DNA of 64,000 bases, taken from Sulfurimonas sp. (GTDB lineage: Bacteria; Campylobacterota; Campylobacteria; Campylobacterales; Sulfurimonadaceae). The stretch is taken from assembly GCA_028687935.1 (NCBI GenBank), contig JAQTZE010000005.1:124001-188000 (forward strand), read 5' to 3'. Below are positions 1 to 64,000 of the stretch, piece after piece. The position numbers and the translations under genes are program-made. The notes under the pieces were generated by a model. That model saw only the letters and a list, made by a program, of their open reading frames with translations. It made no database searches and had not been told where the DNA came from. Each line of letters begins with the position of its first letter. Position 1 is the first letter of the stretch.

Positions 1-1030
1 CATCTTCTGAAACTTTCGATTTGAGGGTTCTATTGAGAAAATTTACCAACTTATCCACAAAAGGCATAAACATAAGTACGCCCATCACTTTAAACAAAGA
101 ATCAAAGACAGCAAGTTTCAATGTATGATTATCTGGTGCTATACCGAAAAAATCACTTATAACATCAACGGCATACATAATCTGATGGATAATAACCACA
201 GCGACAAACGCAGTAAGCACATTGAATATAAAATGTGCACCCGCCAATCTTTTTCCATCTATATTTGAGCTGAGCGATCCTATCACTGCCGTTACCGTTG
301 TACCTATATTTGCACCGATAGTAAGTGCCAAAGCATTTTCATAGCTAATCTGTCCCACAGAAAGTGCAGCCAAGATAAGAACAATAGTTGCATGAGAAGA
401 TTGCATAACAATCGTTGCCAATAGACCAACACCTATAAAGATCATAAGACCTTTAAAACCGCTAACAGCGAATGATGATATATCTACAGTCTCTTTAAAT
501 GCTTCGAATCCCTCTTTCATATAGTGGATTCCAAGGAATAAAAACCCAAGTCCTGCCAAGACATAGCCTATACCCTTGAGTGATTTGGCTTTTTGAAATA
601 TAAGAATAACACCAAAAACTAGCATAGGCATTGCATAGGCAGCAATATTGACTTTCAAACCAAAACCAGCCATGAGCCATGCTCCAGTTGTTGTCCCTAT
701 ATTGGCCCCCAAGATAATGCCAACACCTTGTGTAAGGCCGATCAGACCTGCGCCCAAAAACGAAATTGTCAGTACTGAGACCAAAGAACTTGACTGCATG
801 ATAGCCGTCGCTGCAAAACCAAAACCGATACTTTTATAGAGTTTATCTGTTGATTTTTGCAGTACCTTCTCCAACACTCCACCCGAAAAAGCTCTAAAAC
901 CCTCTTCGAGTGCTAACATACCAAATAAAAAGATAGCAACTCCAGCTGCTATCTCTTTAAAGTTTGGACTAATCCAAAAGCCGTAAGCCAGCAATAATAA
1001 AATTGTTGGCAGTAATATTTTTTTTAACAA
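1..1030 (-). CDS. Na+/phosphate cotransporter family protein (3' end outside window)
   Basis: Multi-spanning membrane protein of the Na/Pi-cotransporter (NptA/PF02690) family, which imports phosphate with sodium. About 343 residues are visible. The two duplicated family motifs rich in Gln-Ser-Ser are present (AIMQSSSLVSVL near residue 75 and IVMQSSHATIVL near 210), each followed by a GANIGTT segment. The reading frame opens at TTG 1030 with GGAAGAG seven bases ahead; no ATG lies nearer. The C-terminal part (often a PhoU-like domain) lies beyond the window edge. It is divergent from pstCAB-phoU, so this locus pairs low- and high-affinity phosphate uptake. Family assignment is firm; the substrate is inferred. 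Confidence 0.88.
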   Translation of the reverse strand, partial: MLKKILLPTILLLLAYGFWISPNFKEIAAGVAIFLFGMLALEEGFRAFSGGVLEKVLQKSTDKLYKSIGFGFAATAIMQSSSLVSVLTISFLGAGLIGLTQGVGIILGANIGTTTGAWLMAGFGLKVNIAAYAMPMLVFGVILIFQKAKSLKGIGYVLAGLGFLFLGIHYMKEGFEAFKETVDISSFAVSGFKGLMIFIGVGLLATIVMQSSHATIVLILAALSVGQISYENALALTIGANIGTTVTAVIGSLSSNIDGKRLAGAHFIFNVLTAFVAVVIIHQIMYAVDVISDFFGIAPDNHTLKLAVFDSLFKVMGVLMFMPFVDKLVNFLNRTLKSKVSED

Positions 1031-1322
1031 TTACATCTCTTCCTTTTCATTGTATTTTTAAATCTATTAAAGTCTATAAATGTGGCCAAGAGTGCGGCAA
1101 CAGTCATACATTTTTTTCTTTTTTATTACAAACATCAAGATACTATAAATAACACATCAAGTAAAAAAATTCATTCATTGATTTTTAAATCTTAAGGAAA
1201 ATATCTAGCAAGTTATCCACAGTATATTCCTAGCAAACTTAATATTTTATTTAAATTAGACTATCTTATTTAAATATTTTTTTTCTGTTTGAAAAATCTA
1301 TAGAGAGCTACTTTTTAGCCTA
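1031..1322. other. AT-rich intergenic region between phosphate transporters
   Basis: Divergent control region with no reading frame of note. It contains one perfect TTATCCACA word at 1213-1221 and weak -10-like words on the minus strand (TATAGA about 45 bases upstream of the cotransporter start). No second Pho-box-like direct repeat is evident on the minus strand side. Confidence 0.6.
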
Positions 1323-1356
1323 TTGTAACAATCTTGTAACCAAATTTTTTTATGAT
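1323..1356 (+). promoter_or_regulatory. Pho-box-like direct repeat and -10 of the pst operon
   Basis: Two identical heptamers TTGTAAC lie at 1323-1329 and 1334-1340, an 11-base period (one helical turn), and the second ends exactly 10 bases before a -10 hexamer TATGAT at 1351-1356. This is the geometry known for PhoB-type boxes, where the repeats replace the -35 element. The pstC start lies 36 bases after the -10. The binding protein is inferred to be a PhoB/PhosR-type response regulator. Confidence 0.75.
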
Positions 1357-1391
1357 TCCAAACTTAAACATTTAAAAAGGAAGCAGTCACA

Positions 1392-2252
1392 TTGAACTTA
1401 CTACTTGATAAACTTTTTGCACATATGACAAAGTTTATAGCTTTAGCTGTACTTCTTATTGTTGCTTGGATTTTCACTAAGCTTTTTCAGCAATCACTCT
1501 TTTCTATGCAAGCGTCGGGTTTTGACTTCATAACTGAGACAAAATGGGCGCCAAATCTTGAAAAGTTTGGTGCACTTCCTGCTATTTACGGCTCTGTCAT
1601 CTCCACGTTTTTAGCGATGGTTCTTGCTGTGCCTGTAGCCATTGGTGTTGCGATATTTTTGAGTGAACTCGCACCTGCGAAGCTCAAATCCCCAGTCGGT
1701 GTGAGTATCGAACTCCTCGCAGCCATTCCATCAGTTATCTACGGTATGTGGGGACTTTTTTACTTTGTACCTATTATCCGTGATATAGTCGGCGGTGTGG
1801 GTATCAGTATGCTCACAGCGGGCATTGTCCTCTCTATTATGATTCTTCCTTTCATGGCGGCTGTGACACGTGATGCGATGAATACCACACCTGATATTCT
1901 CAAAGAGTCTGCGTATGCACTTGGCGGTACAAAATGGGACGTAATCAAAGATGTCATCATCCCTTATGCAAAAGCAGGAATTATCGGCTCCTTTATCTTA
2001 GCACTTGGACGTGCGATTGGTGAGACGATGGCCGTGACCTTTGTTATGGGAAATGTTCACAAGATATCAGCAGATCTGACCCAACCGGCAACATCGATTC
2101 CGGTCACACTTGCAAACGAATTTACAGAAGCTGATTCACCGATCTACTACTCAAGTCTTTTTGAGCTTTCACTTCTTTTACTTGTGATAAGTTTTACTAT
2201 CATCTCTATTGCTAAGTTTTACTTTCTAAGAAGAAAAAGGATAGGCGCATGA
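1392..2252 (+). CDS. pstC: Phosphate ABC transporter permease PstC
   Basis: Inner-membrane permease of the high-affinity phosphate importer; 286 residues with about six membrane segments and the binding-protein-dependent permease (EAA-like) loop around residues 175-215 (SAYALGGTKWDVIK, then ALGRAIGETMAV). The start is TTG at 1392, eight bases after AAGGAAG. It overlaps pstA by four bases. No pstS gene for the periplasmic phosphate-binding protein lies just upstream, where it is usual, so the binding protein must be encoded elsewhere. Expression is likely induced under phosphate limitation through the Pho-box-like site upstream. Confidence 0.95.
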   Translation: MNLLLDKLFAHMTKFIALAVLLIVAWIFTKLFQQSLFSMQASGFDFITETKWAPNLEKFGALPAIYGSVISTFLAMVLAVPVAIGVAIFLSELAPAKLKSPVGVSIELLAAIPSVIYGMWGLFYFVPIIRDIVGGVGISMLTAGIVLSIMILPFMAAVTRDAMNTTPDILKESAYALGGTKWDVIKDVIIPYAKAGIIGSFILALGRAIGETMAVTFVMGNVHKISADLTQPATSIPVTLANEFTEADSPIYYSSLFELSLLLLVISFTIISIAKFYFLRRKRIGA

Positions 2253-3091
2253 CACACACGCAAAAAAGAATTATCATCAACAATGTCATCATGACACTCT
2301 CAACACTCTCTGCGGTGATCGGAATGGCGTTTTTATTTTGGATACTCGGTGTGCTTGTTATCAATGGTATAGATGCACTCAACTGGAATATCTTCTCACA
2401 AGTCGGAGCACCTCCAGGGTATGAAGAGAGCGGATTAAAACATGCCCTTATCGGCCAGCTCTATATCGTTGGTGTTGCAACTTTTGCGGGTGTTCCTTTA
2501 GGTATTATGGCTGGAACTTACCTCAGCGAATATGGACAAAAATCCAAACTCGCTGAGATTATCCGTGATATCTCTGACATCATGATGTCCGCTCCGAGTA
2601 TCGTTATCGGTGCGTTTGTCTATGCGATAGTCGTCATGCCTATGGGACACTTTAGTGCTTGGGCAGGTTCTATTGCTCTGAGTATTATCATGCTTCCTAT
2701 CATCTTGCGTACAACAGATGATATGTTACAGCTTGTTCCATCCACCTTGCGTGAGGCTGCGTTTGCTCTTGGTGCTCCAAAATACAAGGTCATCATACAA
2801 GTCGTCTACAGAGGTGCAAAAGTTGGGATATTAACAGGTGTTCTTTTGGGAGTTGCACGTGTTGCTGGTGAGACGGCTCCACTGCTGTTTACATCATTTA
2901 ATGACAACTTTTTAAATACAAATATGAATGAGCCAATGGCTTCACTGACGGTGACGATGTTTAACTATGCGACAAGTCCCTATGAAGATTGGCAGAAACT
3001 TGGATGGGCAGCTGCGTTTATACTCAGCATGTTTATCTTGGGTCTCAATATCATCGCAAGAGTATTTTTAATGAAAAAAAGGATTAAATAA
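2249..3091 (+). CDS. pstA: Phosphate ABC transporter permease PstA
   Basis: Second membrane permease of the Pst importer; 280 residues, about six membrane segments, with the conserved loop [18 protein letters not shown] followed by [13 protein letters not shown]. The ATG overlaps the pstC stop by four bases and its own stop overlaps the pstB start by one, so translation is coupled through the operon. Length fits the family. Confidence 0.95.
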
Positions 3092-3876
3092 TGGCGACTA
3101 TCATAGATATACAACAAGAAAAAGCACTGCAAGTAAAAAACTTTGAGTTTACCTATGCAGGTGCAGATGCTCCAAGTATCAAAAAACTCGATATGCCAAT
3201 AGCAAAAAATGCTATCACAGCACTTATCGGACCTTCTGGTTGTGGCAAGACTACACTACTTCGAAGCTTTAATCGTATCCATGATCTCTATCCTGGAAAT
3301 AAATACGAGGGTGAAATACTTTTCAATGAGAGAAATATCTTGACATCTAAAGAAGATCTCATAAGTCTAAGAATCAAAATCGGAATGATCTTTCAAAAGC
3401 CGACTGCGTTTCCTATGAGTATCTATGATAATGTAGCGTATGGGATGAGACTTCAGGGTATCAAAAACAAAACGGAACTGAATGATCGTGTGGAGAAAGC
3501 CCTCAAAGATGCGGCAATATGGAAAGAGGTCAAAGATAGACTCAAGCATGATGCAAATGGTCTCTCAGGCGGTCAGCAACAGCGCTTATGTATCGCTCGT
3601 GCTATTGCAGTTGAACCAGAAGTTTTACTCTTTGATGAGCCAACATCTGCACTTGACCCAATATCTACAGCGGGGATAGAAGAGCTTGTCGTGGAACTCA
3701 AAGAGCGCGTTTCTATCATTATCGTCACTCACAATATGCAGCAAGCTGCACGAGTCAGCGACTACACAGGGTTTATGTATTTAGGTGAGCTTATAGAGCT
3801 CGGACGCACAGAAGAGATGTTTGTTACTCCACGAGAGAAGCTCACAGAAGAGTATATTACCGGCAAATTTGGTTGA
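3091..3876 (+). CDS. pstB: Phosphate ABC transporter ATP-binding protein PstB
   Basis: ATPase subunit that powers phosphate import. In 261 residues it has Walker [10 protein letters not shown] near residue 46, the signature [14 protein letters not shown] near 157, Walker [13 protein letters not shown] near 177, and the switch histidine in IIIVTHN. PstB proteins are typically 250-260 residues. It is followed after 11 bases by phoU, the usual negative partner. Confidence 0.96.
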
Positions 3877-3887
3877 TAGGAAAAATA

Positions 3888-4559
3888 ATGATAAGTAAAT
3901 ATGACAACAAAATAGATCAAATCAAAGATGAGATCACTTCTCTTTTGAAAAATATAAAAGATGCGAGTGAGCTATCACTTCAAGCCTTTGAAACAAAAGA
4001 GCCACAAGGCTTTAAAGATGCGCAAGAGATGCTGGGCAATATAGCAGTTGCTGGTGATATCATCGATAACGAAATCATTAAAACTTTCGCACTTTTCGGC
4101 CCTGAAGCCAGAGAACTGCGTTCACTTGTAGCTTATTTGAAGATGACAAATGAGATTGTACGCATTGGTGATAGTGTCAAAAAATACGCCAAACGCATGA
4201 GAGAGCATCTCAGCAGTGAATGTAATCTGACTCCGCTCAACTCGACTATCGTGCAGTTGCACAAAAGTACGATCCATGCACTGAACTATATACTAGAGTG
4301 TTTTACTAATCTTCCTGGGTGTAACATCGAAGAATACCATGCAAAAATCATGGTTGAAGAGAGTAAAAACGACGACCTTTTCTCTATACTTGAAAAAGAG
4401 ATTATGGGACTTATTATCGTAGAGCGAGATCTTTCAATTGAATACGTTAAAGTTCTTGGAACTCTGAGAAAACTTGAACGTTCTGCTGATAGAAGTGTCA
4501 ACATCGCGCATCTTATGATGTATGCAAAAAATGGTGGACAGCTCAGTCAATACAGTTAA
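3888..4559 (+). CDS. phoU: Phosphate signalling complex protein PhoU
   Basis: Cytoplasmic helical-bundle regulator that links Pst transport to the phosphate two-component system. The product has 223 residues with two repeated PhoU three-helix units; the motifs LRSLVAYLKMTNEIVRIGD and LRKLERSADRSVNIA fit the family. I place the start at ATG 3888, preceded by GATAGG, rather than an in-frame TTG at 3873 that overlaps the pstB stop. It is the last gene of the pst operon. Confidence 0.9.
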   Translation: MISKYDNKIDQIKDEITSLLKNIKDASELSLQAFETKEPQGFKDAQEMLGNIAVAGDIIDNEIIKTFALFGPEARELRSLVAYLKMTNEIVRIGDSVKKYAKRMREHLSSECNLTPLNSTIVQLHKSTIHALNYILECFTNLPGCNIEEYHAKIMVEESKNDDLFSILEKEIMGLIIVERDLSIEYVKVLGTLRKLERSADRSVNIAHLMMYAKNGGQLSQYS

Positions 4560-4603
4560 AATCAGCTTGTATAAGGTGTACTGAATGAAACATGATGTGC
4601 AAT

Positions 4604-4620
4604 TGATTAATTTTTAATCA
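4604..4620. promoter_or_regulatory. Perfect dyad TGATTAA-TTT-TTAATCA upstream of glnA
   Basis: A 17-base palindrome between phoU and glnA, followed by a T-run. It could be an AT-rich terminator of the pst operon or an operator for glnA, whose likely -10 (TATACT) sits near 4652. Sequence alone does not decide. Confidence 0.4.
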
Positions 4621-4685
4621 TCATTTTTTTATATATACTAATGAAATCAGCTATACTATCACAGATTTAATTCAGGAGAATATGA

Positions 4686-6116
4686 ATGGGAAAATTTGTT
4701 AATACTACGGAAGAATTTTTTACTTTTTGTGAAGAAAATGATGTTCAGTTTGTAGACTTTAGATTTACAGACATCAAAGGTACATGGCACCATGTTACAT
4801 ACAGAATGAGTGCTGTAAACGCAGGTCAACTTGAAGGTGGTTTGCCATTTGACGGTTCATCTATAGATGCATGGCAACCAATCAACAAATCAGATATGCT
4901 TTTAAAACCAGATGTAGGTTCTGCGTTTTTAGATCCATTTACTGCTGATCCGACCATTATCATCTTCTGTGATGTTTACGATATTTACAAGAACCAAGCG
5001 TATGAGAGATGTCCTCGTTCAATCGCAAAAGCGGCTCTTAAACATGCAGAATCTTTAGGTATTGCTGACGCTGCATACTTTGGACCTGAAAACGAATTTT
5101 TCGTTTTTGATGATGTAAAATTTGTTGACAATATCAATGAAGCTGGTTACAAAATCGATACTGAAGAGGGTGGATGGAACTCTAACACTTCTTACCCAGA
5201 TTCATACAACAACGCGCACCGTCCAGGAACTAAGGGTGGTTACTTCCCAGTAGCTCCAACAGACACTGGTGTTGATATGCGTGCTGAAATGATGATGATT
5301 TTAGAGCAAGTTGGTCTTGAAGTTATTCTTGGTCACCACGAAGTTGCTCAAGGGCAACACGAAATCGGTATCGTTTTCTCTGACATTATTGGTGCAGCTG
5401 ACAATGTTCAAAAATACAAATATGTTGTAAAAATGGTAGCACACCTTAACGGTAAAACAGCTACATTTATGCCAAAACCAATGTTCGGTGACAATGGTAA
5501 CGGTATGCACGTACACCAATCACTTTGGAAAGATGGCAAAAACCTTTTCTACAAAGAAGGAAACTATGCGAATGTATCTGATATGGGTCTTCACTATATC
5601 GGTGGTATCTTTAAACACGCACGTTCAGTTGCTGCGTTTACGAACCCAACTACAAACTCATACAAAAGATTGCTTCCAGGGTTTGAAGCACCAAGCGTTC
5701 TTACATACTCTTCTCAAAACCGTTCAGCTTCTTGTCGTATCCCATACGGTGCAGGCGAAAAAGCTACACGTGTTGAGATGAGATTCCCGGATTCTACTGC
5801 ATGTCCATACCTTGCGTTTGCTGTAATGATGATGGCTGGACTTGACGGTATCAAAAACAAAGAGATTCCAATCGGTCCAATGGATATTGACCTTTATGAG
5901 CTTTCTCTTGATGAGATTCGTGAAAAAGGAATTCCTCAAATGCCTCACACACTTCGTGGTGCACTCGAGTCACTTGTAAGAGATAACGAATTCTTACAAC
6001 CAGTATTTTCAAAAGAGTTCTTAGATGCATACCGTCACTATAGATTTGAGCGTGATGTATGGCCAGACGAAGGTCGTCCAACTGCGTACGAGTTCAAAAC
6101 TACATACCAGTGCTAA
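4686..6116 (+). CDS. glnA: Type I glutamine synthetase
   Basis: Makes glutamine from glutamate, ammonia and ATP in the cytoplasm. The 476-residue protein has the type I landmarks: FDGSSI near residue 56, [10 protein letters not shown] near 137, [15 protein letters not shown] near 270, and [10 protein letters not shown] near 330. A tyrosine in the DLYEL segment near residue 400 matches the adenylylation loop of GSI-beta enzymes; whether an adenylyltransferase exists here is unknown. ATG 4686 is chosen because AGGAG lies seven bases upstream and the ATG at 4682 runs into a stop. Monocistronic, with a terminator hairpin after the stop. Confidence 0.96.
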
Positions 6117-6137
6117 GCTTCTTCTAGCTTAGTCATC

Positions 6138-6165
6138 GCCCACTCTCCGTGGGCACTTTCTTTAC
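6138..6165 (+). terminator. Rho-independent terminator of glnA
   Basis: GCCCAC (6138-6143), five-base loop, GTGGGC (6149-6154), followed by a T-rich stretch. It lies 22 bases after the glnA stop. Confidence 0.75.
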
Positions 6166-6226
6166 AATAATCTTATTCCCCACACTTATTTTTTCTTCAC
6201 TGCGTTTTGTATAATCATAAATTTGC

Positions 6227-6232
6227 TATAAT
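6227..6232 (+). promoter_or_regulatory. -10 element of leuA promoter
   Basis: Perfect TATAAT preceded by TTTGC, the extended -10 form typical of epsilonproteobacterial sigma-70 promoters, 60 bases upstream of the leuA start. Confidence 0.6.
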
Positions 6233-6292
6233 CGCGCCATTGATAGGTATTAAGAGTGCACTGTCAAAATTTTCAAGTATAAAGGATTCATC

Positions 6293-7951
6293 ATGAATCA
6301 CATCAAACAAGGTAAATATAGACCTTACCCACAAATAGATTTGCCAAATAGACAATGGCCAAACAATACTATTACACACGCTCCTAAATGGTGTAGTGTT
6401 GACTTAAGAGACGGTAATCAAGCTCTTATCAACCCTATGACTATGGAGAAAAAACTTGAACTTTTTGCACTCTTACTCAAACTCGGCTTCAAAGAGATAG
6501 AAGTCGGCTTTCCATCTGCTTCAAAAGTAGAATTTGATTTTTTACGTCGCCTTGTTAACGATAAGCTTATCCCTGATGACGTTACGATTCAGGTTTTGGT
6601 TCAAGCGAGAGAACACCTCATCGCAAAAACTTTTGAGTCACTAAAGGGTGTTAAAAAAGCGACTGTTCACCTTTACAACTCAACATCTGTTGCGCAAAGA
6701 AAGATAGTCTTTGCAAAAACGCAAGAAGAGATTATCGAACTTGCTCTTGAGGGCGTTGACTTGGTCAAAAAATATGAAGCTGCACATGATGGCGAGATAT
6801 TTTTAGAATATTCTCCTGAGAGTTTTACAGGAACTGAGCTTGAGTATGCAGTAGCAATAGCAAACGCAGTTACAGCACGCTGGGGCATCAATGAGAAGAG
6901 AAAAGTTATCATAAACCTTCCTGCAACAGTAGAGATGTCTACACCAAATATTTATGCTGACCAGATAGAGTGGATGAGCAGACACTTGGATAACCGTGAA
7001 AATGTCATTATCTCGACACATACACATAACGACAGAGGTACGAGTGTTGCGGCTACTGAGCTTGCACTTCTTGCAGGAGCTGACAGAGTTGAAGGTACGC
7101 TTTTGAGCAATGGCGAGCGAACAGGAAATGTAGATATGATTACGCTAGCACTTAATATGCTAACGCAAGGAGTGGATCCAGAACTTGATTTCTCTGATAT
7201 CAACGAAGTTTTAGATGTTGTAGAGAGATGTACTGAGATGGAGACACATTCTCGTCATCCTTATGTTGGAGAGCTTGTCTACACTGCGTTTTCAGGTTCA
7301 CACCAAGATGCCATCAATAAGGGCCTTGCATACCAAAAAGCAAAAGAAGACTCTTTTTGGGAAGTTCCATACTTGCCGATAGATCCTGCGGATGTGGGAA
7401 GAAGTTATGAGAGTATTATACGTATCAACTCCCAGTCAGGCAAAGGCGGTGTAGCGTATATTTTGGAGAAAAACTACGGCTATCAGCTTCCAAAAGCAAT
7501 GCATCCTGAAGTTGGCCGTTTGGTACAGATGGTGAGTGATGAAGAAGGCAGAGAGCTAGAGCCTAAAGAGATATACAAAATCTTCAAAGAGCACTATTTT
7601 AAAATGCCTGAACATATCTCTTTGGTCGACTTTACAGTTACATCTCAGAAAAAAATCGCGAAATGTTCTTTGACTTACATCTATAACGGTGAAGAGATCA
7701 CTGCCGAGGGCGAAGGCAACGGTCCGATTGATGCATGTAAAGATGCACTCATGAAAGACTATAAACATGACTTCTCAATCAGTTCATACTCTGAGCACTC
7801 CTGCGGAGATAAAAGCTCTGCAAACGCAGTAGCTTATATGCAGATACATAGTAAAGATATCCTCTCTTGCTTTGGTGTAGGAACAGATGCAGATATCGCA
7901 ACTGCTTCTGTCAAAGCTCTCTTCTGCGCGCTAAATAGAGCGTTTCACTAG
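6293..7951 (+). CDS. leuA: 2-isopropylmalate synthase, type 2
   Basis: Condenses acetyl-CoA with 2-oxoisovalerate, the first committed step of leucine synthesis. The 552-residue length and opening (PNRQWPNNTITHAPKWCSVD near residue 22) fit the longer type 2 LeuA. The TIM barrel has the metal and substrate motifs LRDGNQAL, VGFPSAS and the metal-binding HTHNDRG near residue 244; the C-terminal third is the leucine-binding allosteric domain. Start ATG 6293 follows AAGGA. It stands alone and ends in a strong hairpin. Feedback control by leucine is expected from the family. Confidence 0.95.
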   Translation: MNHIKQGKYRPYPQIDLPNRQWPNNTITHAPKWCSVDLRDGNQALINPMTMEKKLELFALLLKLGFKEIEVGFPSASKVEFDFLRRLVNDKLIPDDVTIQVLVQAREHLIAKTFESLKGVKKATVHLYNSTSVAQRKIVFAKTQEEIIELALEGVDLVKKYEAAHDGEIFLEYSPESFTGTELEYAVAIANAVTARWGINEKRKVIINLPATVEMSTPNIYADQIEWMSRHLDNRENVIISTHTHNDRGTSVAATELALLAGADRVEGTLLSNGERTGNVDMITLALNMLTQGVDPELDFSDINEVLDVVERCTEMETHSRHPYVGELVYTAFSGSHQDAINKGLAYQKAKEDSFWEVPYLPIDPADVGRSYESIIRINSQSGKGGVAYILEKNYGYQLPKAMHPEVGRLVQMVSDEEGRELEPKEIYKIFKEHYFKMPEHISLVDFTVTSQKKIAKCSLTYIYNGEEITAEGEGNGPIDACKDALMKDYKHDFSISSYSEHSCGDKSSANAVAYMQIHSKDILSCFGVGTDADIATASVKALFCALNRAFH

Positions 7952-7965
7952 ACACTCTTGTTCTC

Positions 7966-7998
7966 TTATTGCCCCTAAGTAAAACTTGGGAGCAATAA
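7966..7998 (+). terminator. Terminator hairpin of leuA (CCCAAGT family)
   Basis: Stem TTATTGC plus CCTAAGT against ACTTGGG plus GCAATAA with an AAA loop and an A-rich tail. The core resembles hairpins at 45304 and 46089. Confidence 0.75.
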
Positions 7999-8355
7999 AA
8001 AATCTCAAACTCTTTCATTTCAAAACAATAGATGGCACCCCTAATATCTACCTTTTGCAGTTTCGTTATATTCAATACACTTAATAATTAAAAATATTAA
8101 AAATTATGCACCAGAGGTTTCCTATCTACGCGCAATGCCTTCTCTTCAATCATCTATTACATGATAAAAAGCAATATCAAAATCTAAAAATATGCTTCAA
8201 AACGCAACAGAAGATTTACTAAGGTATAAGCACGAAAGTAGAGTAGTTTAATACGCCATTTATTGTTCTTGCAATATACTTGTTCTATTGTATAAATAAG
8301 TTATTTTTATCTCGAAGGAATTTTTCTGTCATATTTTTTCATAACCTTTACTCGT
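7999..8355. other. Intergenic region upstream of the diguanylate cyclase gene
   Basis: No reading frame, tRNA or recognisable riboswitch seen. A likely -10 TATAAA is at 8291-8296. One AAACGCA word lies near 8197. AAGGA at 8315-8319 is the only good ribosome-binding sequence and lies about 36 bases before the first ATG of the next gene. Confidence 0.5.
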
Positions 8356-10053
8356 ATGTTCAGAATTTTTATACTTTTACTCATGGGCTACGCTTTAGCT
8401 AATGCCAATACTCTCATTCTCGATCCAGAGAAACAAACGCATCAAGCAAATGGCTATCTCGAAGTATTACATGATCCAAAGGGGACATTAAACTTCCCTG
8501 ATGTCATGCAACACTCTTTTGAATCGCTCAAAGGTGAAGCTTCCTTTGGTTTTACTACCGACACTATATGGCTGCGTTTCAATCTACGTACCCTTGCTAC
8601 AACTCAGCCTTGGTTACTAGAAATTGCACTCAGTTCTCTTGATGATATAGAGCTCTATACACCACAAAAAGATGGGAACTATACAAAGCAGCACAGTGGT
8701 GATCATTATCGTTTTGAAGAGCGTCCTGTGCGGCATAGACTCTTTGTCTTCCCCTTGGAACTAGCAGCACAAGAAGAGACAACTATCTACCTGCGTATAC
8801 AGACTTTGGATAGTTTTGTAGTGCCTATTCGCTTTTGGACACGTTCGCAGTTTGAACTTCGTCAACAAAATGAGTACCTCCTGCTTGGTATCAGCTACGG
8901 CATTATGATAGCCATGTTAATTTACAATTTATTTCTATGGCTAGTGCTACGTGAGCGACTCTATGTCTACTACCTATTCTCATCTCTTGCGCTTTTACTT
9001 GTAAGTGCAGAACTTAATGGCCACGCTTTTGAATTTCTTTGGCCTAACAACCTCTGGATGGCCGACAATCAACATGTATTGATACCAGCCTTTCACTTTA
9101 TAGCCTTGACTCTCTGGGTACGTGTTTTTTTACAGACCAAAAAAAGAATGCCACGGCTTGATTGGGCTCTTCTTGGTATTATTATCGCATCATTACTACT
9201 CGTAGGTATAGACCTTGCAGGGAGCTATCCACTCGCTAATCAGCTGATTTTTATAGTTGGACTTGCGATGATTTTCTCGATACTGATCATCTCGATTCGA
9301 AGTGTAGTTGTAAAATACCCATCATCAAATATCTTTTTACTAGCACAGATTTTTCCTTTAATAGGTGGTGTTTTCACTGTTTTACGCGCGATGGGTATTA
9401 TTGATGATTTACTCACAGCTGAGCACGCACTTCAAATCGGTATCACGATCGAAGTGCTCATCTTTTCCCTCGCACTTGCACGTCGTATTCGTCTACTTAA
9501 CGAAGAGAAACAACAAGCAAGAATAGAAGCTGAGAGTGATTTTCTTACAGGGCTTTATAATAGAACTGGCTTTTTTCGTCAAACGCGAGAGATGATGGAG
9601 ATGCAGAGTAGATCTCCATTCGCCCTCCTATTAATTGATTTGGATAAATTTAAATTTGTCAACGATCAGCTAGGTCATGCCGCAGGTGATTCAGTATTAT
9701 GTGACGTTGCGGGTCGACTTCGTTCTCAACTGCGTATGTCGAGTGATATTATCTGCCGCTATGGAGGAGATGAATTTGTAGTAGTGCTTCCAGGCATTGA
9801 AAGTGTCAATGTAGCAGGAGAAGTCGCTCAAAAGATTGTCGATGTACTCAATCTTCCTTTTGAAACAGTATTAGGGAGAGCGAATATTAGTGCAAGTATC
9901 GGTGTGGCTCTCTATCCACACAATGGACAAACGCTCGACACACTTTTACAACATGCTGATGCTTCAATGTATCTCGTCAAAAATAATGGTGCCAATGGCT
10001 GGTTATGCGCTTCACCAGAACTTATAAAGAGTTCCAACGAAGCAAGTAAGTAG
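8356..10053 (+). CDS. Membrane diguanylate cyclase with 7TMR-DISM sensor
   Basis: Likely makes cyclic di-GMP in response to an extracellular signal. Residues 1-17 form a signal peptide (FILLLMGYALANA). An extracellular 7TMR-DISM domain (about 30-165) is followed by a seven-helix 7TM-DISM block (about 175-385) and a GGDEF domain (about 400-555) with SDFLTGLYNR, DLDKFKFVND and RYGGDEFVVV. The RxxD inhibitory site five residues before GGDEF is absent (MSSD occurs there), so product inhibition may be missing. The ATG has no ribosome-binding site; an AAGGAA sits six bases before an in-frame CTG at 8326, which would add ten residues. Ligand unknown. Confidence 0.88.
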   Translation: MFRIFILLLMGYALANANTLILDPEKQTHQANGYLEVLHDPKGTLNFPDVMQHSFESLKGEASFGFTTDTIWLRFNLRTLATTQPWLLEIALSSLDDIELYTPQKDGNYTKQHSGDHYRFEERPVRHRLFVFPLELAAQEETTIYLRIQTLDSFVVPIRFWTRSQFELRQQNEYLLLGISYGIMIAMLIYNLFLWLVLRERLYVYYLFSSLALLLVSAELNGHAFEFLWPNNLWMADNQHVLIPAFHFIALTLWVRVFLQTKKRMPRLDWALLGIIIASLLLVGIDLAGSYPLANQLIFIVGLAMIFSILIISIRSVVVKYPSSNIFLLAQIFPLIGGVFTVLRAMGIIDDLLTAEHALQIGITIEVLIFSLALARRIRLLNEEKQQARIEAESDFLTGLYNRTGFFRQTREMMEMQSRSPFALLLIDLDKFKFVNDQLGHAAGDSVLCDVAGRLRSQLRMSSDIICRYGGDEFVVVLPGIESVNVAGEVAQKIVDVLNLPFETVLGRANISASIGVALYPHNGQTLDTLLQHADASMYLVKNNGANGWLCASPELIKSSNEASK

Positions 10054-10085
10054 CAAAGATACTCAAGGCATCTATAGAAATTGAA

Positions 10086-10529
10086 TTAGCTGTAGATACT
10101 TTTTATATTTTTATTTTCTAGACTTATTTTTTGCACTTTTTCCAGAATAACTTTATTGAGTGAAACTTTGTTGCTCTTTTGAAGTAGAGAGATAAGTGTT
10201 TCATAAGAGCTTAAATCAACATTTTTGCCATATAACGCAGCATTACTCACAAAATTGATTATATCTTCTCGCTCTATTGCTTCAAGCTGCGCCACGATAT
10301 TTTGTGCCATCAAATCATCAAGATTTGTATCACCGCTAAGTGTATCTAAAACTTTTTGCTCAGCCACGTCTTTATCTAAACCTCTTTTATAAAGGTTAAG
10401 TGTAGCCATAGAAGAGAGTGAATTGATTGTATTATTTTTCGTAGAGCTTGGGGATAAAGGGACAGGTATAACTGTCGCGAAGACGATATTACTTAGAAAA
10501 ACAGTGATTATTAAAATTTTTTTGCTCAT
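10086..10529 (-). CDS. Small secreted protein of unknown function
   Basis: Not recognised. The 147-residue product opens with a signal peptide (KKILIITVFLSNIVFA) and continues as a mostly helical, charged protein, rich in Leu, Asn and Asp, without cysteines. I choose ATG 10529 because AAGGAG lies seven bases upstream; a longer frame from 10574 would put charged residues before the signal peptide. It converges with the cyclase gene and lies downstream of the EF-hand-like gene. Probably periplasmic. Confidence 0.6.
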   Translation of the reverse strand: MSKKILIITVFLSNIVFATVIPVPLSPSSTKNNTINSLSSMATLNLYKRGLDKDVAEQKVLDTLSGDTNLDDLMAQNIVAQLEAIEREDIINFVSNAALYGKNVDLSSYETLISLLQKSNKVSLNKVILEKVQKISLENKNIKSIYS

Positions 10530-10658
10530 ATGAAATCTCCTTATGATGGCATAAGTGTATTCCAGTAAAGACAATAGATATAAACTGCACCTCTTTTAGG
10601 CTTCAATATTTTTTATTTTTTTATTTCGATTTGGACTATTGCACAATGAAAACTTTGA

Positions 10659-11675
10659 TTAAGCCTTTAAGTCAATCTCCTGTAAAGTACCTACAGAACC
10701 ATTTTCTGCTAGAAAAATAGAGCTCTCTTTCATCACCCCTATTCTTTCGTATGTGTTGTTTAAAGTAAAAGGGGTCGATACTGCACCAAGATAGAGTGCT
10801 CCCACTCCCTTCTCTTTTAAACTATATAAATTTTCTTCTCCATTTTCATCTTTCGTCCAGATAAGCAATTGCTCAAAAACCCTGTCATTCTCATCTATCC
10901 AGTTATTAGCATCGCTGTCATAAGCCATGAGCTCCTTAAAGCCGTTTCCTACGAAAGGACCAAAGAGTTCACTTCCGTCATTGATGACTCCATCTTTGTT
11001 TTTATCAAGCACCAAAAATCCGCTCCCGCTTCCTACAAAAGAAAAAGTGTCGCTTTTACCATCAAGATTCAGATCAAAACTGTGCTCTACTGAACCGATA
11101 GAGACTGTTGCAGCTCCAAAGTTCAGAACAAGCGGGTCTATAAGCGCATCCCCTGCCCTTAGACTTATACTCTCATGCAGCTCTGAGTGGTTTTGCATAC
11201 TCAGCGCCAACGAAAACTCTATTGCCTTGCCATCTTGTGTCTGCACACTGCCCTGTGCAGAAAACTGTAGACTCTCCTGGCGGATTTCATGTTTCTCATA
11301 ACGATAATCGATGCCCCAGCCCTGAAGTTCAGTTGTTAATTCTTCTCTACTTGAGCCAGACTGAAGAGCCTGTGTTGCTTGCGAAGGATTGAGTTCTTTT
11401 AAAAATGAGAGATTGATTTTTTTGCCTGTGAGAGATTCTATGGCGCGGACTATCTGCATAAGTTTTGGATCCAGACCCATACCATCGGTCTCATCTTGCA
11501 CACTCTCAAGTTTTTTGGCATCAAACTGTTTACTGAGCTCCAAACGGTCCATATTTCTAAACCTTTGTGGGGCCTTCTCGGGAGTATTCCACATTTCCAG
11601 AGTCTCCTTCTCGCTTCGCTCATGATACATATCATGCGAAGAAGACAAAGAGACATTTGAGTTTTGTATTTTCAT
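10659..11675 (-). CDS. EF-hand/dockerin-like calcium-binding protein
   Basis: 338 residues without signal peptide or membrane segment. The C-terminal third holds two acidic calcium-loop motifs, VLDKNKDGVINDGSELFG near residue 225 and YDSDANNWIDENDRVFEQL near 252, in the arrangement seen at the ends of many RTX/hemolysin-like and VCBS-type proteins, where an ...ELFG...NGF.EL...D.D... module precedes a short beta segment. The N-terminal half is polar, with repeated Ser, Glu and Met and no known domain. GGAGG lies ahead of the ATG. No type I secretion genes are adjacent, so cellular location is unclear. Function unknown. Confidence 0.65.
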   Translation of the reverse strand: MKIQNSNVSLSSSHDMYHERSEKETLEMWNTPEKAPQRFRNMDRLELSKQFDAKKLESVQDETDGMGLDPKLMQIVRAIESLTGKKINLSFLKELNPSQATQALQSGSSREELTTELQGWGIDYRYEKHEIRQESLQFSAQGSVQTQDGKAIEFSLALSMQNHSELHESISLRAGDALIDPLVLNFGAATVSIGSVEHSFDLNLDGKSDTFSFVGSGSGFLVLDKNKDGVINDGSELFGPFVGNGFKELMAYDSDANNWIDENDRVFEQLLIWTKDENGEENLYSLKEKGVGALYLGAVSTPFTLNNTYERIGVMKESSIFLAENGSVGTLQEIDLKA

Positions 11676-11730
11676 AACACACCCTCCATACCGAAATATT
11701 TAAGATAAATCGGTAAAAAAGGTAAATAGC

Positions 11731-12999
11731 TTATCTCTGTCCTCTGCCTGCGTTTGGACGTTGACCTGATCGTGGTTTATTCGCTGGAGTTCTCGTGCCA
11801 GCACCTCTTGGTTTGTTGCGTGCACCGCGATTTCCACCTGTATTAATCACTTCAGCCTTGATACTAGGATCAGGCTTGAAGCCTTTGAGTGCTATTTTTT
11901 GTATATCTTTTTTGATGAGTTTTTCGATATTTGCCAAATACTCATGTTCGTCTATACAGACAAGTGAGATAGCCTCACCTTGATTTCCAGCACGTCCTGT
12001 TCTTCCTATTCTGTGAACATAATCTTCACTCACATTTGGAAGCTCAAAGTTAACTACGTGAGGCAGTTGATCGATGTCTATGCCACGTGCTGCGATATCA
12101 GTTGCTACCAAAACGCGTACAGCCCCTTGTTTGAAATCATCAAGCGCTTTTGTTCTTGCGTTTTGACTCTTATTTCCATGGATAGCGGCAGAAGTAATCC
12201 CATCTTTTTCAAGTTGGGCACTCAAACGGTTTGCTCCGTGTTTGGTACGTGTAAATACCAAAACCTGTTTCCACTTGCCTTCGTTGATAAGATGCGTCAG
12301 AAGTTCGCGTTTTCTCTCACAATCTACGAGATAGACCGACTGTTCTACAATCTCACTCGAAGTATTCGCGCGAGCTACTTCTATGAGTGTTGGAGCGTTG
12401 AGAAGTCTGTCTGAGAGCTGTTTGATCTCTTGAGAGTATGTTGCTGAGAAGAGAAGGTTTTGTCTCTGCTTTGGGAGTACTGCCAAAACCTTTTTGATGT
12501 CGTTTATAAAACCCATATCAAGCATTCTATCCGCTTCATCAAGGATCAGAAAACTCACATGTGAAAGGTCAATCGTTTTTTGTGAAAGGTGGTCAAGAAG
12601 ACGCCCCGGAGTAGCGATAACGATATCTACACCACTTTTGAGTTTTGTAATCTGAGGGTTGATCTTTACCCCGCCGAAAATAACTGTAGATTTGTAAGGA
12701 AGGTATTTCCCATAAAGGGCGACACTCTCTGCTACCTGTGCTGCGAGTTCACGTGTAGGGACAAGGATAAGGGCTTTAATATGATGCCCTTTAGCATGTT
12801 TTGCGCGCTGCAAGAGCTCAAGCATAGGAAGGGTAAAGCCGGCTGTTTTACCTGTTCCTGTTTGTGCACCTGCGAGTATGTCTTTTTTGTCTAATATAAC
12901 AGGAATAGCCTGTTGCTGAATTGGTGTTGGCTTTTCATAGCCTTGCTCTTTAATCGCTTTTAATAGCTCTTTGCATAATCCGAGTGTTTCAAATGACAT
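11731..12999 (-). CDS. rhlE: DEAD-box RNA helicase, RhlE type
   Basis: ATP-dependent RNA helicase for RNA or ribosome remodelling. All motifs are present in 422 residues: AQTGTGKT (I), PTRELA (Ia), TPGRLLD (Ib), DEAD (II), SAT (III), [10 protein letters not shown] (V) and [10 protein letters not shown] (VI), followed by a basic Arg/Gly/Pro/Asn-rich tail of about 45 residues typical of RhlE. The start ATG 12999 (MSFETLGL) follows AGGA by seven bases; an upstream frame adds only eight residues. Divergent from a gene whose product resembles a worn helicase lobe. Confidence 0.93.
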
Positions 13000-13098
13000 A
13001 AATATCCTAATCTTAATATGCATCTATAATAGCATAATTTATGCCTCTATGCGCTATAATTTCAACATAATATAAATCCCTCCATCCTAGGACTCGTC
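13000..13098. promoter_or_regulatory. Divergent promoter region, rhlE and repeat protein
   Basis: A 99-base AT-rich region. Plus strand: TATAAT at 13055-13060 upstream of the 13099 gene. Minus strand: TATTAT-like words about 30-40 bases before rhlE. Both genes may share control. Confidence 0.5.
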
Positions 13099-14193
13099 AT
13101 GCCAGCCAATTCTATCTCCATAAAAGCGAACAATCACCGTATTTATCAATGTTTTGAACATAAAAAAAAGCAGCTTCTCGCTGAACTGTTGGGAGAAAAC
13201 GCAGGCGCCGATATCCTTGTAGTCGCTTCTAAAAACGCAGTCAAACTCAAAGAGCATATCAACAATCCACAAATTCGTGTCATGAGCGATGAAGAGCTTG
13301 CAGAACTTCCTGAGACAAAATGTGAAGTGCTTATCAACTACGATCTTCCTCAAAATACGCAAAGTTATTTTGACAGAGTCTCAAAAGCTACTTCAAAAGC
13401 AGTAGCAATCGTAGATATAGCAGAGCAAAAACTTCTCTATCCAATCGAAACAACTATCGGTCGCGTGATCAAGCAAGAAATACGTCCAGGATATGGCTAT
13501 GTCACAAAAAAAGATATAGCAAACGCGAAGCTTAAAGAAGAACTCAAAGCAATGCGACAAAAAGAAAAAGAGAAAAAAGAGCTCCCTCCAAAACGCGACT
13601 TCAAATCAAAACGTGCTGAGGGTGACAAACCAAAACGTGACTTTAAACCAAGAGCTGAAGATGGTGAAAAACGTGAATTTAGACCTAAACGCGAAGATGG
13701 CGATAAACCTAAACGTGACTTTAAACCAAGAGCTGAAGATGGTGAGAAGAGAGAATATAGACCTAAAAGAGACGATGACAAACCAAAACGCGACTTCAAA
13801 CCAAGAGCTGAAGATGGTGAGAAAAGAGAGTTTCGACCTAAACGCGAAGATGGCGATAAACCAAAACGCGACTTCAAGCCTAGAGCTGAAAATGGTGAAA
13901 AAAGAGAGTACAAACCAAGAGCGGACAATGGTGAGAAACGCGACTTCAAGCCAAAAAAAGACGAGGGTGAAAAACGCAGCTATAAACCCGATGAGAAAAA
14001 AAATGATACTTGGGGTAAAAAGAAAACATCAAATACATTTTTAGGACATGACGAAACTGGAAAAGCGAAATTCTCAGGAAAAAGCGGCGAGAGAAACCAC
14101 CGTTATGACGGCAGTAAAAAAGAAAGCTTCGATGCACCGAAAAAACCTGCTCGCACTATCAATATAAAAGAGCGAAAAAAAGAGGAAAAATAG
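13099..14193 (+). CDS. Degenerate helicase lobe with charged 26-residue repeats
   Basis: A 364-residue protein. Residues 5-130 resemble the second RecA lobe of a DEAD-box helicase: CEVLINYDLPQNTQSYFDRV near 75-94 aligns with the [17 protein letters not shown] region of the neighbouring RhlE, but motif VI (HRIGRTGR) is replaced by FDRVSKATSK, so ATP hydrolysis is not expected. Residues 164-299 are tandem repeats of about 26 residues built on PKRDFKPRAEDGEKREFR, mixing basic and acidic residues; the tail stays basic. Likely an RNA-binding or RhlE-partner protein, by inference. ATG 13099 follows AGGA by seven bases. Divergent from rhlE. Confidence 0.7.
   Translation: MPANSISIKANNHRIYQCFEHKKKQLLAELLGENAGADILVVASKNAVKLKEHINNPQIRVMSDEELAELPETKCEVLINYDLPQNTQSYFDRVSKATSKAVAIVDIAEQKLLYPIETTIGRVIKQEIRPGYGYVTKKDIANAKLKEELKAMRQKEKEKKELPPKRDFKSKRAEGDKPKRDFKPRAEDGEKREFRPKREDGDKPKRDFKPRAEDGEKREYRPKRDDDKPKRDFKPRAEDGEKREFRPKREDGDKPKRDFKPRAENGEKREYKPRADNGEKRDFKPKKDEGEKRSYKPDEKKNDTWGKKKTSNTFLGHDETGKAKFSGKSGERNHRYDGSKKESFDAPKKPARTINIKERKKEEK
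13588..13995 (+). repeat. In-frame tandem repeat, about 78 bases per unit
   Basis: Four to five tandem units encode the charged repeats; each 26-residue unit is two related 13-residue halves (KRDFKPRAEDGE and KREFRPKREDGD). Units differ mostly at third positions, so the protein sequence rather than the DNA is being kept. One unit is a residue shorter (DDDK for EDGDK). Confidence 0.85.
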
Positions 14194-14234
14194 CCTTTTA
14201 ACACTTTACTAGCATTTATACATTATAATAGAAG

Positions 14235-14876
14235 ATGCAAAAAAAAATACTTTTACTCGAAGATGATTTCTTATTGGCACAAACACTCAAAGAGCTTCTC
14301 GAGAGTGAGGGTTATGATGTAACCCTCACACTTCGTGGAGACGAGGCGATTGATGAAAGTTATGATAGCAAGTTTGACTTATATATCTTTGATATCAATG
14401 TACCTGACATCAACGGGATAGAACTTTTAAAAGCCCTTCGCGGTGCGGACGACAAAACTCCTACTATCTTTATTAGCGCACTTATAGATATCAAATCTAT
14501 CTCTGAGGCTTTTGCAGTCGGCGCGCTGGACTATATCAAAAAACCTTTTTTCCCTGAAGAGCTTCTCATTCGAGTCAATGCAAAACTCTCTTCAAAGCAC
14601 TCAAATAGCCCCAAAATACTTTACAAAGATCTTGAATATGATTCAAATACTAGAACACTTAAAAAGGGTTCGCATATACTTGCACTTGGTGAAGTACAGG
14701 AAAAACTTCTCCGTCTCTTATTGACAAATGTAGGCCAAGTTATAGATAAAGAGATGCTCCTTGATTGTCTGGAAAAACCCTCACCAACAGCACTTCGTGT
14801 GGCTATCACAAAGCTCAAACAGACAACAGGGATAGAGATCAAAAACCTCAGAGGTATAGGATATACCATTGAATAA
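14235..14876 (+). CDS. OmpR-type response regulator
   Basis: Two-component transcription factor of 213 residues. The receiver domain (1-120) has the acidic pair EDD at 9-11, phospho-acceptor Asp53 in DLYIFDINVPD, and a conserved Lys in the IKKPF segment near 104-106. The winged-helix DNA-binding domain (about 125-213) ends GIGYTIE, the usual OmpR/PhoB ending. It overlaps the downstream kinase gene by eight bases, so the two form one operon and a cognate pair. Target genes are unknown; the envelope protein genes right after the pair are candidates. Confidence 0.9.
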   Translation: MQKKILLLEDDFLLAQTLKELLESEGYDVTLTLRGDEAIDESYDSKFDLYIFDINVPDINGIELLKALRGADDKTPTIFISALIDIKSISEAFAVGALDYIKKPFFPEELLIRVNAKLSSKHSNSPKILYKDLEYDSNTRTLKKGSHILALGEVQEKLLRLLLTNVGQVIDKEMLLDCLEKPSPTALRVAITKLKQTTGIEIKNLRGIGYTIE

Positions 14877-15918
14877 GGTAGAAATCGAATCATTTGTCAA
14901 AAGTTTTTTACTCTTTTTTCTCTCTCTTAGCTCCTTGCTTGTGGCCGTTTTTATTATCAACCAGCAAAAAACGACACATATCCTTGATGAGAGCATTCTT
15001 GCGGATATGCGTCTTTGTAGTTTTGACTTAAAATGTCCTCAATATGATATTGTTTTTGTTGAAAAAAACTCACAAAATCTCTACTCTCTTTATAAAAGTA
15101 ACAGCACTTTGAGCAGCTACTACGGTATTCCAAAATCAGAAAAATATTTGATGCAGATATCATTGAGTGCCAATAAATATGCAGCCGAAGTAGAAAAACT
15201 TGAACAGAAGGCTCTATGGAATTTTTTTATTATTCTGGCAATACTCTTCTTTTTGTCTATACTTTTTTCAATATATGCACTCTATCCTCTGAGAAATGCT
15301 CTTTTGCTCACGCATGAGTTTATTCGCGATATTCTTCATGATTTTAACACCCCACTCTCTTCACTGCGTTTAAACAGTGCTATGCTTGAAAAAGAACTCG
15401 GAGCAAACACAAAAATAACACGTATCCAACAAAGTGTACAAAATATTCTTAACCTGCAACAACATCTTCGCTCTTATCTTGAAGACCATTCTTTGCAAAA
15501 AGAGCTTTTGGATCTTCAAAAAACCGTAGAAGAAAGGGTGCAAAACCTCAAAGGGTCGTATCCAAACATCGCGTTTGACTTGCATATAGACAATGTAGAT
15601 GTTTTTACCTCCAAAGAGGCTTTTGAGAGAATTCTTGATAATATACTCTCTAATGCAGCCAAATACAATAGACATAACGGCTTTGTAAAAATATCGTTTG
15701 ATCAACAGTCTCTGCATATAGAGGACAGTGGCAAAGGTATCAAAAATCCAAAAAGAATTTTTGAACGCTTTTATAAAGAGCAGGAGAGAGGCATAGGCAT
15801 AGGTCTTCACATCGTAAAAAAGCTCTGTGAAGAACTTGCTATCAAAATAAATGTCCAAAGTGAACCAATGAAAGGGACAACAATTACACTTGACCTTTCA
15901 AAGCTAATGCTTCACTAA
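14869..15918 (+). CDS. Sensor histidine kinase
   Basis: Partner of the response regulator just upstream. 349 residues: membrane segment at about 10-30, a short periplasmic domain with two cysteines (CSFDLKC), a second membrane segment at about 112-135, a HisKA H-box with the phospho-acceptor in ILHDFNTPLSSLRLN near 160, and an ATPase domain with DNILSNAAKYN, EDSGKGI and GIGIGLHIVKKL. The start is TTG 14869 inside the regulator gene. The periplasmic cysteine pair could be a redox or metal sensor, which is speculation. Confidence 0.88.
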   Translation: MNKVEIESFVKSFLLFFLSLSSLLVAVFIINQQKTTHILDESILADMRLCSFDLKCPQYDIVFVEKNSQNLYSLYKSNSTLSSYYGIPKSEKYLMQISLSANKYAAEVEKLEQKALWNFFIILAILFFLSILFSIYALYPLRNALLLTHEFIRDILHDFNTPLSSLRLNSAMLEKELGANTKITRIQQSVQNILNLQQHLRSYLEDHSLQKELLDLQKTVEERVQNLKGSYPNIAFDLHIDNVDVFTSKEAFERILDNILSNAAKYNRHNGFVKISFDQQSLHIEDSGKGIKNPKRIFERFYKEQERGIGIGLHIVKKLCEELAIKINVQSEPMKGTTITLDLSKLMLH

Positions 15919-15963
15919 CATTACTATGTCAAAATTACACCATTCAAATACGAAGGAGAAAAG

Positions 15964-16335
15964 ATGAAGACTTTTCAGGTTACTATGGTTACACTACTTT
16001 TAGGTACTTTAAGCTTTGCGATGGCAAGCGATAGTATGGATGCGGAAATTGCGCAAATAAACGAAGCTCCTACTCAGGAGAGAGTGAAACTCATGAATGA
16101 ATTTAAACTCAAGCTTTCTACACTCAGCTCAGAAGAAAGAGAAGAAGCTATAACAAAGCTTCAAACACGCACACAGACGAAAGCACAGATACGTGAAAGA
16201 GTCCGAGTTAACCAAGCTGAGCAAACGGAGAGTATGAAAAGGGCTGAGCAAATGAATCAGTACCAGGGTGCAAATCAGATGATGCAACAAAATAATGCGG
16301 GTTCAAATACTCAAATGTTTATGGGTAAAAAATAA
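15964..16335 (+). CDS. Small periplasmic protein, Gln/Met/Glu-rich
   Basis: 123 residues, not a known family to me. A signal peptide (about 1-21, MVTLLLGTLSFAMA) is followed by a charged helical region with many Glu, Arg and Gln residues, and a low-complexity Gln/Asn/Met tail (MNQYQGANQMMQQNN). No cysteine. The helical part is reminiscent of CpxP/Spy-like periplasmic helical proteins but I see no LTxxQ motif. AAGGAGA precedes the ATG. It lies 45 bases after the two-component pair and may be its target. Confidence 0.65.
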   Translation: MKTFQVTMVTLLLGTLSFAMASDSMDAEIAQINEAPTQERVKLMNEFKLKLSTLSSEEREEAITKLQTRTQTKAQIRERVRVNQAEQTESMKRAEQMNQYQGANQMMQQNNAGSNTQMFMGKK

Positions 16336-16340
16336 TTTTT

Positions 16341-16362
16341 AGTATCGCCATAGTGCGATACT
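16341..16362 (+). terminator. Hairpin between two small envelope genes
   Basis: Perfect 8-base stem AGTATCGC / GCGATACT with a 6-base loop, six bases after the stop of the upstream gene. No T-run follows, so it may instead be an mRNA-processing or stabilising stem. Confidence 0.55.
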
Positions 16363-16378
16363 ACTTAAGGGGTTTACA

Positions 16379-17200
16379 ATGACTAAGATAGCTCTTTGTC
16401 TTCTTGGCGCTGCATCTGCAACGCTGTTTGCGTTTAGTGATAGTGATTTGGATGGAGTAGATGATAGTAAGGACTTGTGTCCCAACACGTCTATGAGCGA
16501 ATTGGTAAGTGCCACTGGATGTACCATACAGACACTAGGAACACAACATCACTTTGACATCATATATGGCCTGAACTACTATCAAACAAACTATACAACA
16601 CTTGAAGAAACAGATACACTCTCTCACAGTTTACAAGCGGATTACTACTACAACAGATTTTCTCTGCAACTTAGCACATCTTACTATAATTCAGACAGTA
16701 CGACTTCAGACAAAAATGGTATGAACGACACTTTCCTAGGCGCTTATTATACACTTGGTTCACTCAAGCAAACTAACATACGATTTGGTGCAGGATTGAT
16801 CCTTCCTACATATGATTCAGAATTAAATAACAATAATACAGACTATGTTGCTTCTGCCAACATCAGCCATATGCTCAAAGATGTCAATCTTTTTGCAGGA
16901 TACAGCTATACTATTATTAACGATGACAACATCAAAGCAGGCACAGACTCTATACAATATCAAAATACAAACTCTATCTCACTTGGTGCAGGTTTTTATC
17001 CAACCGACAAGCTTTATGCAAGCATTGCGTATAATACGTCTGATAGTATTTATAAACACGTAGAAGATATAAACACGGCTTCTTTATATCTATTTTATAC
17101 GATAGACACGCACTGGTTCACTACGCTTAACTATGCATATGGCCTCAGTGATAGTGCAAGTGACAATGCACTCTCAGCACGTATCGGTTACTCTTTTTAA
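16379..17200 (+). CDS. Outer-membrane beta-barrel with thrombospondin type 3 repeat
   Basis: 273 residues with a short signal peptide, then a calcium-binding thrombospondin type 3-like stretch (DSDLDGVDDSKDLCPNTS, 20-37) ending in a cysteine pair (Cys33, Cys49 region), then alternating aromatic/polar strands rich in Tyr, Ser, Asn and Thr ending in Phe (RIGYSF), as expected for an outer-membrane barrel. Unlike OmpA-type proteins, the repeat sits before the barrel and there is no peptidoglycan-binding domain. Function unknown; possibly a small channel. Confidence 0.7.
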   Translation: MTKIALCLLGAASATLFAFSDSDLDGVDDSKDLCPNTSMSELVSATGCTIQTLGTQHHFDIIYGLNYYQTNYTTLEETDTLSHSLQADYYYNRFSLQLSTSYYNSDSTTSDKNGMNDTFLGAYYTLGSLKQTNIRFGAGLILPTYDSELNNNNTDYVASANISHMLKDVNLFAGYSYTIINDDNIKAGTDSIQYQNTNSISLGAGFYPTDKLYASIAYNTSDSIYKHVEDINTASLYLFYTIDTHWFTTLNYAYGLSDSASDNALSARIGYSF

Positions 17201-17216
17201 TTTCTCCTCAGATCTT

Positions 17217-19232
17217 TTAGAAGACGAGTTCTTCCATAAGATCTGGAGTGTCTTCTCGTCTTGGTGGTTTAGAAGTATCTGAAAAGTACTCCGTTTTACC
17301 ATTGATTTCTATATCTATAATACCTTCTGGCTTTTCAAACTTTCTTGGTATCTGCGGATAAAGCGCAAGCAGTTTTTGATAATATCTTGCAAACGCAGGC
17401 GCAGCTATCCTTCCTCCAGTCTCTCGTCTATACATCGGAGAGTTATCATCATTTCCAAACCATACTACAGTCTCAATACTAGGCGAATATCCGACAAACC
17501 AACCATCAACATTGTTATTGGTTGTACCTGTTTTACCTGCAATTTCAAGACCGTTTACTCTTGCATTTCTTCCTGTTCCACGTTCTACTACATCCTTGAG
17601 AATAGATGTGAGAATAAAAGATTGCGTTGGTGTCGTCACTTCTCTTGTAGAGATTGTCTTTTCATAGATATTATTTGCCCCTTTTTCTATACTTGAAATA
17701 AGGTTTGTCTGCACCTGCACCCCATAGTTTGAAAAAGAGGTGTAGTATTTTGCAAGATCAAGCGGTGACATAGACAAAGTACCCAAAGAGAGAGAAAGAT
17801 CGTTTGGCACATCTCTGATATCAAACTTTTTAAACTCTTTGATCAGTTGTGCAAGACCTATCTCATTTACAAGGTTGATCGTCGCAAGATTATTCGAGTG
17901 CACAAGTGCTTCTCTGAGACTTACAATACCGTTATAGCCTCTCTCATAATTTTTAGGCTGCCATTTTTTCTCTTCGCCATTACTATCTTTATAGACATAG
18001 GTCTTGGCAATATCGACAAGCTGTGAAGCCCCAGAATATCCCAAATCAATAGCTACTTGGTAGATAAAAGGTTTAAAAGAAGAACCTGGTTGGCGTCTTC
18101 CCTGCGTTGCACGGTTAAAGGAGTTCACTTTATAATCAACGCTTCCAACAAGTGCTAGGATATCGCCTGTTTGTGACTCAACACTCACGAGTGCACCATT
18201 AAGCAGTGTGTTGCCTGTGTCATCTGTGCCGCCCACATCTTCTTCGTCGGATTCTGGTTCACTTTGGACTGGAGCTGTTTTTTTCTCGTACTCTTTGAGT
18301 CTTTTTATGGAAGCATCATAGGCAAATTTGAGTGACTCTTGCCCTGCTTCTTGAAGTTTAAGATCGATAGTCGTATGTATCTCATAGCCACCAGTTTTGA
18401 GGTCTTCAATACCCATATCACGCATGATTCTCGCTACTTCATCCACGATAAAAGGCGCTTGGTTTTGCGTGAGTGTATCATCATACACTTTTGGACTTTC
18501 ACTCAGAGAGCTCTTGTACGTCGGCTCATCAATCCAGCCAAGCTCATACATACGAGAGATAACTCTATTTGCTCTACCCATAGATATCTCATAATTTTTT
18601 GTCGGTGCATAGGTACTTGGTGCTTTTGGAAGTCCCACAAGTATCGCTATCTCTTTGAGTGTTAGGTTGTTGAGTTCTTTGTGAAAATAGCCATCAGCAG
18701 CTGTTTTGATACCATAATATCCATGTCCAAAGTAGATCTCATTGAGATATCTCTCCACGATCTCTTCTTTCGTTAGCGCCATCTCTAAACGCATAGAGAA
18801 GATCAGCTCTTTTATCTTACGTGATATTTTTTTTTCTCTTGTGAGGAGTTTATTTTTCACAAGTTGCTGCGTAATAGTACTCGCACCCTCAACCATCTTC
18901 CCTGCTTTAATATCTTTGATAAGTGCACGAAAAATCGCATCAATATTAACCCCAGGATGCTCAAAAAAAGTTGTATCTTCTATGGCTAAAAGCGCTTCTA
19001 CCGCGCGTGGAGGTATCTCATTAAACGCAGCGTAGTATCTGTGTTTTTCATCAAATACATTCGCGATCTTCTCTCCGTTTCTGTCATAGATACGACTTGT
19101 CATCGCTGGCTTGTAATCCACAAGCTCGGAGATATCAAATTCATAGTTTTTAAGATAATATCCTATCGCTAAAAAAGGAGCGATAACTCCAAAGATCAAA
19201 AGTGTAAAAAACATTTTACTGAGTATTTTCAT
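17217..19232 (-). CDS. mrcA: Penicillin-binding protein 1A
   Basis: Bifunctional peptidoglycan synthase at the inner membrane; 671 residues. After a membrane anchor (about 7-28) comes the glycosyltransferase 51 domain with IEDTTFFEHPGVN and STITQQLVKN, then the transpeptidase domain with the active serine in PGSSFKPF near 383, SNN in LVHSNNLATIN and KTG in AGKTGTTNN. All catalytic motifs are intact. The ATG overlaps the stop of the ABC ATPase gene by four bases. Last gene of a coupled operon that starts with alaS. Confidence 0.95.
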   Translation of the reverse strand: MKILSKMFFTLLIFGVIAPFLAIGYYLKNYEFDISELVDYKPAMTSRIYDRNGEKIANVFDEKHRYYAAFNEIPPRAVEALLAIEDTTFFEHPGVNIDAIFRALIKDIKAGKMVEGASTITQQLVKNKLLTREKKISRKIKELIFSMRLEMALTKEEIVERYLNEIYFGHGYYGIKTAADGYFHKELNNLTLKEIAILVGLPKAPSTYAPTKNYEISMGRANRVISRMYELGWIDEPTYKSSLSESPKVYDDTLTQNQAPFIVDEVARIMRDMGIEDLKTGGYEIHTTIDLKLQEAGQESLKFAYDASIKRLKEYEKKTAPVQSEPESDEEDVGGTDDTGNTLLNGALVSVESQTGDILALVGSVDYKVNSFNRATQGRRQPGSSFKPFIYQVAIDLGYSGASQLVDIAKTYVYKDSNGEEKKWQPKNYERGYNGIVSLREALVHSNNLATINLVNEIGLAQLIKEFKKFDIRDVPNDLSLSLGTLSMSPLDLAKYYTSFSNYGVQVQTNLISSIEKGANNIYEKTISTREVTTPTQSFILTSILKDVVERGTGRNARVNGLEIAGKTGTTNNNVDGWFVGYSPSIETVVWFGNDDNSPMYRRETGGRIAAPAFARYYQKLLALYPQIPRKFEKPEGIIDIEINGKTEYFSDTSKPPRREDTPDLMEELVF

Positions 19233-19918
19233 ATTCTAAATTCCCTGTTAGCAAAATTTGCTTCGATTAAAGTTTTTGTATATTCTTGAAGCGGCGCTTG
19301 AATTGTTTGCGCCAAAACGCCACGCTCTACGACTCTGCCCTCTTTGATGACGCATATCTCTTCACAAAGAGCTGCCGCAGAGTTCATATCGTGGGTGACA
19401 AATAAAATCTTAAATCCGAACTCTTTTTGAAGCTTCTTTAAAAGCTCCAAAATCAAAACGCGGTTTTTCGGATCGAGCGCTGTTGTCGGCTCATCGAGTA
19501 GAAGCAGTTTCGGATTTGATTCGAGTGCCATCGCCAAAACTACCCGTTGCAACTGCCCGCCTGAGAGTTCAGGAGGAAATCTCTCCAAAAGTTCTCCATC
19601 GAGTCCAACCTGCGCAAAAAGTTTTTTCACTTCTGCGTTTTGGATAAAAAACTGTTTTTTTATCTTCGTCATTGGAGAGAGTGCTGTAAAAGGATTTTGC
19701 GGTACAAACGCAATACTTTTCCCTGCTAGAAGTTCAAAATCCGCTTCGTATCTAAAATCACACTCCATAGAATCAGGAAGCATGCCAAGAAGTGCTTTGA
19801 GTGTCAAACTTTTTCCGCTGCCACTCTGCCCTACAAGTGCAAGAGAGTTCTCAATGCTAAAAGATATATCTACCAAAGTTTTCTCTTGATGTGTAATACA
19901 AAGTTTTGAGACATTCAT
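19229..19918 (-). CDS. ABC transporter ATP-binding protein, oligopeptide/nickel type
   Basis: 229 residues with Walker A GQSGSGKS near 33, signature LSGGQLQR near 118, Walker B LLLLDEPTTALD near 137 and the histidine in FVTHD. The sequence resembles DppD/OppD/NikD ATPases but is short and lacks the C-terminal extension of that group. No permease or binding-protein gene is next to it; it is wedged between bioF and mrcA in a coupled operon, so it may serve a transporter encoded elsewhere. Confidence 0.82.
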   Translation of the reverse strand: MNVSKLCITHQEKTLVDISFSIENSLALVGQSGSGKSLTLKALLGMLPDSMECDFRYEADFELLAGKSIAFVPQNPFTALSPMTKIKKQFFIQNAEVKKLFAQVGLDGELLERFPPELSGGQLQRVVLAMALESNPKLLLLDEPTTALDPKNRVLILELLKKLQKEFGFKILFVTHDMNSAAALCEEICVIKEGRVVERGVLAQTIQAPLQEYTKTLIEANFANREFRI

Positions 19919-19922
19919 GGGC

Positions 19923-21020
19923 TTATTTTATCACAAAAGGGGCGAGTTTTTCGCACAACTCTGAGAGCTCTTCTTCGCTTTGCCCAAGCCTTGCAATCAG
20001 ACGAATAATTGCCCGCTCAACCGTCGGCTGACGGATAGCACCCACTGCATAACCCTCTTCGCGAAGGGCTTCTTTTATCTCTATCACTTTTTTATTATCA
20101 TCAATAAGCAGAGGCACGATAAGCGCGTCCACTTTGATCCCTAATTTTTCTTCTACTATCTTTTGGCGTTTTTGTATCTGCTCATGCAAAGAAGTTTTGT
20201 TTTCTTTCATAAAACGCAGTGCATTATGTGCCAAAAGCGTATCATAAAGAGAGAGTGATGTTGCATAGATGAGCGGTTTTGCACGATTGAGAAGATACTC
20301 AATAATATGACTTGAAGCCAAAATATAGGCGCCAAAACTTCCATAAGCTTTGCCGAGTGTGCCCATTTTGATATGATGCTTTTCTACTTCTATGCCATAG
20401 TAGTCAAAAATCCCCATCAAATTTTCACCTAGCACACCGCTGCTGTGCGCTTCATCGACGATAAGCAATGCATCAAACTCTTTTGCAATAGCAAAAACGG
20501 CTTTATCACACAAATCGCCATCCATGGAGTAGACACCCTCAACCGCGATTATCTTGCGTTTTGCAGAGCTTTTTGCAAGTGCTTCACGAAGTACTTGCAT
20601 ATTATTGTGAGCAAAATAGACAACATCCATCGCCCCGATATTTGAAGCAAGCACACCAGAAGCATGATACTTCTCATCCATAAAAAGCGTATCTCCGCGT
20701 CTCACAAGCGCTTCAATGAGCGCGATATTAGCGTTAAATCCGCTCCCAACAATCACAGCATCTTCAAAGCCGTTTGCTTCACAAAGCGCATCTTCAAAAT
20801 CTTTATGAATCTGATGATAGCCGTTGACAAGTAAAGAGGCTTTTGGGGAGTGAAGCGGGAGTTTTGAGAGGGCTTCGCATGTCTGCTCATGTAAGAGTTT
20901 ATTGTGAGAAAGACCGAGGTAATCATTCGACGCAAAATCTAAAAGTGTTGTATCTACAACCTCTCTACTTCTGTATCTTCCTGAGCGTTTGAGTGCTTTG
21001 AGCTCGTTTTCATAGAGCAT
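19923..21020 (-). CDS. bioF: 8-amino-7-oxononanoate synthase
   Basis: PLP-dependent condensation of pimeloyl thioester with alanine in biotin synthesis. 365 residues of the alpha-oxoamine synthase family: LDFASNDYLGLS near 28, EGVYSMDGD near 162, IVDEAHSSGVLG near 185, and the PLP lysine in GTLGKAYGSFGAY near 222. The close relative 2-amino-3-ketobutyrate ligase is an alternative, but no threonine dehydrogenase is adjacent. ATG 21020 overlaps the maf stop; a longer frame would run into maf. Confidence 0.85.
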   Translation of the reverse strand: MLYENELKALKRSGRYRSREVVDTTLLDFASNDYLGLSHNKLLHEQTCEALSKLPLHSPKASLLVNGYHQIHKDFEDALCEANGFEDAVIVGSGFNANIALIEALVRRGDTLFMDEKYHASGVLASNIGAMDVVYFAHNNMQVLREALAKSSAKRKIIAVEGVYSMDGDLCDKAVFAIAKEFDALLIVDEAHSSGVLGENLMGIFDYYGIEVEKHHIKMGTLGKAYGSFGAYILASSHIIEYLLNRAKPLIYATSLSLYDTLLAHNALRFMKENKTSLHEQIQKRQKIVEEKLGIKVDALIVPLLIDDNKKVIEIKEALREEGYAVGAIRQPTVERAIIRLIARLGQSEEELSELCEKLAPFVIK

Positions 21021-21565
21021 CAGACAAAAGCCTTTAATACTTCCACACAAAGACCCATCGCTGTGCTTTCATAGCCACGGACTTCTTTGATATAAGATTT
21101 GCAAAAGCCCTCGACCATGCATGCACCCGCCTTCCCTCGCCACTCGCCACTCTCTAAATAGCGTTCAAGATCATCCATATCAAAATCAGCGAAGATATAA
21201 TCTGTCTGCGAAATATCGATAATCTTTTTCTCTTTGGAGTGATAGATCATACAAGTGATTATTGAGGTGATATTGCCGCTTTGGGTCATGAGAATATTTC
21301 GAGCATCACTCTCGCATTTTGCTTTGCGAAGGATTTGACCTTGAGAAGTGACTACGGTATCAGCGACTAAAAGAGGAAAATCTTCATAACCAAACGCAGC
21401 AAGGTTGGCCTCGTATTTTCCAAGTGTCGCCTGATAGACAAAGTTTTTAGGAGAGCTTGCAATGATAGCGTCTTCATCAAAATCGACACTCTCCTGCACA
21501 AACGCAATCGCTGCGTTTTGTAAAAGCATGGATCGGGTTTGCGAAGAAGAGGCTAATCTAAGCAT
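21020..21565 (-). CDS. maf: Maf-family nucleotide pyrophosphatase
   Basis: 181 residues. The N-terminal LRLASSSQTR matches the family's LASxSPRR phosphate-binding motif, and PLLVADTVV near 66 carries the catalytic Asp. Maf proteins hydrolyse non-canonical or modified nucleotides and are linked to septum control. Its overlap with bioF and the membrane-protein gene places it inside the alaS operon; I recall alaS next to maf in Helicobacter pylori too. Confidence 0.88.
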   Translation of the reverse strand: MLRLASSSQTRSMLLQNAAIAFVQESVDFDEDAIIASSPKNFVYQATLGKYEANLAAFGYEDFPLLVADTVVTSQGQILRKAKCESDARNILMTQSGNITSIITCMIYHSKEKKIIDISQTDYIFADFDMDDLERYLESGEWRGKAGACMVEGFCKSYIKEVRGYESTAMGLCVEVLKAFV

Positions 21566-22047
21566 TAAAGACTACTTGAGAGTGTTGCACCTAAGAAGAT
21601 AGCAATCGTTCCAAGAATAATATTGGCAGGAACCATATATTTGCCAATAAGCTCAAGGGAGAACTTCGCGCCAACCATATTGCCCTCGTTCAAAAGTTTT
21701 ACTGCTCTGTTTCTGCGTAGTATCATCACAAAAAGATTCACCGCCATAACCATCCAGACACCCTCTTTGATATGTCCAAGTGCTGCAAATTCACTATGTG
21801 AAAAATCATACCCTATTATCATGATGACAGCCGTGATAAGCAAAAGCACGACAAAAGGAACAACGATAGTAAAGAGTCCTTTGAGTGCATGAGCAATACG
21901 CTCCATTCTATGGGCAGGAGACTCTATCTGCAAAAACGAAGGGTGTGCCGCGTAACGCATAGCAATCATTCCACCAACCCAGACAACTGCTGAGAAGACG
22001 TGGATAAAGACGATGATAGCTTTATACTCTGCGAAAAACTCTTGCAT
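21565..22047 (-). CDS. Four-helix membrane protein, CopD/DUF2269-like
   Basis: 160 residues with four hydrophobic helices. The start IHVFSAVVWVGGMIAMRYA resembles the first helix of CopD-domain and HemJ-like proteins, which often bind haem or copper through conserved histidines (His in FIHVF and HP in AAHPSF are visible). One-base overlaps with alaS before and maf after indicate coupled expression. Function not established. Confidence 0.65.
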   Translation of the reverse strand: MQEFFAEYKAIIVFIHVFSAVVWVGGMIAMRYAAHPSFLQIESPAHRMERIAHALKGLFTIVVPFVVLLLITAVIMIIGYDFSHSEFAALGHIKEGVWMVMAVNLFVMILRRNRAVKLLNEGNMVGAKFSLELIGKYMVPANIILGTIAIFLGATLSSSL

Positions 22048-24599
22048 TAGCTCAGGATTCCTGTGATGTAGGCAAGTGAAGCCTCTTTTGCTTCGGGGAG
22101 CTTACTCGCGTCTTTACCGCCAGCTTGTGCGAAGTCTGGACGACCGCCGCCGCCACCGCCAAGAATTGGAGCGATATTTTTGATCCACTCTCCAGCTTTT
22201 GCAGCATCTGCGCCTTTGACACCCGCAGCGATAAGGACTTTATCATCTTTGATTTGAAAAAGCATTGCACAAAGTTTTTCATTTTGGTTTTTGAGCTCGT
22301 CTATTTTCTCTTTGATATCACCATTTGTTAGCTCTGCAACTACCACAGCCACGCCATTGATATCTTGCGTTTTTATCTCGATTTTTATGCTTCCCTGCGC
22401 CTCTTTGAGCTCAGATTTGAGCTCTGCTACAGTTGATTTAAGTCTTGCAATACCCGCCATGAGGTCAAGATTTTTGACTTCAGACTGAGCGTCAAGGAGT
22501 ATTTGTCTTTGTCCCACAAAGTAGTTATACGCTGCGTTTCCACAAACTGCTTCGATGCGTCTCACGCCGGCACTGACTCCACTCTCTTTTGTGATGATAA
22601 ATGAGCCTATATTTGCCGTATTGCTCACATGCACACCGCCACAAAACTCAACAGAAGCGTCTGCAAAACTGACAACGCGGACCTCATCGCCGTATTTCTC
22701 ACCAAACTGTGCTTTTGCACCGCTTTTTTTCGCATTTTCTATGCTCATGACTTCAGTCGTCGTAGGCAACGCGCGTAGGACTTCATAGTTTACACGGCGC
22801 TCTATCTCTGAAAGTTCTTCGGGAGTTACACCTTTTGGATGTGAGAAGTCAAAACGCAGACGATTTGCTTCAACAAGTGAGCCCGCTTGAGAGATATGAT
22901 CTCCCAAAACATCAAAAAGCACAGCGTGGAGTAAGTGTGTCGCTGAGTGGTGTTTTGTGATTTCGCTTCGTGAAATATCTACATTACAAACAACACTGTC
23001 GCCGATACTGAGTGTTTTACTCACTTCAAGTTCTGACATATTCAGACCGAAGAATTTTTTTGTCTCAACTACTTTTGCAAAGTCTTCGATGAGACCAATG
23101 TCGCCACATTGTCCACCGCTCTCTGCATAAAAAGGTGTCTCCTCTAAAAGAACCCATCCCCTTTCACCTGCTTCGAGTTTTTGTGCTGTTTTAAAACTAG
23201 CATCCAAAAGTGCGAGGACTTTGGTCGTGTGACTTGTCATCTCATAGCCAACAAAAACATTCTCACCGAAGTTCTCTAAAAGTACTTTAAAGTCACCCTG
23301 TGTCGCTTCATCTCCACTTCCCTTCCAAGCAGCTTTTGCGCGAGTTCTTTGCTCTAGCATTAATGCTTCAAATTTCTCTGTATCAAGCCCTAAGTTTTCA
23401 CTTTTGAGCATATCTTCAGTCAAATCAAGCGGGAAACCAAAAGTATCGTAGAGCTTAAACGCAACCTCACCTGAGAAGATCTCTTTTGTATTTTTGAGCT
23501 CCTCTTCAAAAAGCTCTATTCCAGACTCGATAGTCTTGAAAAATCTTGCTTCTTCAAGTTCTATCTGCTCTTTGACCGCGTCTGCTTTTTGTGCTAAATA
23601 GTCATACTCTTTGCCCATGATACCGACAACAATATCCACAAGTTTGAACATAAACGGCTCACGGAAGCCTAGAAGATATCCATGACGCACAGCACGACGA
23701 AGAATACGACGAAGGACATAACCGCGTCCTTCGTTTGAGAAGTTTGTCCCTTGTGCGAGAAGGAAAAGTGAAGTTCTGATATGATCAGCGATAACGCGGT
23801 AGCTTGCACCCGTTGCATAAGTATACTCTTTGCCGATGAGCTCTTGTACTTTGTTGATAATAGGCATAAAAAGAGACGAACCGTAGTTGCTTGTCTTACC
23901 CTCTTTAATAGCGACAACCCGTTCAAGTCCCATACCCGTGTCAATAGAAGGTTTTGGAAGCTCTCTCATTGTGCCATCAGCGCTTCTTTCATATTGCATG
24001 AAAACAAGATTCCAAATCTCTAAAAATCTGTCACCGTCTCCACCCATATAATCTTCAGGACCGCTAAATTCCTCAGCACCTTGATCATAAAAGATCTCAG
24101 AACATGGACCACATGGACCTGTGTCGCCCATCTGCCAGAAGTTGTCTTTGTCGCCAAGACGCATGATACGATCTATGCTGACATGTTTGAGCCAAAGTTG
24201 CTCTGCTTCATCATCGCTCTCATGCACTGTTACCCAAAGTTTCTCTTTTGGCAGTTTGATTACTTCTGTGATAAATTCCCATGCATAGTCAATTGCATCT
24301 TCTTTAAAGTAGTTGCCAAAACTGAAGTTTCCAAGCATCTCAAAAAAAGTATGGTGACGTGCTGTATGTCCCACATTTTCAAGGTCGTTGTGTTTACCGC
24401 CAGCACGCAGACATGTTTGACAAGAAGTCGCTCTTGGATTATGTGGAGCAGGGATTTCCCCTGTAAAAATCGATTTGAAAGGAACCATCCCTGCATTGTT
24501 AAACAACAGTGTTGCATCGTCGGGAACTAAAGGAGCCGAAGCTACTCTCTCGTGGTTTTTTGATTCAAAAAATTTTAAAAATTCTTCTCTAATGTCCAT
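22047..24599 (-). CDS. alaS: Alanyl-tRNA synthetase
   Basis: Charges tRNA-Ala. 850 residues with the class II catalytic core (residues 1-235, [25 protein letters not shown]), the editing domain with the zinc ligands [11 protein letters not shown] and CGGVHV, and a C-terminal C-Ala domain with a glycine run near the end. The start ATG 24599 ([11 protein letters not shown]) fits the family; an upstream in-frame ATG would add five residues. First gene of the alaS-to-mrcA operon. Confidence 0.96.
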
Positions 24600-24721
24600 A
24601 AATACTTCTCGCATAGTAAAATTGCGCGATTATACCTTAAAAAGGCTCTGCGAGTACTAAAAGCTTCAAATTACAGACAAAATGAGTATAATATTTTTCA
24701 GATAAATCACGAAGGCTCACT

Positions 24722-25516
24722 ATGAAAGAAATACTGGATATTTTAGACGAACTCCACCTCAAAGACCTTAAAAACGCAAGGCACCCTTCTTATTTTGATG
24801 TCAATGAAGGTTACAATATGCTTATCTTACGTTTGCCTATTTGTGAGAAAGAACTTGAGTTTTACTCTTTTGGTTTTGTCTTTACGAAACATGCCAGCTA
24901 CTACTACAATATCTCCAAAGAGGTATTTGAAAAGTTTGATACAAAATTTCAAGAACCGTACCTCTTTATAAACACCCATATAGATAGCTTTATGAAAATG
25001 TTTAGCTCCTATCAAAATCAGGTTCAGGAGATGGAAGAGATTCTTTATAGCGAGAGAGACAAAAAAGATTTTATGAGTACATGGTTTGCCCTCAAACGCG
25101 ACATCACGAGAGTTGAGAGTGTGCTTGAAAAAGCACTCTATACTATGAATGATTTTATAGAACATTATGAAGTACTGCATCCAGATGAGGGCTTTTTGGT
25201 CAATAACTATGCCGACTTACATGAGCACCTTGAGCGAAGCAAACACTCCTCAACCCTGCAACTGAGCAAGCTTGACTATATCTACAACTTCTATAACACC
25301 CGAACGAATGAGCGCATGAACCGCCTGATTTATATCCTCACCATCATCTCGGCCATCTTTTTACCGCTGAACCTGATGGTAGGATTTTTTGGGATGAATA
25401 CCACAGGACTTCCTTTTTCTTCAGGGAGTAATGGAACTTCCAACGTCATGATGAGTATGTTTGCACTTTTTATCATCTCTTCTATTTTTGTGCTTTTTTG
25501 GAAAAAAAGAGTCTAA
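24722..25516 (+). CDS. CorA-family magnesium/divalent cation transporter
   Basis: 264 residues: an acidic cytoplasmic alpha/beta and long-helix domain, then two C-terminal membrane helices with the selectivity motif GMN in GFFGMNTTG near 223-231 and a basic tail. The product is shorter than classical CorA (about 315) but has all core parts. Its stop overlaps the convergent DUF523 gene by four bases. Confidence 0.87.
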   Translation: MKEILDILDELHLKDLKNARHPSYFDVNEGYNMLILRLPICEKELEFYSFGFVFTKHASYYYNISKEVFEKFDTKFQEPYLFINTHIDSFMKMFSSYQNQVQEMEEILYSERDKKDFMSTWFALKRDITRVESVLEKALYTMNDFIEHYEVLHPDEGFLVNNYADLHEHLERSKHSSTLQLSKLDYIYNFYNTRTNERMNRLIYILTIISAIFLPLNLMVGFFGMNTTGLPFSSGSNGTSNVMMSMFALFIISSIFVLFWKKRV

Positions 25517-25953
25517 AACGCAAGCTCGTCTTGAATAACAATTTGGGGATATCTCTCTAAAAAGATATCCGCTGCAAGACCGTTACCTAGAGCAATTATC
25601 TCTTTTTTAGCGTTGAGCAGAGGTGTCGTTGCAAGCCCACAGCTTGGACTTTTTGACTTGAGTACTATCGCATCTGCGTTTGGATGCGCCGCGCAAAAAG
25701 AGAGTATCTCGTGGCGCAGAAGTTCGGTGACATCTTTCTTGCTCTCATCTGTGATAATATGCTTCTTTTGCCCTTGCATCACAACACTTATCCGCTCTCT
25801 TGGTGTGCCAAAGAGAGGCGCTTCGGGACAAAACGGGATAATCTCAAACGCAGCAAAAGCTTCTATGACTGCGTTTACCTCTTTGGTTTTGCCATCATAA
25901 CGACACACTTCACCGAGCAGACACGAGCTAATAATAACCTTTTTCTTAGCCAT
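25513..25953 (-). CDS. DUF523 family protein
   Basis: 146 residues of the DUF523 (YbbK-like) family: SSCLLGEVCRYDG near residue 9, FCPEAPLFGTPRERI near 41 and LKSKSPSCGL near 97. The conserved cysteines suggest a metal or Fe-S site. Related domains are linked to 2-thiouracil handling, but function is not settled. It starts immediately before the stop of the aldehyde dehydrogenase upstream (no gap), so the two are co-transcribed. Confidence 0.82.
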   Translation of the reverse strand: MAKKKVIISSCLLGEVCRYDGKTKEVNAVIEAFAAFEIIPFCPEAPLFGTPRERISVVMQGQKKHIITDESKKDVTELLRHEILSFCAAHPNADAIVLKSKSPSCGLATTPLLNAKKEIIALGNGLAADIFLERYPQIVIQDELAF

Positions 25954-27369
25954 CTAGCAGATGATGACGGACTTGATTTCACTCATCTCTTCGATGGCAA
26001 ACTTCGGTCCTTCGCGTCCCACACCGCTGAGTTTTACTCCGCCATAAGGCTGGATATCAAAACGCAGCGTCGGCATATCATTGATGACGATACCGCCTGC
26101 ATCAAGCTCTTCTATCGCGCGTTGTGTATTTTTTAAATCATTCGTAAAGATAGAAAACTGCAAACCGTACGGCGAGTTATTCATACGAGGAATAGCATCA
26201 TCAAATGAGTCGACTTTGACAAGAGAGACAATCGGTGCAAAGACCTCTTCGCAGACAATAGCCATTTCGTCATGCACATTTGCCATCACACACGGATAGA
26301 ACATACGCCCATCACGACGAGGCTCAAGAAGGGGAACTGCACCCTCTTCTATAGCACTCTCAACCCAGCCCATCGCGCGCACGGCAGCCTCATCATCAAT
26401 AAGCGGTCCCATAAAAGTATCATCTTCATACGGTGAACCGACGATGAGTTTTTTTGTAGCTTCTGCCATCTTCTGCGCAAAAGTCTCATAAATATCTTTG
26501 TGCACATAGATTCGTTGCAAAGAGATACAAACTTGACCAGAGTTTACAAAAGCACCGAGTGCACAGCGGTTTGCTGCAAGGTCTAAATCCGCACTTGCAT
26601 CGATAAAAGTCGCTGCGTTTCCACCAAGCTCAAGCGAAACTTTTTTGATGCCTGCGTTTTTTGTGATGATATTGCCTACAGGCACAGAACCTGTAAAGCT
26701 GATGACACGAGGAATATCACTCGTAATAAGCGCGCTTCCGACCTCAGCATCGCCATAAACCACACTCAGCGCGTCAGCCACGGCATACTCACTCTCGATA
26801 AAGAGCTTTGCAAATTTATAGGCGGTTAGCGGTGCTTCGGGAGTTGGTTTGAGTACCACTGCGTTTCCTGCGACAAGAGCGGGAGCGAGTTTATGTGCGA
26901 TAAGGTTCAGAGGAAAGTTAAAAGGTGTGATAGCGACGACAACGCCCGCAGGGACTCTGCTAAAAAACGCAGTCGTTTTTTTACCGCTTGGCATCGCATC
27001 TGTATTGATAGTTTCTCCATGCATCGTGCGCATCGTCTCAGCCGAGAGCGTCACCGTCTCGATACAACGTTCTACTTCTACGCGGGAAAACGCGATAGGC
27101 TTGCCTACTTCATCGGTAATTGTGCGCGCGATATCCTCTTTGTTCTCACGAAGTTTTTGTGCCACATCCAAAAGCCAGTTGCATCGCTGTGCCAGCGTCG
27201 AAGCTTTTGCAGCTTTCGTTGCGTTTTGAGCGATTTGCAACGCTTTTTTTGCCATCTCAGCACTACATATCGGAGCGCGTGAGACTACTTCACCGCTGTA
27301 AGGGCTTTTTCTCTCGCTAAAGTTCTCAGCCGTGGCTGCGTTTGAGCCGAAAAATATCTTTGCATCCAT
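25954..27369 (-). CDS. NAD(P)-dependent aldehyde dehydrogenase
   Basis: 471-residue soluble enzyme oxidising an aldehyde to the acid. Family motifs are ITPFNFPLNLIAHK near 148, SFTGSVPVG near 222, the general-base Glu in SLELGGNAATF near 247 and the catalytic Cys in NSGQVCISLQRI near 282. It resembles the lactaldehyde/glyceraldehyde-3-phosphate (non-phosphorylating) subgroup, but the substrate is not fixed by sequence. ATG 27369 follows GGAG by seven bases. Confidence 0.88.
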   Translation of the reverse strand: MDAKIFFGSNAATAENFSERKSPYSGEVVSRAPICSAEMAKKALQIAQNATKAAKASTLAQRCNWLLDVAQKLRENKEDIARTITDEVGKPIAFSRVEVERCIETVTLSAETMRTMHGETINTDAMPSGKKTTAFFSRVPAGVVVAITPFNFPLNLIAHKLAPALVAGNAVVLKPTPEAPLTAYKFAKLFIESEYAVADALSVVYGDAEVGSALITSDIPRVISFTGSVPVGNIITKNAGIKKVSLELGGNAATFIDASADLDLAANRCALGAFVNSGQVCISLQRIYVHKDIYETFAQKMAEATKKLIVGSPYEDDTFMGPLIDDEAAVRAMGWVESAIEEGAVPLLEPRRDGRMFYPCVMANVHDEMAIVCEEVFAPIVSLVKVDSFDDAIPRMNNSPYGLQFSIFTNDLKNTQRAIEELDAGGIVINDMPTLRFDIQPYGGVKLSGVGREGPKFAIEEMSEIKSVIIC

Positions 27370-27432
27370 ACAATTCTCCAATATCTTTTATAATTAAAAA
27401 ATTATAACATTTCATCTTTGCGTTTCGCCTCT

Positions 27433-28335
27433 TTAGCCGACTATATAAAGATATAAAATTCCTGTTGTTACAAATGAAGCCAAAATCCCATATCCGACGA
27501 TAGATGCACTGAGCCTTGGGGCAAGTCCTGCCATAGAAGCCAAAACTCCGGCGGTTATCATCGGTGCCATTCCCGCTTCGAGGATAGAGACCTGCGCGGC
27601 TAAACTCTCCAATCCAAAAATCCAGCAAAAGAGTATCGCCACAAAAGGTGCAAAAAGGAGCTTCACAAAAAGCGCCGCGCCAAAGGGTTTGAAATCATCT
27701 TTGGGAAGGCGAAACTGTAACTGCAGTCCCACAGCAACAAGGGCAAGCGGGACAATGGTCGCGGAGAGTGCTTCAAGTGTCGAGATAATAGCTGGATGAA
27801 ACGCAGTGCCTGTGAGCATAAACGCCACTAAAAGCGCGATAAATGGCGGAAAGGTAAAAAGTTTTGTGAGGATAAGTTTAAATTCTAGCTTGTGCTCGCT
27901 TGAATAATATGAAGCCACAAAAGTCCCATAAATCGCAAACGCAAGGAAGGTTCCAAGCTGATCATAGACAAGAACGTAGCCGATTGCTTCACTTCCTAAA
28001 TAGGCATTTATAATAGGAATCCCTAAAAACGAACTGTTGGTCAAAACAGCTACAAGCATCAAAGCACCCGTGATCTCTTTTGAAAAATGGAGCAAACGCG
28101 AGAGGAGCAAAACAAGCAGAGCTGAGAAAAACATCACTATCCAAGCGATAAACGCAGGTAAAAGCATCTCATAAGAAAAATCAATCTTTGGCACTTGGAG
28201 CAGAATAATCGCTGGAAACGCAACAGTAATAATAAATTGATTTAGAGTAGTGGCTGCGTTTTCTGGGAACAAACGCAGCTTTTGGATAAGGTAGCCAGCA
28301 GATAAAGCCACAAATATAAGTAAAAAATTTTCCAA
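27433..28335 (-). CDS. AEC-family (auxin efflux carrier) transporter
   Basis: 300-residue membrane protein with about ten helices in two halves, typical of the PF03547 family; the N-terminal FLLIFVALSAGYLIQKLRLF and the central NSSFLGIPII are characteristic. Bacterial members move organic acids such as malate or malonate. Substrate unknown. Two inverted AAACGCAGC words sit inside the gene near 28253-28279. Confidence 0.82.
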   Translation of the reverse strand: MENFLLIFVALSAGYLIQKLRLFPENAATTLNQFIITVAFPAIILLQVPKIDFSYEMLLPAFIAWIVMFFSALLVLLLSRLLHFSKEITGALMLVAVLTNSSFLGIPIINAYLGSEAIGYVLVYDQLGTFLAFAIYGTFVASYYSSEHKLEFKLILTKLFTFPPFIALLVAFMLTGTAFHPAIISTLEALSATIVPLALVAVGLQLQFRLPKDDFKPFGAALFVKLLFAPFVAILFCWIFGLESLAAQVSILEAGMAPMITAGVLASMAGLAPRLSASIVGYGILASFVTTGILYLYIVG

Positions 28336-28348
28336 ACGTTCTTCTTTT

Positions 28349-28678
28349 TTAGAGTGTTATATTTTCAAGATGCCACACTGTTTGCGGCGTAACTAAAACG
28401 GCATCATACATAAAATCAAGTGTGAGTTTATTTTTTTTGATATAGACATCGCCTGTTTTTATCAAACGCGAGAGTTTTCGTGGTGTGATATTTTGGATGG
28501 CAAGTTCGTAATCCAGTGCACTTTTAACTTCGATAAAGTGCAAAACCTCTTCTTTGATAGCGATAATATCTATCTCACCAAAACGCGAATAGAAGTTTCT
28601 CTCTATAATACTGAAGCCTTCATCCACTATATATGCACACGCCTTATCTTCGGCGATATTCCCTTTTGCTCTGCTCAT
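28349..28678 (-). CDS. YraN family (UPF0102) nuclease-fold protein
   Basis: 109 residues with the family pattern: KACAYIVDEGF at the start, then RFGEIDIIA near 32-40 and HFIEVKSA near 47, giving the E...D...EVK set of a restriction-endonuclease-like fold. The role is unsettled; homologues have been linked to DNA processing. It sits upstream of the AEC gene on the same strand. Confidence 0.88.
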   Translation of the reverse strand: MSRAKGNIAEDKACAYIVDEGFSIIERNFYSRFGEIDIIAIKEEVLHFIEVKSALDYELAIQNITPRKLSRLIKTGDVYIKKNKLTLDFMYDAVLVTPQTVWHLENITL

Positions 28679-28841
28679 CTTTTCACTTCTATCATCTCTG
28701 TATTTGCGTTTTAAAATCTTAATTTTATCAGGAAAAACTTTGAGATGAGAGTAGCCCTCAATATTTTTAAATATCTCTTAAATTTTAACAACTATTTGCG
28801 CTAAATTCCTATATAATTCGTTTCATTTTCTAGGATTACAA

Positions 28842-31397
28842 TTGAAATCAATTTTAGCCGCCTTACTGCTCGCCTCGCTCTTACAAATCTTCCTTTGGGT
28901 AAACAATGTCGATAAAATTGTTTCGCCTCCAGATGCTGAAAATCTCATCAAATCACTCTCCTACGCGCCCTATAAAAGTGCAGACAAGACGCTTCTCAGT
29001 GATAAAGAGATTTTGCGTGACTTAACACTCATCAGCAAGTTTACAAAAAAGATCCGCGTCTACTCTTCTGAAGATGCTGCAGCCGTATTGCCTCAGGCAA
29101 GAAAGCTCAACATGCAGGTTCACTACGGTATGTGGCTCTCAGGTGACCCTGAAAACAACAGACAAGAGATAGAACTGGCTAAAAAACTTATTCCAGAGTA
29201 CTATCCAACTATCTCTTCTGTTATCGTCGGGAATGAGGTCTTGCTCCGCGGGGACCTTGAAGTCGAAGAGCTTATAGAGATCATCCGTGACTTTAAAAAA
29301 GTGCTTGCCGAACAAGAAAAAAAGACACCGCTTCGATACCATCAGCCGCGTGTTACAACTGCTGAGATTTGGAATCTTTGGATAGAAAATCCGGAGCTTG
29401 CCCAAGAAGTTGACTTTATCAATATCCACGTACTTCCATACTGGGAAAAGATAAAAGCGCAAGAGTTTGTGCCATATTTTAAAAATATCTATCACAATGT
29501 AAGCGCTGCGTTTCCAAATAAACGTGTCACAATCGGAGAGTTCGGCTGGCCAAGTCAAGGGTATAATAACCAAGGCTCTGTTGCGAGTGCAGAAAATCAA
29601 GCCACAGTTGTACGAAGATTTTTGATTCTTGCAAAAGAAGAGAGTTTTCAATACAACCTTCTTGAAGCATTTGATCAGCCTTGGAAAGGTATCCATGAGG
29701 GAAATGTCGGACAATATTGGGGTATTTTTGATGCAGAACGCAATCAAAAATTTGAGTTCCAAGGTTCAGTTCTTATAGAGCCATACTGGTTTATGCAGAT
29801 GAGTGCGGCTGCGTTTATCGGTGCACTTTTGACATTCTTCGGACTGCGTAACCAGCGTATGAACTTTATGCATGCTATCACCTATGGTCTAGCGGCGCAA
29901 GGTATCTCTTTTGGTATCGTTATGTCGGCTATCTATCCATTTATACACTATATGAACTTCGGTATGTGGGTGATGTGGGGAATGGGTACGCTGCTTATGA
30001 TACCGCTGACTGTTATCACCCTTGCAAAAGCAAATGAGCTTTTCAAATGTACACTTGGTAGACGTCCAAAAAGACTGATCCCACTTGACCTACAGTCCAA
30101 TCATGTCCCAATGGTAAGTATCCACGTTCCAGCCTATAAAGAGCAGCCGCACGTACTTGAAGAGACGCTTGTAGCGCTCTCAAACCTTAACTACACAAAC
30201 TTTGAAGTACTTGTAATTATCAATAATACTCCAGAAGATTACTACAAAGCACCTATCAAAAAGCTCTGTAAAGAACTTGGAGAGCGTTTTGTCTATCTAG
30301 ATATTGAGTGTACAGGATTTAAAGCAGGTGCTCTCAATAAAGCCCTCTCCTCTGCGAGCAGTGACACGGAGATACTCGCTGTTATCGACGCCGATTATGT
30401 TATCTCTCCAAACTGGCTTGTCGATCTTGTGCCTATTTTTGATGATGAAAAAGTAGCGATGGTTCAAGCACCTCAAGATCACCGTGATGGCAATGAATCT
30501 CTTCTCAAAACAGCAATGAATGCGGAATACGCAGGCTTTTTCGATATCGGAATGGTTGAGCGTAATGAAGAAAACGCAATCGTAGCACACGGAACGATGC
30601 TTATGATCCGTAAGTCTGCGTTTGATGAAGTCGGTCAGTGGAATACTGATACCATCGTTGAAGACAGTGAACTTGGTCTTAGACTCTTTGAGGCTGGTTA
30701 TTCTGCACACTATACAAACAGAAGATATGGTCATGGATTACTTCCAGATACTATTGAGGCCTTTAAAACGCAGCGTCACCGCTGGGCTTATGGAGCGATA
30801 CAAATCCTTAAAAAACACTGGCCACACTTTATGCCATCGTCCAAAACGCTTACAAAAGCACAAAAACACCACTTTATTACAGGATGGTTTTTCTGGCTCT
30901 CTGACGCGCTTGGCCCTGTTACTGCAGTACTCAATATTGTCTGGGTTCCAGTTATCATCTTTGTTGGGGTTACGATACCGACCATCGCACTCACCGTGCC
31001 GATTTTGACCGCGTTCTTAGTCAATGTCATTCATGCTTTTGTTCTCTATCGTACACGTGTGAAGGTGAGTTTTTACCACTCTCTCTTGGGCGCAATTGCC
31101 GCAATGAGTCTGCAACTTACTATTTTTAAAGCTGTGTATGATGGATTTGTCAAAGATAGACTTCCTTTTAAACGTACAGAAAAAGGTGGTAACACGAAAA
31201 AAATATCAACGGATAATTCAAATCAGGAAGCTATTTTGGCTTTCTTATTGATAGGTTCGTTTACAGCGCTTATTATGACTAATGAACAGGAGATTGTGGA
31301 GGTGTATGTATTTGCTTCGACACTTCTGGTTCAAAGTGTTCCTTATGTCTCAGCTATGATTTTAAAGGCTATTGAGAAAGTTTCTCTCAAAGCCTAA
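28842..31397 (+). CDS. GH17-GT2 fusion, beta-glucan synthase NdvB-like
   Basis: 851 residues. After an N-terminal membrane segment lies a glycoside hydrolase 17-like domain (about 35-300) with catalytic Glu candidates in VGNEVLLRG near 129 and IGEFGWPS near 230. Membrane helices follow (about 315-395), then a family 2 glycosyltransferase domain (about 425-650) with AVIDADYVIS, VEDSELGLRLF and the QRHRW motif, and further helices. The same order is known in the Pseudomonas aeruginosa NdvB glucan synthase, so a cyclic or linear beta-1,3-glucan product is the best guess. TTG start after AGGA. Stand-alone gene ending in a hairpin. Confidence 0.82.
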   Translation: MKSILAALLLASLLQIFLWVNNVDKIVSPPDAENLIKSLSYAPYKSADKTLLSDKEILRDLTLISKFTKKIRVYSSEDAAAVLPQARKLNMQVHYGMWLSGDPENNRQEIELAKKLIPEYYPTISSVIVGNEVLLRGDLEVEELIEIIRDFKKVLAEQEKKTPLRYHQPRVTTAEIWNLWIENPELAQEVDFINIHVLPYWEKIKAQEFVPYFKNIYHNVSAAFPNKRVTIGEFGWPSQGYNNQGSVASAENQATVVRRFLILAKEESFQYNLLEAFDQPWKGIHEGNVGQYWGIFDAERNQKFEFQGSVLIEPYWFMQMSAAAFIGALLTFFGLRNQRMNFMHAITYGLAAQGISFGIVMSAIYPFIHYMNFGMWVMWGMGTLLMIPLTVITLAKANELFKCTLGRRPKRLIPLDLQSNHVPMVSIHVPAYKEQPHVLEETLVALSNLNYTNFEVLVIINNTPEDYYKAPIKKLCKELGERFVYLDIECTGFKAGALNKALSSASSDTEILAVIDADYVISPNWLVDLVPIFDDEKVAMVQAPQDHRDGNESLLKTAMNAEYAGFFDIGMVERNEENAIVAHGTMLMIRKSAFDEVGQWNTDTIVEDSELGLRLFEAGYSAHYTNRRYGHGLLPDTIEAFKTQRHRWAYGAIQILKKHWPHFMPSSKTLTKAQKHHFITGWFFWLSDALGPVTAVLNIVWVPVIIFVGVTIPTIALTVPILTAFLVNVIHAFVLYRTRVKVSFYHSLLGAIAAMSLQLTIFKAVYDGFVKDRLPFKRTEKGGNTKKISTDNSNQEAILAFLLIGSFTALIMTNEQEIVEVYVFASTLLVQSVPYVSAMILKAIEKVSLKA

Positions 31398-31407
31398 ACG
31401 CAATTCA

Positions 31408-31435
31408 TAAACGCAGCAACTCTTCGCTGCGTTTA
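31408..31435. terminator. Convergent terminator built from two inverted AAACGCAG words
   Basis: Perfect 10-base inverted repeat TAAACGCAGC (31408-31417) and GCTGCGTTTA (31426-31435), loop AACTCTTC, between two convergent genes. The stem is simply the genome's over-represented word in inverted pair, as seen with uptake sequences in Neisseria and Pasteurellaceae. Confidence 0.7.
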
Positions 31436-31443
31436 CAAACTCT

Positions 31444-33513
31444 CTAGCAGTTTATCACTTCTACTTTTATCGACTTAAACGCAGCCGTCATAATAACTTC
31501 ATCACTTTTATCTCCAAAGAGATTGTTTATCTTCGACTCAGCATGATGGAAAGTTGCAAAAAGTGTCTTTGGCTGTACCTTATCAGTAATTTTGATAGTA
31601 AGCGGATTCGTCTGCCCAAACTCACTTTTGAGGATAACTTTTTCACTCGTAAACTCATGGGCATCACCTTCGTGAACCAACAAGATATCTTCATCATAGC
31701 GTTTATTGAGATTGTGTGAACGTTTCGTCTGTGCCGCATTGTTATAATGTGCTATCGTTCTTCCAGTGGTAAGGTGATAGCCCGTGAGTGTTTTACCCAA
31801 TATCTCTTCGACCATACCGCGCAGTTTGTACTGGTGGTAGTGGAACTCACCCAAACCATCATCCGTTCTAAAGTCAAGCTGGTGGAGTATCGGAGTATCT
31901 TCTGTATGCACAGGCCACTGAAGACCGCGTTTTCTATGTCGTTCAAGTCTGACATAGGAAGCTCCACTAAAGCGTCTATAGGCAACTTCACGTACTTCAT
32001 CCCATACTTCATTTGAGTTTTTGTAGTTGTAGCTTCCACCCATTTTGTTGTCAAGCATCTGCAACACTTCCCAGTCATCTGGTAAGTCAGATTTGACAAG
32101 TGGCTGTGAAAGGTGCAGACGGCGCATTGCGTTTACATAAACACCCGTCTTCTCATAGGCAGACTTCACGCCGACGACGATATCTGCTTTGTTGGCAACA
32201 TCGGTCATAAAAAGTTCTTGGACAAAAAGAAGTTCAAGTTTTTCAAAAGCTCTATCTATTTTGTTAAGATTTGGATGGATATGTGTAATATCTTCACCGA
32301 TGTTCAACACCGCTTTTATCTCATCTCGAAGCATCGCATCAACTAATTGTGGCGTCATCAAGCCAACTTCTTTTGGCTCTTGATAGTCAGGATCATAATA
32401 TGGAAGCATTCCCATATCACATGTTCCTTGGACATTATTTTGTCCACGAAGCGGCATAAGCCCAGCTCCGCTTTTTCCGATATTTCCCGTCATAAGTGCA
32501 AGATGCACCATCGCCATAACTGCGTACGAGCCGTCAATATGTTCTGTGATACCAAGACCCCAGAAGATCATAGATTTTTTCAGAGCATACTCACGCGCGA
32601 TTTTACGTACCATTTTTGAGAGATATTCATATCCTTCTATCTTATTGAAGTAGTCTGGATTTGCATATTCATCTGCAAGTATTTTCGCCTTAAAGTCCAA
32701 AAAGCCTTTAGTTCTATCCGCCATAAAACTATCATCATATAACTCTTCATCGATGATGACATACGCGAGCATATTGAGAATCAGCAGATTCGCTTCATGT
32801 GGCATGATAGCCTTGTACTTTGCAAATCTGTGAAGTTTTATTTCACGCACATCAAAAACGGCAAGGTTATCATGCTCACGTGCCACATCGATAATACGGT
32901 TGGAAATAATTGGATGCGCTTCTGTCGTGTTGGAGCCAATGACGATCATAAACTCACAGTTGTAGATATCATTATAAGGATTCGTCGCAGCGCCCTCACC
33001 TATCGTTCTACGCATTCCTGAGAGGGATGGAGAGTGGCAAACGCGAGCACAGTTATCAACGTGAGGAGAGCCAAGAGTATGGCGTGTAAACTTTTGAAAG
33101 AGATAAGAACTCTCACAAGAAGTACGTGCACCACCGATTGAACAGACACTTTTGTCACCATATTTTGCTTGAATCTCTTTAAGCTTCATCGTAGCAGCAG
33201 TAGTCGCGCCATCGAGATTTGTCTCATACCAAGTGGCATCAAGATCTACAAGATTTGAAGCAAGCGCTTCTTTGATTGAAGGATTTTTTTCTAAAAAGCT
33301 TTTACGGATACGAGGAATACGCAGACGATCCTCAGCATCGACAAAATCAAAACCGTATTTACCCTTGATACAAAGCTTTCCCTGAGAGACGACTCCATCA
33401 GGATGCGCAAAGATACTCATAATCTTATTCTCTTTGACGTCAACGTTTGCTGCAATGTCACAGCCCGTACCACAGTAGGTACAAACGCTGTCTATTACCT
33501 CTATATTTTCCAT
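31444..33513 (-). CDS. Molybdopterin oxidoreductase, formate dehydrogenase alpha-like (Cys form)
   Basis: 689 residues of the FdhF/NarB/NapA superfamily. An N-terminal [4Fe-4S] motif CTYCGTGC near residue 11 and Cys of KLCIKG near 48 are followed by the Mo/W-bis-MGD domains; the active-site ligand in ARVCHSPSLSGM near 157 is Cys where E. coli FdhF has selenocysteine. The last 120 residues form the MopB C-terminal beta-barrel (TGRTIAHYNN). No electron-transfer or membrane subunits flank it, and no Tat signal is present, so it is a cytoplasmic orphan. Formate is the likely but unproven substrate. Confidence 0.82.
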   Translation of the reverse strand: MENIEVIDSVCTYCGTGCDIAANVDVKENKIMSIFAHPDGVVSQGKLCIKGKYGFDFVDAEDRLRIPRIRKSFLEKNPSIKEALASNLVDLDATWYETNLDGATTAATMKLKEIQAKYGDKSVCSIGGARTSCESSYLFQKFTRHTLGSPHVDNCARVCHSPSLSGMRRTIGEGAATNPYNDIYNCEFMIVIGSNTTEAHPIISNRIIDVAREHDNLAVFDVREIKLHRFAKYKAIMPHEANLLILNMLAYVIIDEELYDDSFMADRTKGFLDFKAKILADEYANPDYFNKIEGYEYLSKMVRKIAREYALKKSMIFWGLGITEHIDGSYAVMAMVHLALMTGNIGKSGAGLMPLRGQNNVQGTCDMGMLPYYDPDYQEPKEVGLMTPQLVDAMLRDEIKAVLNIGEDITHIHPNLNKIDRAFEKLELLFVQELFMTDVANKADIVVGVKSAYEKTGVYVNAMRRLHLSQPLVKSDLPDDWEVLQMLDNKMGGSYNYKNSNEVWDEVREVAYRRFSGASYVRLERHRKRGLQWPVHTEDTPILHQLDFRTDDGLGEFHYHQYKLRGMVEEILGKTLTGYHLTTGRTIAHYNNAAQTKRSHNLNKRYDEDILLVHEGDAHEFTSEKVILKSEFGQTNPLTIKITDKVQPKTLFATFHHAESKINNLFGDKSDEVIMTAAFKSIKVEVINC

Positions 33514-33533
33514 AGCAAAAATTCCCCAGACTT

Positions 33534-34265
33534 TTAGTTGATGGAGTTTACAATTCTTTCTCTTAATAATTGCGGAAGGAGTCTCAGCAGTGAAATGATT
33601 AAATAAAATCTAAGCGGAAAGGCGTAGAAACGCTTATCTTTCTCTATAGCACGCTTCATAATCTTGACTCCATCTTCTGTGCTGAGTAAAAATGGCATCT
33701 TAAAGCTGTTCTTAGCTGTGAGCTCACTTTTGATAAAACCAGGAAGCAAAGTTATAATCTTGATGCCCTCTTTTTTGTACTTATAGTGCAGTGCTTCAGC
33801 ATAGGCATTAAGTGCACGCTTGGATGAAGCGTAGGCTTTGGCACTTGGCATAGAGATGAGTGAAGCGAGTGAGGAGACGAAGACTATCTTGCCACTTTTT
33901 TGGGATAAAAAATGCGGGAGAAGAATCTCCAAAATAGCATGATTTGCGAGAAGATTTACATCATATAATCTTTTAAACGCAGCAAAAGGCGTTATCTCAG
34001 CAGAGTGCCCTAGTGAAATACCTGCGTTTAGTATCACCATATCTACAGCACCGATTGAACGGATTTTTTGTTGTAAGAGAGAAAAATCAGCAACATCAAC
34101 TACAAGGAGTTCTATACTTTTACATCTATTTTGGAGTTCATTTTTGAGTTTATGGAGCTTTTCTCCACGTCTCGCAAGAAGAATGAGTTCGACATCTGTG
34201 TTGGCATATTGACGGGCGAGCTCTGCACCTAAGCCGCTGCTCGCACCTGTGATAAGAATCTTCAA
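33534..34265 (-). CDS. Short-chain dehydrogenase/reductase
   Basis: 243 residues with the classical SDR signatures: cofactor motif TGASSGLG near residue 6, NAG near 80, catalytic Ser in VFVSSLASL and YASSKRALN (Tyr and Lys) near 145. The hydrophobic C-terminus (FYLIISLLRLLPQLL) may touch the membrane. Substrate not predictable. It follows hom by eight bases. Confidence 0.85.
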   Translation of the reverse strand: MKILITGASSGLGAELARQYANTDVELILLARRGEKLHKLKNELQNRCKSIELLVVDVADFSLLQQKIRSIGAVDMVILNAGISLGHSAEITPFAAFKRLYDVNLLANHAILEILLPHFLSQKSGKIVFVSSLASLISMPSAKAYASSKRALNAYAEALHYKYKKEGIKIITLLPGFIKSELTAKNSFKMPFLLSTEDGVKIMKRAIEKDKRFYAFPLRFYLIISLLRLLPQLLRERIVNSIN

Positions 34266-34273
34266 AGAGAGCC

Positions 34274-35533
34274 TTATACTATCCTAATCATCACAGGAGT
34301 TGATTTGATAAAGTCAAGCGCACTTAACTCTTTTATCATATCTTGGATATCTTTTTCCAGTGCTATATGCGTAGAGATAAGCAAGTTTGCAGAAGATTCT
34401 GAAGATGGACGCTGTAGCATTGTTTCAACAGATATATTGTGGAGTTCAAATACTTTTGTTATCTTTGCCAAAACACCTGCGCGGTCTGAGACATTGATAC
34501 GAAGATAATATTTTGAGTTGATATCGTCTGTCGTTTTGAGTCTAAGCGCACCTTCAAGTGGTTTGTCAAATCCAAGCATTGGCGCTTTTTTGCCCGCTCT
34601 TGCGATATCGATAATGTTTGCTATAACAGCACTCGCAGTAGCGTCACCGCCAGCTCCAGGACCATAGTAGAGTGTTTCACCTACTTTGTCACCCACAACA
34701 GAGATACCATTCATCACGCCATCTATCTTAGCGATCATCTTCTCTTTGCGAATAAGTGCTGCATGAACACGAAGTTCGACATCATTGCCATCTTTTTTTG
34801 CGATGCCTAGAAGCTTGATCGCATAACCAAACTCTTTTGCAAACGCAATGTCTTCTTGTGTCACATTTTGTATACCTTCGATAAGAATATCTTCAGGTTT
34901 TGCATCGATTCCATAAGCAATACTTGCTAGGATAAGAAGTTTGTGCGCAGCATCATAACCACCTACATCAAAGGTAGGATCCGCTTCTGCGTAGCCAAGT
35001 TTCTGTGCTTCTTTGAGGATGTCATCATATGCAACACCTTCATTTGTCATCTTTGTGAGCATGTAGTTACACGTGCCGTTCATGATACCCATGATTGATT
35101 CAATATGATTTGCGGAGAGACCATCGCGAAGTGCGTTGATGATTGGAATACCACCTGCAACACTCGCTTCATACTCAAACGCAATATCTTTTGCAAGTTC
35201 TTGAAGCTCATAGCGGTGATATGCTAGAAGTGCTTTATTTGCGGTGACCACAGCTTTGCCTTTGAGAAGTGCTTTTTTCACTACTTCAAAAGCATCTTCA
35301 ACGCCACCCATAAGCTCGACGACAACATCTATCTCCTCATCATCAAGCACATCATCGACATTGTCACTCAAAGGAATATTCAAGTCTCTTACTTTTTCAA
35401 GGTCTCGGACGATTCCCATCTTTACTTCGATAGCAACACCTGCACGCGCAGAAATCACATCAGCATTGTCTTTTAAAATTTGTGCGACACTTGTTCCAAC
35501 AGTTCCAACGCCTATAATTCCTACTTTTAACAT
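34274..35533 (-). CDS. hom: Homoserine dehydrogenase
   Basis: Reduces aspartate semialdehyde to homoserine for methionine and threonine. 419 residues: NAD(P)-binding GIIGVGTVGTSV at the start, the catalytic region GIMNGTCNYML near 148 and AEADPTFDVGGYDAAHK near 180, and a C-terminal ACT domain (from about 340) for feedback by an amino acid. Located directly after the aminotransferase gene on the same strand. Confidence 0.95.
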   Translation of the reverse strand: MLKVGIIGVGTVGTSVAQILKDNADVISARAGVAIEVKMGIVRDLEKVRDLNIPLSDNVDDVLDDEEIDVVVELMGGVEDAFEVVKKALLKGKAVVTANKALLAYHRYELQELAKDIAFEYEASVAGGIPIINALRDGLSANHIESIMGIMNGTCNYMLTKMTNEGVAYDDILKEAQKLGYAEADPTFDVGGYDAAHKLLILASIAYGIDAKPEDILIEGIQNVTQEDIAFAKEFGYAIKLLGIAKKDGNDVELRVHAALIRKEKMIAKIDGVMNGISVVGDKVGETLYYGPGAGGDATASAVIANIIDIARAGKKAPMLGFDKPLEGALRLKTTDDINSKYYLRINVSDRAGVLAKITKVFELHNISVETMLQRPSSESSANLLISTHIALEKDIQDMIKELSALDFIKSTPVMIRIV

Positions 35534-35556
35534 CTCTATCCTTTACTTTTTGCAAA

Positions 35557-36792
35557 CTATTTGTTTGCTGCATCCTCTTGCGGACAATTAAACTGCTTTA
35601 AAAACTCTTTGATATTTCTTGCCGCTTGACGGATACGGTTATCATTTTCAATAAGCGCTATACGAACATAACCCTCACCATACTCACCAAAACCGATACC
35701 AGGCGCTACGGCAACGTGTGCTTCACGCAAAAGTTTTTTCGCAAATTCTAATGAACCTAAATGCTCTGCACATTTAGGGATTTTTGCCCAAACGAACATA
35801 CTCGCCTGATTTTTTCTCACAGGCCAACCGATACGATTGAACGCATCGACCAAGATATCTTGACGGTGATCATACTTGTCAACAATATCTCTTACACACT
35901 GCTGATCACCGTTAAGTGCTACTGTAGCTGCAACTTGGATAGGCGTAAACATACCATAATCAAGCCATGACTTGATTTTTTGTAATGCGCCGATAAGTTT
36001 TTTATTTCCAACAAAATAACCAACGCGCCATCCAGCCATGTTATAGCTTTTTGAAAGTGTAAAACTCTCAACTGCCACGTCTTTTGCACCAGGAACACTC
36101 ATGATAGAAGGCGTCACATAGCCACCAAAAGTTATATCTCCATATGCGATATCCGAGATGATATAAAAACGCTCTTTTTTCGCCATGGCAACAAGTTGTA
36201 CATAGAACTCTTGTGTAACAGTCGCCGTTGTAGGGTTGTGAGGAAAGTTCACCAAAACATATTTTGGTCGTGGGCTTGTCTCTTTAAAAACTCTCTCAAG
36301 GTTTTGAAAAAACTTCGGCTCATCTACTTTATAATCCTCATCAAACTCCAAACCGAACTTCACAACATTACCACCAGCGAGGATAAACGCATAAGAGTGG
36401 ATAGGATATGTAGGGTCTGGAACGACTACCGTGTCCCCTGGATTTGTAATAGCGTATGCCAAGTGTGCGTAACCCTCTTTTGAACCAATAGTAGCTACAC
36501 ACTCTGTCATAGGATCAAGATCACAATCATAACGGCGTTTATACCAATCAGCGATTGCCATCAAAAGTTTAGGAATACCTTTTGAAGCAGAATAACCGTG
36601 TGTCTTTGTTTTTTGGGCTGATTCAATCAGTTTTTCACGTATGTGTTCTGGTGTATCACCATCTGGATTACCCATAGAAAAATCTATAACATCTTCGCCC
36701 GCGTGACGTTCTGCCATTTTCAAATCATTTACTTCTGCAAAAACGTATTTCGGGAGTCTGTTCATTCTATCAAAATGTATTTCGTCAAACAT
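35557..36792 (-). CDS. Class I/II aminotransferase, AlaC-like
   Basis: 411-residue PLP enzyme. Family motifs: FSMGNPDGDTP near 38, VVVPDPTYPIH near 122, NFPHNPTTA near 181, and the PLP lysine in TLSKSYNMAGWRVGYF near 243. The sequence resembles the E. coli AlaC (YfdZ) group, which makes alanine from pyruvate and glutamate; aspartate or diaminopimelate-pathway activity is an alternative given its place upstream of hom. Confidence 0.85.
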   Translation of the reverse strand: MFDEIHFDRMNRLPKYVFAEVNDLKMAERHAGEDVIDFSMGNPDGDTPEHIREKLIESAQKTKTHGYSASKGIPKLLMAIADWYKRRYDCDLDPMTECVATIGSKEGYAHLAYAITNPGDTVVVPDPTYPIHSYAFILAGGNVVKFGLEFDEDYKVDEPKFFQNLERVFKETSPRPKYVLVNFPHNPTTATVTQEFYVQLVAMAKKERFYIISDIAYGDITFGGYVTPSIMSVPGAKDVAVESFTLSKSYNMAGWRVGYFVGNKKLIGALQKIKSWLDYGMFTPIQVAATVALNGDQQCVRDIVDKYDHRQDILVDAFNRIGWPVRKNQASMFVWAKIPKCAEHLGSLEFAKKLLREAHVAVAPGIGFGEYGEGYVRIALIENDNRIRQAARNIKEFLKQFNCPQEDAANK

Positions 36793-36886
36793 TTATTTTC
36801 CTGCTTATGGGCCTTCTATTTCAGCCCTAAATTTATGAGTGGTATTTTAGCAAAAAAATTTGCAATTCAAGACCAAACTTTCTTTT

Positions 36887-37705
36887 TTATCTTGCCTCAA
36901 GCGGCTCAATAAACAACTCATCTTTGATATTTTTTAAAGTATACAAATCTGACACTTTCATGTATTTTGCATACTTAGGTACTTCAAGGTTTATTTGTGT
37001 CTGTTTTGCATCCATTTTAACCAGTTCTAAAAGGTGCAATGCCTTATCATAAAACGCAACATAAGGGTGCCACTCATTCCGTGCGGAGCTCTTAATACGG
37101 AGCTGATTTATTTTTGAAACTTCAAGCCAATGTGCATACAAAGAACGTTTGAGTTCCATACTATTACCACTTTGCAGAGTCTCTATATTTAAAAAAGCCT
37201 TCTGCATATCTACAGTATATTTCCACTCTTGCAGTGAGTTCATATCAATATCAATGATATTACACCCTTTTTTTGCAAGCTCATTTTGTAAGAGCATAGG
37301 ATCAGTTGCGTTTTCTGCAGTGAGAACTATCGACCACGTGAATTCGGAATTATCAAGATTTGAAGATTCGGTTACATAACGATAATAACCTATATCGCGG
37401 AGTGATTCACTCATTATACGAACGAAAAAAAGCGGTGAACCATTTGTTTTAAAGCGTAAATGCAGCTCTTGAGGTACTTTCAAAGAGAGATTTAAAAGTC
37501 CATTTTCTTTGAGTGTTTGCACAATCTTTACAGCATTAAGTCTTTCTTGATCATAAAAAGAGGATTTTGGAGAGAAAAGAATTTTAATATAGTCTTTGTT
37601 TTTATCATAGGTATGAGAGTCCATAAAAGACTCTATTTTATCATCAAGCAAATCGGCAAATGAAAAAGAGAAAAGCAAGAGTAAAAAAAATGATATTTTT
37701 ACCAT
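36887..37705 (-). CDS. Conserved epsilonproteobacterial exported protein
   Basis: 272 residues with an N-terminal signal peptide (ISFFLLLLFSFSFA) and no known domain that I recognise. One cysteine, mixed alpha/beta composition. Its ATG overlaps the stop of the upstream HTH-membrane protein gene by seven bases, so the two are coupled and probably act together in the envelope. I recall equivalent unnamed genes at the same place in Campylobacter jejuni. Confidence 0.7.
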   Translation of the reverse strand: MVKISFFLLLLFSFSFADLLDDKIESFMDSHTYDKNKDYIKILFSPKSSFYDQERLNAVKIVQTLKENGLLNLSLKVPQELHLRFKTNGSPLFFVRIMSESLRDIGYYRYVTESSNLDNSEFTWSIVLTAENATDPMLLQNELAKKGCNIIDIDMNSLQEWKYTVDMQKAFLNIETLQSGNSMELKRSLYAHWLEVSKINQLRIKSSARNEWHPYVAFYDKALHLLELVKMDAKQTQINLEVPKYAKYMKVSDLYTLKNIKDELFIEPLEAR

Positions 37706-38523
37706 GCTTGACCCTTATTAAACGTCTTAAACTCCTCCATAGAAAGTTGTTTCAGAGCACCCTCTTGATACAAGAACTGAACATTCTTACCCTTCTTAAA
37801 GTTTAGTTTTTTACCCTTTAGCTCTATTTCTATATTGCTATGTCCAAAACGCAGCAGCCAGCTTTTGCTCGGATCTAGTTCAAAAGTATCAAACAAAACA
37901 GTTTGTTTTTTTTCATCTGAACCAAGCTCAATATATCCAAACCAAATTTTTTCATTGGCTATAATTTTTAAAGAGTCCGTCTTCAAACTCTCTGCATTAA
38001 TCGGCTCAGTTGCAACTACTTCTTCTTGAATCGTTGCGTTTACTTCCGACTCTTTATCCGAGAAGTCACTGAGATTTTCATCCCACGCTGAGAGATTACT
38101 CTCACTCATATTGCTCTCAACCAAAGCTTCGATCTCTTGCGTGATACTCTCCACTTGTGTAGCATTTACATCTACCGTTGGAGTTTTTGTGTCTATATTA
38201 AAATAACTTACCAGCAGAAAAACAATCAAAACAACAAAGATATAGAGACCTTTTGAACTCTTTTTAGATTTTTTTTCAATAAAAACACTTGCAGGTTTGG
38301 TGGCTATATTTTGCTCATAATGTGCCAGAGCTTTTGTTCTGAGTTCACTTAAATCTATCTGATAATCTCGCTCGATGATTGATACAAAACCTAAAAACTG
38401 AACTTTTTGTACAACTTTAAAATTTTCATCTATCAATGCTTGCACATGTTGTTTTGAAATATGTGTCTCTTCGGAGACTTTTTGTGCACCAAGTTCTTTT
38501 AGTTTTGTAAATCCCTCACCCAT
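37699..38523 (-). CDS. Bitopic membrane protein with N-terminal HTH-like domain
   Basis: 274 residues: an N-terminal region (1-65) that looks like a helix-turn-helix (KVSEETHISKQHVQALIDE), a basic linker, one membrane helix (about 93-110, LYIFVVLIVFLLVSYF), an acidic periplasmic linker and a C-terminal beta-rich domain. The layout parallels RodZ and RsgI-like cell-shape proteins, but RodZ identity is not shown. Start overlaps the methylase stop by one base. Confidence 0.65.
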   Translation of the reverse strand: MGEGFTKLKELGAQKVSEETHISKQHVQALIDENFKVVQKVQFLGFVSIIERDYQIDLSELRTKALAHYEQNIATKPASVFIEKKSKKSSKGLYIFVVLIVFLLVSYFNIDTKTPTVDVNATQVESITQEIEALVESNMSESNLSAWDENLSDFSDKESEVNATIQEEVVATEPINAESLKTDSLKIIANEKIWFGYIELGSDEKKQTVLFDTFELDPSKSWLLRFGHSNIEIELKGKKLNFKKGKNVQFLYQEGALKQLSMEEFKTFNKGQAW

Positions 38524-39200
38524 TATCGCATCCTATCCATTAATATAGCTCCAGCCACACTGACATTGAGTGAGTCGAAGTCATGAGCCATCTTAATACT
38601 GACAACCTTGTCCAGCTTTGAGATAATGCGAGGTGTCAGACCTTCACCCTCACCTCCAAGAACCAATACTTTTCGCTCAGCGACCTTGCATGTGCGGATA
38701 TCTTCACCACTCATATCAGCACCATAGAGGATTAAACCTGACATCTTAAGGTCGTTGAGTACATCATGAATATTGTGCTCAAGTGCAAGAGGCATATCAA
38801 AAAGCGCTCCTGTGCTGGTTCGGAGAATTGGCTCGATTGTAAGATTTTTAAGACCACAAACAACGATAGCTTCTACACCGAGTGCATATGCACTTCTCAC
38901 TATCGCTCCGATGTTTCCAACATCAGTTACGTTTGATAAAACTAGGACAAAATCTTTATTTAGAAATGATTTAAAATCATGCAAAAGATAATCATCAACT
39001 TCGGCTAAAAAGCCTTGATGATTTGCGTTTTTACACATTTTAGAAGCGGCCTCAGCGGGAACTCTTTTGACTTCAAAACCCATCTTCATCAAACGCGAGT
39101 ACTCTTTTTTCTCTAACTCTTTTGCGAGGTACAAGGTTTTGATTTTATTTGGGTAATTTTCTATTACATAATATATTGGTTGTTTTGCATAAATTAACAT
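38523..39200 (-). CDS. SpoU/TrmH-family RNA 2'-O-methyltransferase
   Basis: 225 residues of the SPOUT family. The three motifs are visible: NVTDVGNIGAIVRSAYALG near 90, VLGGEGEGLTPR near 184 and DSLNVSVAGAILM near 206, which form the knotted SAM site. An RlmB-like role on 23S rRNA is likely; target not proven. Confidence 0.88.
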   Translation of the reverse strand: MLIYAKQPIYYVIENYPNKIKTLYLAKELEKKEYSRLMKMGFEVKRVPAEAASKMCKNANHQGFLAEVDDYLLHDFKSFLNKDFVLVLSNVTDVGNIGAIVRSAYALGVEAIVVCGLKNLTIEPILRTSTGALFDMPLALEHNIHDVLNDLKMSGLILYGADMSGEDIRTCKVAERKVLVLGGEGEGLTPRIISKLDKVVSIKMAHDFDSLNVSVAGAILMDRMR

Positions 39201-39265
39201 AAGCGTATTTTATCTAAAAAAAACTATGTTCGTATTAACATATGAGGGAAAGAGTTCTAAAAGTG

Positions 39266-40081
39266 TTAAAGATTTAAAAGACGGTTATAGCAGGCTTTTG
39301 TATTTTCACCCGTGATTTTACTGATGAGTTTCGCCTGTACTTTTTTTGGAAGGTCAAGCTCTAAAATATCGTTTTGCGTCACAGCACTGCTGTTTTGCGC
39401 GGTAGCCGCTTCGATGACTACGACCCATTCGCCTTTGTAGTTTCCATCAAGCGCATTAAAGATCTCTTTTGCACTGCCATGTAAAAAACGTTGATATTTC
39501 TTTGTCAGCTCTTTTGCGAGAAAGATTCTACGAGTACTTTCAACTTTATCGATTTCTAAAAGTAGTTTGTCGAGTCTGTGAGGAGATTCGTACAAAACCG
39601 TTGTATAGCCGTTGTACATCGCCTCTTGCAATCCCGCCGCTCGAGAATCACCTTTGTGATCCAAAAAGCCTAAAAAGAGCATTTTTGTCTGCACAAAACC
39701 ACTTGCTACAAACGCAGTCAACACTGCGTTTGCTCCAGGGAGGATGTCATACTTTATTTGATTATCGATGCAGTAACGCACCAAAGTCTGCCCAGGATCA
39801 CTGATTCCAGGCATTCCTGCGTCGCTTACATAAACCACATTACGCTCAAAAAATGAAGCTTCGAGTTTTGCAACAAAGGCATCTTCATTGTGTGAATGTA
39901 AGGAGATAAATTCTTGATTTTCTATAAACTGCGTTTGGTAGCGTTCTTTGAGAATGTGGATGAGTTTTTTTGTGATGCGAGTGTCTTCGCAGAGGAGTAC
40001 CTCAGCGCCACTGAGAAGCTCAATGGCTCTGAGTGACATGTCACCGATATTTCCAATCGGAGTTGGAACTAAAGATAACAA
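39266..40081 (-). CDS. rsmI: 16S rRNA (cytidine 1402-2'-O)-methyltransferase
   Basis: 271 residues of the tetrapyrrole-methylase fold with PTPIGNIGDMSLRA at residues 6-19, CEDTR near 35, SDAGMPGISDPG near 89 and LYESPHRL near 160, the standard RsmI set. It lies immediately downstream of rpmE. It contains a perfect inverted pair of the AAACGCAG word near 39711-39733. Confidence 0.93.
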   Translation of the reverse strand: MLSLVPTPIGNIGDMSLRAIELLSGAEVLLCEDTRITKKLIHILKERYQTQFIENQEFISLHSHNEDAFVAKLEASFFERNVVYVSDAGMPGISDPGQTLVRYCIDNQIKYDILPGANAVLTAFVASGFVQTKMLFLGFLDHKGDSRAAGLQEAMYNGYTTVLYESPHRLDKLLLEIDKVESTRRIFLAKELTKKYQRFLHGSAKEIFNALDGNYKGEWVVVIEAATAQNSSAVTQNDILELDLPKKVQAKLISKITGENTKACYNRLLNL

Positions 40082-40090
40082 AGTTTGAAA

Positions 40091-40291
40091 CTATTTTTTA
40101 GCGTAACGAGCGTTAAATTTCTCAATACGTCCAGCAGTATCTACATTTCTCTCAGAACCTGTGAAGAATGGGTGACACTCATTACAGATATCGATACGAA
40201 GTTCGCTGTTTTTGCCTTTTGTTTCAAATGTGTTGCCACATGCGCATGTAACTGTACAAGTTACTAATTCTGGGTGAAGATTCTTTTTCAT
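40091..40291 (-). CDS. rpmE: 50S ribosomal protein L31
   Basis: 66 residues with the zinc-binding cysteines of the C+ form: [11 protein letters not shown] near 15 and [10 protein letters not shown] near 36. The frame is open further upstream but the family starts MKKNLHPE, so ATG 40291 is chosen, with AAGG upstream. Zinc-containing L31 serves as a ribosomal zinc store in other bacteria. Confidence 0.95.
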
Positions 40292-40424
40292 GTTTTGCCT
40301 TTTGATACTCGTTAGTGTGCGAATATCTATATATTTTTTATATCCGTATGGGGGCGGATAGGTTTGTGAGCGCGAATTATATCCAAATATTTCTTTCTTT
40401 ACAACACATTCTGCTTCGAACAAA

Positions 40425-40480
40425 GCAAGCTTTAGTGCCTTAGCGGCTAGCGTAGATTATTGGGCTTTGCTCAATAATCG
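40425..40480. repeat. Repeat GCTTTAGTGCCTTAGCGGC with adjoining hairpin
   Basis: A conserved block around GCTTTAGTGCCTTAGCGGC is followed by an 11-base-pair stem GATTATTGGGC / GCTCAATAATC (40455-40479). A nearly identical block with a different hairpin lies at 48497-48552. Both sit just past the stop of a minus-strand gene (here rsmE), so they probably act as terminators. Confidence 0.6.
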
Positions 40481-40484
40481 TTTT

Positions 40485-41156
40485 TCATAATAGTATTTTA
40501 CTTGCTACAGCAACTACAGCACTCTCGGAGCGAAGAACCATAGGCGTTGCCAGTCTGAAGTTTTCTTGTGATGCGACTAAGGCACGTTCCTCTTTGGAAA
40601 AACCGCCTTCGCAACCGATAAGTACTGTTTCAAAGGCTGCGTTTTGCTCTAGAACATTCTCACAAAAATCAAAGACTTTCGTATCTGGATTTTCTGCAAG
40701 GAAAGTTTTGATATTTTTAGCCCTAGCAAACTCTATAAAAGAGCTGCGTCCTGATTGTTGCATCGATGCTTCCAAGATTCGCTCAAAACGTTCAAAATCA
40801 AGTTTAAAGTTGTTTTGACTGCGTTCACAGGAGATAAAAGTGATCTTGCTCACACCTATTTCACTGAGCATCGGCAGGACTTTTTCTATCGATTTTGCAT
40901 CGATAATACACCAGCCGATGTGAAGTTTTTTGCTACTTTGCATCTCTTCATGAGCAGATGAAAGAAGTTTGAGTTCTACGCTTCTGCCACCCGCTTCAGT
41001 GATCTCATAACTGTGTAGTGTTGACAACTCATTTTTCGCTCGAAAGTTCACAATATCGCCTACTTTATGACGGCGCACTTTGATGAGATATTTGTGTAAC
41101 TCTCCTTTGATGCTCAAAAAATCTTTGGAAGCTTCATCATGCAAAACATAGATCAT
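40485..41156 (-). CDS. rsmE: 16S rRNA (uracil 1498-N3)-methyltransferase
   Basis: 223 residues of the RsmE SPOUT family: N-terminal PUA-like part (YLIKVRRHKVGDIV) and C-terminal motifs LIGCEGGFSKEE near 186 and LRSESAVVA near 210. The start ATG 41156 overlaps the stop of the membrane-protein gene upstream (ATGA). Confidence 0.9.
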   Translation of the reverse strand: MIYVLHDEASKDFLSIKGELHKYLIKVRRHKVGDIVNFRAKNELSTLHSYEITEAGGRSVELKLLSSAHEEMQSSKKLHIGWCIIDAKSIEKVLPMLSEIGVSKITFISCERSQNNFKLDFERFERILEASMQQSGRSSFIEFARAKNIKTFLAENPDTKVFDFCENVLEQNAAFETVLIGCEGGFSKEERALVASQENFRLATPMVLRSESAVVAVASKILL

Positions 41157-41560
41157 GCCCACATCCAAAGTGAGATAGCAAGCGTTATCACTATCTCACT
41201 CAGTAGTATTTTCATCCCAAAAGGCTTAAATCTCTCCAAAGCACTTGCATCTTTGATACTGCTATATTTGAGGGCTTTTGCGCGTTTTACTTCTAGCACT
41301 ATAAACGCAAGAGCAAAAAATATCATGACTATATTTGCAAGCGTAAACTCAAGATGTTTTGCCGCCATCATGATGACACCCGTAAAGATAACACCAGCTA
41401 TTGCCATCGAGCCTATTGGCGTAAAGAGAGTCATTACTCTCTTATATTTGCCTATCTCTTTGGCTCTGTAAAGCAAAAAAAGATTGATAAAAACTACTAT
41501 TAAAATTCCAATAACACTATAGTTATGTGTTACAATACTCATATCATACATTTCATTCAT
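41153..41560 (-). CDS. Four-helix membrane protein of unknown function
   Basis: 135 residues with four hydrophobic helices (about 10-30, 42-65, 74-92, 113-134). No motif that I recognise. Translationally coupled to rsmE; I recall a similar unnamed membrane protein at this place in Campylobacter jejuni. Confidence 0.7.
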   Translation of the reverse strand: MNEMYDMSIVTHNYSVIGILIVVFINLFLLYRAKEIGKYKRVMTLFTPIGSMAIAGVIFTGVIMMAAKHLEFTLANIVMIFFALAFIVLEVKRAKALKYSSIKDASALERFKPFGMKILLSEIVITLAISLWMWA

Positions 41561-41604
41561 AGTGAAATTTTATACTAATAATACTTTTTATACAAGAGGC
41601 GAAG

Positions 41605-42822
41605 ATGGCAGTAACTGTTGAAGAAGCACTGGAAATTATCTACACACATATCAAAGCTAAATCACTCAAAATTATACCAATTGAAAATGCTTTGGGTTAT
41701 GTCTTGGGTGAAAATATCATCGCCACACATAATCTTCCTCCCTATGACAACTCTGCTATGGACGGGTATGCCGTGAAGATCGAAGACGGTGGTAAATGTG
41801 TCAAAGTTGCACACACTATCTTCGCAGGTGATGATTTTCACGAAGAACTCCAGCATGAAAACGCAATCAAAATCATGACGGGTGCAAAAATTCCATTGGG
41901 AACGCAATGTATTGTTCCCGTTGAAGAGACGCAAGAGTGCGAAGATGGCGTTTTACTCCCACAAAATCTTGTCCTCTCCAAACACATTAGGCTCAGCGGA
42001 GAAGATATCAAAAAAGAGACGCTACTCCTACGCAAAGGAGAACGTCTCAATGCTTATTCCATCACACTTTTAGCTTCCCAAGGCATCACACACATCAAAG
42101 TCTACAAAAAACCACGCGTTTCACTTTTTGCCTCAGGCAATGAGCTCAAGATGCACTTTGAACAAGTAGAATCATATCAACTCTACAATACAAACACGCC
42201 AATGCTACTTTCACGATGCAAGGAACTTGGCTGTGAAGTTGAGTTTATAGGTACAGCAAACGACACTGTTGACGCTATCAAAGAGCACATCAAAAGCGCG
42301 CTTGAATGTGACCTTATCATCACTTCGGGCGGTGTCAGTGTCGGAGATGCGGACTTTACAAAAGAGGCATTTGGGGCTTTTGGCTGTGATAACTTTTTTG
42401 AAAAGATAGAAGTAAAACCTGGAAAACCTACGACTTTTGGGCGTATCGGTGAGACTTTTGTACTCAATCTTCCAGGCAATCCACTTGCCGCTGCACTTAA
42501 TCTTGAACTCTTTGGACAAAGTATCATTTTGGCACTCAGTGGAGATCATTCAAGATTTTTAAACACTATAGATGCAAAGATGCAAGAGGATTTTGAGGTA
42601 AGAAAAGGACGTCGTTCTTTGATTCCTGGATTTTTTGATGGAGAGTATTTTAAAGTCTGTGATCAATTTGCACCAGGGATGATATCTCCACTCGCTTATG
42701 CAAACGCATATATTATGATAGATGATGCCTGCGCCCATATAGCGCAAAACGCAACTGTAAAAATTATCCCTACAAAGTTTCGTTTTACCTCAGAGCATAT
42801 AAAAGATTTGGTGACGCGCTAA
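41605..42822 (+). CDS. moeA: Molybdopterin molybdenumtransferase
   Basis: Inserts molybdenum into molybdopterin. 405 residues: DNSAMDGYA near 49, EDIKKETLLLRKGERL near 133, the MPT-binding domain with TSGGVSVGDAD near 238, and LNLPGNPLAAAL near 288. A -10-like TATACT lies upstream at about 41571. It belongs with moaA nearby and the orphan molybdoenzyme at 31.4 kb. Stops overlap the convergent queD by four bases. Confidence 0.94.
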   Translation: MAVTVEEALEIIYTHIKAKSLKIIPIENALGYVLGENIIATHNLPPYDNSAMDGYAVKIEDGGKCVKVAHTIFAGDDFHEELQHENAIKIMTGAKIPLGTQCIVPVEETQECEDGVLLPQNLVLSKHIRLSGEDIKKETLLLRKGERLNAYSITLLASQGITHIKVYKKPRVSLFASGNELKMHFEQVESYQLYNTNTPMLLSRCKELGCEVEFIGTANDTVDAIKEHIKSALECDLIITSGGVSVGDADFTKEAFGAFGCDNFFEKIEVKPGKPTTFGRIGETFVLNLPGNPLAAALNLELFGQSIILALSGDHSRFLNTIDAKMQEDFEVRKGRRSLIPGFFDGEYFKVCDQFAPGMISPLAYANAYIMIDDACAHIAQNATVKIIPTKFRFTSEHIKDLVTR

Positions 42823-43400
42823 ACGCTTTGAGGATTTACAAATCTCTCGCTGCGTTTTATCTTCTCCCAAAGCTCTCTATCTGCCCAATCATTTTGGACT
42901 TCTTGTGAAAAAAGTATCTCTTCGAGTTTGATGATTCCCATATTTTGCGAGTAGGCATCCGCCTCAAAACATTGAGCATAACCACTCTGCGTTTCATGGA
43001 CGATAATACTGTGAAGTTTGACCTCTTTTTCGCCATTGACACTTGAAGTGAGCTTGAGAAGTTTATCTATCATCACAAATATCACGCGTGAGAACTGCTC
43101 CGCAGAGGGAGAAACAGGAAGTTCTACCCATCTGTGAGAATGCTTTTTCATATCTGCAATATACTCTTTACTGTCGCCATTCCAGAGTGCTACAGCATGA
43201 TCAAAACTCTCCACAAGCGCTTTCATATTTTGTTTCATCAGTCCAAAATCATAGATCATCTGTCCATTGTCCAAAAAGTTTGATTCAAAAAGAAGTTCTA
43301 CTCTGTATGAATGCCCGTGCAAAGAACTTCTGCATTTCACACTTGAGCAACCTCGCACGATATGCGCATTTTCAAATGTAAACATTTTGCGTATTATCAT
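42819..43400 (-). CDS. queD: 6-carboxy-5,6,7,8-tetrahydropterin synthase
   Basis: Second step of 7-deazaguanine (queuosine) synthesis. 193 residues, longer than the usual ~120-140, with the zinc and catalytic motif SSVKCRSSLHGHSYRVE near 19-35 and DFGLMKQNM near 51. The central and C-terminal parts hold an insertion typical of the larger epsilonproteobacterial form. It is next to queE in the same direction, with one base between them. Confidence 0.9.
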   Translation of the reverse strand: MIIRKMFTFENAHIVRGCSSVKCRSSLHGHSYRVELLFESNFLDNGQMIYDFGLMKQNMKALVESFDHAVALWNGDSKEYIADMKKHSHRWVELPVSPSAEQFSRVIFVMIDKLLKLTSSVNGEKEVKLHSIIVHETQSGYAQCFEADAYSQNMGIIKLEEILFSQEVQNDWADRELWEKIKRSERFVNPQSV

Positions 43401-43401
43401 C

Positions 43402-44160
43402 TCATATTCCTTTGTTTTGATCCCAGATTCTTATGTGCAGTCTGTCACTGAAATTATAGCCCTTCTCTTTACAAAACTCTATAAGTGGCTCTGTGTTTTT
43501 TTCCACTTCCGCTCTGCTTCCGCCAAGAGGCATACAGTAGACTTTCGTGCGCGGCGCATGAAGTTGTATCTCTTCTATTTCCTCTTCTAGCCCAAGATTT
43601 ATGGATTCTGCATCTATTGAAAATTTGAAAAATGCTTCTCTTGCGTTTGTAGCGATTGCGTTTATCACATCAGGACGTATGCGTTTATTCTCGCTCTCAC
43701 CTGAATTTGAAAGTTTGATTGAGAGGGCAAAAATACATTTTTTATAAATAGGATATTTCTCAAAATCAACAGCCAAAGAACCGTTTGTCTCAAAAGTGAT
43801 CGTGTGCCCCAAGGCATCAAGCGCTTCTAAAAACGCAACGAAGAGAGGATCACTTGCATAGATAAGCGGCTCGCCACCTGTGAGGACAACATCAACACCC
43901 TCAGGAAGTTCATACAAATCCAAAACATTCAAAAGCTCTTGAGTATCTTTGATAGGGTTCCAAGTATGTGCAAAGTGCTCTTTATTGACCGCATACACAG
44001 TATCGCAACCAAGCACTTTCGTCCCATCAGCAGCTTCTTCTACACATCCAAAACCCTCGCAGCGCATATTGCAACCGCCAAAGCGAAAAAAGAGCGATGG
44101 CGAACCCGTGTAACGGCCCTCGCCTTGTATGGAGTAGAAATGTTCAACAAGATAAAGCAT
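43402..44160 (-). CDS. queE: 7-carboxy-7-deazaguanine synthase
   Basis: Radical SAM enzyme that converts the QueD product to the 7-deazaguanine ring. 252 residues: IQGEGRYTGSPSLFFRFGGC leads into CNMRCEGFGC near 31-40, where the spacing between the Cys ligands is wider than the standard CxxxCxxC, and VVLTGGEPL near 92 for SAM. The pairing with queD supports the call. A long internal loop is also present. Confidence 0.9.
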   Translation of the reverse strand: MLYLVEHFYSIQGEGRYTGSPSLFFRFGGCNMRCEGFGCVEEAADGTKVLGCDTVYAVNKEHFAHTWNPIKDTQELLNVLDLYELPEGVDVVLTGGEPLIYASDPLFVAFLEALDALGHTITFETNGSLAVDFEKYPIYKKCIFALSIKLSNSGESENKRIRPDVINAIATNAREAFFKFSIDAESINLGLEEEIEEIQLHAPRTKVYCMPLGGSRAEVEKNTEPLIEFCKEKGYNFSDRLHIRIWDQNKGI

Positions 44161-44189
44161 CTTTTTCCTATTTTTTATTTATATCTGTA

Positions 44190-44245
44190 TCTTCAACCGC
44201 ACAAGAGATTAGTTAGTCCCTCACAATGACTGCGTTTCGTCCACT
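44190..44245. repeat. Degenerate copy of the GTCATTGNGAGG repeat
   Basis: Minus strand: AACGCAGTCATTGTGAGGGA followed by ACTAACTAATCTC. It resembles the widespread intergenic family GTCATTGCGAGG...GCAATC, a copy of which lies at 47862. Located in the gap between moaA and queE. Confidence 0.5.
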
Positions 44246-44252
44246 ACTTCTC

Positions 44253-45218
44253 TCACCCACCCGTTTCATAAAAGGCGCGTTTAGAGATTTCATTATCTTC
44301 TCCGCCCCAGCGATTTTTTTCGGGTTTTGTTCGTACTACTTCTTTGAGAACCAGTGCTGCACCTTTAATATCACCGCGTTTGATAGATTCCGCTATACTC
44401 ATCGCCTCATCAAAGTAGAGACACGGGATAAGTTGCCCTTCCGCTGTGAGACGTATGCGATTGCATTTTTTGCAAAAGTCATCTGCGTATGGTTCGATAA
44501 TACCAAATCTATAGCCATCTTCCATTTTATAATAATGCGATGGAGATGAACCATCAAATCCTTCATCTTCAAAACTATAGTGCTCTCTTAATATTGCAAG
44601 GAGTTCAGGAGATTTGAGTCCCTGAATCTCTTTTTTTGCATAAGAGTTTTCCATATATTCGATAAAACGCACACTTATACCGCGTACTTTACAATACTCA
44701 AGAACATCCACTATCTCATCGGCATTCATATTTTTCATAGGAACCATGTTTGCTTTGACTTTGAGACCAACTTTAACTGCTTCTTCCACACCTTCAAGGA
44801 CGTTTTTGAGGACATCTTTGCCTGCTATCGCTTGTGCGACTTCTGGCTTGAGTGTATCTATACTTACATTGATACGTTTGAGTCCTGCATCTTTGAGTCT
44901 TTGAGCAGTTCCTTTGAGTAAAAAGGCATTGGTCGTCATCGCAAGATCGATAGTCGGTTCATAGTCGTAAATCATCTTGATAAATTTATCCAAATCCTCA
45001 CGTAAAAGTGGCTCACCGCCTGTGATACGGATTTTTTTGATTCCTTCATCTATGGCTACTTTCATAAACTCAAAGAGCTCTTCAAAAGAGAGTAGATTTT
45101 CTTTTGGTACCCAAGAAAAAGGCTTTTCAGGCATACAGTATTGGCATCTGAAGTTACATCGTTCTGTGACCGAAACTCTGAGATAATCCACTACTCTTGC
45201 ATAACTGTCTATAAGCAT
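44253..45218 (-). CDS. moaA: GTP 3',8-cyclase
   Basis: First step of molybdenum cofactor synthesis. 321 residues: radical SAM cluster CNFRCQYC near 21-28, [10 protein letters not shown] near 64, second Fe-S cluster region [18 protein letters not shown] near 249-266, and the essential GG at the C-terminus. Complete and intact. Confidence 0.96.
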
Positions 45219-45303
45219 TCTCTATCCTGTCTATTTATATTGGGTTATTATAGCTTTTGGAGTTAAAATGTAAGTTGATGCAAGTCATAAAGTTGGAAAG
45301 TTA

Positions 45304-45334
45304 ATAAATTCCCAAGTAAGACTTGGAAATTTAT
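45304..45334. terminator. Terminator hairpin of the SHOCT lipoprotein gene
   Basis: Stem ATAAATTCCCAAGT / ACTTGGAAATTTAT (13 of 14 pairs), loop AAG, ten bases past the stop of the minus-strand gene. Member of the CCCAAGT hairpin family. Confidence 0.7.
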
Positions 45335-45343
45335 AGAAGTAGA

Positions 45344-45967
45344 TTATTTAGCGAGGATTTCTGCTTTGAGTTTTGTAAACTCTGCATCTGTCAAAATACC
45401 TTGCGTTTTAAGTGCTGCTGCGTTTTGAAGCTCTTCTGTTTTTGATTTTGTGTAGACTACTTGTGGTGCTACAACTGCACTTGGCTCTTCTTTTGGCATA
45501 ATTAGTTCAGAGATGATATTCTCTTCTTTGACATATTCACCTGCAAGTGTTGTATTGCTGAGTTCTTCATAAGCAACATTTGAGTTGACTCTTTTGATCT
45601 CAAATTTTCCAAAATCATCTGCAAAACTGTGTATTTGAAGATAGTATGTTTTACCTGCTGCAAGGTCCATCTCGATTTTTTGTTCTTCTAAGTCAGCTCT
45701 ATAAGCAGAGATAGTGAGCATACCTGGTTTAAGGTTGAGCACTTGATACTCTCCTACTTTCATACTACCCTCTGTTTTTTTACCATTGACACCTACTTTA
45801 TATGTAGAAACTCTTGTTGTCATATTGATACCAGAATCAGGTACTACATAGACATATACGAGTGCTGCGTTTTCAAGTGGAGCCTGTTTTTCAAACGCAA
45901 CTTTGCTACATGCCATAAAAAGCATACCCAGAAGGATTGTGCTAAAGATTAAAGCGATTTTTTTCAT
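45344..45967 (-). CDS. Lipoprotein with DUF2846-like and SHOCT domains
   Basis: 207 residues. The signal ends in lipobox LGMLFMAC with the lipidated Cys at 20. Residues 30-140 resemble DUF2846 (alternating beta strands, YYLQIHSF...FGKFEIKRV), and the last 30 residues are a SHOCT motif (LKTQGILTDAEFTKLKAEIL), which often mediates oligomerisation. Likely anchored in the outer or inner membrane facing the periplasm. Monocistronic. Confidence 0.75.
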   Translation of the reverse strand: MKKIALIFSTILLGMLFMACSKVAFEKQAPLENAALVYVYVVPDSGINMTTRVSTYKVGVNGKKTEGSMKVGEYQVLNLKPGMLTISAYRADLEEQKIEMDLAAGKTYYLQIHSFADDFGKFEIKRVNSNVAYEELSNTTLAGEYVKEENIISELIMPKEEPSAVVAPQVVYTKSKTEELQNAAALKTQGILTDAEFTKLKAEILAK

Positions 45968-46088
45968 TGTTTCTCTCTTATGTAAATTGTGTTGTTGATT
46001 ATACAGAAATAGTTTAAACTTGAGCTAAAAAATGTGGGTTTCGTTCGTTTCAAATAAAAGAGATGAGAAGTTTATGAAGTTTTATATG

Positions 46089-46114
46089 CATTCCCAAGCA
46101 AAAGCTTAGGAATG
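46089..46114. terminator. Terminator hairpin of the porin gene
   Basis: CATTCCCAAGC / GCTTAGGAATG with an AAAA loop, 30 bases after the porin stop on the minus strand. Same CCCAAG...CTTGGG design as at 7966 and 45304. Confidence 0.7.
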
Positions 46115-46143
46115 AGTAAATATCTTTTAAGAAAGAGTTCTTA

Positions 46144-47508
46144 TTAGAAGTTTACAGAAGTAACAACACGAACGTAGTTACCACCAATTTTATCATCAGT
46201 TGCATTATCAGCAAATGAACGGTTCATTAACACACCCATGATGTTGAAATCACCAAGTTTTTGAGAAACAATAAAGTCAACTTCAGTAGTTTCATGCTGA
46301 TCTGCTGTGCCGCTTAAACCTAATGCACCAACTGAATCAGCATTGTCATGGCTATTTTTGTTCATAACACCTTGAAGTGCTAAACCAGTTGTACCAAGTT
46401 TACCAGAAGCTTTCAATTTGAATGCAGTTGCACCCGGTTGAGCCACATAAAGACCGTCTGTATAGATAGCTTCAGTTGGTAGTTTAGATTTTTTGAAACC
46501 TGTTGCAGTATTTGCAACTGGTAAGTCACCTTCAGATACTGTAGAAGCAGCTGCGAAAAGTGTAATATCAGAAACTGTTGTATCAGCACTTAGTGCAAAC
46601 GCAGAAGTAGCATCTTCATCTATTGTTGAAACATAAGCATTATCACCATCATGAGTTACATATGCAGCGATAGCACCAATATTCACAACACCAGCTTTAA
46701 ATGTAGCATCTGCCCATAAAGCATTTACAGATACACCTGAAAAAGTTGCTGGAGCCGCTGTATACCATGTAAACCCATTAGAAAGTGCGTTGTTGATTTG
46801 GTAACCCCAAACATTTACACCAAAAGCATCAGTTTTATAAAGACCAGCTACAGCGTATGCAGTACCAAAATATTGGTTTGTTACGTCACCCTCAGTTTTA
46901 AATGATCCATCAGTATTTCCTTGACCAACATAAGCAGCGATTAAAGTTAAGTTATCAACTGAATTATTCACTAAAACAGCAGCATTGAAAGTATTTGGAG
47001 TAGCATTCCATGTTTCAGTAAACGCTAAAGGAGTATCTAGCTCTTGCTTACCAAATTTCATGATTGTACTAGCGATAAGTGGTGCAGTAATATATGCCTC
47101 TCCTACGAAAGGAGCACCATTTGTAGTATGAAGATTCGTGTCATTAGTACGATCAGCACTTACAACAACACCTTCTAAACCCATAGTTGAAGTTTGGTAT
47201 AGAGTAGCACCGAAACCAACATTTCCTTGTTTACCTGTCATAGCAAGCTTGAATACAACCTCTCCAGATGATTCATCAGTACTGAAAACATCTCCACTTC
47301 TTTCTGCAGGGATAGCAGCAATATAACCAGGAGTACCAACAGTACCAACAGCAGGAGCACCATTTGGTAATCCATAACCAGCGCCAGCGATATCACTTGT
47401 CTCATACCAAAGTTTAGCCTGACCGCTAACTTTAATATCTTCTAATGCTGACGCAACTGTAGAAAGAGCCATAGTTGCAACAGCAACCGATAATATAATT
47501 TTTTTCAT
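46144..47508 (-). CDS. Major outer-membrane porin
   Basis: 454 residues with a clear signal peptide (KKIILSVAVATMALSTVASA) and then alternating beta strands rich in Gly, Thr, Asn and Val, ending in Phe (RVVTSVNF) for barrel assembly. The start of the mature part (EDIKVSGQAKLWYETSD) is typical of the large epsilonproteobacterial porin/MOMP group. AGGAG precedes the ATG. Strong extended -10 and a stable 5' leader stem suggest high, regulated expression. Confidence 0.82.
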   Translation of the reverse strand: MKKIILSVAVATMALSTVASALEDIKVSGQAKLWYETSDIAGAGYGLPNGAPAVGTVGTPGYIAAIPAERSGDVFSTDESSGEVVFKLAMTGKQGNVGFGATLYQTSTMGLEGVVVSADRTNDTNLHTTNGAPFVGEAYITAPLIASTIMKFGKQELDTPLAFTETWNATPNTFNAAVLVNNSVDNLTLIAAYVGQGNTDGSFKTEGDVTNQYFGTAYAVAGLYKTDAFGVNVWGYQINNALSNGFTWYTAAPATFSGVSVNALWADATFKAGVVNIGAIAAYVTHDGDNAYVSTIDEDATSAFALSADTTVSDITLFAAASTVSEGDLPVANTATGFKKSKLPTEAIYTDGLYVAQPGATAFKLKASGKLGTTGLALQGVMNKNSHDNADSVGALGLSGTADQHETTEVDFIVSQKLGDFNIMGVLMNRSFADNATDDKIGGNYVRVVTSVNF

Positions 47509-47544
47509 TCATTTCTCCTGTTTTGTTAACTTACCACTCTCATG

Positions 47545-47591
47545 GAAGTGATAGCAAAAAAAGCCACAAAAGCCTATTTTACTATCACTTC
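47545..47591 (-). promoter_or_regulatory. Long stem-loop in the porin mRNA leader
   Basis: Perfect 10-base inverted repeat GAAGTGATAG (47545-47554) and CTATCACTTC (47582-47591) with a 27-base loop, lying between the porin -10 and its start codon. Probably a leader structure controlling mRNA stability or translation, or an operator bound by a dimer. Confidence 0.55.
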
Positions 47592-47621
47592 TCATAATGT
47601 GATAAATTATTTTACCCTGTC

Positions 47622-47627
47622 ATTATA
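47622..47627 (-). promoter_or_regulatory. -10 element of the porin promoter
   Basis: TATAAT on the minus strand, in the context CAACTATATAATG, about 115 bases upstream of the porin ATG. Confidence 0.6.
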
Positions 47628-47790
47628 TAGTTGCAAAATTTAATCTAAGTTTAAAGTGGTGGCTATATTTACATTTTGTTAACTTAACTGCCCTATATGT
47701 AATCTAATTGTCGTATTTATTTTGCTTATAGGTGCGAAAAAGGTCGTTGTTGTGAAGAAAGTGAGGGTTGTGTCATAAAGCACATATGGG

Positions 47791-47895
47791 ACTGCCGCGC
47801 TTTGCTCTCAGTGACAGAACCTTAAAAGAGTGCCGCGTTTCGCCAGCAGTGACTGAGTTGAGTCATTGCGAGGAACGCAGTGACATGGCAATCTA
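47791..47895. repeat. Cluster of GTCATTGCGAGG-type repeats
   Basis: Two related units (TGCCGCG...CAGTGAC at 47793-47814 and 47831-47853) are followed by GTCATTGCG-AGGAA-CGCAGTGAC (47862-47884; stem with one mismatch) and ATGGCAATCT. The last matches a palindromic intergenic family known in many bacterial phyla. It fills the gap between the porin and the RDD gene; the rest of the 384-base gap (47509-47892) holds the porin promoter and leader and no gene. Confidence 0.6.
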
Positions 47896-48378
47896 CTCTG
47901 CGTTTACCTTTATATTCATACTTCCACTCATAATATCATGCAAAGCTTTTTTGTCTTTTCTATAGAAAGGAAGAAAGAGTCCCAAAAGCGTTGTTGCAGT
48001 CAATAAAAACGCAACAAAACGCCATAGTGCTCGAATAAAAGAGAGTTTTTGCTGCGTTTTGCTATCTACAACTCTCATGTTATAGGCTTTTTTCCCTGGA
48101 GTCTGAGCGCTGATACTGATAAAGAGTGCATAGATGATCGCATAGAGGACAACGGCGCTAAACTGTGCCACTTCCGAAGCCTGAAATGCGTCCTTACCAC
48201 TGAGTACAACATAAGCTATGATATAAAGTATCGGCATATTTATCATAAACATATCTGTTATAAATGCTTTGATTCTATCAATATACACAGGAAATAACGA
48301 ATTATTTTCTATTATATCTTGTTTAGATAAATCTTGTGTTTTATTTTTTGATTGTTTTTTTAGTGTTCTAAATCTCAT
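47893..48378 (-). CDS. RDD family membrane protein
   Basis: 161 residues. YIDRIKAFITDMFMINM near 33 carries the RDD-type Arg/Asp pattern, then three hydrophobic segments and QTPGKKAYNMRVVD near 93-106, another hallmark. Function in bacteria is unclear; some members are ion exchangers. Confidence 0.8.
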   Translation of the reverse strand: MRFRTLKKQSKNKTQDLSKQDIIENNSLFPVYIDRIKAFITDMFMINMPILYIIAYVVLSGKDAFQASEVAQFSAVVLYAIIYALFISISAQTPGKKAYNMRVVDSKTQQKLSFIRALWRFVAFLLTATTLLGLFLPFYRKDKKALHDIMSGSMNIKVNAE

Positions 48379-48496
48379 AAGAGATATTCTAGCGGAGATT
48401 TACTTTAAAATGCTTGTGATGTATAGATTCTAAAGTCAAACTTAGAAGTGAGAAAGAATAGTAATCACAAAGAGAATAATCTCTGCCTTAAAGAGG

Positions 48497-48552
48497 CAAA
48501 GCTTTAGTCGCCTTAGCGGCGCAAGCGAGAAAAGTGGATTACTCCACTTTTC
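48497..48552. repeat. Repeat GCTTTAGTCGCCTTAGCGGC with terminator hairpin
   Basis: The conserved block (48501-48520) precedes a perfect 10-base stem GAAAAGTGGA / TCCACTTTTC (48529-48552) seven bases past the petC stop. Matches the element at 40425 except for the hairpin sequence. Confidence 0.6.
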
Positions 48553-48559
48553 GTACTAA

Positions 48560-49507
48560 TTAGTGTAGATCTCTCCACACTTGTTTTTTCCAAAGAAGTG
48601 CGAAGATAGCGAAGATGATGATGTAGATCATTACATTCATACCTACAGACTCTCTTTCAGCTCTTTTTGTATCTCCAGAATCTTTCATATGTTCAATAAC
48701 TTTTTCAGCCATCTCAGCAGTAACACCAACGCGTGGCATTGCTGTACCTTCAAGTTGACTTTGTGGATTTTCCATAAGAGTACTTACGAAGTGCTCGCCA
48801 CGAGAACGGATGTACATACTTAAATCCGGTGGCAATTTACCCATATATGCTTTGAGTGAATCTTGATACTCTAACACTTTGATGTCAAATGCAAGTTCAT
48901 CTTTTTTATCTTTAAAGCTTGGTTTTTCACCCATTTGAGTCCAGTTTTCATAGCTCATTGCGTGACATCTACCACAAGCATTTTCAAAAGCTATCTTAGG
49001 AGTAACTTCTTCTGCTTTAAGCGCTATAGACTTAAGATATGCAACCATATCAGCGGCTTCTTGATCTATATCTCCGCCAGCTCCAAAAAATTGTGCCATT
49101 GGGTGCATTTTGCCAGACTCTTCAGTGAATTTGTGCTCTACCTTGAGTGCATGCGCAGGATTTTTGATAAGTTGGGCTAAAAACTTCTCATCATATACAA
49201 CACCAGCATTACTCAAGTCAGGTGGATTTACACCATAACTTGCTGCTGCCATTTGTGGCTCCATAGCAGCTGGCATACCAGCTACTTCGATAGAGTGACA
49301 ACCAGTACATGCGCCAGCTCCCACAACTAATTCTTGACCGCGAGTTGCATCACCTGTTTTATCAAGTGCAGGGAGATCAGCGTAAGCAAAATGCTCGCTC
49401 TCTACATGCTTGTGCATTACATGGTGCGCATACGGTTCTACGAGATAGTATGTAATAAGTGAAAAAATTACAACTACTGCGAGTATTAATGGTTCTTTGT
49501 TTTTCAT
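48560..49507 (-). CDS. petC: Di-haem cytochrome c subunit of the bc1 complex
   Basis: 315 residues with an N-terminal membrane anchor, two haem motifs CTGCHS near 66 and CGRCHA near 178, methionine-containing segments for the sixth ligand, and a C-terminal membrane helix (MNVMIYIIIFAIFALLW). The two-haem form, unlike single-haem cytochrome c1, is known from epsilonproteobacteria. Third gene of petABC. Confidence 0.9.
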   Translation of the reverse strand: MKNKEPLILAVVVIFSLITYYLVEPYAHHVMHKHVESEHFAYADLPALDKTGDATRGQELVVGAGACTGCHSIEVAGMPAAMEPQMAAASYGVNPPDLSNAGVVYDEKFLAQLIKNPAHALKVEHKFTEESGKMHPMAQFFGAGGDIDQEAADMVAYLKSIALKAEEVTPKIAFENACGRCHAMSYENWTQMGEKPSFKDKKDELAFDIKVLEYQDSLKAYMGKLPPDLSMYIRSRGEHFVSTLMENPQSQLEGTAMPRVGVTAEMAEKVIEHMKDSGDTKRAERESVGMNVMIYIIIFAIFALLWKKQVWRDLH

Positions 49508-49516
49508 ATTATCTCC

Positions 49517-50731
49517 TTATACTTTTTTTTCAAACATAGTGATAAATGGAAGCATCAACCACTGCACGATAAACAGAATTGCCGAAACAAAACCTATTTG
49601 GCTAAATATACCTTCTGGAGGCAATTTACCCATTGCTGTAAGAACTATCAAGTTTACAAGCATCACCCAGAACCAAATCGCAAATAGTCCACGACGATTT
49701 GCAGGAACTGTATTTGGACTTCTATCCAACCAAGGTAGGAGCACGAAAATAACTTGAGCAAACGCAAACGCAATAAGACCTATATCAATAGAGAACGGAC
49801 GTAAAATCTCATATGACCACAAGAAGTACCACTCAGGGTAGATGTGTGCTGGAGTCTTAAGACCATCTGCAGGGTCAAAGTTTACAGCGTCCATAGCGAA
49901 ACCGTAGTTCCAGAAAACAAGGTAGAAGAAGAAGATAAGATAAATACCCACAACCATCATATCTTTTGACATGAAGTCATTTGCAAATCTCATAACTTTT
50001 GAACCCGCTTTGTCGCCTGCTAAATATTTTTTAGCTTCTTTATCAAAGTCTATCTCTTCACCCTCTTGGTTGTTTACGTGAGGAATACGAAGTGCACCGA
50101 AGTGTAAACCGATAAGACCTAAAATAGCCAAAGGAATAAGAAGTACGTGAAGCATAAAGAAACGTGTCAAGAATGCTTGAGCAGGAACATAATCCCCACG
50201 AATCCACTCAACTAAACCATCAGCATGTAATGAACCACCAGAGAAAAGGTTTGTAATAACCATACCAGCCCAGTAAGACATCTGTCCCCATGGAAGCATA
50301 TAACCAGAAAAAGCTTCAGCTGAAAACGCAACGAAAAGAAGCATTCCTGAAACCCAGATCAACTCACGACCCTTTTTATATGAACCATAGTAGATACCCG
50401 TAAACATGTGGATGTAAATGATAAGGAATACTACAGATGCCGCAACACCGTGTACATGTCTCCACAACCATCCAAAATCAACGTCTCTCATAATAGTGTA
50501 GTTTACACTGTAAAACGCAGTATCAACATTTGGTTGATAATACATCAATAAAAAGATGCCAGAAACTAAAAGAAGTGCAAATGTGATCACAAGAACCATA
50601 CCCATTGCCCACAAGAAGTTAATATTTTTCGGAATCCAATACTCCGACATCATCACTTTTTCTACTTTGTCGATTGCTAAACGTTGGTTTAACCAATCTT
50701 TAACGCTTGTTGCTTTTGTAAAATGCGCCAT
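49517..50731 (-). CDS. petB: Cytochrome b subunit of the bc1 complex
   Basis: 404 residues, about eight or nine membrane helices, haem-binding histidines in the second and fourth helices (WRHVHGVAASVVF near 90 and RFFMLHVLLIPLAILGLIGL near 192), and the quinol-oxidation-site PEWY motif (YPEWYFLWSYEILR near 296). Single full-length cytochrome b rather than split b6/IV. Confidence 0.94.
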   Translation of the reverse strand: MAHFTKATSVKDWLNQRLAIDKVEKVMMSEYWIPKNINFLWAMGMVLVITFALLLVSGIFLLMYYQPNVDTAFYSVNYTIMRDVDFGWLWRHVHGVAASVVFLIIYIHMFTGIYYGSYKKGRELIWVSGMLLFVAFSAEAFSGYMLPWGQMSYWAGMVITNLFSGGSLHADGLVEWIRGDYVPAQAFLTRFFMLHVLLIPLAILGLIGLHFGALRIPHVNNQEGEEIDFDKEAKKYLAGDKAGSKVMRFANDFMSKDMMVVGIYLIFFFYLVFWNYGFAMDAVNFDPADGLKTPAHIYPEWYFLWSYEILRPFSIDIGLIAFAFAQVIFVLLPWLDRSPNTVPANRRGLFAIWFWVMLVNLIVLTAMGKLPPEGIFSQIGFVSAILFIVQWLMLPFITMFEKKV

Positions 50732-50743
50732 TTATTCCCTTCC

Positions 50744-51268
50744 TTACAGCGTAATGCCGTTCTCTTTCATTTTTGTGTACTCAGGTCCAGCTTCACCTAA
50801 AACCAATGTATTGCCTTCAATTTTAAACGGAGGTATATCAAAGCCACGTGGAGGTGGAACTTTTGTGACATTACCTGAGTAATCAAATTGACCACCATGA
50901 CATGCACATAAGAAGCCCTCTTTTGCAGGCTCGTATGCAGGAATACATCCAAGGTGAGTACATAAACCTATACAAACCATATAGTGTGCACCATTGACTT
51001 CAATATCACGTGCTTTTTGTGCATCTGTCTGTTTTGCTACCATATCTGCTGTTTTTTTGAGAACGAAGATCGGTTTACCTCTCCATTTTTCAGTAACAAG
51101 TTCATTTTCCTTGTAAACTGAAAGATCAAGAGTTGTAAATCCTGCAGAACGAACACTTGGGAGCGGATCCCAAGATTTTTTCATTGCGTATAACGAAGCA
51201 ATTGCGCCAACACCTGCGACGGCACCGAATGCCTTGCCCATAAAACCTCTACGGCTGTTATTTTCCAT
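50744..51268 (-). CDS. petA: Rieske iron-sulfur subunit of the bc1 complex
   Basis: 174 residues with a twin-arginine-type N-terminus (SRRGFMGKAFGAVAG), which serves as Tat signal and membrane anchor, and the [2Fe-2S] ligands CTHLGC and CHGGQFD near 118 and 134. ATG 51268 (MENNSRRGF) fits the family; an upstream in-frame ATG adds 16 residues that precede the Tat motif. First gene of petABC. Confidence 0.92.
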   Translation of the reverse strand: MENNSRRGFMGKAFGAVAGVGAIASLYAMKKSWDPLPSVRSAGFTTLDLSVYKENELVTEKWRGKPIFVLKKTADMVAKQTDAQKARDIEVNGAHYMVCIGLCTHLGCIPAYEPAKEGFLCACHGGQFDYSGNVTKVPPPRGFDIPPFKIEGNTLVLGEAGPEYTKMKENGITL

Positions 51269-51304
51269 TTTTGCCCACTTTAAATGTGAATTTTTAAAGT
51301 GTTC

Positions 51305-51310
51305 ATTATA
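51305..51310 (-). promoter_or_regulatory. -10 element of the petABC promoter
   Basis: TATAAT on the minus strand in TTTGGTATATAATG, 37 bases upstream of the petA ATG and just past the stop of the upstream gene. Confidence 0.6.
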
Positions 51311-51331
51311 TACCAAATAACTTTTAATTAA

Positions 51332-52198
51332 TTATAAATTTAAGTTTTCTTTTATAAATTTTCCAATTTTGTCACTCATGTGCTCTATTTTGTAATACTT
51401 TTCACTCTCTATTAGATTTATTATGCTAGTAATTTGACCTAGGTCAAGAGTTTCTACGATAGGGACGCCAAAACGCTCAAATAGTTCGTTAAAATTTCTC
51501 GTATAGTCTTCTCTTTGGATATAAATTGGTCGTCCACCTGAAGCTAAAGAGTCTAAAACTGCTTGAGGTGATGCAGTGATTAATATGTCTGTTTTTTTGA
51601 TCATCGCTTCATATTCTTCAAATTCATGGTGTTTTTTGAATTTTTTCTTAAGCGAATCTTCGTAATCTAAAAAGTAGTAAAATCCGAGTTGCAACTCTGC
51701 GTTTAGATCTTCTATAAACGCAAGATTTTTTTCCAAATCTTTCTCATAATCATCATCACCAAAGAAATAAGCTATCTTTATCTCTTTTGGAACTTTTTCA
51801 AAAAATTCTTCACCAACTGCGTAGCCATTGCATATGCCTTCGCCATGAAGGTAGGGAGAGATAAGCAACTCATTTGGATCTTTGACATCATTTGCATCAT
51901 CGCTCACACGGATAAAAGTAGAAAAATATTGGCGCATATCAGCAAGCATGATAGGGTTCGCTTCTTCTGAGTCAAAGATAAGCTGATCTCCATGATGGGC
52001 TATTTGCGGGATATTGCGGACAACATCTATCCCCACACTTTTTGAGATACCGAAATCTTTTGCAACTTGTGCGATACGAAAATCAGAACAAAGCAGTGTG
52101 ATATCTACATCGTCCAAAGCACGGATGATAGCTGCAGCTCTTCTAAATCTATCAAGTCCAATACGGTGACCTGTGTGTACATAATAAAAAGTCTTCAT
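51332..52198 (-). CDS. Glycosyltransferase-like (GT-B fold) protein
   Basis: 288 residues. The start FYYVHTGHRIGLDRFRRAAA and the C-terminal DILITASPQAVLDSLASGGR resemble the two halves of MurG/PseG-like GT-B proteins, with a Gly-rich turn near the end for a nucleotide sugar. No catalytic assignment is possible. It contains an inverted pair of the AAACGCA word (51698-51722), so it belongs to the core; the accessory DNA begins just upstream of its start. Precedes petABC on the same strand. Confidence 0.55.
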   Translation of the reverse strand: MKTFYYVHTGHRIGLDRFRRAAAIIRALDDVDITLLCSDFRIAQVAKDFGISKSVGIDVVRNIPQIAHHGDQLIFDSEEANPIMLADMRQYFSTFIRVSDDANDVKDPNELLISPYLHGEGICNGYAVGEEFFEKVPKEIKIAYFFGDDDYEKDLEKNLAFIEDLNAELQLGFYYFLDYEDSLKKKFKKHHEFEEYEAMIKKTDILITASPQAVLDSLASGGRPIYIQREDYTRNFNELFERFGVPIVETLDLGQITSIINLIESEKYYKIEHMSDKIGKFIKENLNL

Positions 52199-52346
52199 CT
52201 ATTTACTGTCTCTCGCTGCAATTGTCATATCTAATATAGTTTGATAATACATATATAACCTTAAAATACTAATTTGTTGGGATTATACACAATATGAATA
52301 AAACTGTCTTATAAAATATGTATAATAAATGTTGAGAACAGTTTAC
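52199..52346. other. AT-rich junction between core and accessory DNA
   Basis: No gene. Holds the putative promoter of the 52198 gene and marks the change from core composition to AT-rich accessory DNA. A short similarity (CAATTGTCATA...ATATAG) to the complement of 53474-53492 was seen but is too weak to call a transposon end. Confidence 0.4.
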
Positions 52347-52380
52347 TTAAAGCTCAATAATGCGCATATTATTAAGCTTT
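52347..52380. terminator. Palindrome at the 3' end of the protease gene
   Basis: AAAGCT-C-AATAAT / ATTATT-A-AGCTTT with a GCGCAT loop; it includes the stop codon of the minus-strand protease gene. There is no T-run on that strand, so it may be an mRNA-end stabiliser rather than a terminator. Confidence 0.5.
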
Positions 52381-53265
52381 TCTTTCAACAACTCTCATAT
52401 CATTTTGATTTTCTACAATTTTCATAATTCCAGGAGAGCTTGACAACGAATGAATAAATGAATGATGTATTGACAAAACAATGTCTTGTAAGTCTTGATC
52501 GCTTTCTAAATCTATAATTTTAAGTCCAACTTCTTTACATTGTTCCAATGAAATATGCCTTGAGTGAGTTTTCATTTCAGAGTGATCAGCTAAAAACTCA
52601 ACAATTCTATCTATTTGCTCCACTTTTGTTACATCTCTATCAAACATACATTTTAATAGCCAATCTTTAACTATATCTTTAGACCATGCAATAGCTTTCT
52701 CGCATTCTCCAAGAAAAGTTGGATGATATTTTCCAATAATTGCTTGCCACAATGGTGTACTAGCAGGATCAGTTTTAATGGCTTTAACTGCATTTTCAAA
52801 TTCTTCAATTACACCTGTAGCAGGAATACCACCAAATTGTGGATCAATTGGTCCTAGACTAGAATGTTTACCCATTATAATTTCTTTAGTAGCACATGCT
52901 ATCATTGTTCCAGCAGACATTGCCAACTGTGGCACAATTGCTCTAATATCATTGTTAAACATAGTATGCAAATAATCTACTATTGATTCAGCAGCAGCCG
53001 TTTGACCGCCTGGTGTATGCAAAATTATATCTAAGCCTTTTTTTCTATCTAACCCATGAATTGTAGCCATTAAAGCATTTTTGTCAGCATCATTAATGGA
53101 TGTTTCAGAATATTCAGGATTTTGTAACCATCCAGAATAATAGGCTATTACGTTTCTGCCTGTTTTTTCAGATAATTTTTTTAGATATTTTTGACGAACT
53201 GTATCAAATGGATGCTTATGATCGCACAAGTTGATTTCATTTAGTATTTCATTCCAACCTGGCAT
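52372..53265 (-). CDS. SDH-family ClpP-fold serine protease
   Basis: 297 residues of the SDH/SppA-like (PF01972) group: IILHTPGGQTAAAESIV near 80 for the oxyanion hole, the probable nucleophile Ser in LAMSAGTMIACAT near 118, and SSLGPIDPQFGG near 136. No signal peptide or anchor, so a cytoplasmic protease is likely. Nine bases separate it from the 59-codon gene upstream. It lies in AT-rich accessory DNA next to the Tn7-like module and may be cargo. Substrate unknown. Confidence 0.8.
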   Translation of the reverse strand: MPGWNEILNEINLCDHKHPFDTVRQKYLKKLSEKTGRNVIAYYSGWLQNPEYSETSINDADKNALMATIHGLDRKKGLDIILHTPGGQTAAAESIVDYLHTMFNNDIRAIVPQLAMSAGTMIACATKEIIMGKHSSLGPIDPQFGGIPATGVIEEFENAVKAIKTDPASTPLWQAIIGKYHPTFLGECEKAIAWSKDIVKDWLLKCMFDRDVTKVEQIDRIVEFLADHSEMKTHSRHISLEQCKEVGLKIIDLESDQDLQDIVLSIHHSFIHSLSSSPGIMKIVENQNDMRVVERKA

Positions 53266-53274
53266 ACAACTACT

Positions 53275-53454
53275 TTAAAGAGAAGCAGTAAAGGCAACTT
53301 GTGTATGCCTTTGAACTGAAGTTTTTTTGATTGTTTTTGCATACTGCTCTGCATTTTTATACTCAGGTAAAGATGATAGATGGATGCCGATTTCTTTCAT
53401 TTTTTTTGCGAAATCCATTTCTGTTCTAACAAAAATATTATTATTTTTAGTCAT
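53275..53454 (-). CDS. 59-residue protein paired with the protease
   Basis: Small reading frame, ATG 53454 with GGGAG six bases upstream and a -10-like TTATAG further up. The product is charged and mostly helical with no cysteine (RTEMDFAKKMKEIGIHL, later YAKTIKKTSVQRH). It is directly upstream of the protease on the same strand, as a substrate, regulator or antitoxin-like partner would be. Not recognised. Confidence 0.6.
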   Translation of the reverse strand: MTKNNNIFVRTEMDFAKKMKEIGIHLSSLPEYKNAEQYAKTIKKTSVQRHTQVAFTASL

Positions 53455-53613
53455 AACACACTCCCTTTACTATAATAATGACAAATTGTATGACATGTAT
53501 TATATATATAATATAAAAATAGCAAATTATATTCCATCATATAAGTTTCTAGTTACAAAACGAAATATAATTAATATAATAGAATGATAATACGAAGATT
53601 TATTTTAATATGC

Positions 53614-53630
53614 TATACTTATTCACCATG
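53614..53630 (+). promoter_or_regulatory. tnsA: tnsA promoter -10 with near-leaderless start
   Basis: Extended -10 TATGCTATACT (hexamer 53614-53619) lies only eight bases before ATG 53628 and no ribosome-binding site is present. The transcript would start at or next to the ATG. Confidence 0.5.
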
Positions 53631-54311
53631 AAAAATGCGCACAAAGAACCAATAACTTTTATTCAGCGTAAACTACAAAAGAACTATCGTTCTATCACAG
53701 GTCACTTCCCTAGTGTAAAAAATAATAAATCAATTCCTTTCGAATCAAAACTAGAATCTGCACTTTTTTTAAGCCTTGAGTTTGATGATGACGTTGAGTC
53801 ATACCTTGAACAACCACAGATAATTATCACTGATGATGAAAAAGAAAAACCTTATCATGCAGATTGCTTTATCAAGATGTTTGACGATACTAATCGCCGC
53901 AACACTATCGTTGAAGTAAAATACACCACTGATCTCAACAAAGAAGAAAACAAAGAGGATTACGAGAAAAAGTTTAAAGCCGCCACCATTGCGACGAACG
54001 CTATGGATATGGATTTCTTGGTTTATACGGAACTTTCCCACTCTGAAAAATATATATTCAATCTAGACTTTTTGTATAGGTATAAAACACAGCCTAGAGA
54101 AAGAAAATTCGACACTAAAATAAAAGACCTATTATCTAAAGCGCCTATATCTGCAATAGATATCGCCAAAAGCATCGGCACTAATCCAAATGATTACATA
54201 ATAGTTGCGAATGCTATTTGGGGACTTGTTGCTCACGGTGAGCTATCTACTGATTTAGAAAAAGAGCTAAATATGAATTCAATTATAGAGATAAATAATG
54301 GCAGTAATTAA
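53628..54311 (+). CDS. tnsA: TnsA-type transposon endonuclease
   Basis: 227 residues. Restriction-endonuclease fold with Glu in FESKLESALFL near 46, Asp in KPYHADCFIKM near 85 and the EVK triad end in NTIVEVKYT near 101; the C-terminal part is the winged-helix TnsA domain. In Tn7 this enzyme cuts the 5' ends so the element moves by cut-and-paste. I prefer ATG 53628 over an in-frame ATG at 53610 because the latter lies in the -10 region. Overlaps tnsB by 14 bases. Confidence 0.88.
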   Translation: MKNAHKEPITFIQRKLQKNYRSITGHFPSVKNNKSIPFESKLESALFLSLEFDDDVESYLEQPQIIITDDEKEKPYHADCFIKMFDDTNRRNTIVEVKYTTDLNKEENKEDYEKKFKAATIATNAMDMDFLVYTELSHSEKYIFNLDFLYRYKTQPRERKFDTKIKDLLSKAPISAIDIAKSIGTNPNDYIIVANAIWGLVAHGELSTDLEKELNMNSIIEINNGSN

Positions 54312-56175
54312 ACTAGATATCGGAACGCAAATTATATACAAGGATCAAAAGTATCAAATTAAAGGATACCCTTCATTAGACGAAGTGTTAATCAAGCTTA
54401 CTGAAAAACCGTACAATGAAAAAGTCCTGAAGGTCAGTACATTGATAAAAGAACCGAAGAATGCGAAGGAACAATCAAACGAACTGGTCGATATAGACGA
54501 TAAAGAGTTTGAAAAAGCTTTGGAAAAATATAAGATTATAGAACCTTTGTTGTCTTTAGAAAAGAGAACTGCCAAAGATGTAGAGGATATCGCTAAAAAA
54601 CATCAAAAAGGTATCGCTACGATATACAGGTGGTTAACTACCTACGAGACTTTTAACACTATCAGCTCACTTAGTCCGGCATATAAAAATTCCGGAGCCA
54701 AAGGTAAAAGCCGTTTAGATAAGTCCGTAGAAGCAATTATAGAATCTGTCATAGATGAATTCTACCTAACCAAACAGCAATATCCTCTATCAATTATATA
54801 TATGAAAATAGTTGAAAAATGTAATAACCTAGATTTGGAAGTTCCAAACATAAACACTATTAGAAATAGGATTAACACTCTTAATCCAAAAATAGTAGCC
54901 AAGAATCGTAAGGGCTTAAGCGTTAGAGATACCAGAGGTATGCCCGGTAAATACCCTGATGTAAAAATGCCGCTCGATGTTATACAAATCGACCACACTA
55001 AAGTAGATGTTATGTTAGTTGATGAAGAAACAAGAAAAAATATAGGAAGAGCAAATATTACCGTTGCTATAGACGTATATAGTCGTATGGTTTATGGATT
55101 TTATATATCCCTTGAAGCTCCTAGCTATTTTAGTGTAGGGCAAGCTCTTCTCAATGCCATACTTCCGAAAGATGATTTACTGAAAATGTACAATGTAACC
55201 GGCGAATGGCCGGTATTTGGTCTACCTCGTGCAGTCAGTATGGATAATGCAAAAGAGTTCAGGAGCAAAAGTTTACAAATGTTTTGTAGCGAATATAGAA
55301 TCAAAGACATCTATCGTCCGGTTGCTCGTAGTCATTTTGGCGGCATAATAGAGCGCCTAGTGGGCATTTCTATGAAAAAAACACATCTAATACCAGGCAC
55401 TACATTTTCAAGTGTGGAGAAAAAAGGAACTTATAATTCAGCCGAATATGCAGTTATGACCATTAGTGAACTTGAGCAATGGTATACGGATTTTATTATC
55501 AACATTTATCATAAAAGCGTCCACAGTACTATTCATATGACTCCTGAAGAAAAATTATATCAAGGGATGCTCGGCGTAGGAGACGGTACTATACCTTTTC
55601 TACCGACGGTCCCATCCAATACGCTTAAACTGAGGATGGCTCTTTTGCCTGCATCTGAACGTACGGTTCAAAAGAACGGTATTACTATTGATTACATCAC
55701 ATACTTTTCTGAAACTCTTCGAAAATGGATAATCCCTGCCCAATATAAAAAGCTCAATCAAAACTTGATATCGAATACAGTACTATGTAGGCGCGATCCA
55801 AGAGATATCAGCAAGATATATGTCTATGATCCTGATATAGATAACTACATAGAAGTTCCTTACGCCGACATTAAAAGACCTGCGATGAACATCAAAGAAC
55901 TTAGACAATCTATCGCAGAAGCAAAAAAAGAAGTTACCGGCAGAGAGCTAGAACAGCATGATATTTTTCAAGCACATAATAGACTATTTGAATATACTGA
56001 GAAAGCTAAAAGAGAACAAAAAACCGTACGCAGACAGATAAGTTCCAAAAAACATATGCAAAAAACCATGGACTATGAATCTAAAGTCTTAAAAAGTGAT
56101 GTGACTCTCAATAAAAAACATAAAGAGACATTTGAAGATGATGAGGACGGATATGAATACTATCCGGTAGGCTAA
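54298..56175 (+). CDS. tnsB: TnsB-type DDE transposase
   Basis: 625 residues: N-terminal HTH domains that bind transposon ends (DIAKKHQKGIATIYRWLTTY near 95), the RNase-H-like integrase core (about 215-400) with the DDE acids in VIQIDHTKVD, AVSMDNAKEF and GGIIERLVG, and a Mu-transposase C-terminal beta-barrel. All three acidic residues are present, so it should be active. Coupled to tnsA and followed by tnsC after one base. Confidence 0.92.
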   Translation: MAVIKLDIGTQIIYKDQKYQIKGYPSLDEVLIKLTEKPYNEKVLKVSTLIKEPKNAKEQSNELVDIDDKEFEKALEKYKIIEPLLSLEKRTAKDVEDIAKKHQKGIATIYRWLTTYETFNTISSLSPAYKNSGAKGKSRLDKSVEAIIESVIDEFYLTKQQYPLSIIYMKIVEKCNNLDLEVPNINTIRNRINTLNPKIVAKNRKGLSVRDTRGMPGKYPDVKMPLDVIQIDHTKVDVMLVDEETRKNIGRANITVAIDVYSRMVYGFYISLEAPSYFSVGQALLNAILPKDDLLKMYNVTGEWPVFGLPRAVSMDNAKEFRSKSLQMFCSEYRIKDIYRPVARSHFGGIIERLVGISMKKTHLIPGTTFSSVEKKGTYNSAEYAVMTISELEQWYTDFIINIYHKSVHSTIHMTPEEKLYQGMLGVGDGTIPFLPTVPSNTLKLRMALLPASERTVQKNGITIDYITYFSETLRKWIIPAQYKKLNQNLISNTVLCRRDPRDISKIYVYDPDIDNYIEVPYADIKRPAMNIKELRQSIAEAKKEVTGRELEQHDIFQAHNRLFEYTEKAKREQKTVRRQISSKKHMQKTMDYESKVLKSDVTLNKKHKETFEDDEDGYEYYPVG

Positions 56176-56176
56176 A

Positions 56177-57049
56177 ATGGAAGATAGAAGATTAACGACA
56201 GAAGCCAAAGAATACTTGGAAAAAAGTGCTCAAGAAAGAATAGCGTATTGCAATCAAGATAAATGGATAGGTTACGGTGCTGCAATGACCTTGCTGGAAC
56301 TGCTAGAAGATAAGTTCAACGAACCTACTCAACTTCGTCATGAGGGTTTACTGATTTACAGTGAATACAACAACGGCAAAACTGCAATTTTAAAAAAGTT
56401 TTACGATATGCACAAACTTCAGTTTGACCATATAAACGGCGAAGATGAGATGATACATGAAATTCCAATCATTTATCTTCAAGCTCCAACTTCACCTGAT
56501 GAAGGAAGACTATATAGTCGAATATTATCCGAATTGTGTGTCCCTCATAAACGCAATGAAAAAGTAATAGAAAAGGCAAGGCTTGTAAAACACTACCTTG
56601 ATAAACTGAACACCAAAATGATTTTGTTGGATGAAATACATAGTGCGTTAACGGGCAATCTCAACAAACAAAGGGCTTTTGTAGATGTGTTGAAACAACT
56701 AAGTAACCAACTCTCACTTAATATTATTTTGGCCGGAACTTTTGAAGCACACTCTGCACTCTCCATTAGAGGCGAGACAAACTCTAGATTCCCGTCTATA
56801 GAATTACCTATGTGGAGTAACGGTAAAAAATTTAGATCTTTTGTAGCTACGTACGAGACATGTTTACCGCTTAAAGAAGCTTCCAAGCTTGCAGACAACG
56901 AAGAAATAATAAATAAGCTTTTCTATGAATCAGAGGGTTTGATTGGCAAAACGGTGCGTTTGATAAAAAAAGCTGCAACCAAAGCAATAAAGTCCGGGAG
57001 GGAAAAAATCACATTAGAGGATATAGAGTACTTACCTACTCTAAAATGA
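56177..57049 (+). CDS. tnsC: TnsC/TniB-type AAA+ ATPase
   Basis: 290 residues with Walker A SEYNNGKTAILKK near 60 and Walker B KMILLDEIHSA near 152. These ATPases link the target selector to TnsAB and enforce target immunity. At 290 residues it is shorter than Tn7 TnsC (about 555) and closer in size to TniB and CAST TnsC. One base separates it from tniQ. Confidence 0.9.
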   Translation: MEDRRLTTEAKEYLEKSAQERIAYCNQDKWIGYGAAMTLLELLEDKFNEPTQLRHEGLLIYSEYNNGKTAILKKFYDMHKLQFDHINGEDEMIHEIPIIYLQAPTSPDEGRLYSRILSELCVPHKRNEKVIEKARLVKHYLDKLNTKMILLDEIHSALTGNLNKQRAFVDVLKQLSNQLSLNIILAGTFEAHSALSIRGETNSRFPSIELPMWSNGKKFRSFVATYETCLPLKEASKLADNEEIINKLFYESEGLIGKTVRLIKKAATKAIKSGREKITLEDIEYLPTLK

Positions 57050-57050
57050 T

Positions 57051-58226
57051 ATGTCTACCAAGCCTAGACAGACACGAAACACTGACTGGGTAGAAGATTA
57101 TAACTTCCTGATTACACCAAAACCACAAAAAGACGAACTGCTCAGTTCATGGCTAACGCGCGTTGCATTTGCTCACGGTATGACATTAAATAACTTTTTT
57201 GGCTATTTTGTACGACATGAAGGTCATGCTCTGACTCGAACAGATATAGATTTTCAATATAACCCATACCTTTTGGACGCTCTCTCCAAAAAAAGTAAAA
57301 TTGATATCAAAACTATTCAAAACCTTTCACTACGAAGTGAAGAAGGCTATCTTTTTGCTTGTAATGAGTGCTTATATCCTCCGGCACAAATCAGAAAGCT
57401 AGTAGATAGAAGAACTCATTTTGGATTGATGTATTGTCCAAAGTGTTTAGAAGAGGACGAACACCCATATTTTAGACAAGAGTGGCGTTATCTCTTTTCT
57501 AATGCATGTATCAAACATGGAATATATCTAAAAGATAGATGTGGAATATGTTTTGAGAGAATTAGGCTTAGAAAAATGCCTATAGATAATAAAATAATTT
57601 TTTGCCACAAATGTAAAAGAGACTTAAGACTAACAAGACCTATAAAAGTTTTAGAAGAACACTCTGAAGGATTAGAAGCTATATCATGGTTTCAAAATGG
57701 ACTAAAAAATGGTTACTTTGTCATTGACAATACAAAAGTTAGCTCTTTAGTGATATTTCAAGCATTCACACATCTTCGATATCTTATAAATGGACAAAAA
57801 AATCTTAAACTTGATAGTTTTTCAATGCTTAACAGCTATAAAGGATTATGCAAAAAACTACAGCATTATGATTCAAAAAAATGTGGACCAGTTTACAAAG
57901 ACTTCTTCTTAACTGCGATTGTGTATCATTTATTTCAAAACTATCCGAATAATCTTCAAAAATTTGCAGATGAAAATAATCTTACTTATAGGGATTTTAT
58001 ACATGGTTTTATAGATATACCGTTTTGGTACAAAAGTACAATTGACGGTATTATTCCAATGCAAAATACAGTTGGTAGAGATATTAGCAAGAGTGAAGTG
58101 ATTGGTGTCATAAATTATTTGAAACACTCAGGTATTAAAGTAACTCAAAAGAGTGTAGCGGAAATAGTTGGGTGTCATTTTAGTATTAATAAAACATTTA
58201 TCAGGATTTACAAACAAATAACGTAA
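57051..58226 (+). CDS. tniQ: TniQ/TnsD-family target selector
   Basis: 391 residues. The TniQ domain (about 15-160, KDELLSSWLTRVAFAHG) is followed by zinc-finger cysteines CNEC, CPKC, C..C (CGICFERIRL) and CHKC around 103-195, and a C-terminal helical part with an HTH-like segment (TQKSVAEIVGCHFSINKTF). The length lies between short TniQ and Tn7 TnsD (about 508), so it could read a DNA site itself or serve an RNA-guided complex; no cas genes are visible. The stop lies within repeats of a putative operator. Confidence 0.88.
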   Translation: MSTKPRQTRNTDWVEDYNFLITPKPQKDELLSSWLTRVAFAHGMTLNNFFGYFVRHEGHALTRTDIDFQYNPYLLDALSKKSKIDIKTIQNLSLRSEEGYLFACNECLYPPAQIRKLVDRRTHFGLMYCPKCLEEDEHPYFRQEWRYLFSNACIKHGIYLKDRCGICFERIRLRKMPIDNKIIFCHKCKRDLRLTRPIKVLEEHSEGLEAISWFQNGLKNGYFVIDNTKVSSLVIFQAFTHLRYLINGQKNLKLDSFSMLNSYKGLCKKLQHYDSKKCGPVYKDFFLTAIVYHLFQNYPNNLQKFADENNLTYRDFIHGFIDIPFWYKSTIDGIIPMQNTVGRDISKSEVIGVINYLKHSGIKVTQKSVAEIVGCHFSINKTFIRIYKQIT

Positions 58227-58300
58227 TATTTACGTAAATAACGTATATATTACTATTTATCATCATAATTATCGTTATTTAAGTAAAATAAATGTATTAT
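58216..58300. promoter_or_regulatory. Putative operator-promoter of the cargo cassette
   Basis: AAATAACG occurs directly at 58216-58223 and 58236-58243 (20 bases, two helical turns) and inverted at 58273-58280; a perfect dyad ACGTAA-TAT-TTACGT covers 58221-58235. A -10-like TATTAT at 58295-58300 lies six bases before ATG 58307, with the inverted copy over the -35 position. The small HTH protein encoded next is the obvious candidate regulator. Confidence 0.5.
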
Positions 58301-58306
58301 CCCGTT

Positions 58307-58540
58307 ATGGATTTTAAAAGCTTTGAGACGCTATTGAGCGATGTTGGATTAAATATTCAAGTTTTTTCAGAAAAAACAAATACTCCTGTACGCACTGTAC
58401 AAAATTGGTTTACACAAAGAAAAGCTAAAGTTACAAATGAACCGAAATGGGTTATCCCATATATTGAACTATATAAAGAAAATAAAAAACAAAAACACAT
58501 CATTGAATACTTAGAGGAAAAGCAAAATGAAAAAAATTAA
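58307..58540 (+). CDS. Small HTH DNA-binding protein
   Basis: 77 residues with a helix-turn-helix-like core (IQVFSEKTNTPVRTVQNWF) and a lysine-rich C-terminus. Probably the repressor of this cassette. ATG 58307 is preferred to an in-frame ATG at 58292, which falls in the promoter; neither has a ribosome-binding site and the mRNA may be leaderless. Its last codons overlap the next gene by 14 bases. Family not recognised precisely. Confidence 0.65.
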   Translation: MDFKSFETLLSDVGLNIQVFSEKTNTPVRTVQNWFTQRKAKVTNEPKWVIPYIELYKENKKQKHIIEYLEEKQNEKN

Positions 58541-59402
58541 AACATCTTTCTCTGGTCATGATAAGTTTGATTGCAAAATTGATTGGATTGTTAAAGGATT
58601 AGAGGCTTTTAATAATGACAAGAAAATATTATTATTATCAAACATAGAAAAAGGAATTGAGACTTTGGGTTTAGGAATTAATATGATTAAGTCATTAAAT
58701 CATTGGCTCAAGGTATTTGGTCTTATAAATGATAATGGCTTGACAGAGCTTGGACAAATGATTTTAGAGAAAGATCCATATTTAGAGAATACAGACATAC
58801 TTTGGATTCTACATTGGAATCTTGTTAAAAACAAAGAAAACACAACTCTATACTATATGTTTTTCAACCAAATATATCTTTATAGATTCACAAAAGAAGA
58901 TATATTTAACAATGTGAGTTTATGGTTAGAACAAAATGAAATAAAATTGTCTCCAAGCACATTAAAAGCGGACATAGATGTATTTTTAAGAATGTACAAC
59001 AACACTTCAAATAAAGATATCAGTATGAACTTATTATCGGACTTAAATATTTTAACTCAATTTAATGATAAATATATTCTAAACATTAATTCAACAGTTA
59101 AAATTTCTAATGATGTATTTATATATATACTCAACGACTACATACATACATTCAAAAAAGCCAATATAGAGTCTATATCAATTGATGATATTCAAAGAGG
59201 TGAAGTTAGTATTCAAAAAAGTTTATGTATGAGCGAGAATACTCTGTTTTCCAAGATAAATAATATTTCAAATATAACTAATGGAAGCATGTCTTACTCT
59301 GAAGCATCCGGAATAAGACAAATTTATATTAACAATACATTAAATAATCATGAATTATTAAGCAATATTTTAAACAAGGAGGTTGATAATGTTTTGCTAT
59401 AA
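58527..59402 (+). CDS. DUF4007-like protein
   Basis: 291 residues. The start KTSFSGHDKFDCKIDWIVKG matches the FSGHETF...W..K opening of DUF4007 (PF13182) proteins, which from memory occur beside PAPS-reductase-like and ATPase genes in DNA-phosphorothioation-type loci. The remainder is helical with a winged-helix look; no catalytic motif is evident, so a DNA-binding or scaffold role is plausible. GAGG precedes the ATG. Overlaps the HTH gene by 14 bases and the ATPase gene by 14. Confidence 0.72.
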   Translation: MKKIKTSFSGHDKFDCKIDWIVKGLEAFNNDKKILLLSNIEKGIETLGLGINMIKSLNHWLKVFGLINDNGLTELGQMILEKDPYLENTDILWILHWNLVKNKENTTLYYMFFNQIYLYRFTKEDIFNNVSLWLEQNEIKLSPSTLKADIDVFLRMYNNTSNKDISMNLLSDLNILTQFNDKYILNINSTVKISNDVFIYILNDYIHTFKKANIESISIDDIQRGEVSIQKSLCMSENTLFSKINNISNITNGSMSYSEASGIRQIYINNTLNNHELLSNILNKEVDNVLL

Positions 59403-62400
59403 GGATTATATTTCATTAAATAGTAAATTCAGTAAATCTACCAATATTGTATATGATGCTGAAAACTGCAAAGATTACATCATAACAACATCTTCAAAGA
59501 ATGTTCTAAAAATACTTTTTAAACAAGACTATCATAATTCTATTTCACTCATTGGCCCATTTGGGTGTGGTAAATCGTCACTATTGCTATATATCAATAC
59601 ATTACTTTCAAACAATGAATACAGTAAAAGCTGTTACGAACAATTAAACATTTCTGAGCCAAACATATATAATCAGCTTACTGCATTCACTAATAATAAG
59701 AAGTTTTTGAAAATCAAAATTGTTGGAGAACATACATCATTTAAATTACAACTAAAGAACTCGCTTCTGAAGATTAAAGAGCTTAAAACAACCAATGAAT
59801 ATCTCAATGAAAATGCAGAATATCAATTGAGCAAAACACTTGAATACATATCTAATGATATTATAAAAAGCAACTATACAGATGTTTTATTTTCAATAGA
59901 TGAGTTTGGTAAATTTATTGAATATAGCTTTGAAAACACTAATTCAAATGATATCTTTGATTTGCAAACATTATCAGAATATATTAACAAGTCTAACAAC
60001 TACAAGTTAATAGTATCTTTACATAAAGCTTTTAATGAATATACTCAAGGCAGTAATTCTCAAATATCCTATTCTGATTGGGATAAAATTCAAGGAAGAT
60101 TTGAGAATATTGTTTTTAAAGATGATTATTATGAAATGCTCAATATATTCAAAGAAACTATTTCATTAGACAATTCAACCCATATTCAAAAGTGCAGAAA
60201 CACTATTTCGGATATATGCACGGACAGCAGCTTTCAAGAAGATATCAATTCTTCTGAATTTAGAAGTCTTTTTGAAAAAATAATACCAATACATCCATAT
60301 ACTGCATTAGCTATAGCAGAAATATTTACAAAATACTTTCAAAACCAACGCTCTATCTATTCATTTATATTTTCTTCTGAGCCAAGTGCTTTTCAGGAAT
60401 TTATTTTTAAAAAACATGATAAGTATGAACTATATTCTTTAACAGAGCTATATGATTATATTGCATATTTATTGAAAGTTTATTCTATCTTGTTACCAGA
60501 CAGAGAGATATGGTACTTTTCCGAATACAGATTAAAAGATATAAGAGTTAAGAATCAAATTCAAATTGATATAATTAAAACTGTAGCCCTGATACATGCA
60601 TTCAAGCTAATTAATACCATTTCACCAAACAAAGAGCACATAGTATTATCTTTAATGGATAGATATTCAAAAAAAGAAATTTTAGATAACATCCTTTTAT
60701 TAGAAGAAAATAATATATTAATATTTCAAGAACAAAGTAAATCATTTTCCTTACTTGAAGATTCAAATATAGACATTAATAAAGAAATGAAAAAAATATT
60801 AGCACATGATGTTAATATTGATTATGAAATGAAACTCAATAGCTTTATAAGTGACAAATTTCTTGTTGCTAAAAGATATTTTGCAAAATTTGGAAGCAAA
60901 AGAGTTTTTGAGAAAAAGTATGTGTCCAAGAATACAAAAGTATTCACAGAAGCATATAAAATCTTTTTGGTGAATGAAATAGATATTACTAAGTATGCGA
61001 ATAATAATAGTAAGTCTATATTTATACCTCTCCGCAAAACTACAAAACTTTATGAATTGGTTGACAAGATTGAAGCACTTCATGTTATTAAAGATAACAA
61101 CAAAGAAAAGATGAGTATAGACACAAAAGATATCATTGATAATATGATATCTGATCATACACTTGCATTAGAGAATCTTCTACAAGAAAATTATCAAAAC
61201 GCTCTTATTTACTATCAGAACAAAAGCTTCAAATACTCTTCGCAAAACATACAAATTTTATTAAGTAATATAGCAGAAAACAATTATCCCGATACACCAA
61301 TGCTAAATAACTATACGCTAAATCATACTTTAGCAAATAGTGGGACAAATACATCAAATGTCAAAAAGCTATTTGAAAATCTTTTAAACAATTCAGATAA
61401 AGAAGAACTTGGAATTGACAAATATCCTGCGGAAAAGGCATTATATCTTTCTGTTATTAAGCCTGCTGGTATACACAAAATTATAAATGAGCAATATATA
61501 CTATGTAAACCAAGTGACTTAAATTTTCAACCTGTATGGAAATACATCAGTAAATATCTATCAAAAAGAAACAAAGTCACTGATTTAATCGTGGAACTTG
61601 AACAAGAACCTTTTGGTTTAGCTAGAACAAATGCTCTTTTTATGGTGTCTTTATTTATTATAATAAACAAAGACGCTATCAACCTGTTTAGAGATAAGAC
61701 ATATAAGTATGAGCTATCTTTAGATCTATTAATGAACATATGGAAAGCAACTGACAAGTATGAAATAAAGCTTATTAATCTAACATCATCGCAAAAATAT
61801 TTATTCAAAGCTTATTTGCAGATAACAACAGATATCACAGATTATACATATACAAAAGATAGTGTTGTGTCAATAATTAAAACACTCTATAGTAAATTTG
61901 ACATGCTGCCTAAATATGCAAAAAATACACAAAAAATATCTTCTGAAGCCATTAAACTCAGAAGATCGTTAAGCTCTATGAAGGAACCAACTGAAGCTTT
62001 TTTTGAAATGTTTCCTACTGCTCTTGGCTACGATAATATTGATTCGATTAATATAGATGAATTTGTAACAAAATTCAAAATAGCATTTAATGAAATTGCT
62101 CTATCATACAAAAATGAAATAATCTCAATTGAAAAACAAATTGTCAAAGTATTTCATTTGAGTAATAGTTCATTTCCTTACAACAATGGGTTAACAAAAC
62201 TAGCAGACAAATTATCTAAAGTCGAATCCTTTGACAGTGACACAAAAGCATTTATACGATGTTTTACATATTCAAATTCTTTAATTGAATTAATAGATAA
62301 CCTATGTGTTATTGTAATTCGTAAAAAACTTAGTGAATGTTTTGATAGTGATGTTATAGTTTTTAAAGATGAACTTTTTATATACGCAGAAAAAATGTTA

Positions 62401-62631
62401 TCTAAACTTGAGCTTATAGACATTGCAAATGAAGAACAAGATGTAAGAAAGATTTCTCTTTCTTCTTTAGAATCTAGTTTAAACAAAGTTATTTCTATAA
62501 ATAAATCTAAAATGGATACAATAAACAAAGACGTTTTAAAAATAAAAGATATTATTCCAGATTCATACACAAATGATGAAAAGCTATATCTTATATCTCA
62601 ACTATTAAATGAAGAATTAAAAAATGAATAA
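59389..62631 (+). CDS. Large P-loop ATPase of the cargo cassette
   Basis: 1080 residues. Walker A in SLIGPFGCGKSSLLLYI near 52-68 and Walker B in DVLFSIDEFGKFIEY near 163-177, then a long mostly helical body with no further domain I recognise. Size and layout recall BrxC/PglY-type BREX ATPases and other giant defence ATPases, but family membership is not proved. I place the start at ATG 59389, six bases after AAGGAGG, rather than TTG 59383. It overlaps the following gene by eight bases. Very AT-rich, no core-type AAACGCA word. Confidence 0.75.
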   Translation: MFCYKDYISLNSKFSKSTNIVYDAENCKDYIITTSSKNVLKILFKQDYHNSISLIGPFGCGKSSLLLYINTLLSNNEYSKSCYEQLNISEPNIYNQLTAFTNNKKFLKIKIVGEHTSFKLQLKNSLLKIKELKTTNEYLNENAEYQLSKTLEYISNDIIKSNYTDVLFSIDEFGKFIEYSFENTNSNDIFDLQTLSEYINKSNNYKLIVSLHKAFNEYTQGSNSQISYSDWDKIQGRFENIVFKDDYYEMLNIFKETISLDNSTHIQKCRNTISDICTDSSFQEDINSSEFRSLFEKIIPIHPYTALAIAEIFTKYFQNQRSIYSFIFSSEPSAFQEFIFKKHDKYELYSLTELYDYIAYLLKVYSILLPDREIWYFSEYRLKDIRVKNQIQIDIIKTVALIHAFKLINTISPNKEHIVLSLMDRYSKKEILDNILLLEENNILIFQEQSKSFSLLEDSNIDINKEMKKILAHDVNIDYEMKLNSFISDKFLVAKRYFAKFGSKRVFEKKYVSKNTKVFTEAYKIFLVNEIDITKYANNNSKSIFIPLRKTTKLYELVDKIEALHVIKDNNKEKMSIDTKDIIDNMISDHTLALENLLQENYQNALIYYQNKSFKYSSQNIQILLSNIAENNYPDTPMLNNYTLNHTLANSGTNTSNVKKLFENLLNNSDKEELGIDKYPAEKALYLSVIKPAGIHKIINEQYILCKPSDLNFQPVWKYISKYLSKRNKVTDLIVELEQEPFGLARTNALFMVSLFIIINKDAINLFRDKTYKYELSLDLLMNIWKATDKYEIKLINLTSSQKYLFKAYLQITTDITDYTYTKDSVVSIIKTLYSKFDMLPKYAKNTQKISSEAIKLRRSLSSMKEPTEAFFEMFPTALGYDNIDSINIDEFVTKFKIAFNEIALSYKNEIISIEKQIVKVFHLSNSSFPYNNGLTKLADKLSKVESFDSDTKAFIRCFTYSNSLIELIDNLCVIVIRKKLSECFDSDVIVFKDELFIYAEKMLSKLELIDIANEEQDVRKISLSSLESSLNKVISINKSKMDTINKDVLKIKDIIPDSYTNDEKLYLISQLLNEELKNE

Positions 62632-63481
62632 AAAAGAAATACATGTAATATCTGTATCTGGTGGAAAAGACAGTGCAGCACTAGCTATCTATTTGAAAGA
62701 AAAATATCCTAACAGAGAATTTGAGTATTTATTTTTTGATACAGAAGAAGAGCTAGAAGAGACATATAAATATTTAAATGAATTGGAGTCTAGACTAGGT
62801 ATAAAAGTACGAAGAGAATATCCAGCTAAATCTTTTAAAGAGCTACTTTTGGAACATAATGACTATTTGCCTTCTCCTACTGAACGATGGTGCACTCGTA
62901 AAATGAAGCTAGAAACATTTATGAAAATAATGAAAGAATATGCTGACTGTACTGTTTATAACTATGTAGGTATTCGAGCAGATGAAAATAGACAAGGCTT
63001 AATTCCTACAGAAGAAAATATAATTACTGTAATGCCATTTAAAGATGATGGTATTACATTAGATGATGTAAAAAGAATATTAAATGATTCAGGTCTAGGA
63101 CTACCAAAGTACTATGAGCCTATAAAAGACGAAAAATATGACATAGAATATTTTAGAAGTAGATCTGGATGTTATTTCTGTTTTTTTATGAGACAGATAG
63201 AATGGGTATGGCTATATGAGAAACATCCTGATGAATTTAAAAAAGCTATGGAATTTGAAAAATCTGGTTACTCATGGATACAAGACATGCCATTATCAGA
63301 GCTTATAAAACCGGCAAATATTGACAAAATCAAAATATCATACAAAAGAATGGAAGAAATTAAGAAAAAACAACAGATTAAAAATGGTACAATGTTTCAA
63401 GAAATGGATTTCATGTCTAAACACGATAAAATGATTGATGATATGGAAAAAGATCAGCTTTGCACGATGTGTACATTATAA
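62624..63481 (+). CDS. PAPS-reductase-family protein, DndC/BrxP-like
   Basis: 285 residues with the PP-loop ATP-pyrophosphatase motif ISVSGGKDSAALA near 9-21. Cysteines in ERWCTRKMKLE near 88, GCYFCFFMRQIEW near 185 and CTMC at the C-terminus could hold an Fe-S cluster, as in DndC and SspD that insert sulfur into the DNA backbone. Sulfate assimilation is unlikely from the context: it is coupled to the ATPase upstream and followed after 14 bases by a nuclease-like gene. No cysteine desulfurase gene is seen here. Confidence 0.8.
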   Translation: MNKKEIHVISVSGGKDSAALAIYLKEKYPNREFEYLFFDTEEELEETYKYLNELESRLGIKVRREYPAKSFKELLLEHNDYLPSPTERWCTRKMKLETFMKIMKEYADCTVYNYVGIRADENRQGLIPTEENIITVMPFKDDGITLDDVKRILNDSGLGLPKYYEPIKDEKYDIEYFRSRSGCYFCFFMRQIEWVWLYEKHPDEFKKAMEFEKSGYSWIQDMPLSELIKPANIDKIKISYKRMEEIKKKQQIKNGTMFQEMDFMSKHDKMIDDMEKDQLCTMCTL

Positions 63482-63495
63482 GCAGGAGGGTTGTA

Positions 63496-64000
63496 TTGTC
63501 AGATATATTCAAATATGGACATGAAGATTCTAATGATTTAACAATAATTGATCCAAGTACTTTTATGGAAAAAAAAGATATGTTAAAATTTTTTTCTGAA
63601 CAATTTATTATAAATCCATTTTCTTGGGAAGATATTGATGAAATAAATAAACACATTGATATTAATGATTTTGAAGAAATAAAATATATGCAATATGATT
63701 TAAATAAATATTCTGATGAATTAAAAGACATGCCAGATAATAGTGGTGGGCTTTATTTTTTTTATATTAAAAATCCAATAATACCTGATATGATTAATTA
63801 TCTCGTCTATATTGGTAGAGCAAAATATACAGAAGATCAAAATTTAAAGAAAAGATGTCGAGAATATTTTTATGATTATAAAAACGTCAAGGATGATGAT
63901 AGCGATAGGATTCAAACTGTTCGAAGTATGATTAAAAAATGGGGTCATTATTTATATTTAAAATATATAAAAATTGATAATAATAGTTTAATAGATTCTC
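63496..64000 (+). CDS. GIY-YIG nuclease-like protein (3' end outside window)
   Basis: 168 codons are visible before the window ends. A Glu/Asp-rich N-terminus of about 85 residues precedes GGLYFFYIKNP near residue 84 and LVYIGRAKYTEDQNLKKRC near 104, the GIY and YIG parts of a GIY-YIG nuclease, with Arg in a position fit for catalysis (KKRCREYF). The start is TTG 63496, since AGGAGGG lies five bases upstream. Last visible gene of the cassette; a candidate effector that cuts unmodified or foreign DNA. Confidence 0.7.
   Translation, partial: MSDIFKYGHEDSNDLTIIDPSTFMEKKDMLKFFSEQFIINPFSWEDIDEINKHIDINDFEEIKYMQYDLNKYSDELKDMPDNSGGLYFFYIKNPIIPDMINYLVYIGRAKYTEDQNLKKRCREYFYDYKNVKDDDSDRIQTVRSMIKKWGHYLYLKYIKIDNNSLIDS

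Follow-up and report, generated by a model that had tools for sequence, protein, structure and literature searches.

Uptake words have been studied best in the Neisseriaceae (DUS) and the Pasteurellaceae (USS), and in the Neisseriaceae one-off variants of the uptake word are abundant. The HIP1 word of cyanobacteria is palindromic and shows extreme genome-wide over-representation without flanking conservation. In Neisseria meningitidis, hairpins formed by the DUS include 94 located tail-to-tail and 3 that are intragenic, and direct pairs are rare (PMC1852404). Less conserved flanks have been described for both DUS and USS (PMC2397512). Campylobacter jejuni takes up only RA(m6)ATTY-methylated DNA, and its pilin-like gene cj0683, which precedes priA, is required for DNA uptake (PMC10046745). 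In the literature covered, with subscription papers mostly outside that coverage, we found no report of uptake words in Sulfurimonas, Epsilonproteobacteria or Campylobacterota and no uptake experiment in this group.

We examined an inverted word pair located between two convergent genes in a Sulfurimonas DNA stretch of 64,000 nucleotides (the window). The first-pass annotation of this DNA had read the pair as a convergent terminator built from an over-represented word, in the manner of Neisseria and Haemophilus uptake words. Our comparison indicates that this word, AAACGCA[G/A], is probably a lineage-specific DNA uptake word, of which a few +- pairs at gene ends would have been co-opted as 3'-end hairpins.

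Methods

The source genome (G000; 2.58 Mb in 42 contigs) has Sulfurimonas MAGs as its nearest named relatives. Words were counted in a 464 kb sample of its stretches and through genome-wide pattern counts, and the counts expected in the 464 kb were obtained from a background model trained with the words masked. Close pairs, defined as two AAACGCA words with a gap of 0-24, were tallied genome-wide.

Abundance and form of the word

The word occurs approximately 1.6 times per kb in the source genome. In the 464 kb sample AAACGCA was observed 865 times against 69.5 expected, AAACGCAG 411 times against 15 (27-fold) and AAACGCAA 347 times against 23. The over-representation noted in the first-pass annotation is far above chance, with GCTGCGTTTA found 8 times in the window against 0.24 expected and 312 times genome-wide against 1 for the reversed control. 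The word is short and asymmetric, and its density lies within the range of roughly at least one per kb, far above expectation, that characterizes uptake words. Its AAACGC core is exact: variants that differ at one of these six bases, summed over the 464 kb, show no enrichment (1429 observed vs 1427 expected), and enrichment drops only toward the 3' end of the word. The flanks are nearly uninformative (C after the word, G missing before it), and the preferred context is (C/T/A)AAACGCAGC; a mobile repeat as the source of the word was ruled out by this lack of conserved flanks. A tandem array whose 18-bp unit, AAACGCAGTTCCAAATGT, contains the word was observed at G000:C11:50597-50747.

Counts per 20 kb show no strand skew, and the word occupies both strands without polarity with respect to replication, as uptake words do. 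A polar word of the Chi or KOPS type was ruled out by this balance and by the lack of bias along the replichore. For 714 of 758 AAACGCAR words the whole word is intragenic (1.64 per kb of coding sequence), which is approximately the share expected from the coding fraction, and the word is not enriched between genes.

Depletion of words in recently acquired DNA, a further feature of uptake words, was found in a few regions only (L017 and L015). The nearly word-free stretch L017:1-13000 carries restriction/methylase-like, helicase and Fic-like genes, with Mob-like genes just past it (functions assigned by eye), and is likely an acquired island; L017:1-10000, part of this restriction/mobilisation island, whose gene content also includes replication-like genes, contains no words. 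There are also none in L015:1-5000, where GC is 0.28. The window itself holds one word in the 5 kb from 55001 to 60000 (G+C 0.318), which is possibly acquired DNA.

Conservation and dialects in related genomes

Aligned window words are intact in three word-bearing relatives at 59, 51 and 45%, against 29, 25 and 18% for random 8-mers, a conservation about twice that of the random set. In five word-free relatives none of 104 aligned window words is intact. Residue identity among word-poor relatives is 0.55 under words and 0.71 in the rest of the same genes. Words therefore sit on permissive residues, as is usual for uptake words, and this low conservation agrees with the report on DUS and USS (PMC2397512).

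Related lineages carry words of their own, in the manner of the lineage-specific dialects of known uptake words. Counts of GCTGCGTTTA reach 209-362 in 5 of 72 genus genomes (G000, G014, G016, G054 and G057), are intermediate in approximately eight, and fall close to zero across most of the genus and in the sampled members of other families. GGCATGTGGA, a word of 10 bp with flanks that are T-rich 5' and A-rich 3', was seen in L041, L096 and genomes G119-G124; five genomes hold 840-1302 copies and a sixth 55, against 0-12 in the others and 0-3 for reversed controls. CTCACGCAG, which shares ACGCAG with the window's word, occurs 267-397 times in four genomes (L056, L057, L072 and L105) and 3-12 times elsewhere. 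The near-palindromic TTACATGTA(A) is carried by G011, G032, G061, L064, L081, L082, L084 and L089, with 157-1847 strand-counts of TTACATGTA in eight genomes and 12-39 elsewhere, and AAACGC[G/C]A is over-represented in G009, L063 and L073. Dialect labels cluster on a one-protein tree, with several changes; many of its deep branches are poorly resolved. Strong local 7-10-mers in L048, L060 and L068 (GCGTGGGA, CTGAAGCACAA and TGATGCTAAG) may be local repeats or further words. With the 7-mers of these three left out as possible local repeats, the comparison leans slightly toward a rapidly diversifying uptake-word set in the Sulfurimonas group, comprising five or more dialects, including a near-palindromic one.

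Orientation and location of word pairs

The source genome contains 144 inverted close pairs of AAACGCA (74 +- and 70 -+) and 173 direct ones (93 and 80), eight of the latter stemming from one tandem array; at gaps of 0-10 the 464 kb sample holds 14 inverted and 12 direct pairs. An excess of inverted over direct pairs is rejected by these tallies, which give the very result that the first-pass annotation had named as refuting its reading. All pairs at gaps of 0-24 number 317, which is not far above the ~224 given by independent placement at this word density, with every orientation alike. Word pairs in this genome show general clustering without orientation preference, and most inverted pairs are by-products of word abundance.

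Location is a different matter for the +- class. On the gene calls made in this analysis, and with small counts, 43 of 50 located +- pairs and 29 of 31 -+ pairs lie inside genes. The 7 +- pairs that are not intragenic are all at gene 3' ends (7/50; null 3.4%, P 0.0014), including 5 at convergent junctions (5/50; null 0.36%, P 1e-6), compared with 2 of 31 -+ and 1 of 51 direct pairs at gene ends; a +- pair is present at 3 of 42 convergent junctions. The prediction that other inverted pairs would lie at gene 3' ends was thus borne out for this minority, five of them convergent, but not for the intragenic bulk of both orientations. The TAA stop codon contained in TAAACGCA by itself favours the +- geometry at gene ends. 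An inverted excess located at gene ends is typical of uptake words without strictly defining them, and the source genome has only the gene-end excess of +- pairs.

The full gene-end hallmark that had been assigned to the window's genome is shown by the GGCATGTGGA type of genome. In the two sampled (G121 and G124) the density of this word outside genes is fourfold that inside, and of the 15 close inverted pairs 13 are found at gene 3' ends and one in other noncoding DNA; direct pairs number 7, of which 5 are intragenic. The gene-end excess of inverted pairs has a P of about 1e-8 per genome.

The hairpin at the convergent junction

The features of the window are collected in Table 1. The sequence and position of the central pair had been given correctly: the arms form a perfect 10-bp stem with an 8-nt loop (TAAACGCAGC-AACTCTTC-GCTGCGTTTA) between convergent genes, and four words fall within ~90 bp. 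The other four inverted pairs of the first-pass list are likewise present as described.

Table 1. Words, word pairs and flanking genes in the window
Feature	Position	Strand	Remarks
Inverted pair TAAACGCAGC / GCTGCGTTTA	31408..31435	.	between convergent genes
Word AAACGCAA	31396..31403	+	direct partner of word at 31409
Word AAACGCAG	31409..31416	+	left arm of pair
Word AAACGCAG (CTGCGTTT on +)	31427..31434	-	right arm of pair
Fourth word	31477..31484	+	inside 3' end of molybdopterin oxidoreductase gene
Glycosyltransferase family 2 gene	28842..31397	+	851 aa; N-terminal GH17-like domain; ends into hairpin
Molybdopterin oxidoreductase gene (formate dehydrogenase-like alpha subunit)	31444..33513	-	689 aa; convergent; stop at 31444
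Inverted +- pair	21500..21518	.	inside gene
Inverted +- pair	25846..25876	.	inside gene; absent from first-pass list
Inverted -+ pair	28253..28279	.	9/9; 5' part of gene 27433-28335
Inverted +- pair	39710..39733	.	inside gene; arms fold as 9 pairs (39710-39731)
Inverted -+ pair	45866..45899	.	inside gene; absent from first-pass list
Inverted -+ pair	51698..51722	.	inside gene

The TAA stop of the upstream gene is formed by the first two bases of the word at 31396 and the base preceding it, and the word at 31477 is conserved in L029, L030 and L031. The predicted fold of the hairpin alone has an energy of -14.2 kcal/mol; in context this is -15.4 kcal/mol (z -4.6) on the + strand and -25 (z -3.9) on the - strand. 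A GC-rich hairpin at a gene 3' end, as found in rho-independent terminators, is present at this site. Directly 3' of the stem lie CAAACTCTCT on the + strand and TGAATTGCGT on the - strand, so there is no U-tract past the UUUA of the stem itself, and the hairpin is not among the calls of a terminator scan.

The word pair is kept in L029 and L031, two of the three close relatives, and the third, L030 (13990-14150), forms its hairpin there from a different sequence, GCTCCCATGC-TCT-GCGTGGGAGC. Since all three have a hairpin here, with another sequence in L030, a hairpin seems to be maintained at this site, the word pair being one means of forming it. Transcription termination at 31408-31435 is plausible on this arrangement. 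The proposed role of inverted pairs as a terminator hallmark is partly supported: it has in its favour the gene-end excess of +- pairs, the persistence of the site hairpin in relatives and the gene-end pairs of G121 and G124, but the inverted excess and the U-tract are lacking.

Competence genes

Of 74 genomes, 69 encode ComEC, among them the source genome, which also has a T2SS-like operon with secretin, ATPase and pseudopilins and nine prepilin-like genes, eight of them exceeding the family cut-off. Two pilin genes lie directly upstream of priA in most relatives; as this is the position of Cj0683 in C. jejuni, we count them toward the competence apparatus. In the first of these (L269-L297) the N-terminus is nearly invariant and the C-terminal part highly variable among relatives. 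By eye, this variable pilin does not match dialect, with G000, G126 and G014 sharing a type and G127 and G054 differing. The pilins scanned gave no Pfam match to ComP-type or other named uptake-word receptor families.

Discussion

We infer that natural transformation in this Sulfurimonas lineage favours the import of word-bearing DNA, through a putative receptor for the word. Recombination of the imported DNA would spread and maintain the word across the genome, and other lineages of the group would use other words as dialects. Given the density of the word, inverted pairs would arise at about the direct-pair rate and be about as frequent. Most would be intragenic and without a separate role; a minority of +- pairs at gene 3' ends, 31408-31435 included, would be kept as 3'-end hairpins, helped by the stop codon that TAAACGCA carries, and may terminate transcription weakly in both directions or stabilise mRNA ends. 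Against the uptake reading stand the lack of a one-off excess and of intergenic enrichment, the lack of a receptor family match, a pilin that does not track dialect and, for the hairpin, the missing U-tract.

The main competing explanation is that uptake depends on methylation of the motif, as in C. jejuni: a lineage-specific methyltransferase would modify the word, the mark rather than the bare sequence would license uptake, and dialects would reflect methyltransferase turnover. We consider this unlikely, although a member of the same phylum is known to import only RA(m6)ATTY-methylated DNA (PMC10046745), all the words contain adenine, one is near-palindromic, and an exact core without one-off excess resembles enzyme recognition. 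No methyltransferase was linked to the word in this analysis, AAACGCAR lacks symmetry and tolerates variation at its final base, and 1.6 words per kb far exceeds the density that marking requires. The near-palindromic form of TTACATGTA, a point against the uptake reading, would suit a methylation word or a HIP1-like one just as well, the latter being a word that repair, replication or chromosome organisation maintains and that is unconnected to uptake. Such a function for AAACGCA[G/A] appears quite improbable: the mostly coding location, even spread, unconserved flanks and lack of excess one-offs would suit it, but rapid word replacement between sister lineages and the absence of words from the island are not readily explained, and strand symmetry excludes polar Chi or KOPS-type words.

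The tallies also bear on whether the inverted pair is selected mainly as a rho-independent terminator, with the word spreading by making terminators. The position of the pair, the conservation of the hairpin and the +- excess at convergent ends would agree with such a process, which is nevertheless largely refuted and highly improbable, as 714 of 758 words lie wholly in coding sequence, inverted pairs do not outnumber direct ones, the U-tract is missing and a +- pair is found at only 3 of 42 convergent junctions. That codon or dipeptide usage generates the word is hardly credible. Reading-frame preferences are indeed strong, yet the word is found in all six frames and between genes, it sits on poorly conserved residues (0.55 vs 0.71 identity), and word-free relatives have the same proteins without it (0/104); these last two results refute a usage artefact.

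If the uptake-word explanation is true, sequence-specific DNA uptake extends to Campylobacterota, through a T2SS-like/pilin system and not the ComP route of Neisseria. Dialects within one environmental genus-level group would allow the origin and replacement of uptake words to be compared directly between closely related genomes, and would set barriers to genetic exchange among sulfur oxidisers that are abundant in the sea and in groundwater. AAACGCAG and GGCATGTGGA would provide contrasting cases of the extent to which inverted pairs are co-opted at gene ends.

The analogy to Neisseria and Haemophilus is well supported for the word itself, through its density, strand balance, dialects, permissive residues and island depletion. 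Like the Neisseriaceae DUS, it is a dense, short, asymmetric and strand-balanced word with thousands of copies per genome, lineage-specific dialects and inverted pairs partly at gene ends. It differs from the DUS in sequence and phylum, and its part in uptake is putative; it is not enriched between genes, its inverted pairs are not above direct ones, there is no ComP family match, and one-off variants, abundant in the Neisseriaceae, are not in excess at its core positions. HIP1 of cyanobacteria is comparable in its extreme genome-wide over-representation without flanking conservation, but is palindromic, whereas the main Sulfurimonas word is asymmetric and the dialects change between close lineages. 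C. jejuni belongs to the same phylum and shares T2SS-like uptake machinery and a pilin gene before priA (Cj0683), but reads a methylated short palindrome (RAATTY), whereas the Sulfurimonas word is longer and mostly asymmetric. The words are unrelated in sequence to the Pasteurellaceae USS, and uptake here is putative; like the USS they lie mostly in coding sequence on permissive residues, and the GGCATGTGGA dialect, like the extended USS, has A/T-rich flanks.

Follow-up and report, generated by a model that had tools for sequence, protein, structure and literature searches.

A seven-gene operon carried by a Tn7-like element

Within the window, the whole 64-kb stretch of DNA that was analysed, five genes of a co-directional operon begin, and 3.9 kb more of it past position 64,000 brings the total to seven, in the order small HTH-like protein, SspB, SspC, SspD, GIY-YIG nuclease, DGQHR protein and GHKL ATPase (Table 1). 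The initial annotation had described five co-directional genes with overlaps of 14, 14 and 8 bases and then a 14-base gap, and our open reading frames reproduce this when SspC is begun at ATG 59389 and the GIY-YIG gene at 63496. The GIY-YIG and DGQHR genes are then separated by 10 bases, and the DGQHR and GHKL genes overlap by 4 bases. The proposed operator-like region was also recovered, as a perfect 10-nt repeat (AAATAACGTA, copies at 58216-58225 and 58236-58245) together with a 13-nt inverted repeat that is 92% complementary around a 5-base loop. The small HTH call stands as an open reading frame with one relative among 80 related loci (L021, 37% over 71 aa), although not by Pfam, where it falls below every cut-off; we regard this protein as the probable regulator of the operon. 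A promoter scan was uninformative (92 found versus 83.3 expected), and Rfam and tRNA searches of the 64-kb stretch returned no match.

A 17.4-kb element inserted at the 3' end of mnmG carries the operon as cargo, and this carrier is a Tn7-like transposon, with TnsA, TnsB, TnsC, TniQ, terminal repeats and a fixed site; the end-repeat pattern was taken from the element's own ends and their relatives. We considered its 563-aa protein as a TnsE and rejected this, there being no Pfam match and, with a two-sequence profile, no PDB match. An SDH-type protease gene was likewise rejected as the chromosomal flank because in relatives a homologue of 51332-52198 comes after mnmG as its neighbour.

Table 1. 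Features of the operon and its carrier, in window numbering, which is continued past 64,000 on the same contig (G000:C8).
Feature	Position	Strand	Evidence
Left terminal repeat ATAGTTTGATAATA	52236..52249	+	End-repeat pattern
TnsA-like	53610..54311	+	PF08722, 36.7 bits
TnsB-like transposase	54298..56175	+	Mu-transpos_C, 47 bits; PADLOC TnsB, 126 bits
TnsC-like (TniB)	56177..57049	+	PF05621, 178 bits
TniQ, 391 aa	57051..58226	+	PF06527, 79 bits
Operator-like repeats	58216..58245	.	Two AAATAACGTA copies offset by 20 nt, in overlap with a partial palindrome
Small HTH-like protein	58292..58540	+	ORF; below every Pfam cut-off; relative in L021
SspB (DUF4007), DNA-binding subunit of phosphorothioation module	58527..59402	+	PADLOC SspB, 352.5 bits; PF13182, 211 bits
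SspC ATPase	59389..62631 (ATG) or from TTG 59383 (1,082 aa)	+	PADLOC SspC, 492 bits; Walker A GPFGCGKS
SspD, PAPS-reductase-family sulfur enzyme	62624..63481	+	PADLOC SspD, 309.6 bits; PAPS_reduct, 52 bits; PP-loop SGGKDS
Likely GIY-YIG nuclease, 198 aa	63496 to 64092 (TTG start 63460 or 63496)	+	Conserved residues; homologue's model; Pfam sub-threshold
DndB-like DGQHR protein	64103-65416	+	PF14072, 90.8 bits (cut-off 29.1); DGQHR motif
GHKL ATPase, 817 aa	65413-67866	+	N-box ExxxNxxDA, DxGxG, G2 box; fold of L021 relative
Carrier's 563-aa gene	67895-69586	-	
Right end, three AAAGTTTGAKAATR-like repeats	69597-69652		Outermost contains mnmG stop codon

A complete Ssp modification module

Judged by profile matches, three of the five genes that begin within the window are a complete Ssp DNA-phosphorothioation module. 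The PADLOC matches span positions 2-278 of 279 for SspB, 2-1049 of 1054 for SspC and 2-276 of 277 for SspD, and since these profiles are covered over nearly their whole length, the modification half is of a known kind. Pfam upholds the DUF4007 and PAPS-reductase-family calls made earlier, and the giant ATPase proved to be SspC. The sulfur enzyme scores far lower on BrxP (41.7 bits) and DndC (14.6 bits) than on SspD; the strict PP-loop pattern is absent from 9 of the 74 SspD copies of related loci, and a Walker B pattern search in SspC found no match. Neither a cysteine desulfurase nor sspA is present in the operon; elsewhere in the genome there are PF00266 proteins, the best at 286 and 249 bits (assigned at family level only), and an SspA-like gene lies nearby in 26/74 related loci. 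It is probable that the carried system places sulfur marks on the host's own DNA.

The GIY-YIG, DGQHR and GHKL proteins

The GIY-YIG call draws its support from conserved residues and from a homologue's model, and not from Pfam, whose match is below cut-off (E 0.087). Thirteen homologues have in common the GIY and YIG tyrosines and glycine along with an R, an E and an N, and in an alignment with six of the homologues the operon's protein retains the conserved residues. Over 86 residues the homologue's model superposes on the GIY-YIG domain of UvrC with Z 8.8 and rmsd 2.1, and it also matches T4 EndoII, Eco29kI and Hpy188I; by Foldseek the match was weak (E 0.11), and a PDB sequence search with the GIY-YIG protein gave none. 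On the conserved residues and this model we place the protein in the GIY-YIG nuclease superfamily, as a likely DNA-cutting enzyme.

The caution that genes past 64,000 might alter the view was borne out by the DndB-like DGQHR protein and the GHKL ATPase found there. Of the genes that the contig extension was to look for (pglZ, brxL, dndBDE) it yielded a DndB-like protein, but not PglZ, BrxL, DndD or DndE. Three GHKL ATPase patterns are present in the operon's protein and in 79/80 relatives, and the model of the L021 protein (residues 38-474) matches Hsp90 with Z 20.8, MORC3 with 18.1 and MORC4 and MutL with 16.1, the full range against Hsp90, MORC, MutL and GyrB being Z 15-21, as for a GHKL+S5 fold. 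Pfam HATPase_c_3 reaches 21.1 bits, under its cut-off of 25, and a PDB sequence search with the GHKL protein found no match. On these motifs and the relative's predicted fold we place the protein in the GHKL ATPase superfamily (Hsp90/MORC/MutL fold); it is the new element of the operon, so far unnamed. PHROGs searched at E 0.01 gave no match for the GHKL, GIY-YIG, DGQHR or 563-aa proteins.

The GHKL ATPase is linked to Ssp genes

Relatives of the GHKL protein number 388 in 84,980 genomes, and the best 80 of these were examined with flanks of 10 kb at most. SspC and SspD adjoin the GHKL gene in 74 of the 80, with all three of SspB, SspC and SspD in 68; the other six sit on contigs with at least one end no more than about 2 kb from the gene. 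Because these 80 were taken from the top of the score list, the 74/80 holds for the close clade only. As a control, SspB, SspC or SspD occurred in the flanks of 0/10 relatives at 23-38% identity, four of which (L017, L195, L196, L198) lie on contigs ending within 2.5 kb of the gene. Among plasmids, seven records carry a GHKL match, and all three with at least 80% cover adjoin DUF4007-SspC-SspD. The linkage spans many phyla and is seen in both gene orientations. Moreover, the GHKL tree correlates with those of SspC, SspB and SspD (Mantel r 0.65, 0.66 and 0.53; 66 sequences, host kinship ignored; highest of 999 permutations 0.16, 0.14 and 0.19), with stronger agreement within SspB, SspC and SspD (0.74-0.95).

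Most Ssp loci lack the GHKL gene, which is present in 3/69 plasmid records with an SspD-like match and in 2/5 strong SspD genomes among 397 Campylobacterota searched. On the SspC tree (85 sequences, 10 without GHKL) its gain and loss takes 8 changes, against a shuffled mean of 9.7 and minimum of 8; the GHKL-free loci were eight from plasmids, hand-picked and not random among 60 listed of the 69, and three from Campylobacterota, minus L202, where SspC is in pieces. FtsK/SpoIIIE (SspH-like) genes occur in 4/8 of these hand-picked plasmid loci. SspFGH was seen in 0/80 GHKL loci; the SspFGH profiles were made partly from loci where these genes were later seen, the PADLOC matches being independent, and the SspFGH-like loci compared were few and hand-picked.

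Farther afield, some distant GHKL relatives adjoin cytosine methylases and a MutH-type nuclease (L018), which are restriction-modification settings. A viral contig, L193, carries GIY-YIG, DGQHR and GHKL genes without Ssp in its 16.7 kb, ending 4.2 kb after the gene.

Accessory genes are exchangeable

The genes that accompany SspB, SspC, SspD and GHKL are swappable across the 74 loci, with a recognised module in 69 and none recognised in five; several module profiles were derived from clusters of these same loci. A DUF262/DGQxR-type protein is found in 45/74. GIY-YIG+DGQHR, counting all families of either, is present in 19/74, a second GHKL with GIY-YIG in 11/74, DUF262 with a kinase in 10/74, a histidine-kinase-like protein in 9/74 and DUF262 with SIR2 in 8/74, with further module classes besides; the single GIY-YIG gene of L056 may count in two classes. 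HEPN-like and PIN-like partners also occupy the accessory position in other loci, these names and the label regulator-like being drawn from motifs or weak matches. In 12/74 loci SspC, SspD and GHKL are accompanied by relatives of the GIY-YIG and DGQHR proteins of the operon itself, so that the cassette recurs together elsewhere, as the initial annotation had asked of a genuine system, whether counted by its own families or by the broader count above.

Exchange of the pair shows in the operon's GHKL being 79% identical to that of L021 while the accessory pair differs, its nearest copies being from Bacteroidota. L155 joins a DGLQR and HEPN-like pair (HEPN match weak, 62 bits) to SspFGH where L021 joins a related pair to GHKL, which speaks for a restriction-side place of GHKL.

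Discussion

Taken together, pair exchange, linkage, gene content, motifs and the relatives' predicted folds lead us to favour, with some reservation, a variant form of Ssp immune system, with the GHKL ATPase in place of SspFGH and a DGQHR-gated GIY-YIG nuclease that would attack unmarked DNA. This is in keeping with the earlier proposal of a phosphorothioation defence cassette with the GIY-YIG protein as the likely attacker. By homology to the characterised module, SspB, SspC and SspD would place single-stranded phosphorothioate marks on host DNA, drawing sulfur from a cysteine desulfurase whose gene would lie at another place in the genome. The GHKL protein, as an ATP-driven machine like Hsp90, MORC and MutL, may then act on the restriction side, where it alone would fill the SspFGH role by engaging DNA and licensing attack. 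The DGQHR protein and GIY-YIG nuclease might together form a 'split SspE', in which the former serves as a nucleotide-gated sensor and the latter cuts unmarked invader DNA. We infer that this pair is a plug-in, since the same Ssp-GHKL backbone appears elsewhere with SIR2, protein-kinase, HEPN-like, PIN-like and histidine-kinase-like partners.

A broader proposal, which we regard as possible but stop short of favouring, is that these loci form an undescribed branch of phosphorothioation immunity, in which GHKL is a universal licensing engine in place of three-gene SspFGH and serves a socket into which DNases, RNases, NAD-consuming enzymes, kinases or two-component-like pairs can be fitted. The matches listed in open-access PubMed Central, preprints being outside that scope, included no paper that links SspBCD to a GHKL/Hsp90-like ATPase. 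In the survey of PMC8092258, 196 of 2,678 sspBCD occurrences came with sspFGH, 199 with sspE and 36 more with both, counts that leave the partner of most Ssp modules open; the conserved GHKL and its exchangeable pairs, the histidine-kinase-like one included, are concrete candidates for such partners. If true, a universal GHKL would account for some of the numerous sspBCD loci without a known partner. If the variant Ssp reading is right, phosphorothioation immunity would be a platform on which effectors can be exchanged, where an ATPase of the MutL/MORC type works with a mark on the DNA backbone, much as its relatives are believed to work with methylation.

The GHKL protein might instead belong to the modification side, as a MutL/MORC-like clamp that helps SspB and SspC to find or open phosphorothioation sites while the accessory pairs restrict alone. 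We think this somewhat unlikely. It would fit the constancy of GHKL across very different effector pairs, its presence in the five loci without a recognised pair and a tree that tracks SspB and SspC; however, close SspBCD relatives do without it, as in G023 (SspD 80% and SspC 53% identical to the operon's) and in Agrobacterium, whose SspC, found with SspFGH, is 65% identical to the GHKL-associated SspC of Ensifer. The lack of SspFGH in all 80 GHKL loci and the restriction-modification settings of some distant relatives also speak against such a role.

Partly compatible with the variant Ssp immune system, and in our view improbable as an account of its own, is a regulatory or abortive-infection scheme in which the DGQHR protein would act as a negative regulator of the DndB type and infection would set free the GIY-YIG protein as a toxic nuclease. 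Phosphorothioation would then be only the sensor input, and the cell would die instead of phage DNA being selectively cut. The SIR2, HEPN-like and PIN-like partners seen elsewhere belong to classes that are known to act as suicide effectors. DndB has been proposed as a negative regulator of phosphorothioation (PMC12839542), and a purely repressive role of DndB-like proteins would count against the favoured reading. Against the scheme stand the HTH-like protein and the operator-like repeats that the operon contains, and also SspE, in which a DGQQR GTPase domain is joined to a nickase within a single, active protein (PMC13251355). That an Ssp module and an unrelated GIY-YIG/DGQHR/GHKL restriction system merely travel together is very improbable and was already disfavoured, for while many unrelated defence genes ride on Tn7-like elements (PMC8649781) and L193 shows the three genes without Ssp, the 74/80 linkage across phyla and orientations, the tight junctions of these genes and the early end of the L193 contig all tell against it.

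Comparison with known systems

Searched with PADLOC 2.0.0 of 2023, the operon matched no named system fully, and its second half, with GIY-YIG, DGQHR and GHKL in place of SspE or SspFGH, fits no tested set. The initial claim that no standard Dnd, Ssp or BREX type 4 set matches therefore holds for Dnd, BREX type 4, SspE and SspFGH, all absent, but not for SspB, SspC and SspD, which all match. The Dnd systems (DndABCDE with DndFGH, DndI or PbeABCD) share a DndB-family protein with the operon, which differs in having no DndD or DndE and a sulfur enzyme at only 14.6 bits on DndC; this reading was ruled out on gene content, and the PbeABCD one is set apart by the descriptions of PbeA-D, as far as these go. 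BREX type 4 has homologous DUF4007, BrxC-type ATPase and PAPS-reductase domains, whereas PglZ and BrxL found no match among the genes from TniQ to mnmG and the sulfur enzyme scores 310 bits on SspD versus 42 on BrxP, so that it too was ruled out on gene content.

SspABCD-SspE has SspBCD, a DGQxR protein and a nuclease in common with the operon, and the DGQxR motif is shared by the DGQHR protein and the sensor half of SspE. However, SspE is one protein with a DUF1524 nickase domain, where the operon has two genes, a GIY-YIG nuclease and in addition GHKL; the SspE profile, which detects SspE in L060 at 731 bits, found no match among the operon's proteins. SspABCD-SspFGH of Vibrio anguillarum FF-93 likewise shares SspB, SspC and SspD, and the operon would need no sspA, as IscS serves in that strain; in the Campylobacterota locus L155, which is of this type, the accessory pair is akin to the one in GHKL locus L021. 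In contrast, the operon has a single GHKL ATPase, DGQHR protein and GIY-YIG nuclease and no PADLOC match for SspF, SspG or SspH, although profiles of this library detect SspF and SspG in both G229 and G365, and in G229 SspH as well. Finally, the MORC/paraMORC ATPases found in restriction-modification operons (Iyer et al. 2008, PMC2292703) and the HEF_HK two-component-like elements (PMC8011034) similarly place a GHKL ATPase beside modification genes and nucleases, MORC proper being defined there by a GhXhhpXXRhl motif in the S5 domain (PMC2292703). Relative to both, the GHKL clade described here, unassigned to paraMORC1-5, is distinguished by its tie to SspBCD and by phosphorothioation as the predicted modification.

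Extent of the operon and its two halves

The operon places a putative restriction backbone that is undescribed, recurrent and modular on a known modification module. An ORF check found the five genes of the initial annotation, with overlaps as claimed there, and its operator-like region ahead of them, and its caution that genes beyond 64,000 might matter was borne out, as extension of the contig (source C8:124001-188000 of the 2.58-Mb draft genome G000) shows an operon longer than the window (see table).

Features of the operon and its carrier (window numbering, continued on the contig)
Feature	Coordinates	Strand	Remark
Terminal repeat, left	52236	+
SDH/ClpP-like serine protease gene	52372-53265		inside left end of element
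Operator-like repeats	from 58216		ahead of genes
GIY-YIG gene	stop at 64092		past window end
DGQHR protein gene	64103-65416		437 aa; 10 bases after GIY-YIG gene
GHKL ATPase gene	65413-67866		817 aa; 4-base overlap with DGQHR gene
563-aa gene	67895-69586	convergent to operon	downstream of GHKL gene
Terminal repeats, right	69597 and 69639	-	outermost: 69639-69652
mnmG	69644-71578	-	beyond 563-aa gene
Tn7-like element	about 52,236-69,652		17.4 kb

On sequence grounds the modification module is of a known kind, Ssp. PADLOC profiles for SspB (352.5 bits), SspC (492 bits) and SspD (309.6 bits) are each covered nearly whole, with rival profiles scoring far lower on the sulfur enzyme (BrxP 41.7, DndC 14.6 bits). 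Motif searches found the PP-loop SGGKDS in SspD and Walker A in SspC; a strict pattern search for Walker B in SspC gave no match. No sspA was found within the operon, PF00266 aminotransferase/desulfurase-family genes are present elsewhere in the genome, and iscS is described as working with sspBCD in Vibrio anguillarum FF-93 (PMC8092258). The initial claim that the cassette does not match Ssp therefore fails for the modification half. In the restriction half, the PADLOC profiles for SspE, SspFGH and DndFGH gave zero matches among the operon proteins, and this half fits none of the testable sets.

The DGQHR protein belongs to the Pfam DndB family (90.8 bits, cut-off 29.1). Pfam backs the GIY-YIG assignment weakly (E 0.087). 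In 13 aligned relatives the tyrosines and glycine of the GIY and YIG motifs are conserved, as are R, E and N, and the window protein retains them in an alignment with 6 relatives. The fold was tested on the modelled structure of one relative (mean pLDDT 73.5), whose top structural matches include the UvrC GIY-YIG domain, T4 EndoII and the restriction enzymes Eco29kI and Hpy188I; its best Z of 8.8 is near values that the tool gives as usual between models that are not related, and E was 0.11 with Foldseek by itself. Nine of the 15 best matches are titled GIY-YIG, and five more (EndoII, Hpy188I, PD-T4-3) are members of that superfamily.

A GHKL ATPase linked to Ssp

The operon's GHKL ATPase has the motifs ExxxNxxDA, DxGxG and QGKYNMG, and all three patterns occur in 79 of 80 relatives. 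We modelled the Sulfurospirillum copy from locus L021 (about 79-80% identical to the operon's; 32 sequences, mean pLDDT 76.8, pTM 0.58), in which residues 38-474 match Hsp90 (Z 20.8, 303 aligned), MORC3 (18.1), MORC4 (16.1), MutL (16.1) and topoisomerase ATPase regions; many Ig-like domains also appear among its Foldseek matches, probably reflecting the strand-rich part modelled after residue 540. The protein scores under the Pfam HATPase_c_3 cut-off, no PHROGs profile describes it, and PADLOC gave no profile for the L021 copy at E 0.5 and none for the operon's copy at E 1 save a Cas2a match (E 0.008).

Scanning 84,980 genomes returned 388 relatives, the best 80 of which (45-79% identity) come from Bacteroidota, Campylobacterota, Pseudomonadota, Poribacteria, Ignavibacteria, Acidobacteria, Planctomycetes, Gemmatimonadota, Chloroflexi and others. 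Within flanks of at most 10 kb, SspC and SspD lie near the GHKL gene in 74 of these 80 loci and SspB also in 68; the six exceptions (L034, L037, L044, L061, L062, L077) sit on contigs that stop about 2 kb or less from the gene on one or both sides, and three (L037, L044, L061) still have GIY-YIG and DGQHR. The genes recur together elsewhere, a point that the initial annotation had proposed to survey. All three of the seven GHKL-matching plasmid records that reach at least 80% cover adjoin DUF4007-SspC-SspD. SspB, SspC and SspD accompany 0/10 control relatives at 23-38% identity (L013-L015, L017, L018, L194-L198, with the weak plasmid match H6 left out), a control weakened by four contigs (L017, L195, L196, L198) ending within 2.5 kb of the gene. 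The GHKL gene occurs in both orientations relative to ssp. Its tree distances track the corresponding SspC, SspB and SspD distances (Mantel r 0.65, 0.66 and 0.53; maxima of 999 permutations 0.16, 0.14 and 0.19; 66 sequences including the window's, host ancestry uncorrected), more loosely than SspB, SspC and SspD track one another (r 0.74-0.95).

The converse fails, and the majority of Ssp loci are without the GHKL gene: a close relative occurs in 3/69 plasmid records with an SspD-like match, and among 397 Campylobacterota genomes 87 have some SspD profile match, strong (at least 298 bits) in five, the next best being 97, with the GHKL gene in two of the five. Some distant GHKL relatives lie near cytosine methylases (L018 7900-12965, L015 6477-12682, annotated; L197 7709-12460, by sequence reading), with MutH- or Vsr-like nucleases also near in L018 (MutH-type) and L197 (by reading), a setting described for paraMORC ATPases (PMC2292703). 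A viral-filed contig (L193 8125-12442) has GIY-YIG, DGQHR and GHKL ATPase genes consecutively, with Ssp genes absent from the 16.7 kb covered.

Exchangeable modules between Ssp and GHKL

Several module profiles were built from the same 74 loci; the names HEPN-like, PIN-like and regulator-like go back to motifs or to weak matches. GIY-YIG with DGQHR is found in 19 of the 74, in 12 through relatives of the GIY-YIG and DGQHR proteins encoded here. GIY-YIG with a second, MzaB-like GHKL protein occurs in 11 (one also of the preceding class), and the latter without GIY-YIG in one further locus. DUF262 is joined by a protein kinase in 10 loci and by SIR2 in eight (one shared with another class); a histidine-kinase-like GHKL protein is present in nine (eight with a regulator-like partner, one shared), an AAA+C9 protein in five (three with a PIN-like gene), DGLQR with HEPN-like in three, and SspE-like in two (one shared), PADLOC confirming SspE in L060 only (731 bits). 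In five loci DUF262 or DGQHR has no partner that was recognised, and in five others no module was recognised at all; counting each locus once, 45/74 have a DUF262/DGQxR-type protein. The backbones nearest to the window's (L021-L023; GHKL 73-79%, SspD 73-79%) carry DGLQR and HEPN-like genes, whereas for the operon's own pair the closest copies are in Bacteroidota (DGQHR 43%, GIY-YIG 39%); a related backbone has thus had its accessory pair swapped. In Acinetobacter baumannii (L204 1-15094) SspBCD is accompanied by a histidine-kinase-like gene and one unnamed neighbour, beside endonuclease/transposase genes in Tns-like order; this locus may be relevant to the partner that PMC12421847 notes as missing.

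A Tn7-like carrier at mnmG

The Ssp operon is cargo of a Tn7-like element at the mnmG 3' end. TnsA, TnsB, TnsC and TniQ lie upstream, and terminal repeats AAAGTTTGAKAATR (at most one mismatch) occur at three sites only in 76 kb, which sets the element's span; these repeats and genus relatives with an empty mnmG site define it. Among 30 mnmG loci from the genus (own included), a homologue of window gene 51332-52198 directly follows mnmG in 15, a homologue of the gene after it in three and the 563-aa gene in three (own included), the other nine showing some other context or a contig end. The mnmG stop codon lies inside the outermost repeat (AAAGTTTGATAACA); the end of this target gene thus seems to come from the element itself. 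The protease gene in its left end is complete in the own genome only among 60 genus genomes, with one weak match elsewhere.

The 563-aa protein, which has no profile match, has relatives in 28/397 genomes, some broken; in 17 of 20 loci examined (among them L133-L151) its gene adjoins mnmG, with varying neighbours on the other side, and in three it is directly beside TniQ. According to PMC10293859, a TniQ protein above 400 aa is taken to choose its target by itself and a small one to depend on a further protein as selector; with a TniQ of 391 aa, the 563-aa protein is a candidate new target selector of mnmG-directed Tn7-like elements. Ssp is also carried by same-family elements in G195 (the L021 Sulfurospirillum genome, of the same order) and G229, the latter (L154 598-19999), from another family of the order, with SspBCD-SspFGH. 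In a survey of cargo on Tn7-like elements DND is listed 14 times, and its main text gave no match for the word Ssp (PMC8649781).

A proposed role of the GHKL ATPase in restriction

We infer that GHKL and SspFGH are restriction-side alternatives. SspF, SspG and SspH were found in none of the 80 GHKL loci (E 1e-5, limited flanks). Within the phylum, G195 has SspBCD, DGLQR, HEPN-like and GHKL; G365 (L155) combines SspBCD with SspFGH (PADLOC: SspF 368, SspG 323 bits), alongside a DGLQR relative at 227 bits and a weak HEPN-like one at 62 bits; G229 has SspFGH and G023 an AAA and PIN-like set. When 85 SspC sequences are placed on a tree, the 10 from loci that lack GHKL, a non-random sample, are scattered (8 changes; shuffled mean 9.7, minimum 8). 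The main rival, given less confidence, is that the GHKL ATPase helps modification; the confidences in the several readings are not mutually exclusive.

MutL, MORC and similar GHKL proteins are ATP-driven clamps whose partners are nucleases and epigenetic marks. On the restriction side, the GHKL ATPase could be such a clamp, engaging DNA and licensing effectors that can be swapped, which would explain why its gene is constant while its partners change. In SspE a single protein couples a nickase to a DGQQR GTPase domain, and GTP hydrolysis is the switch (PMC13251355); compared with it, the DGQHR and GIY-YIG pair resembles this design divided over two genes, with a different nuclease.
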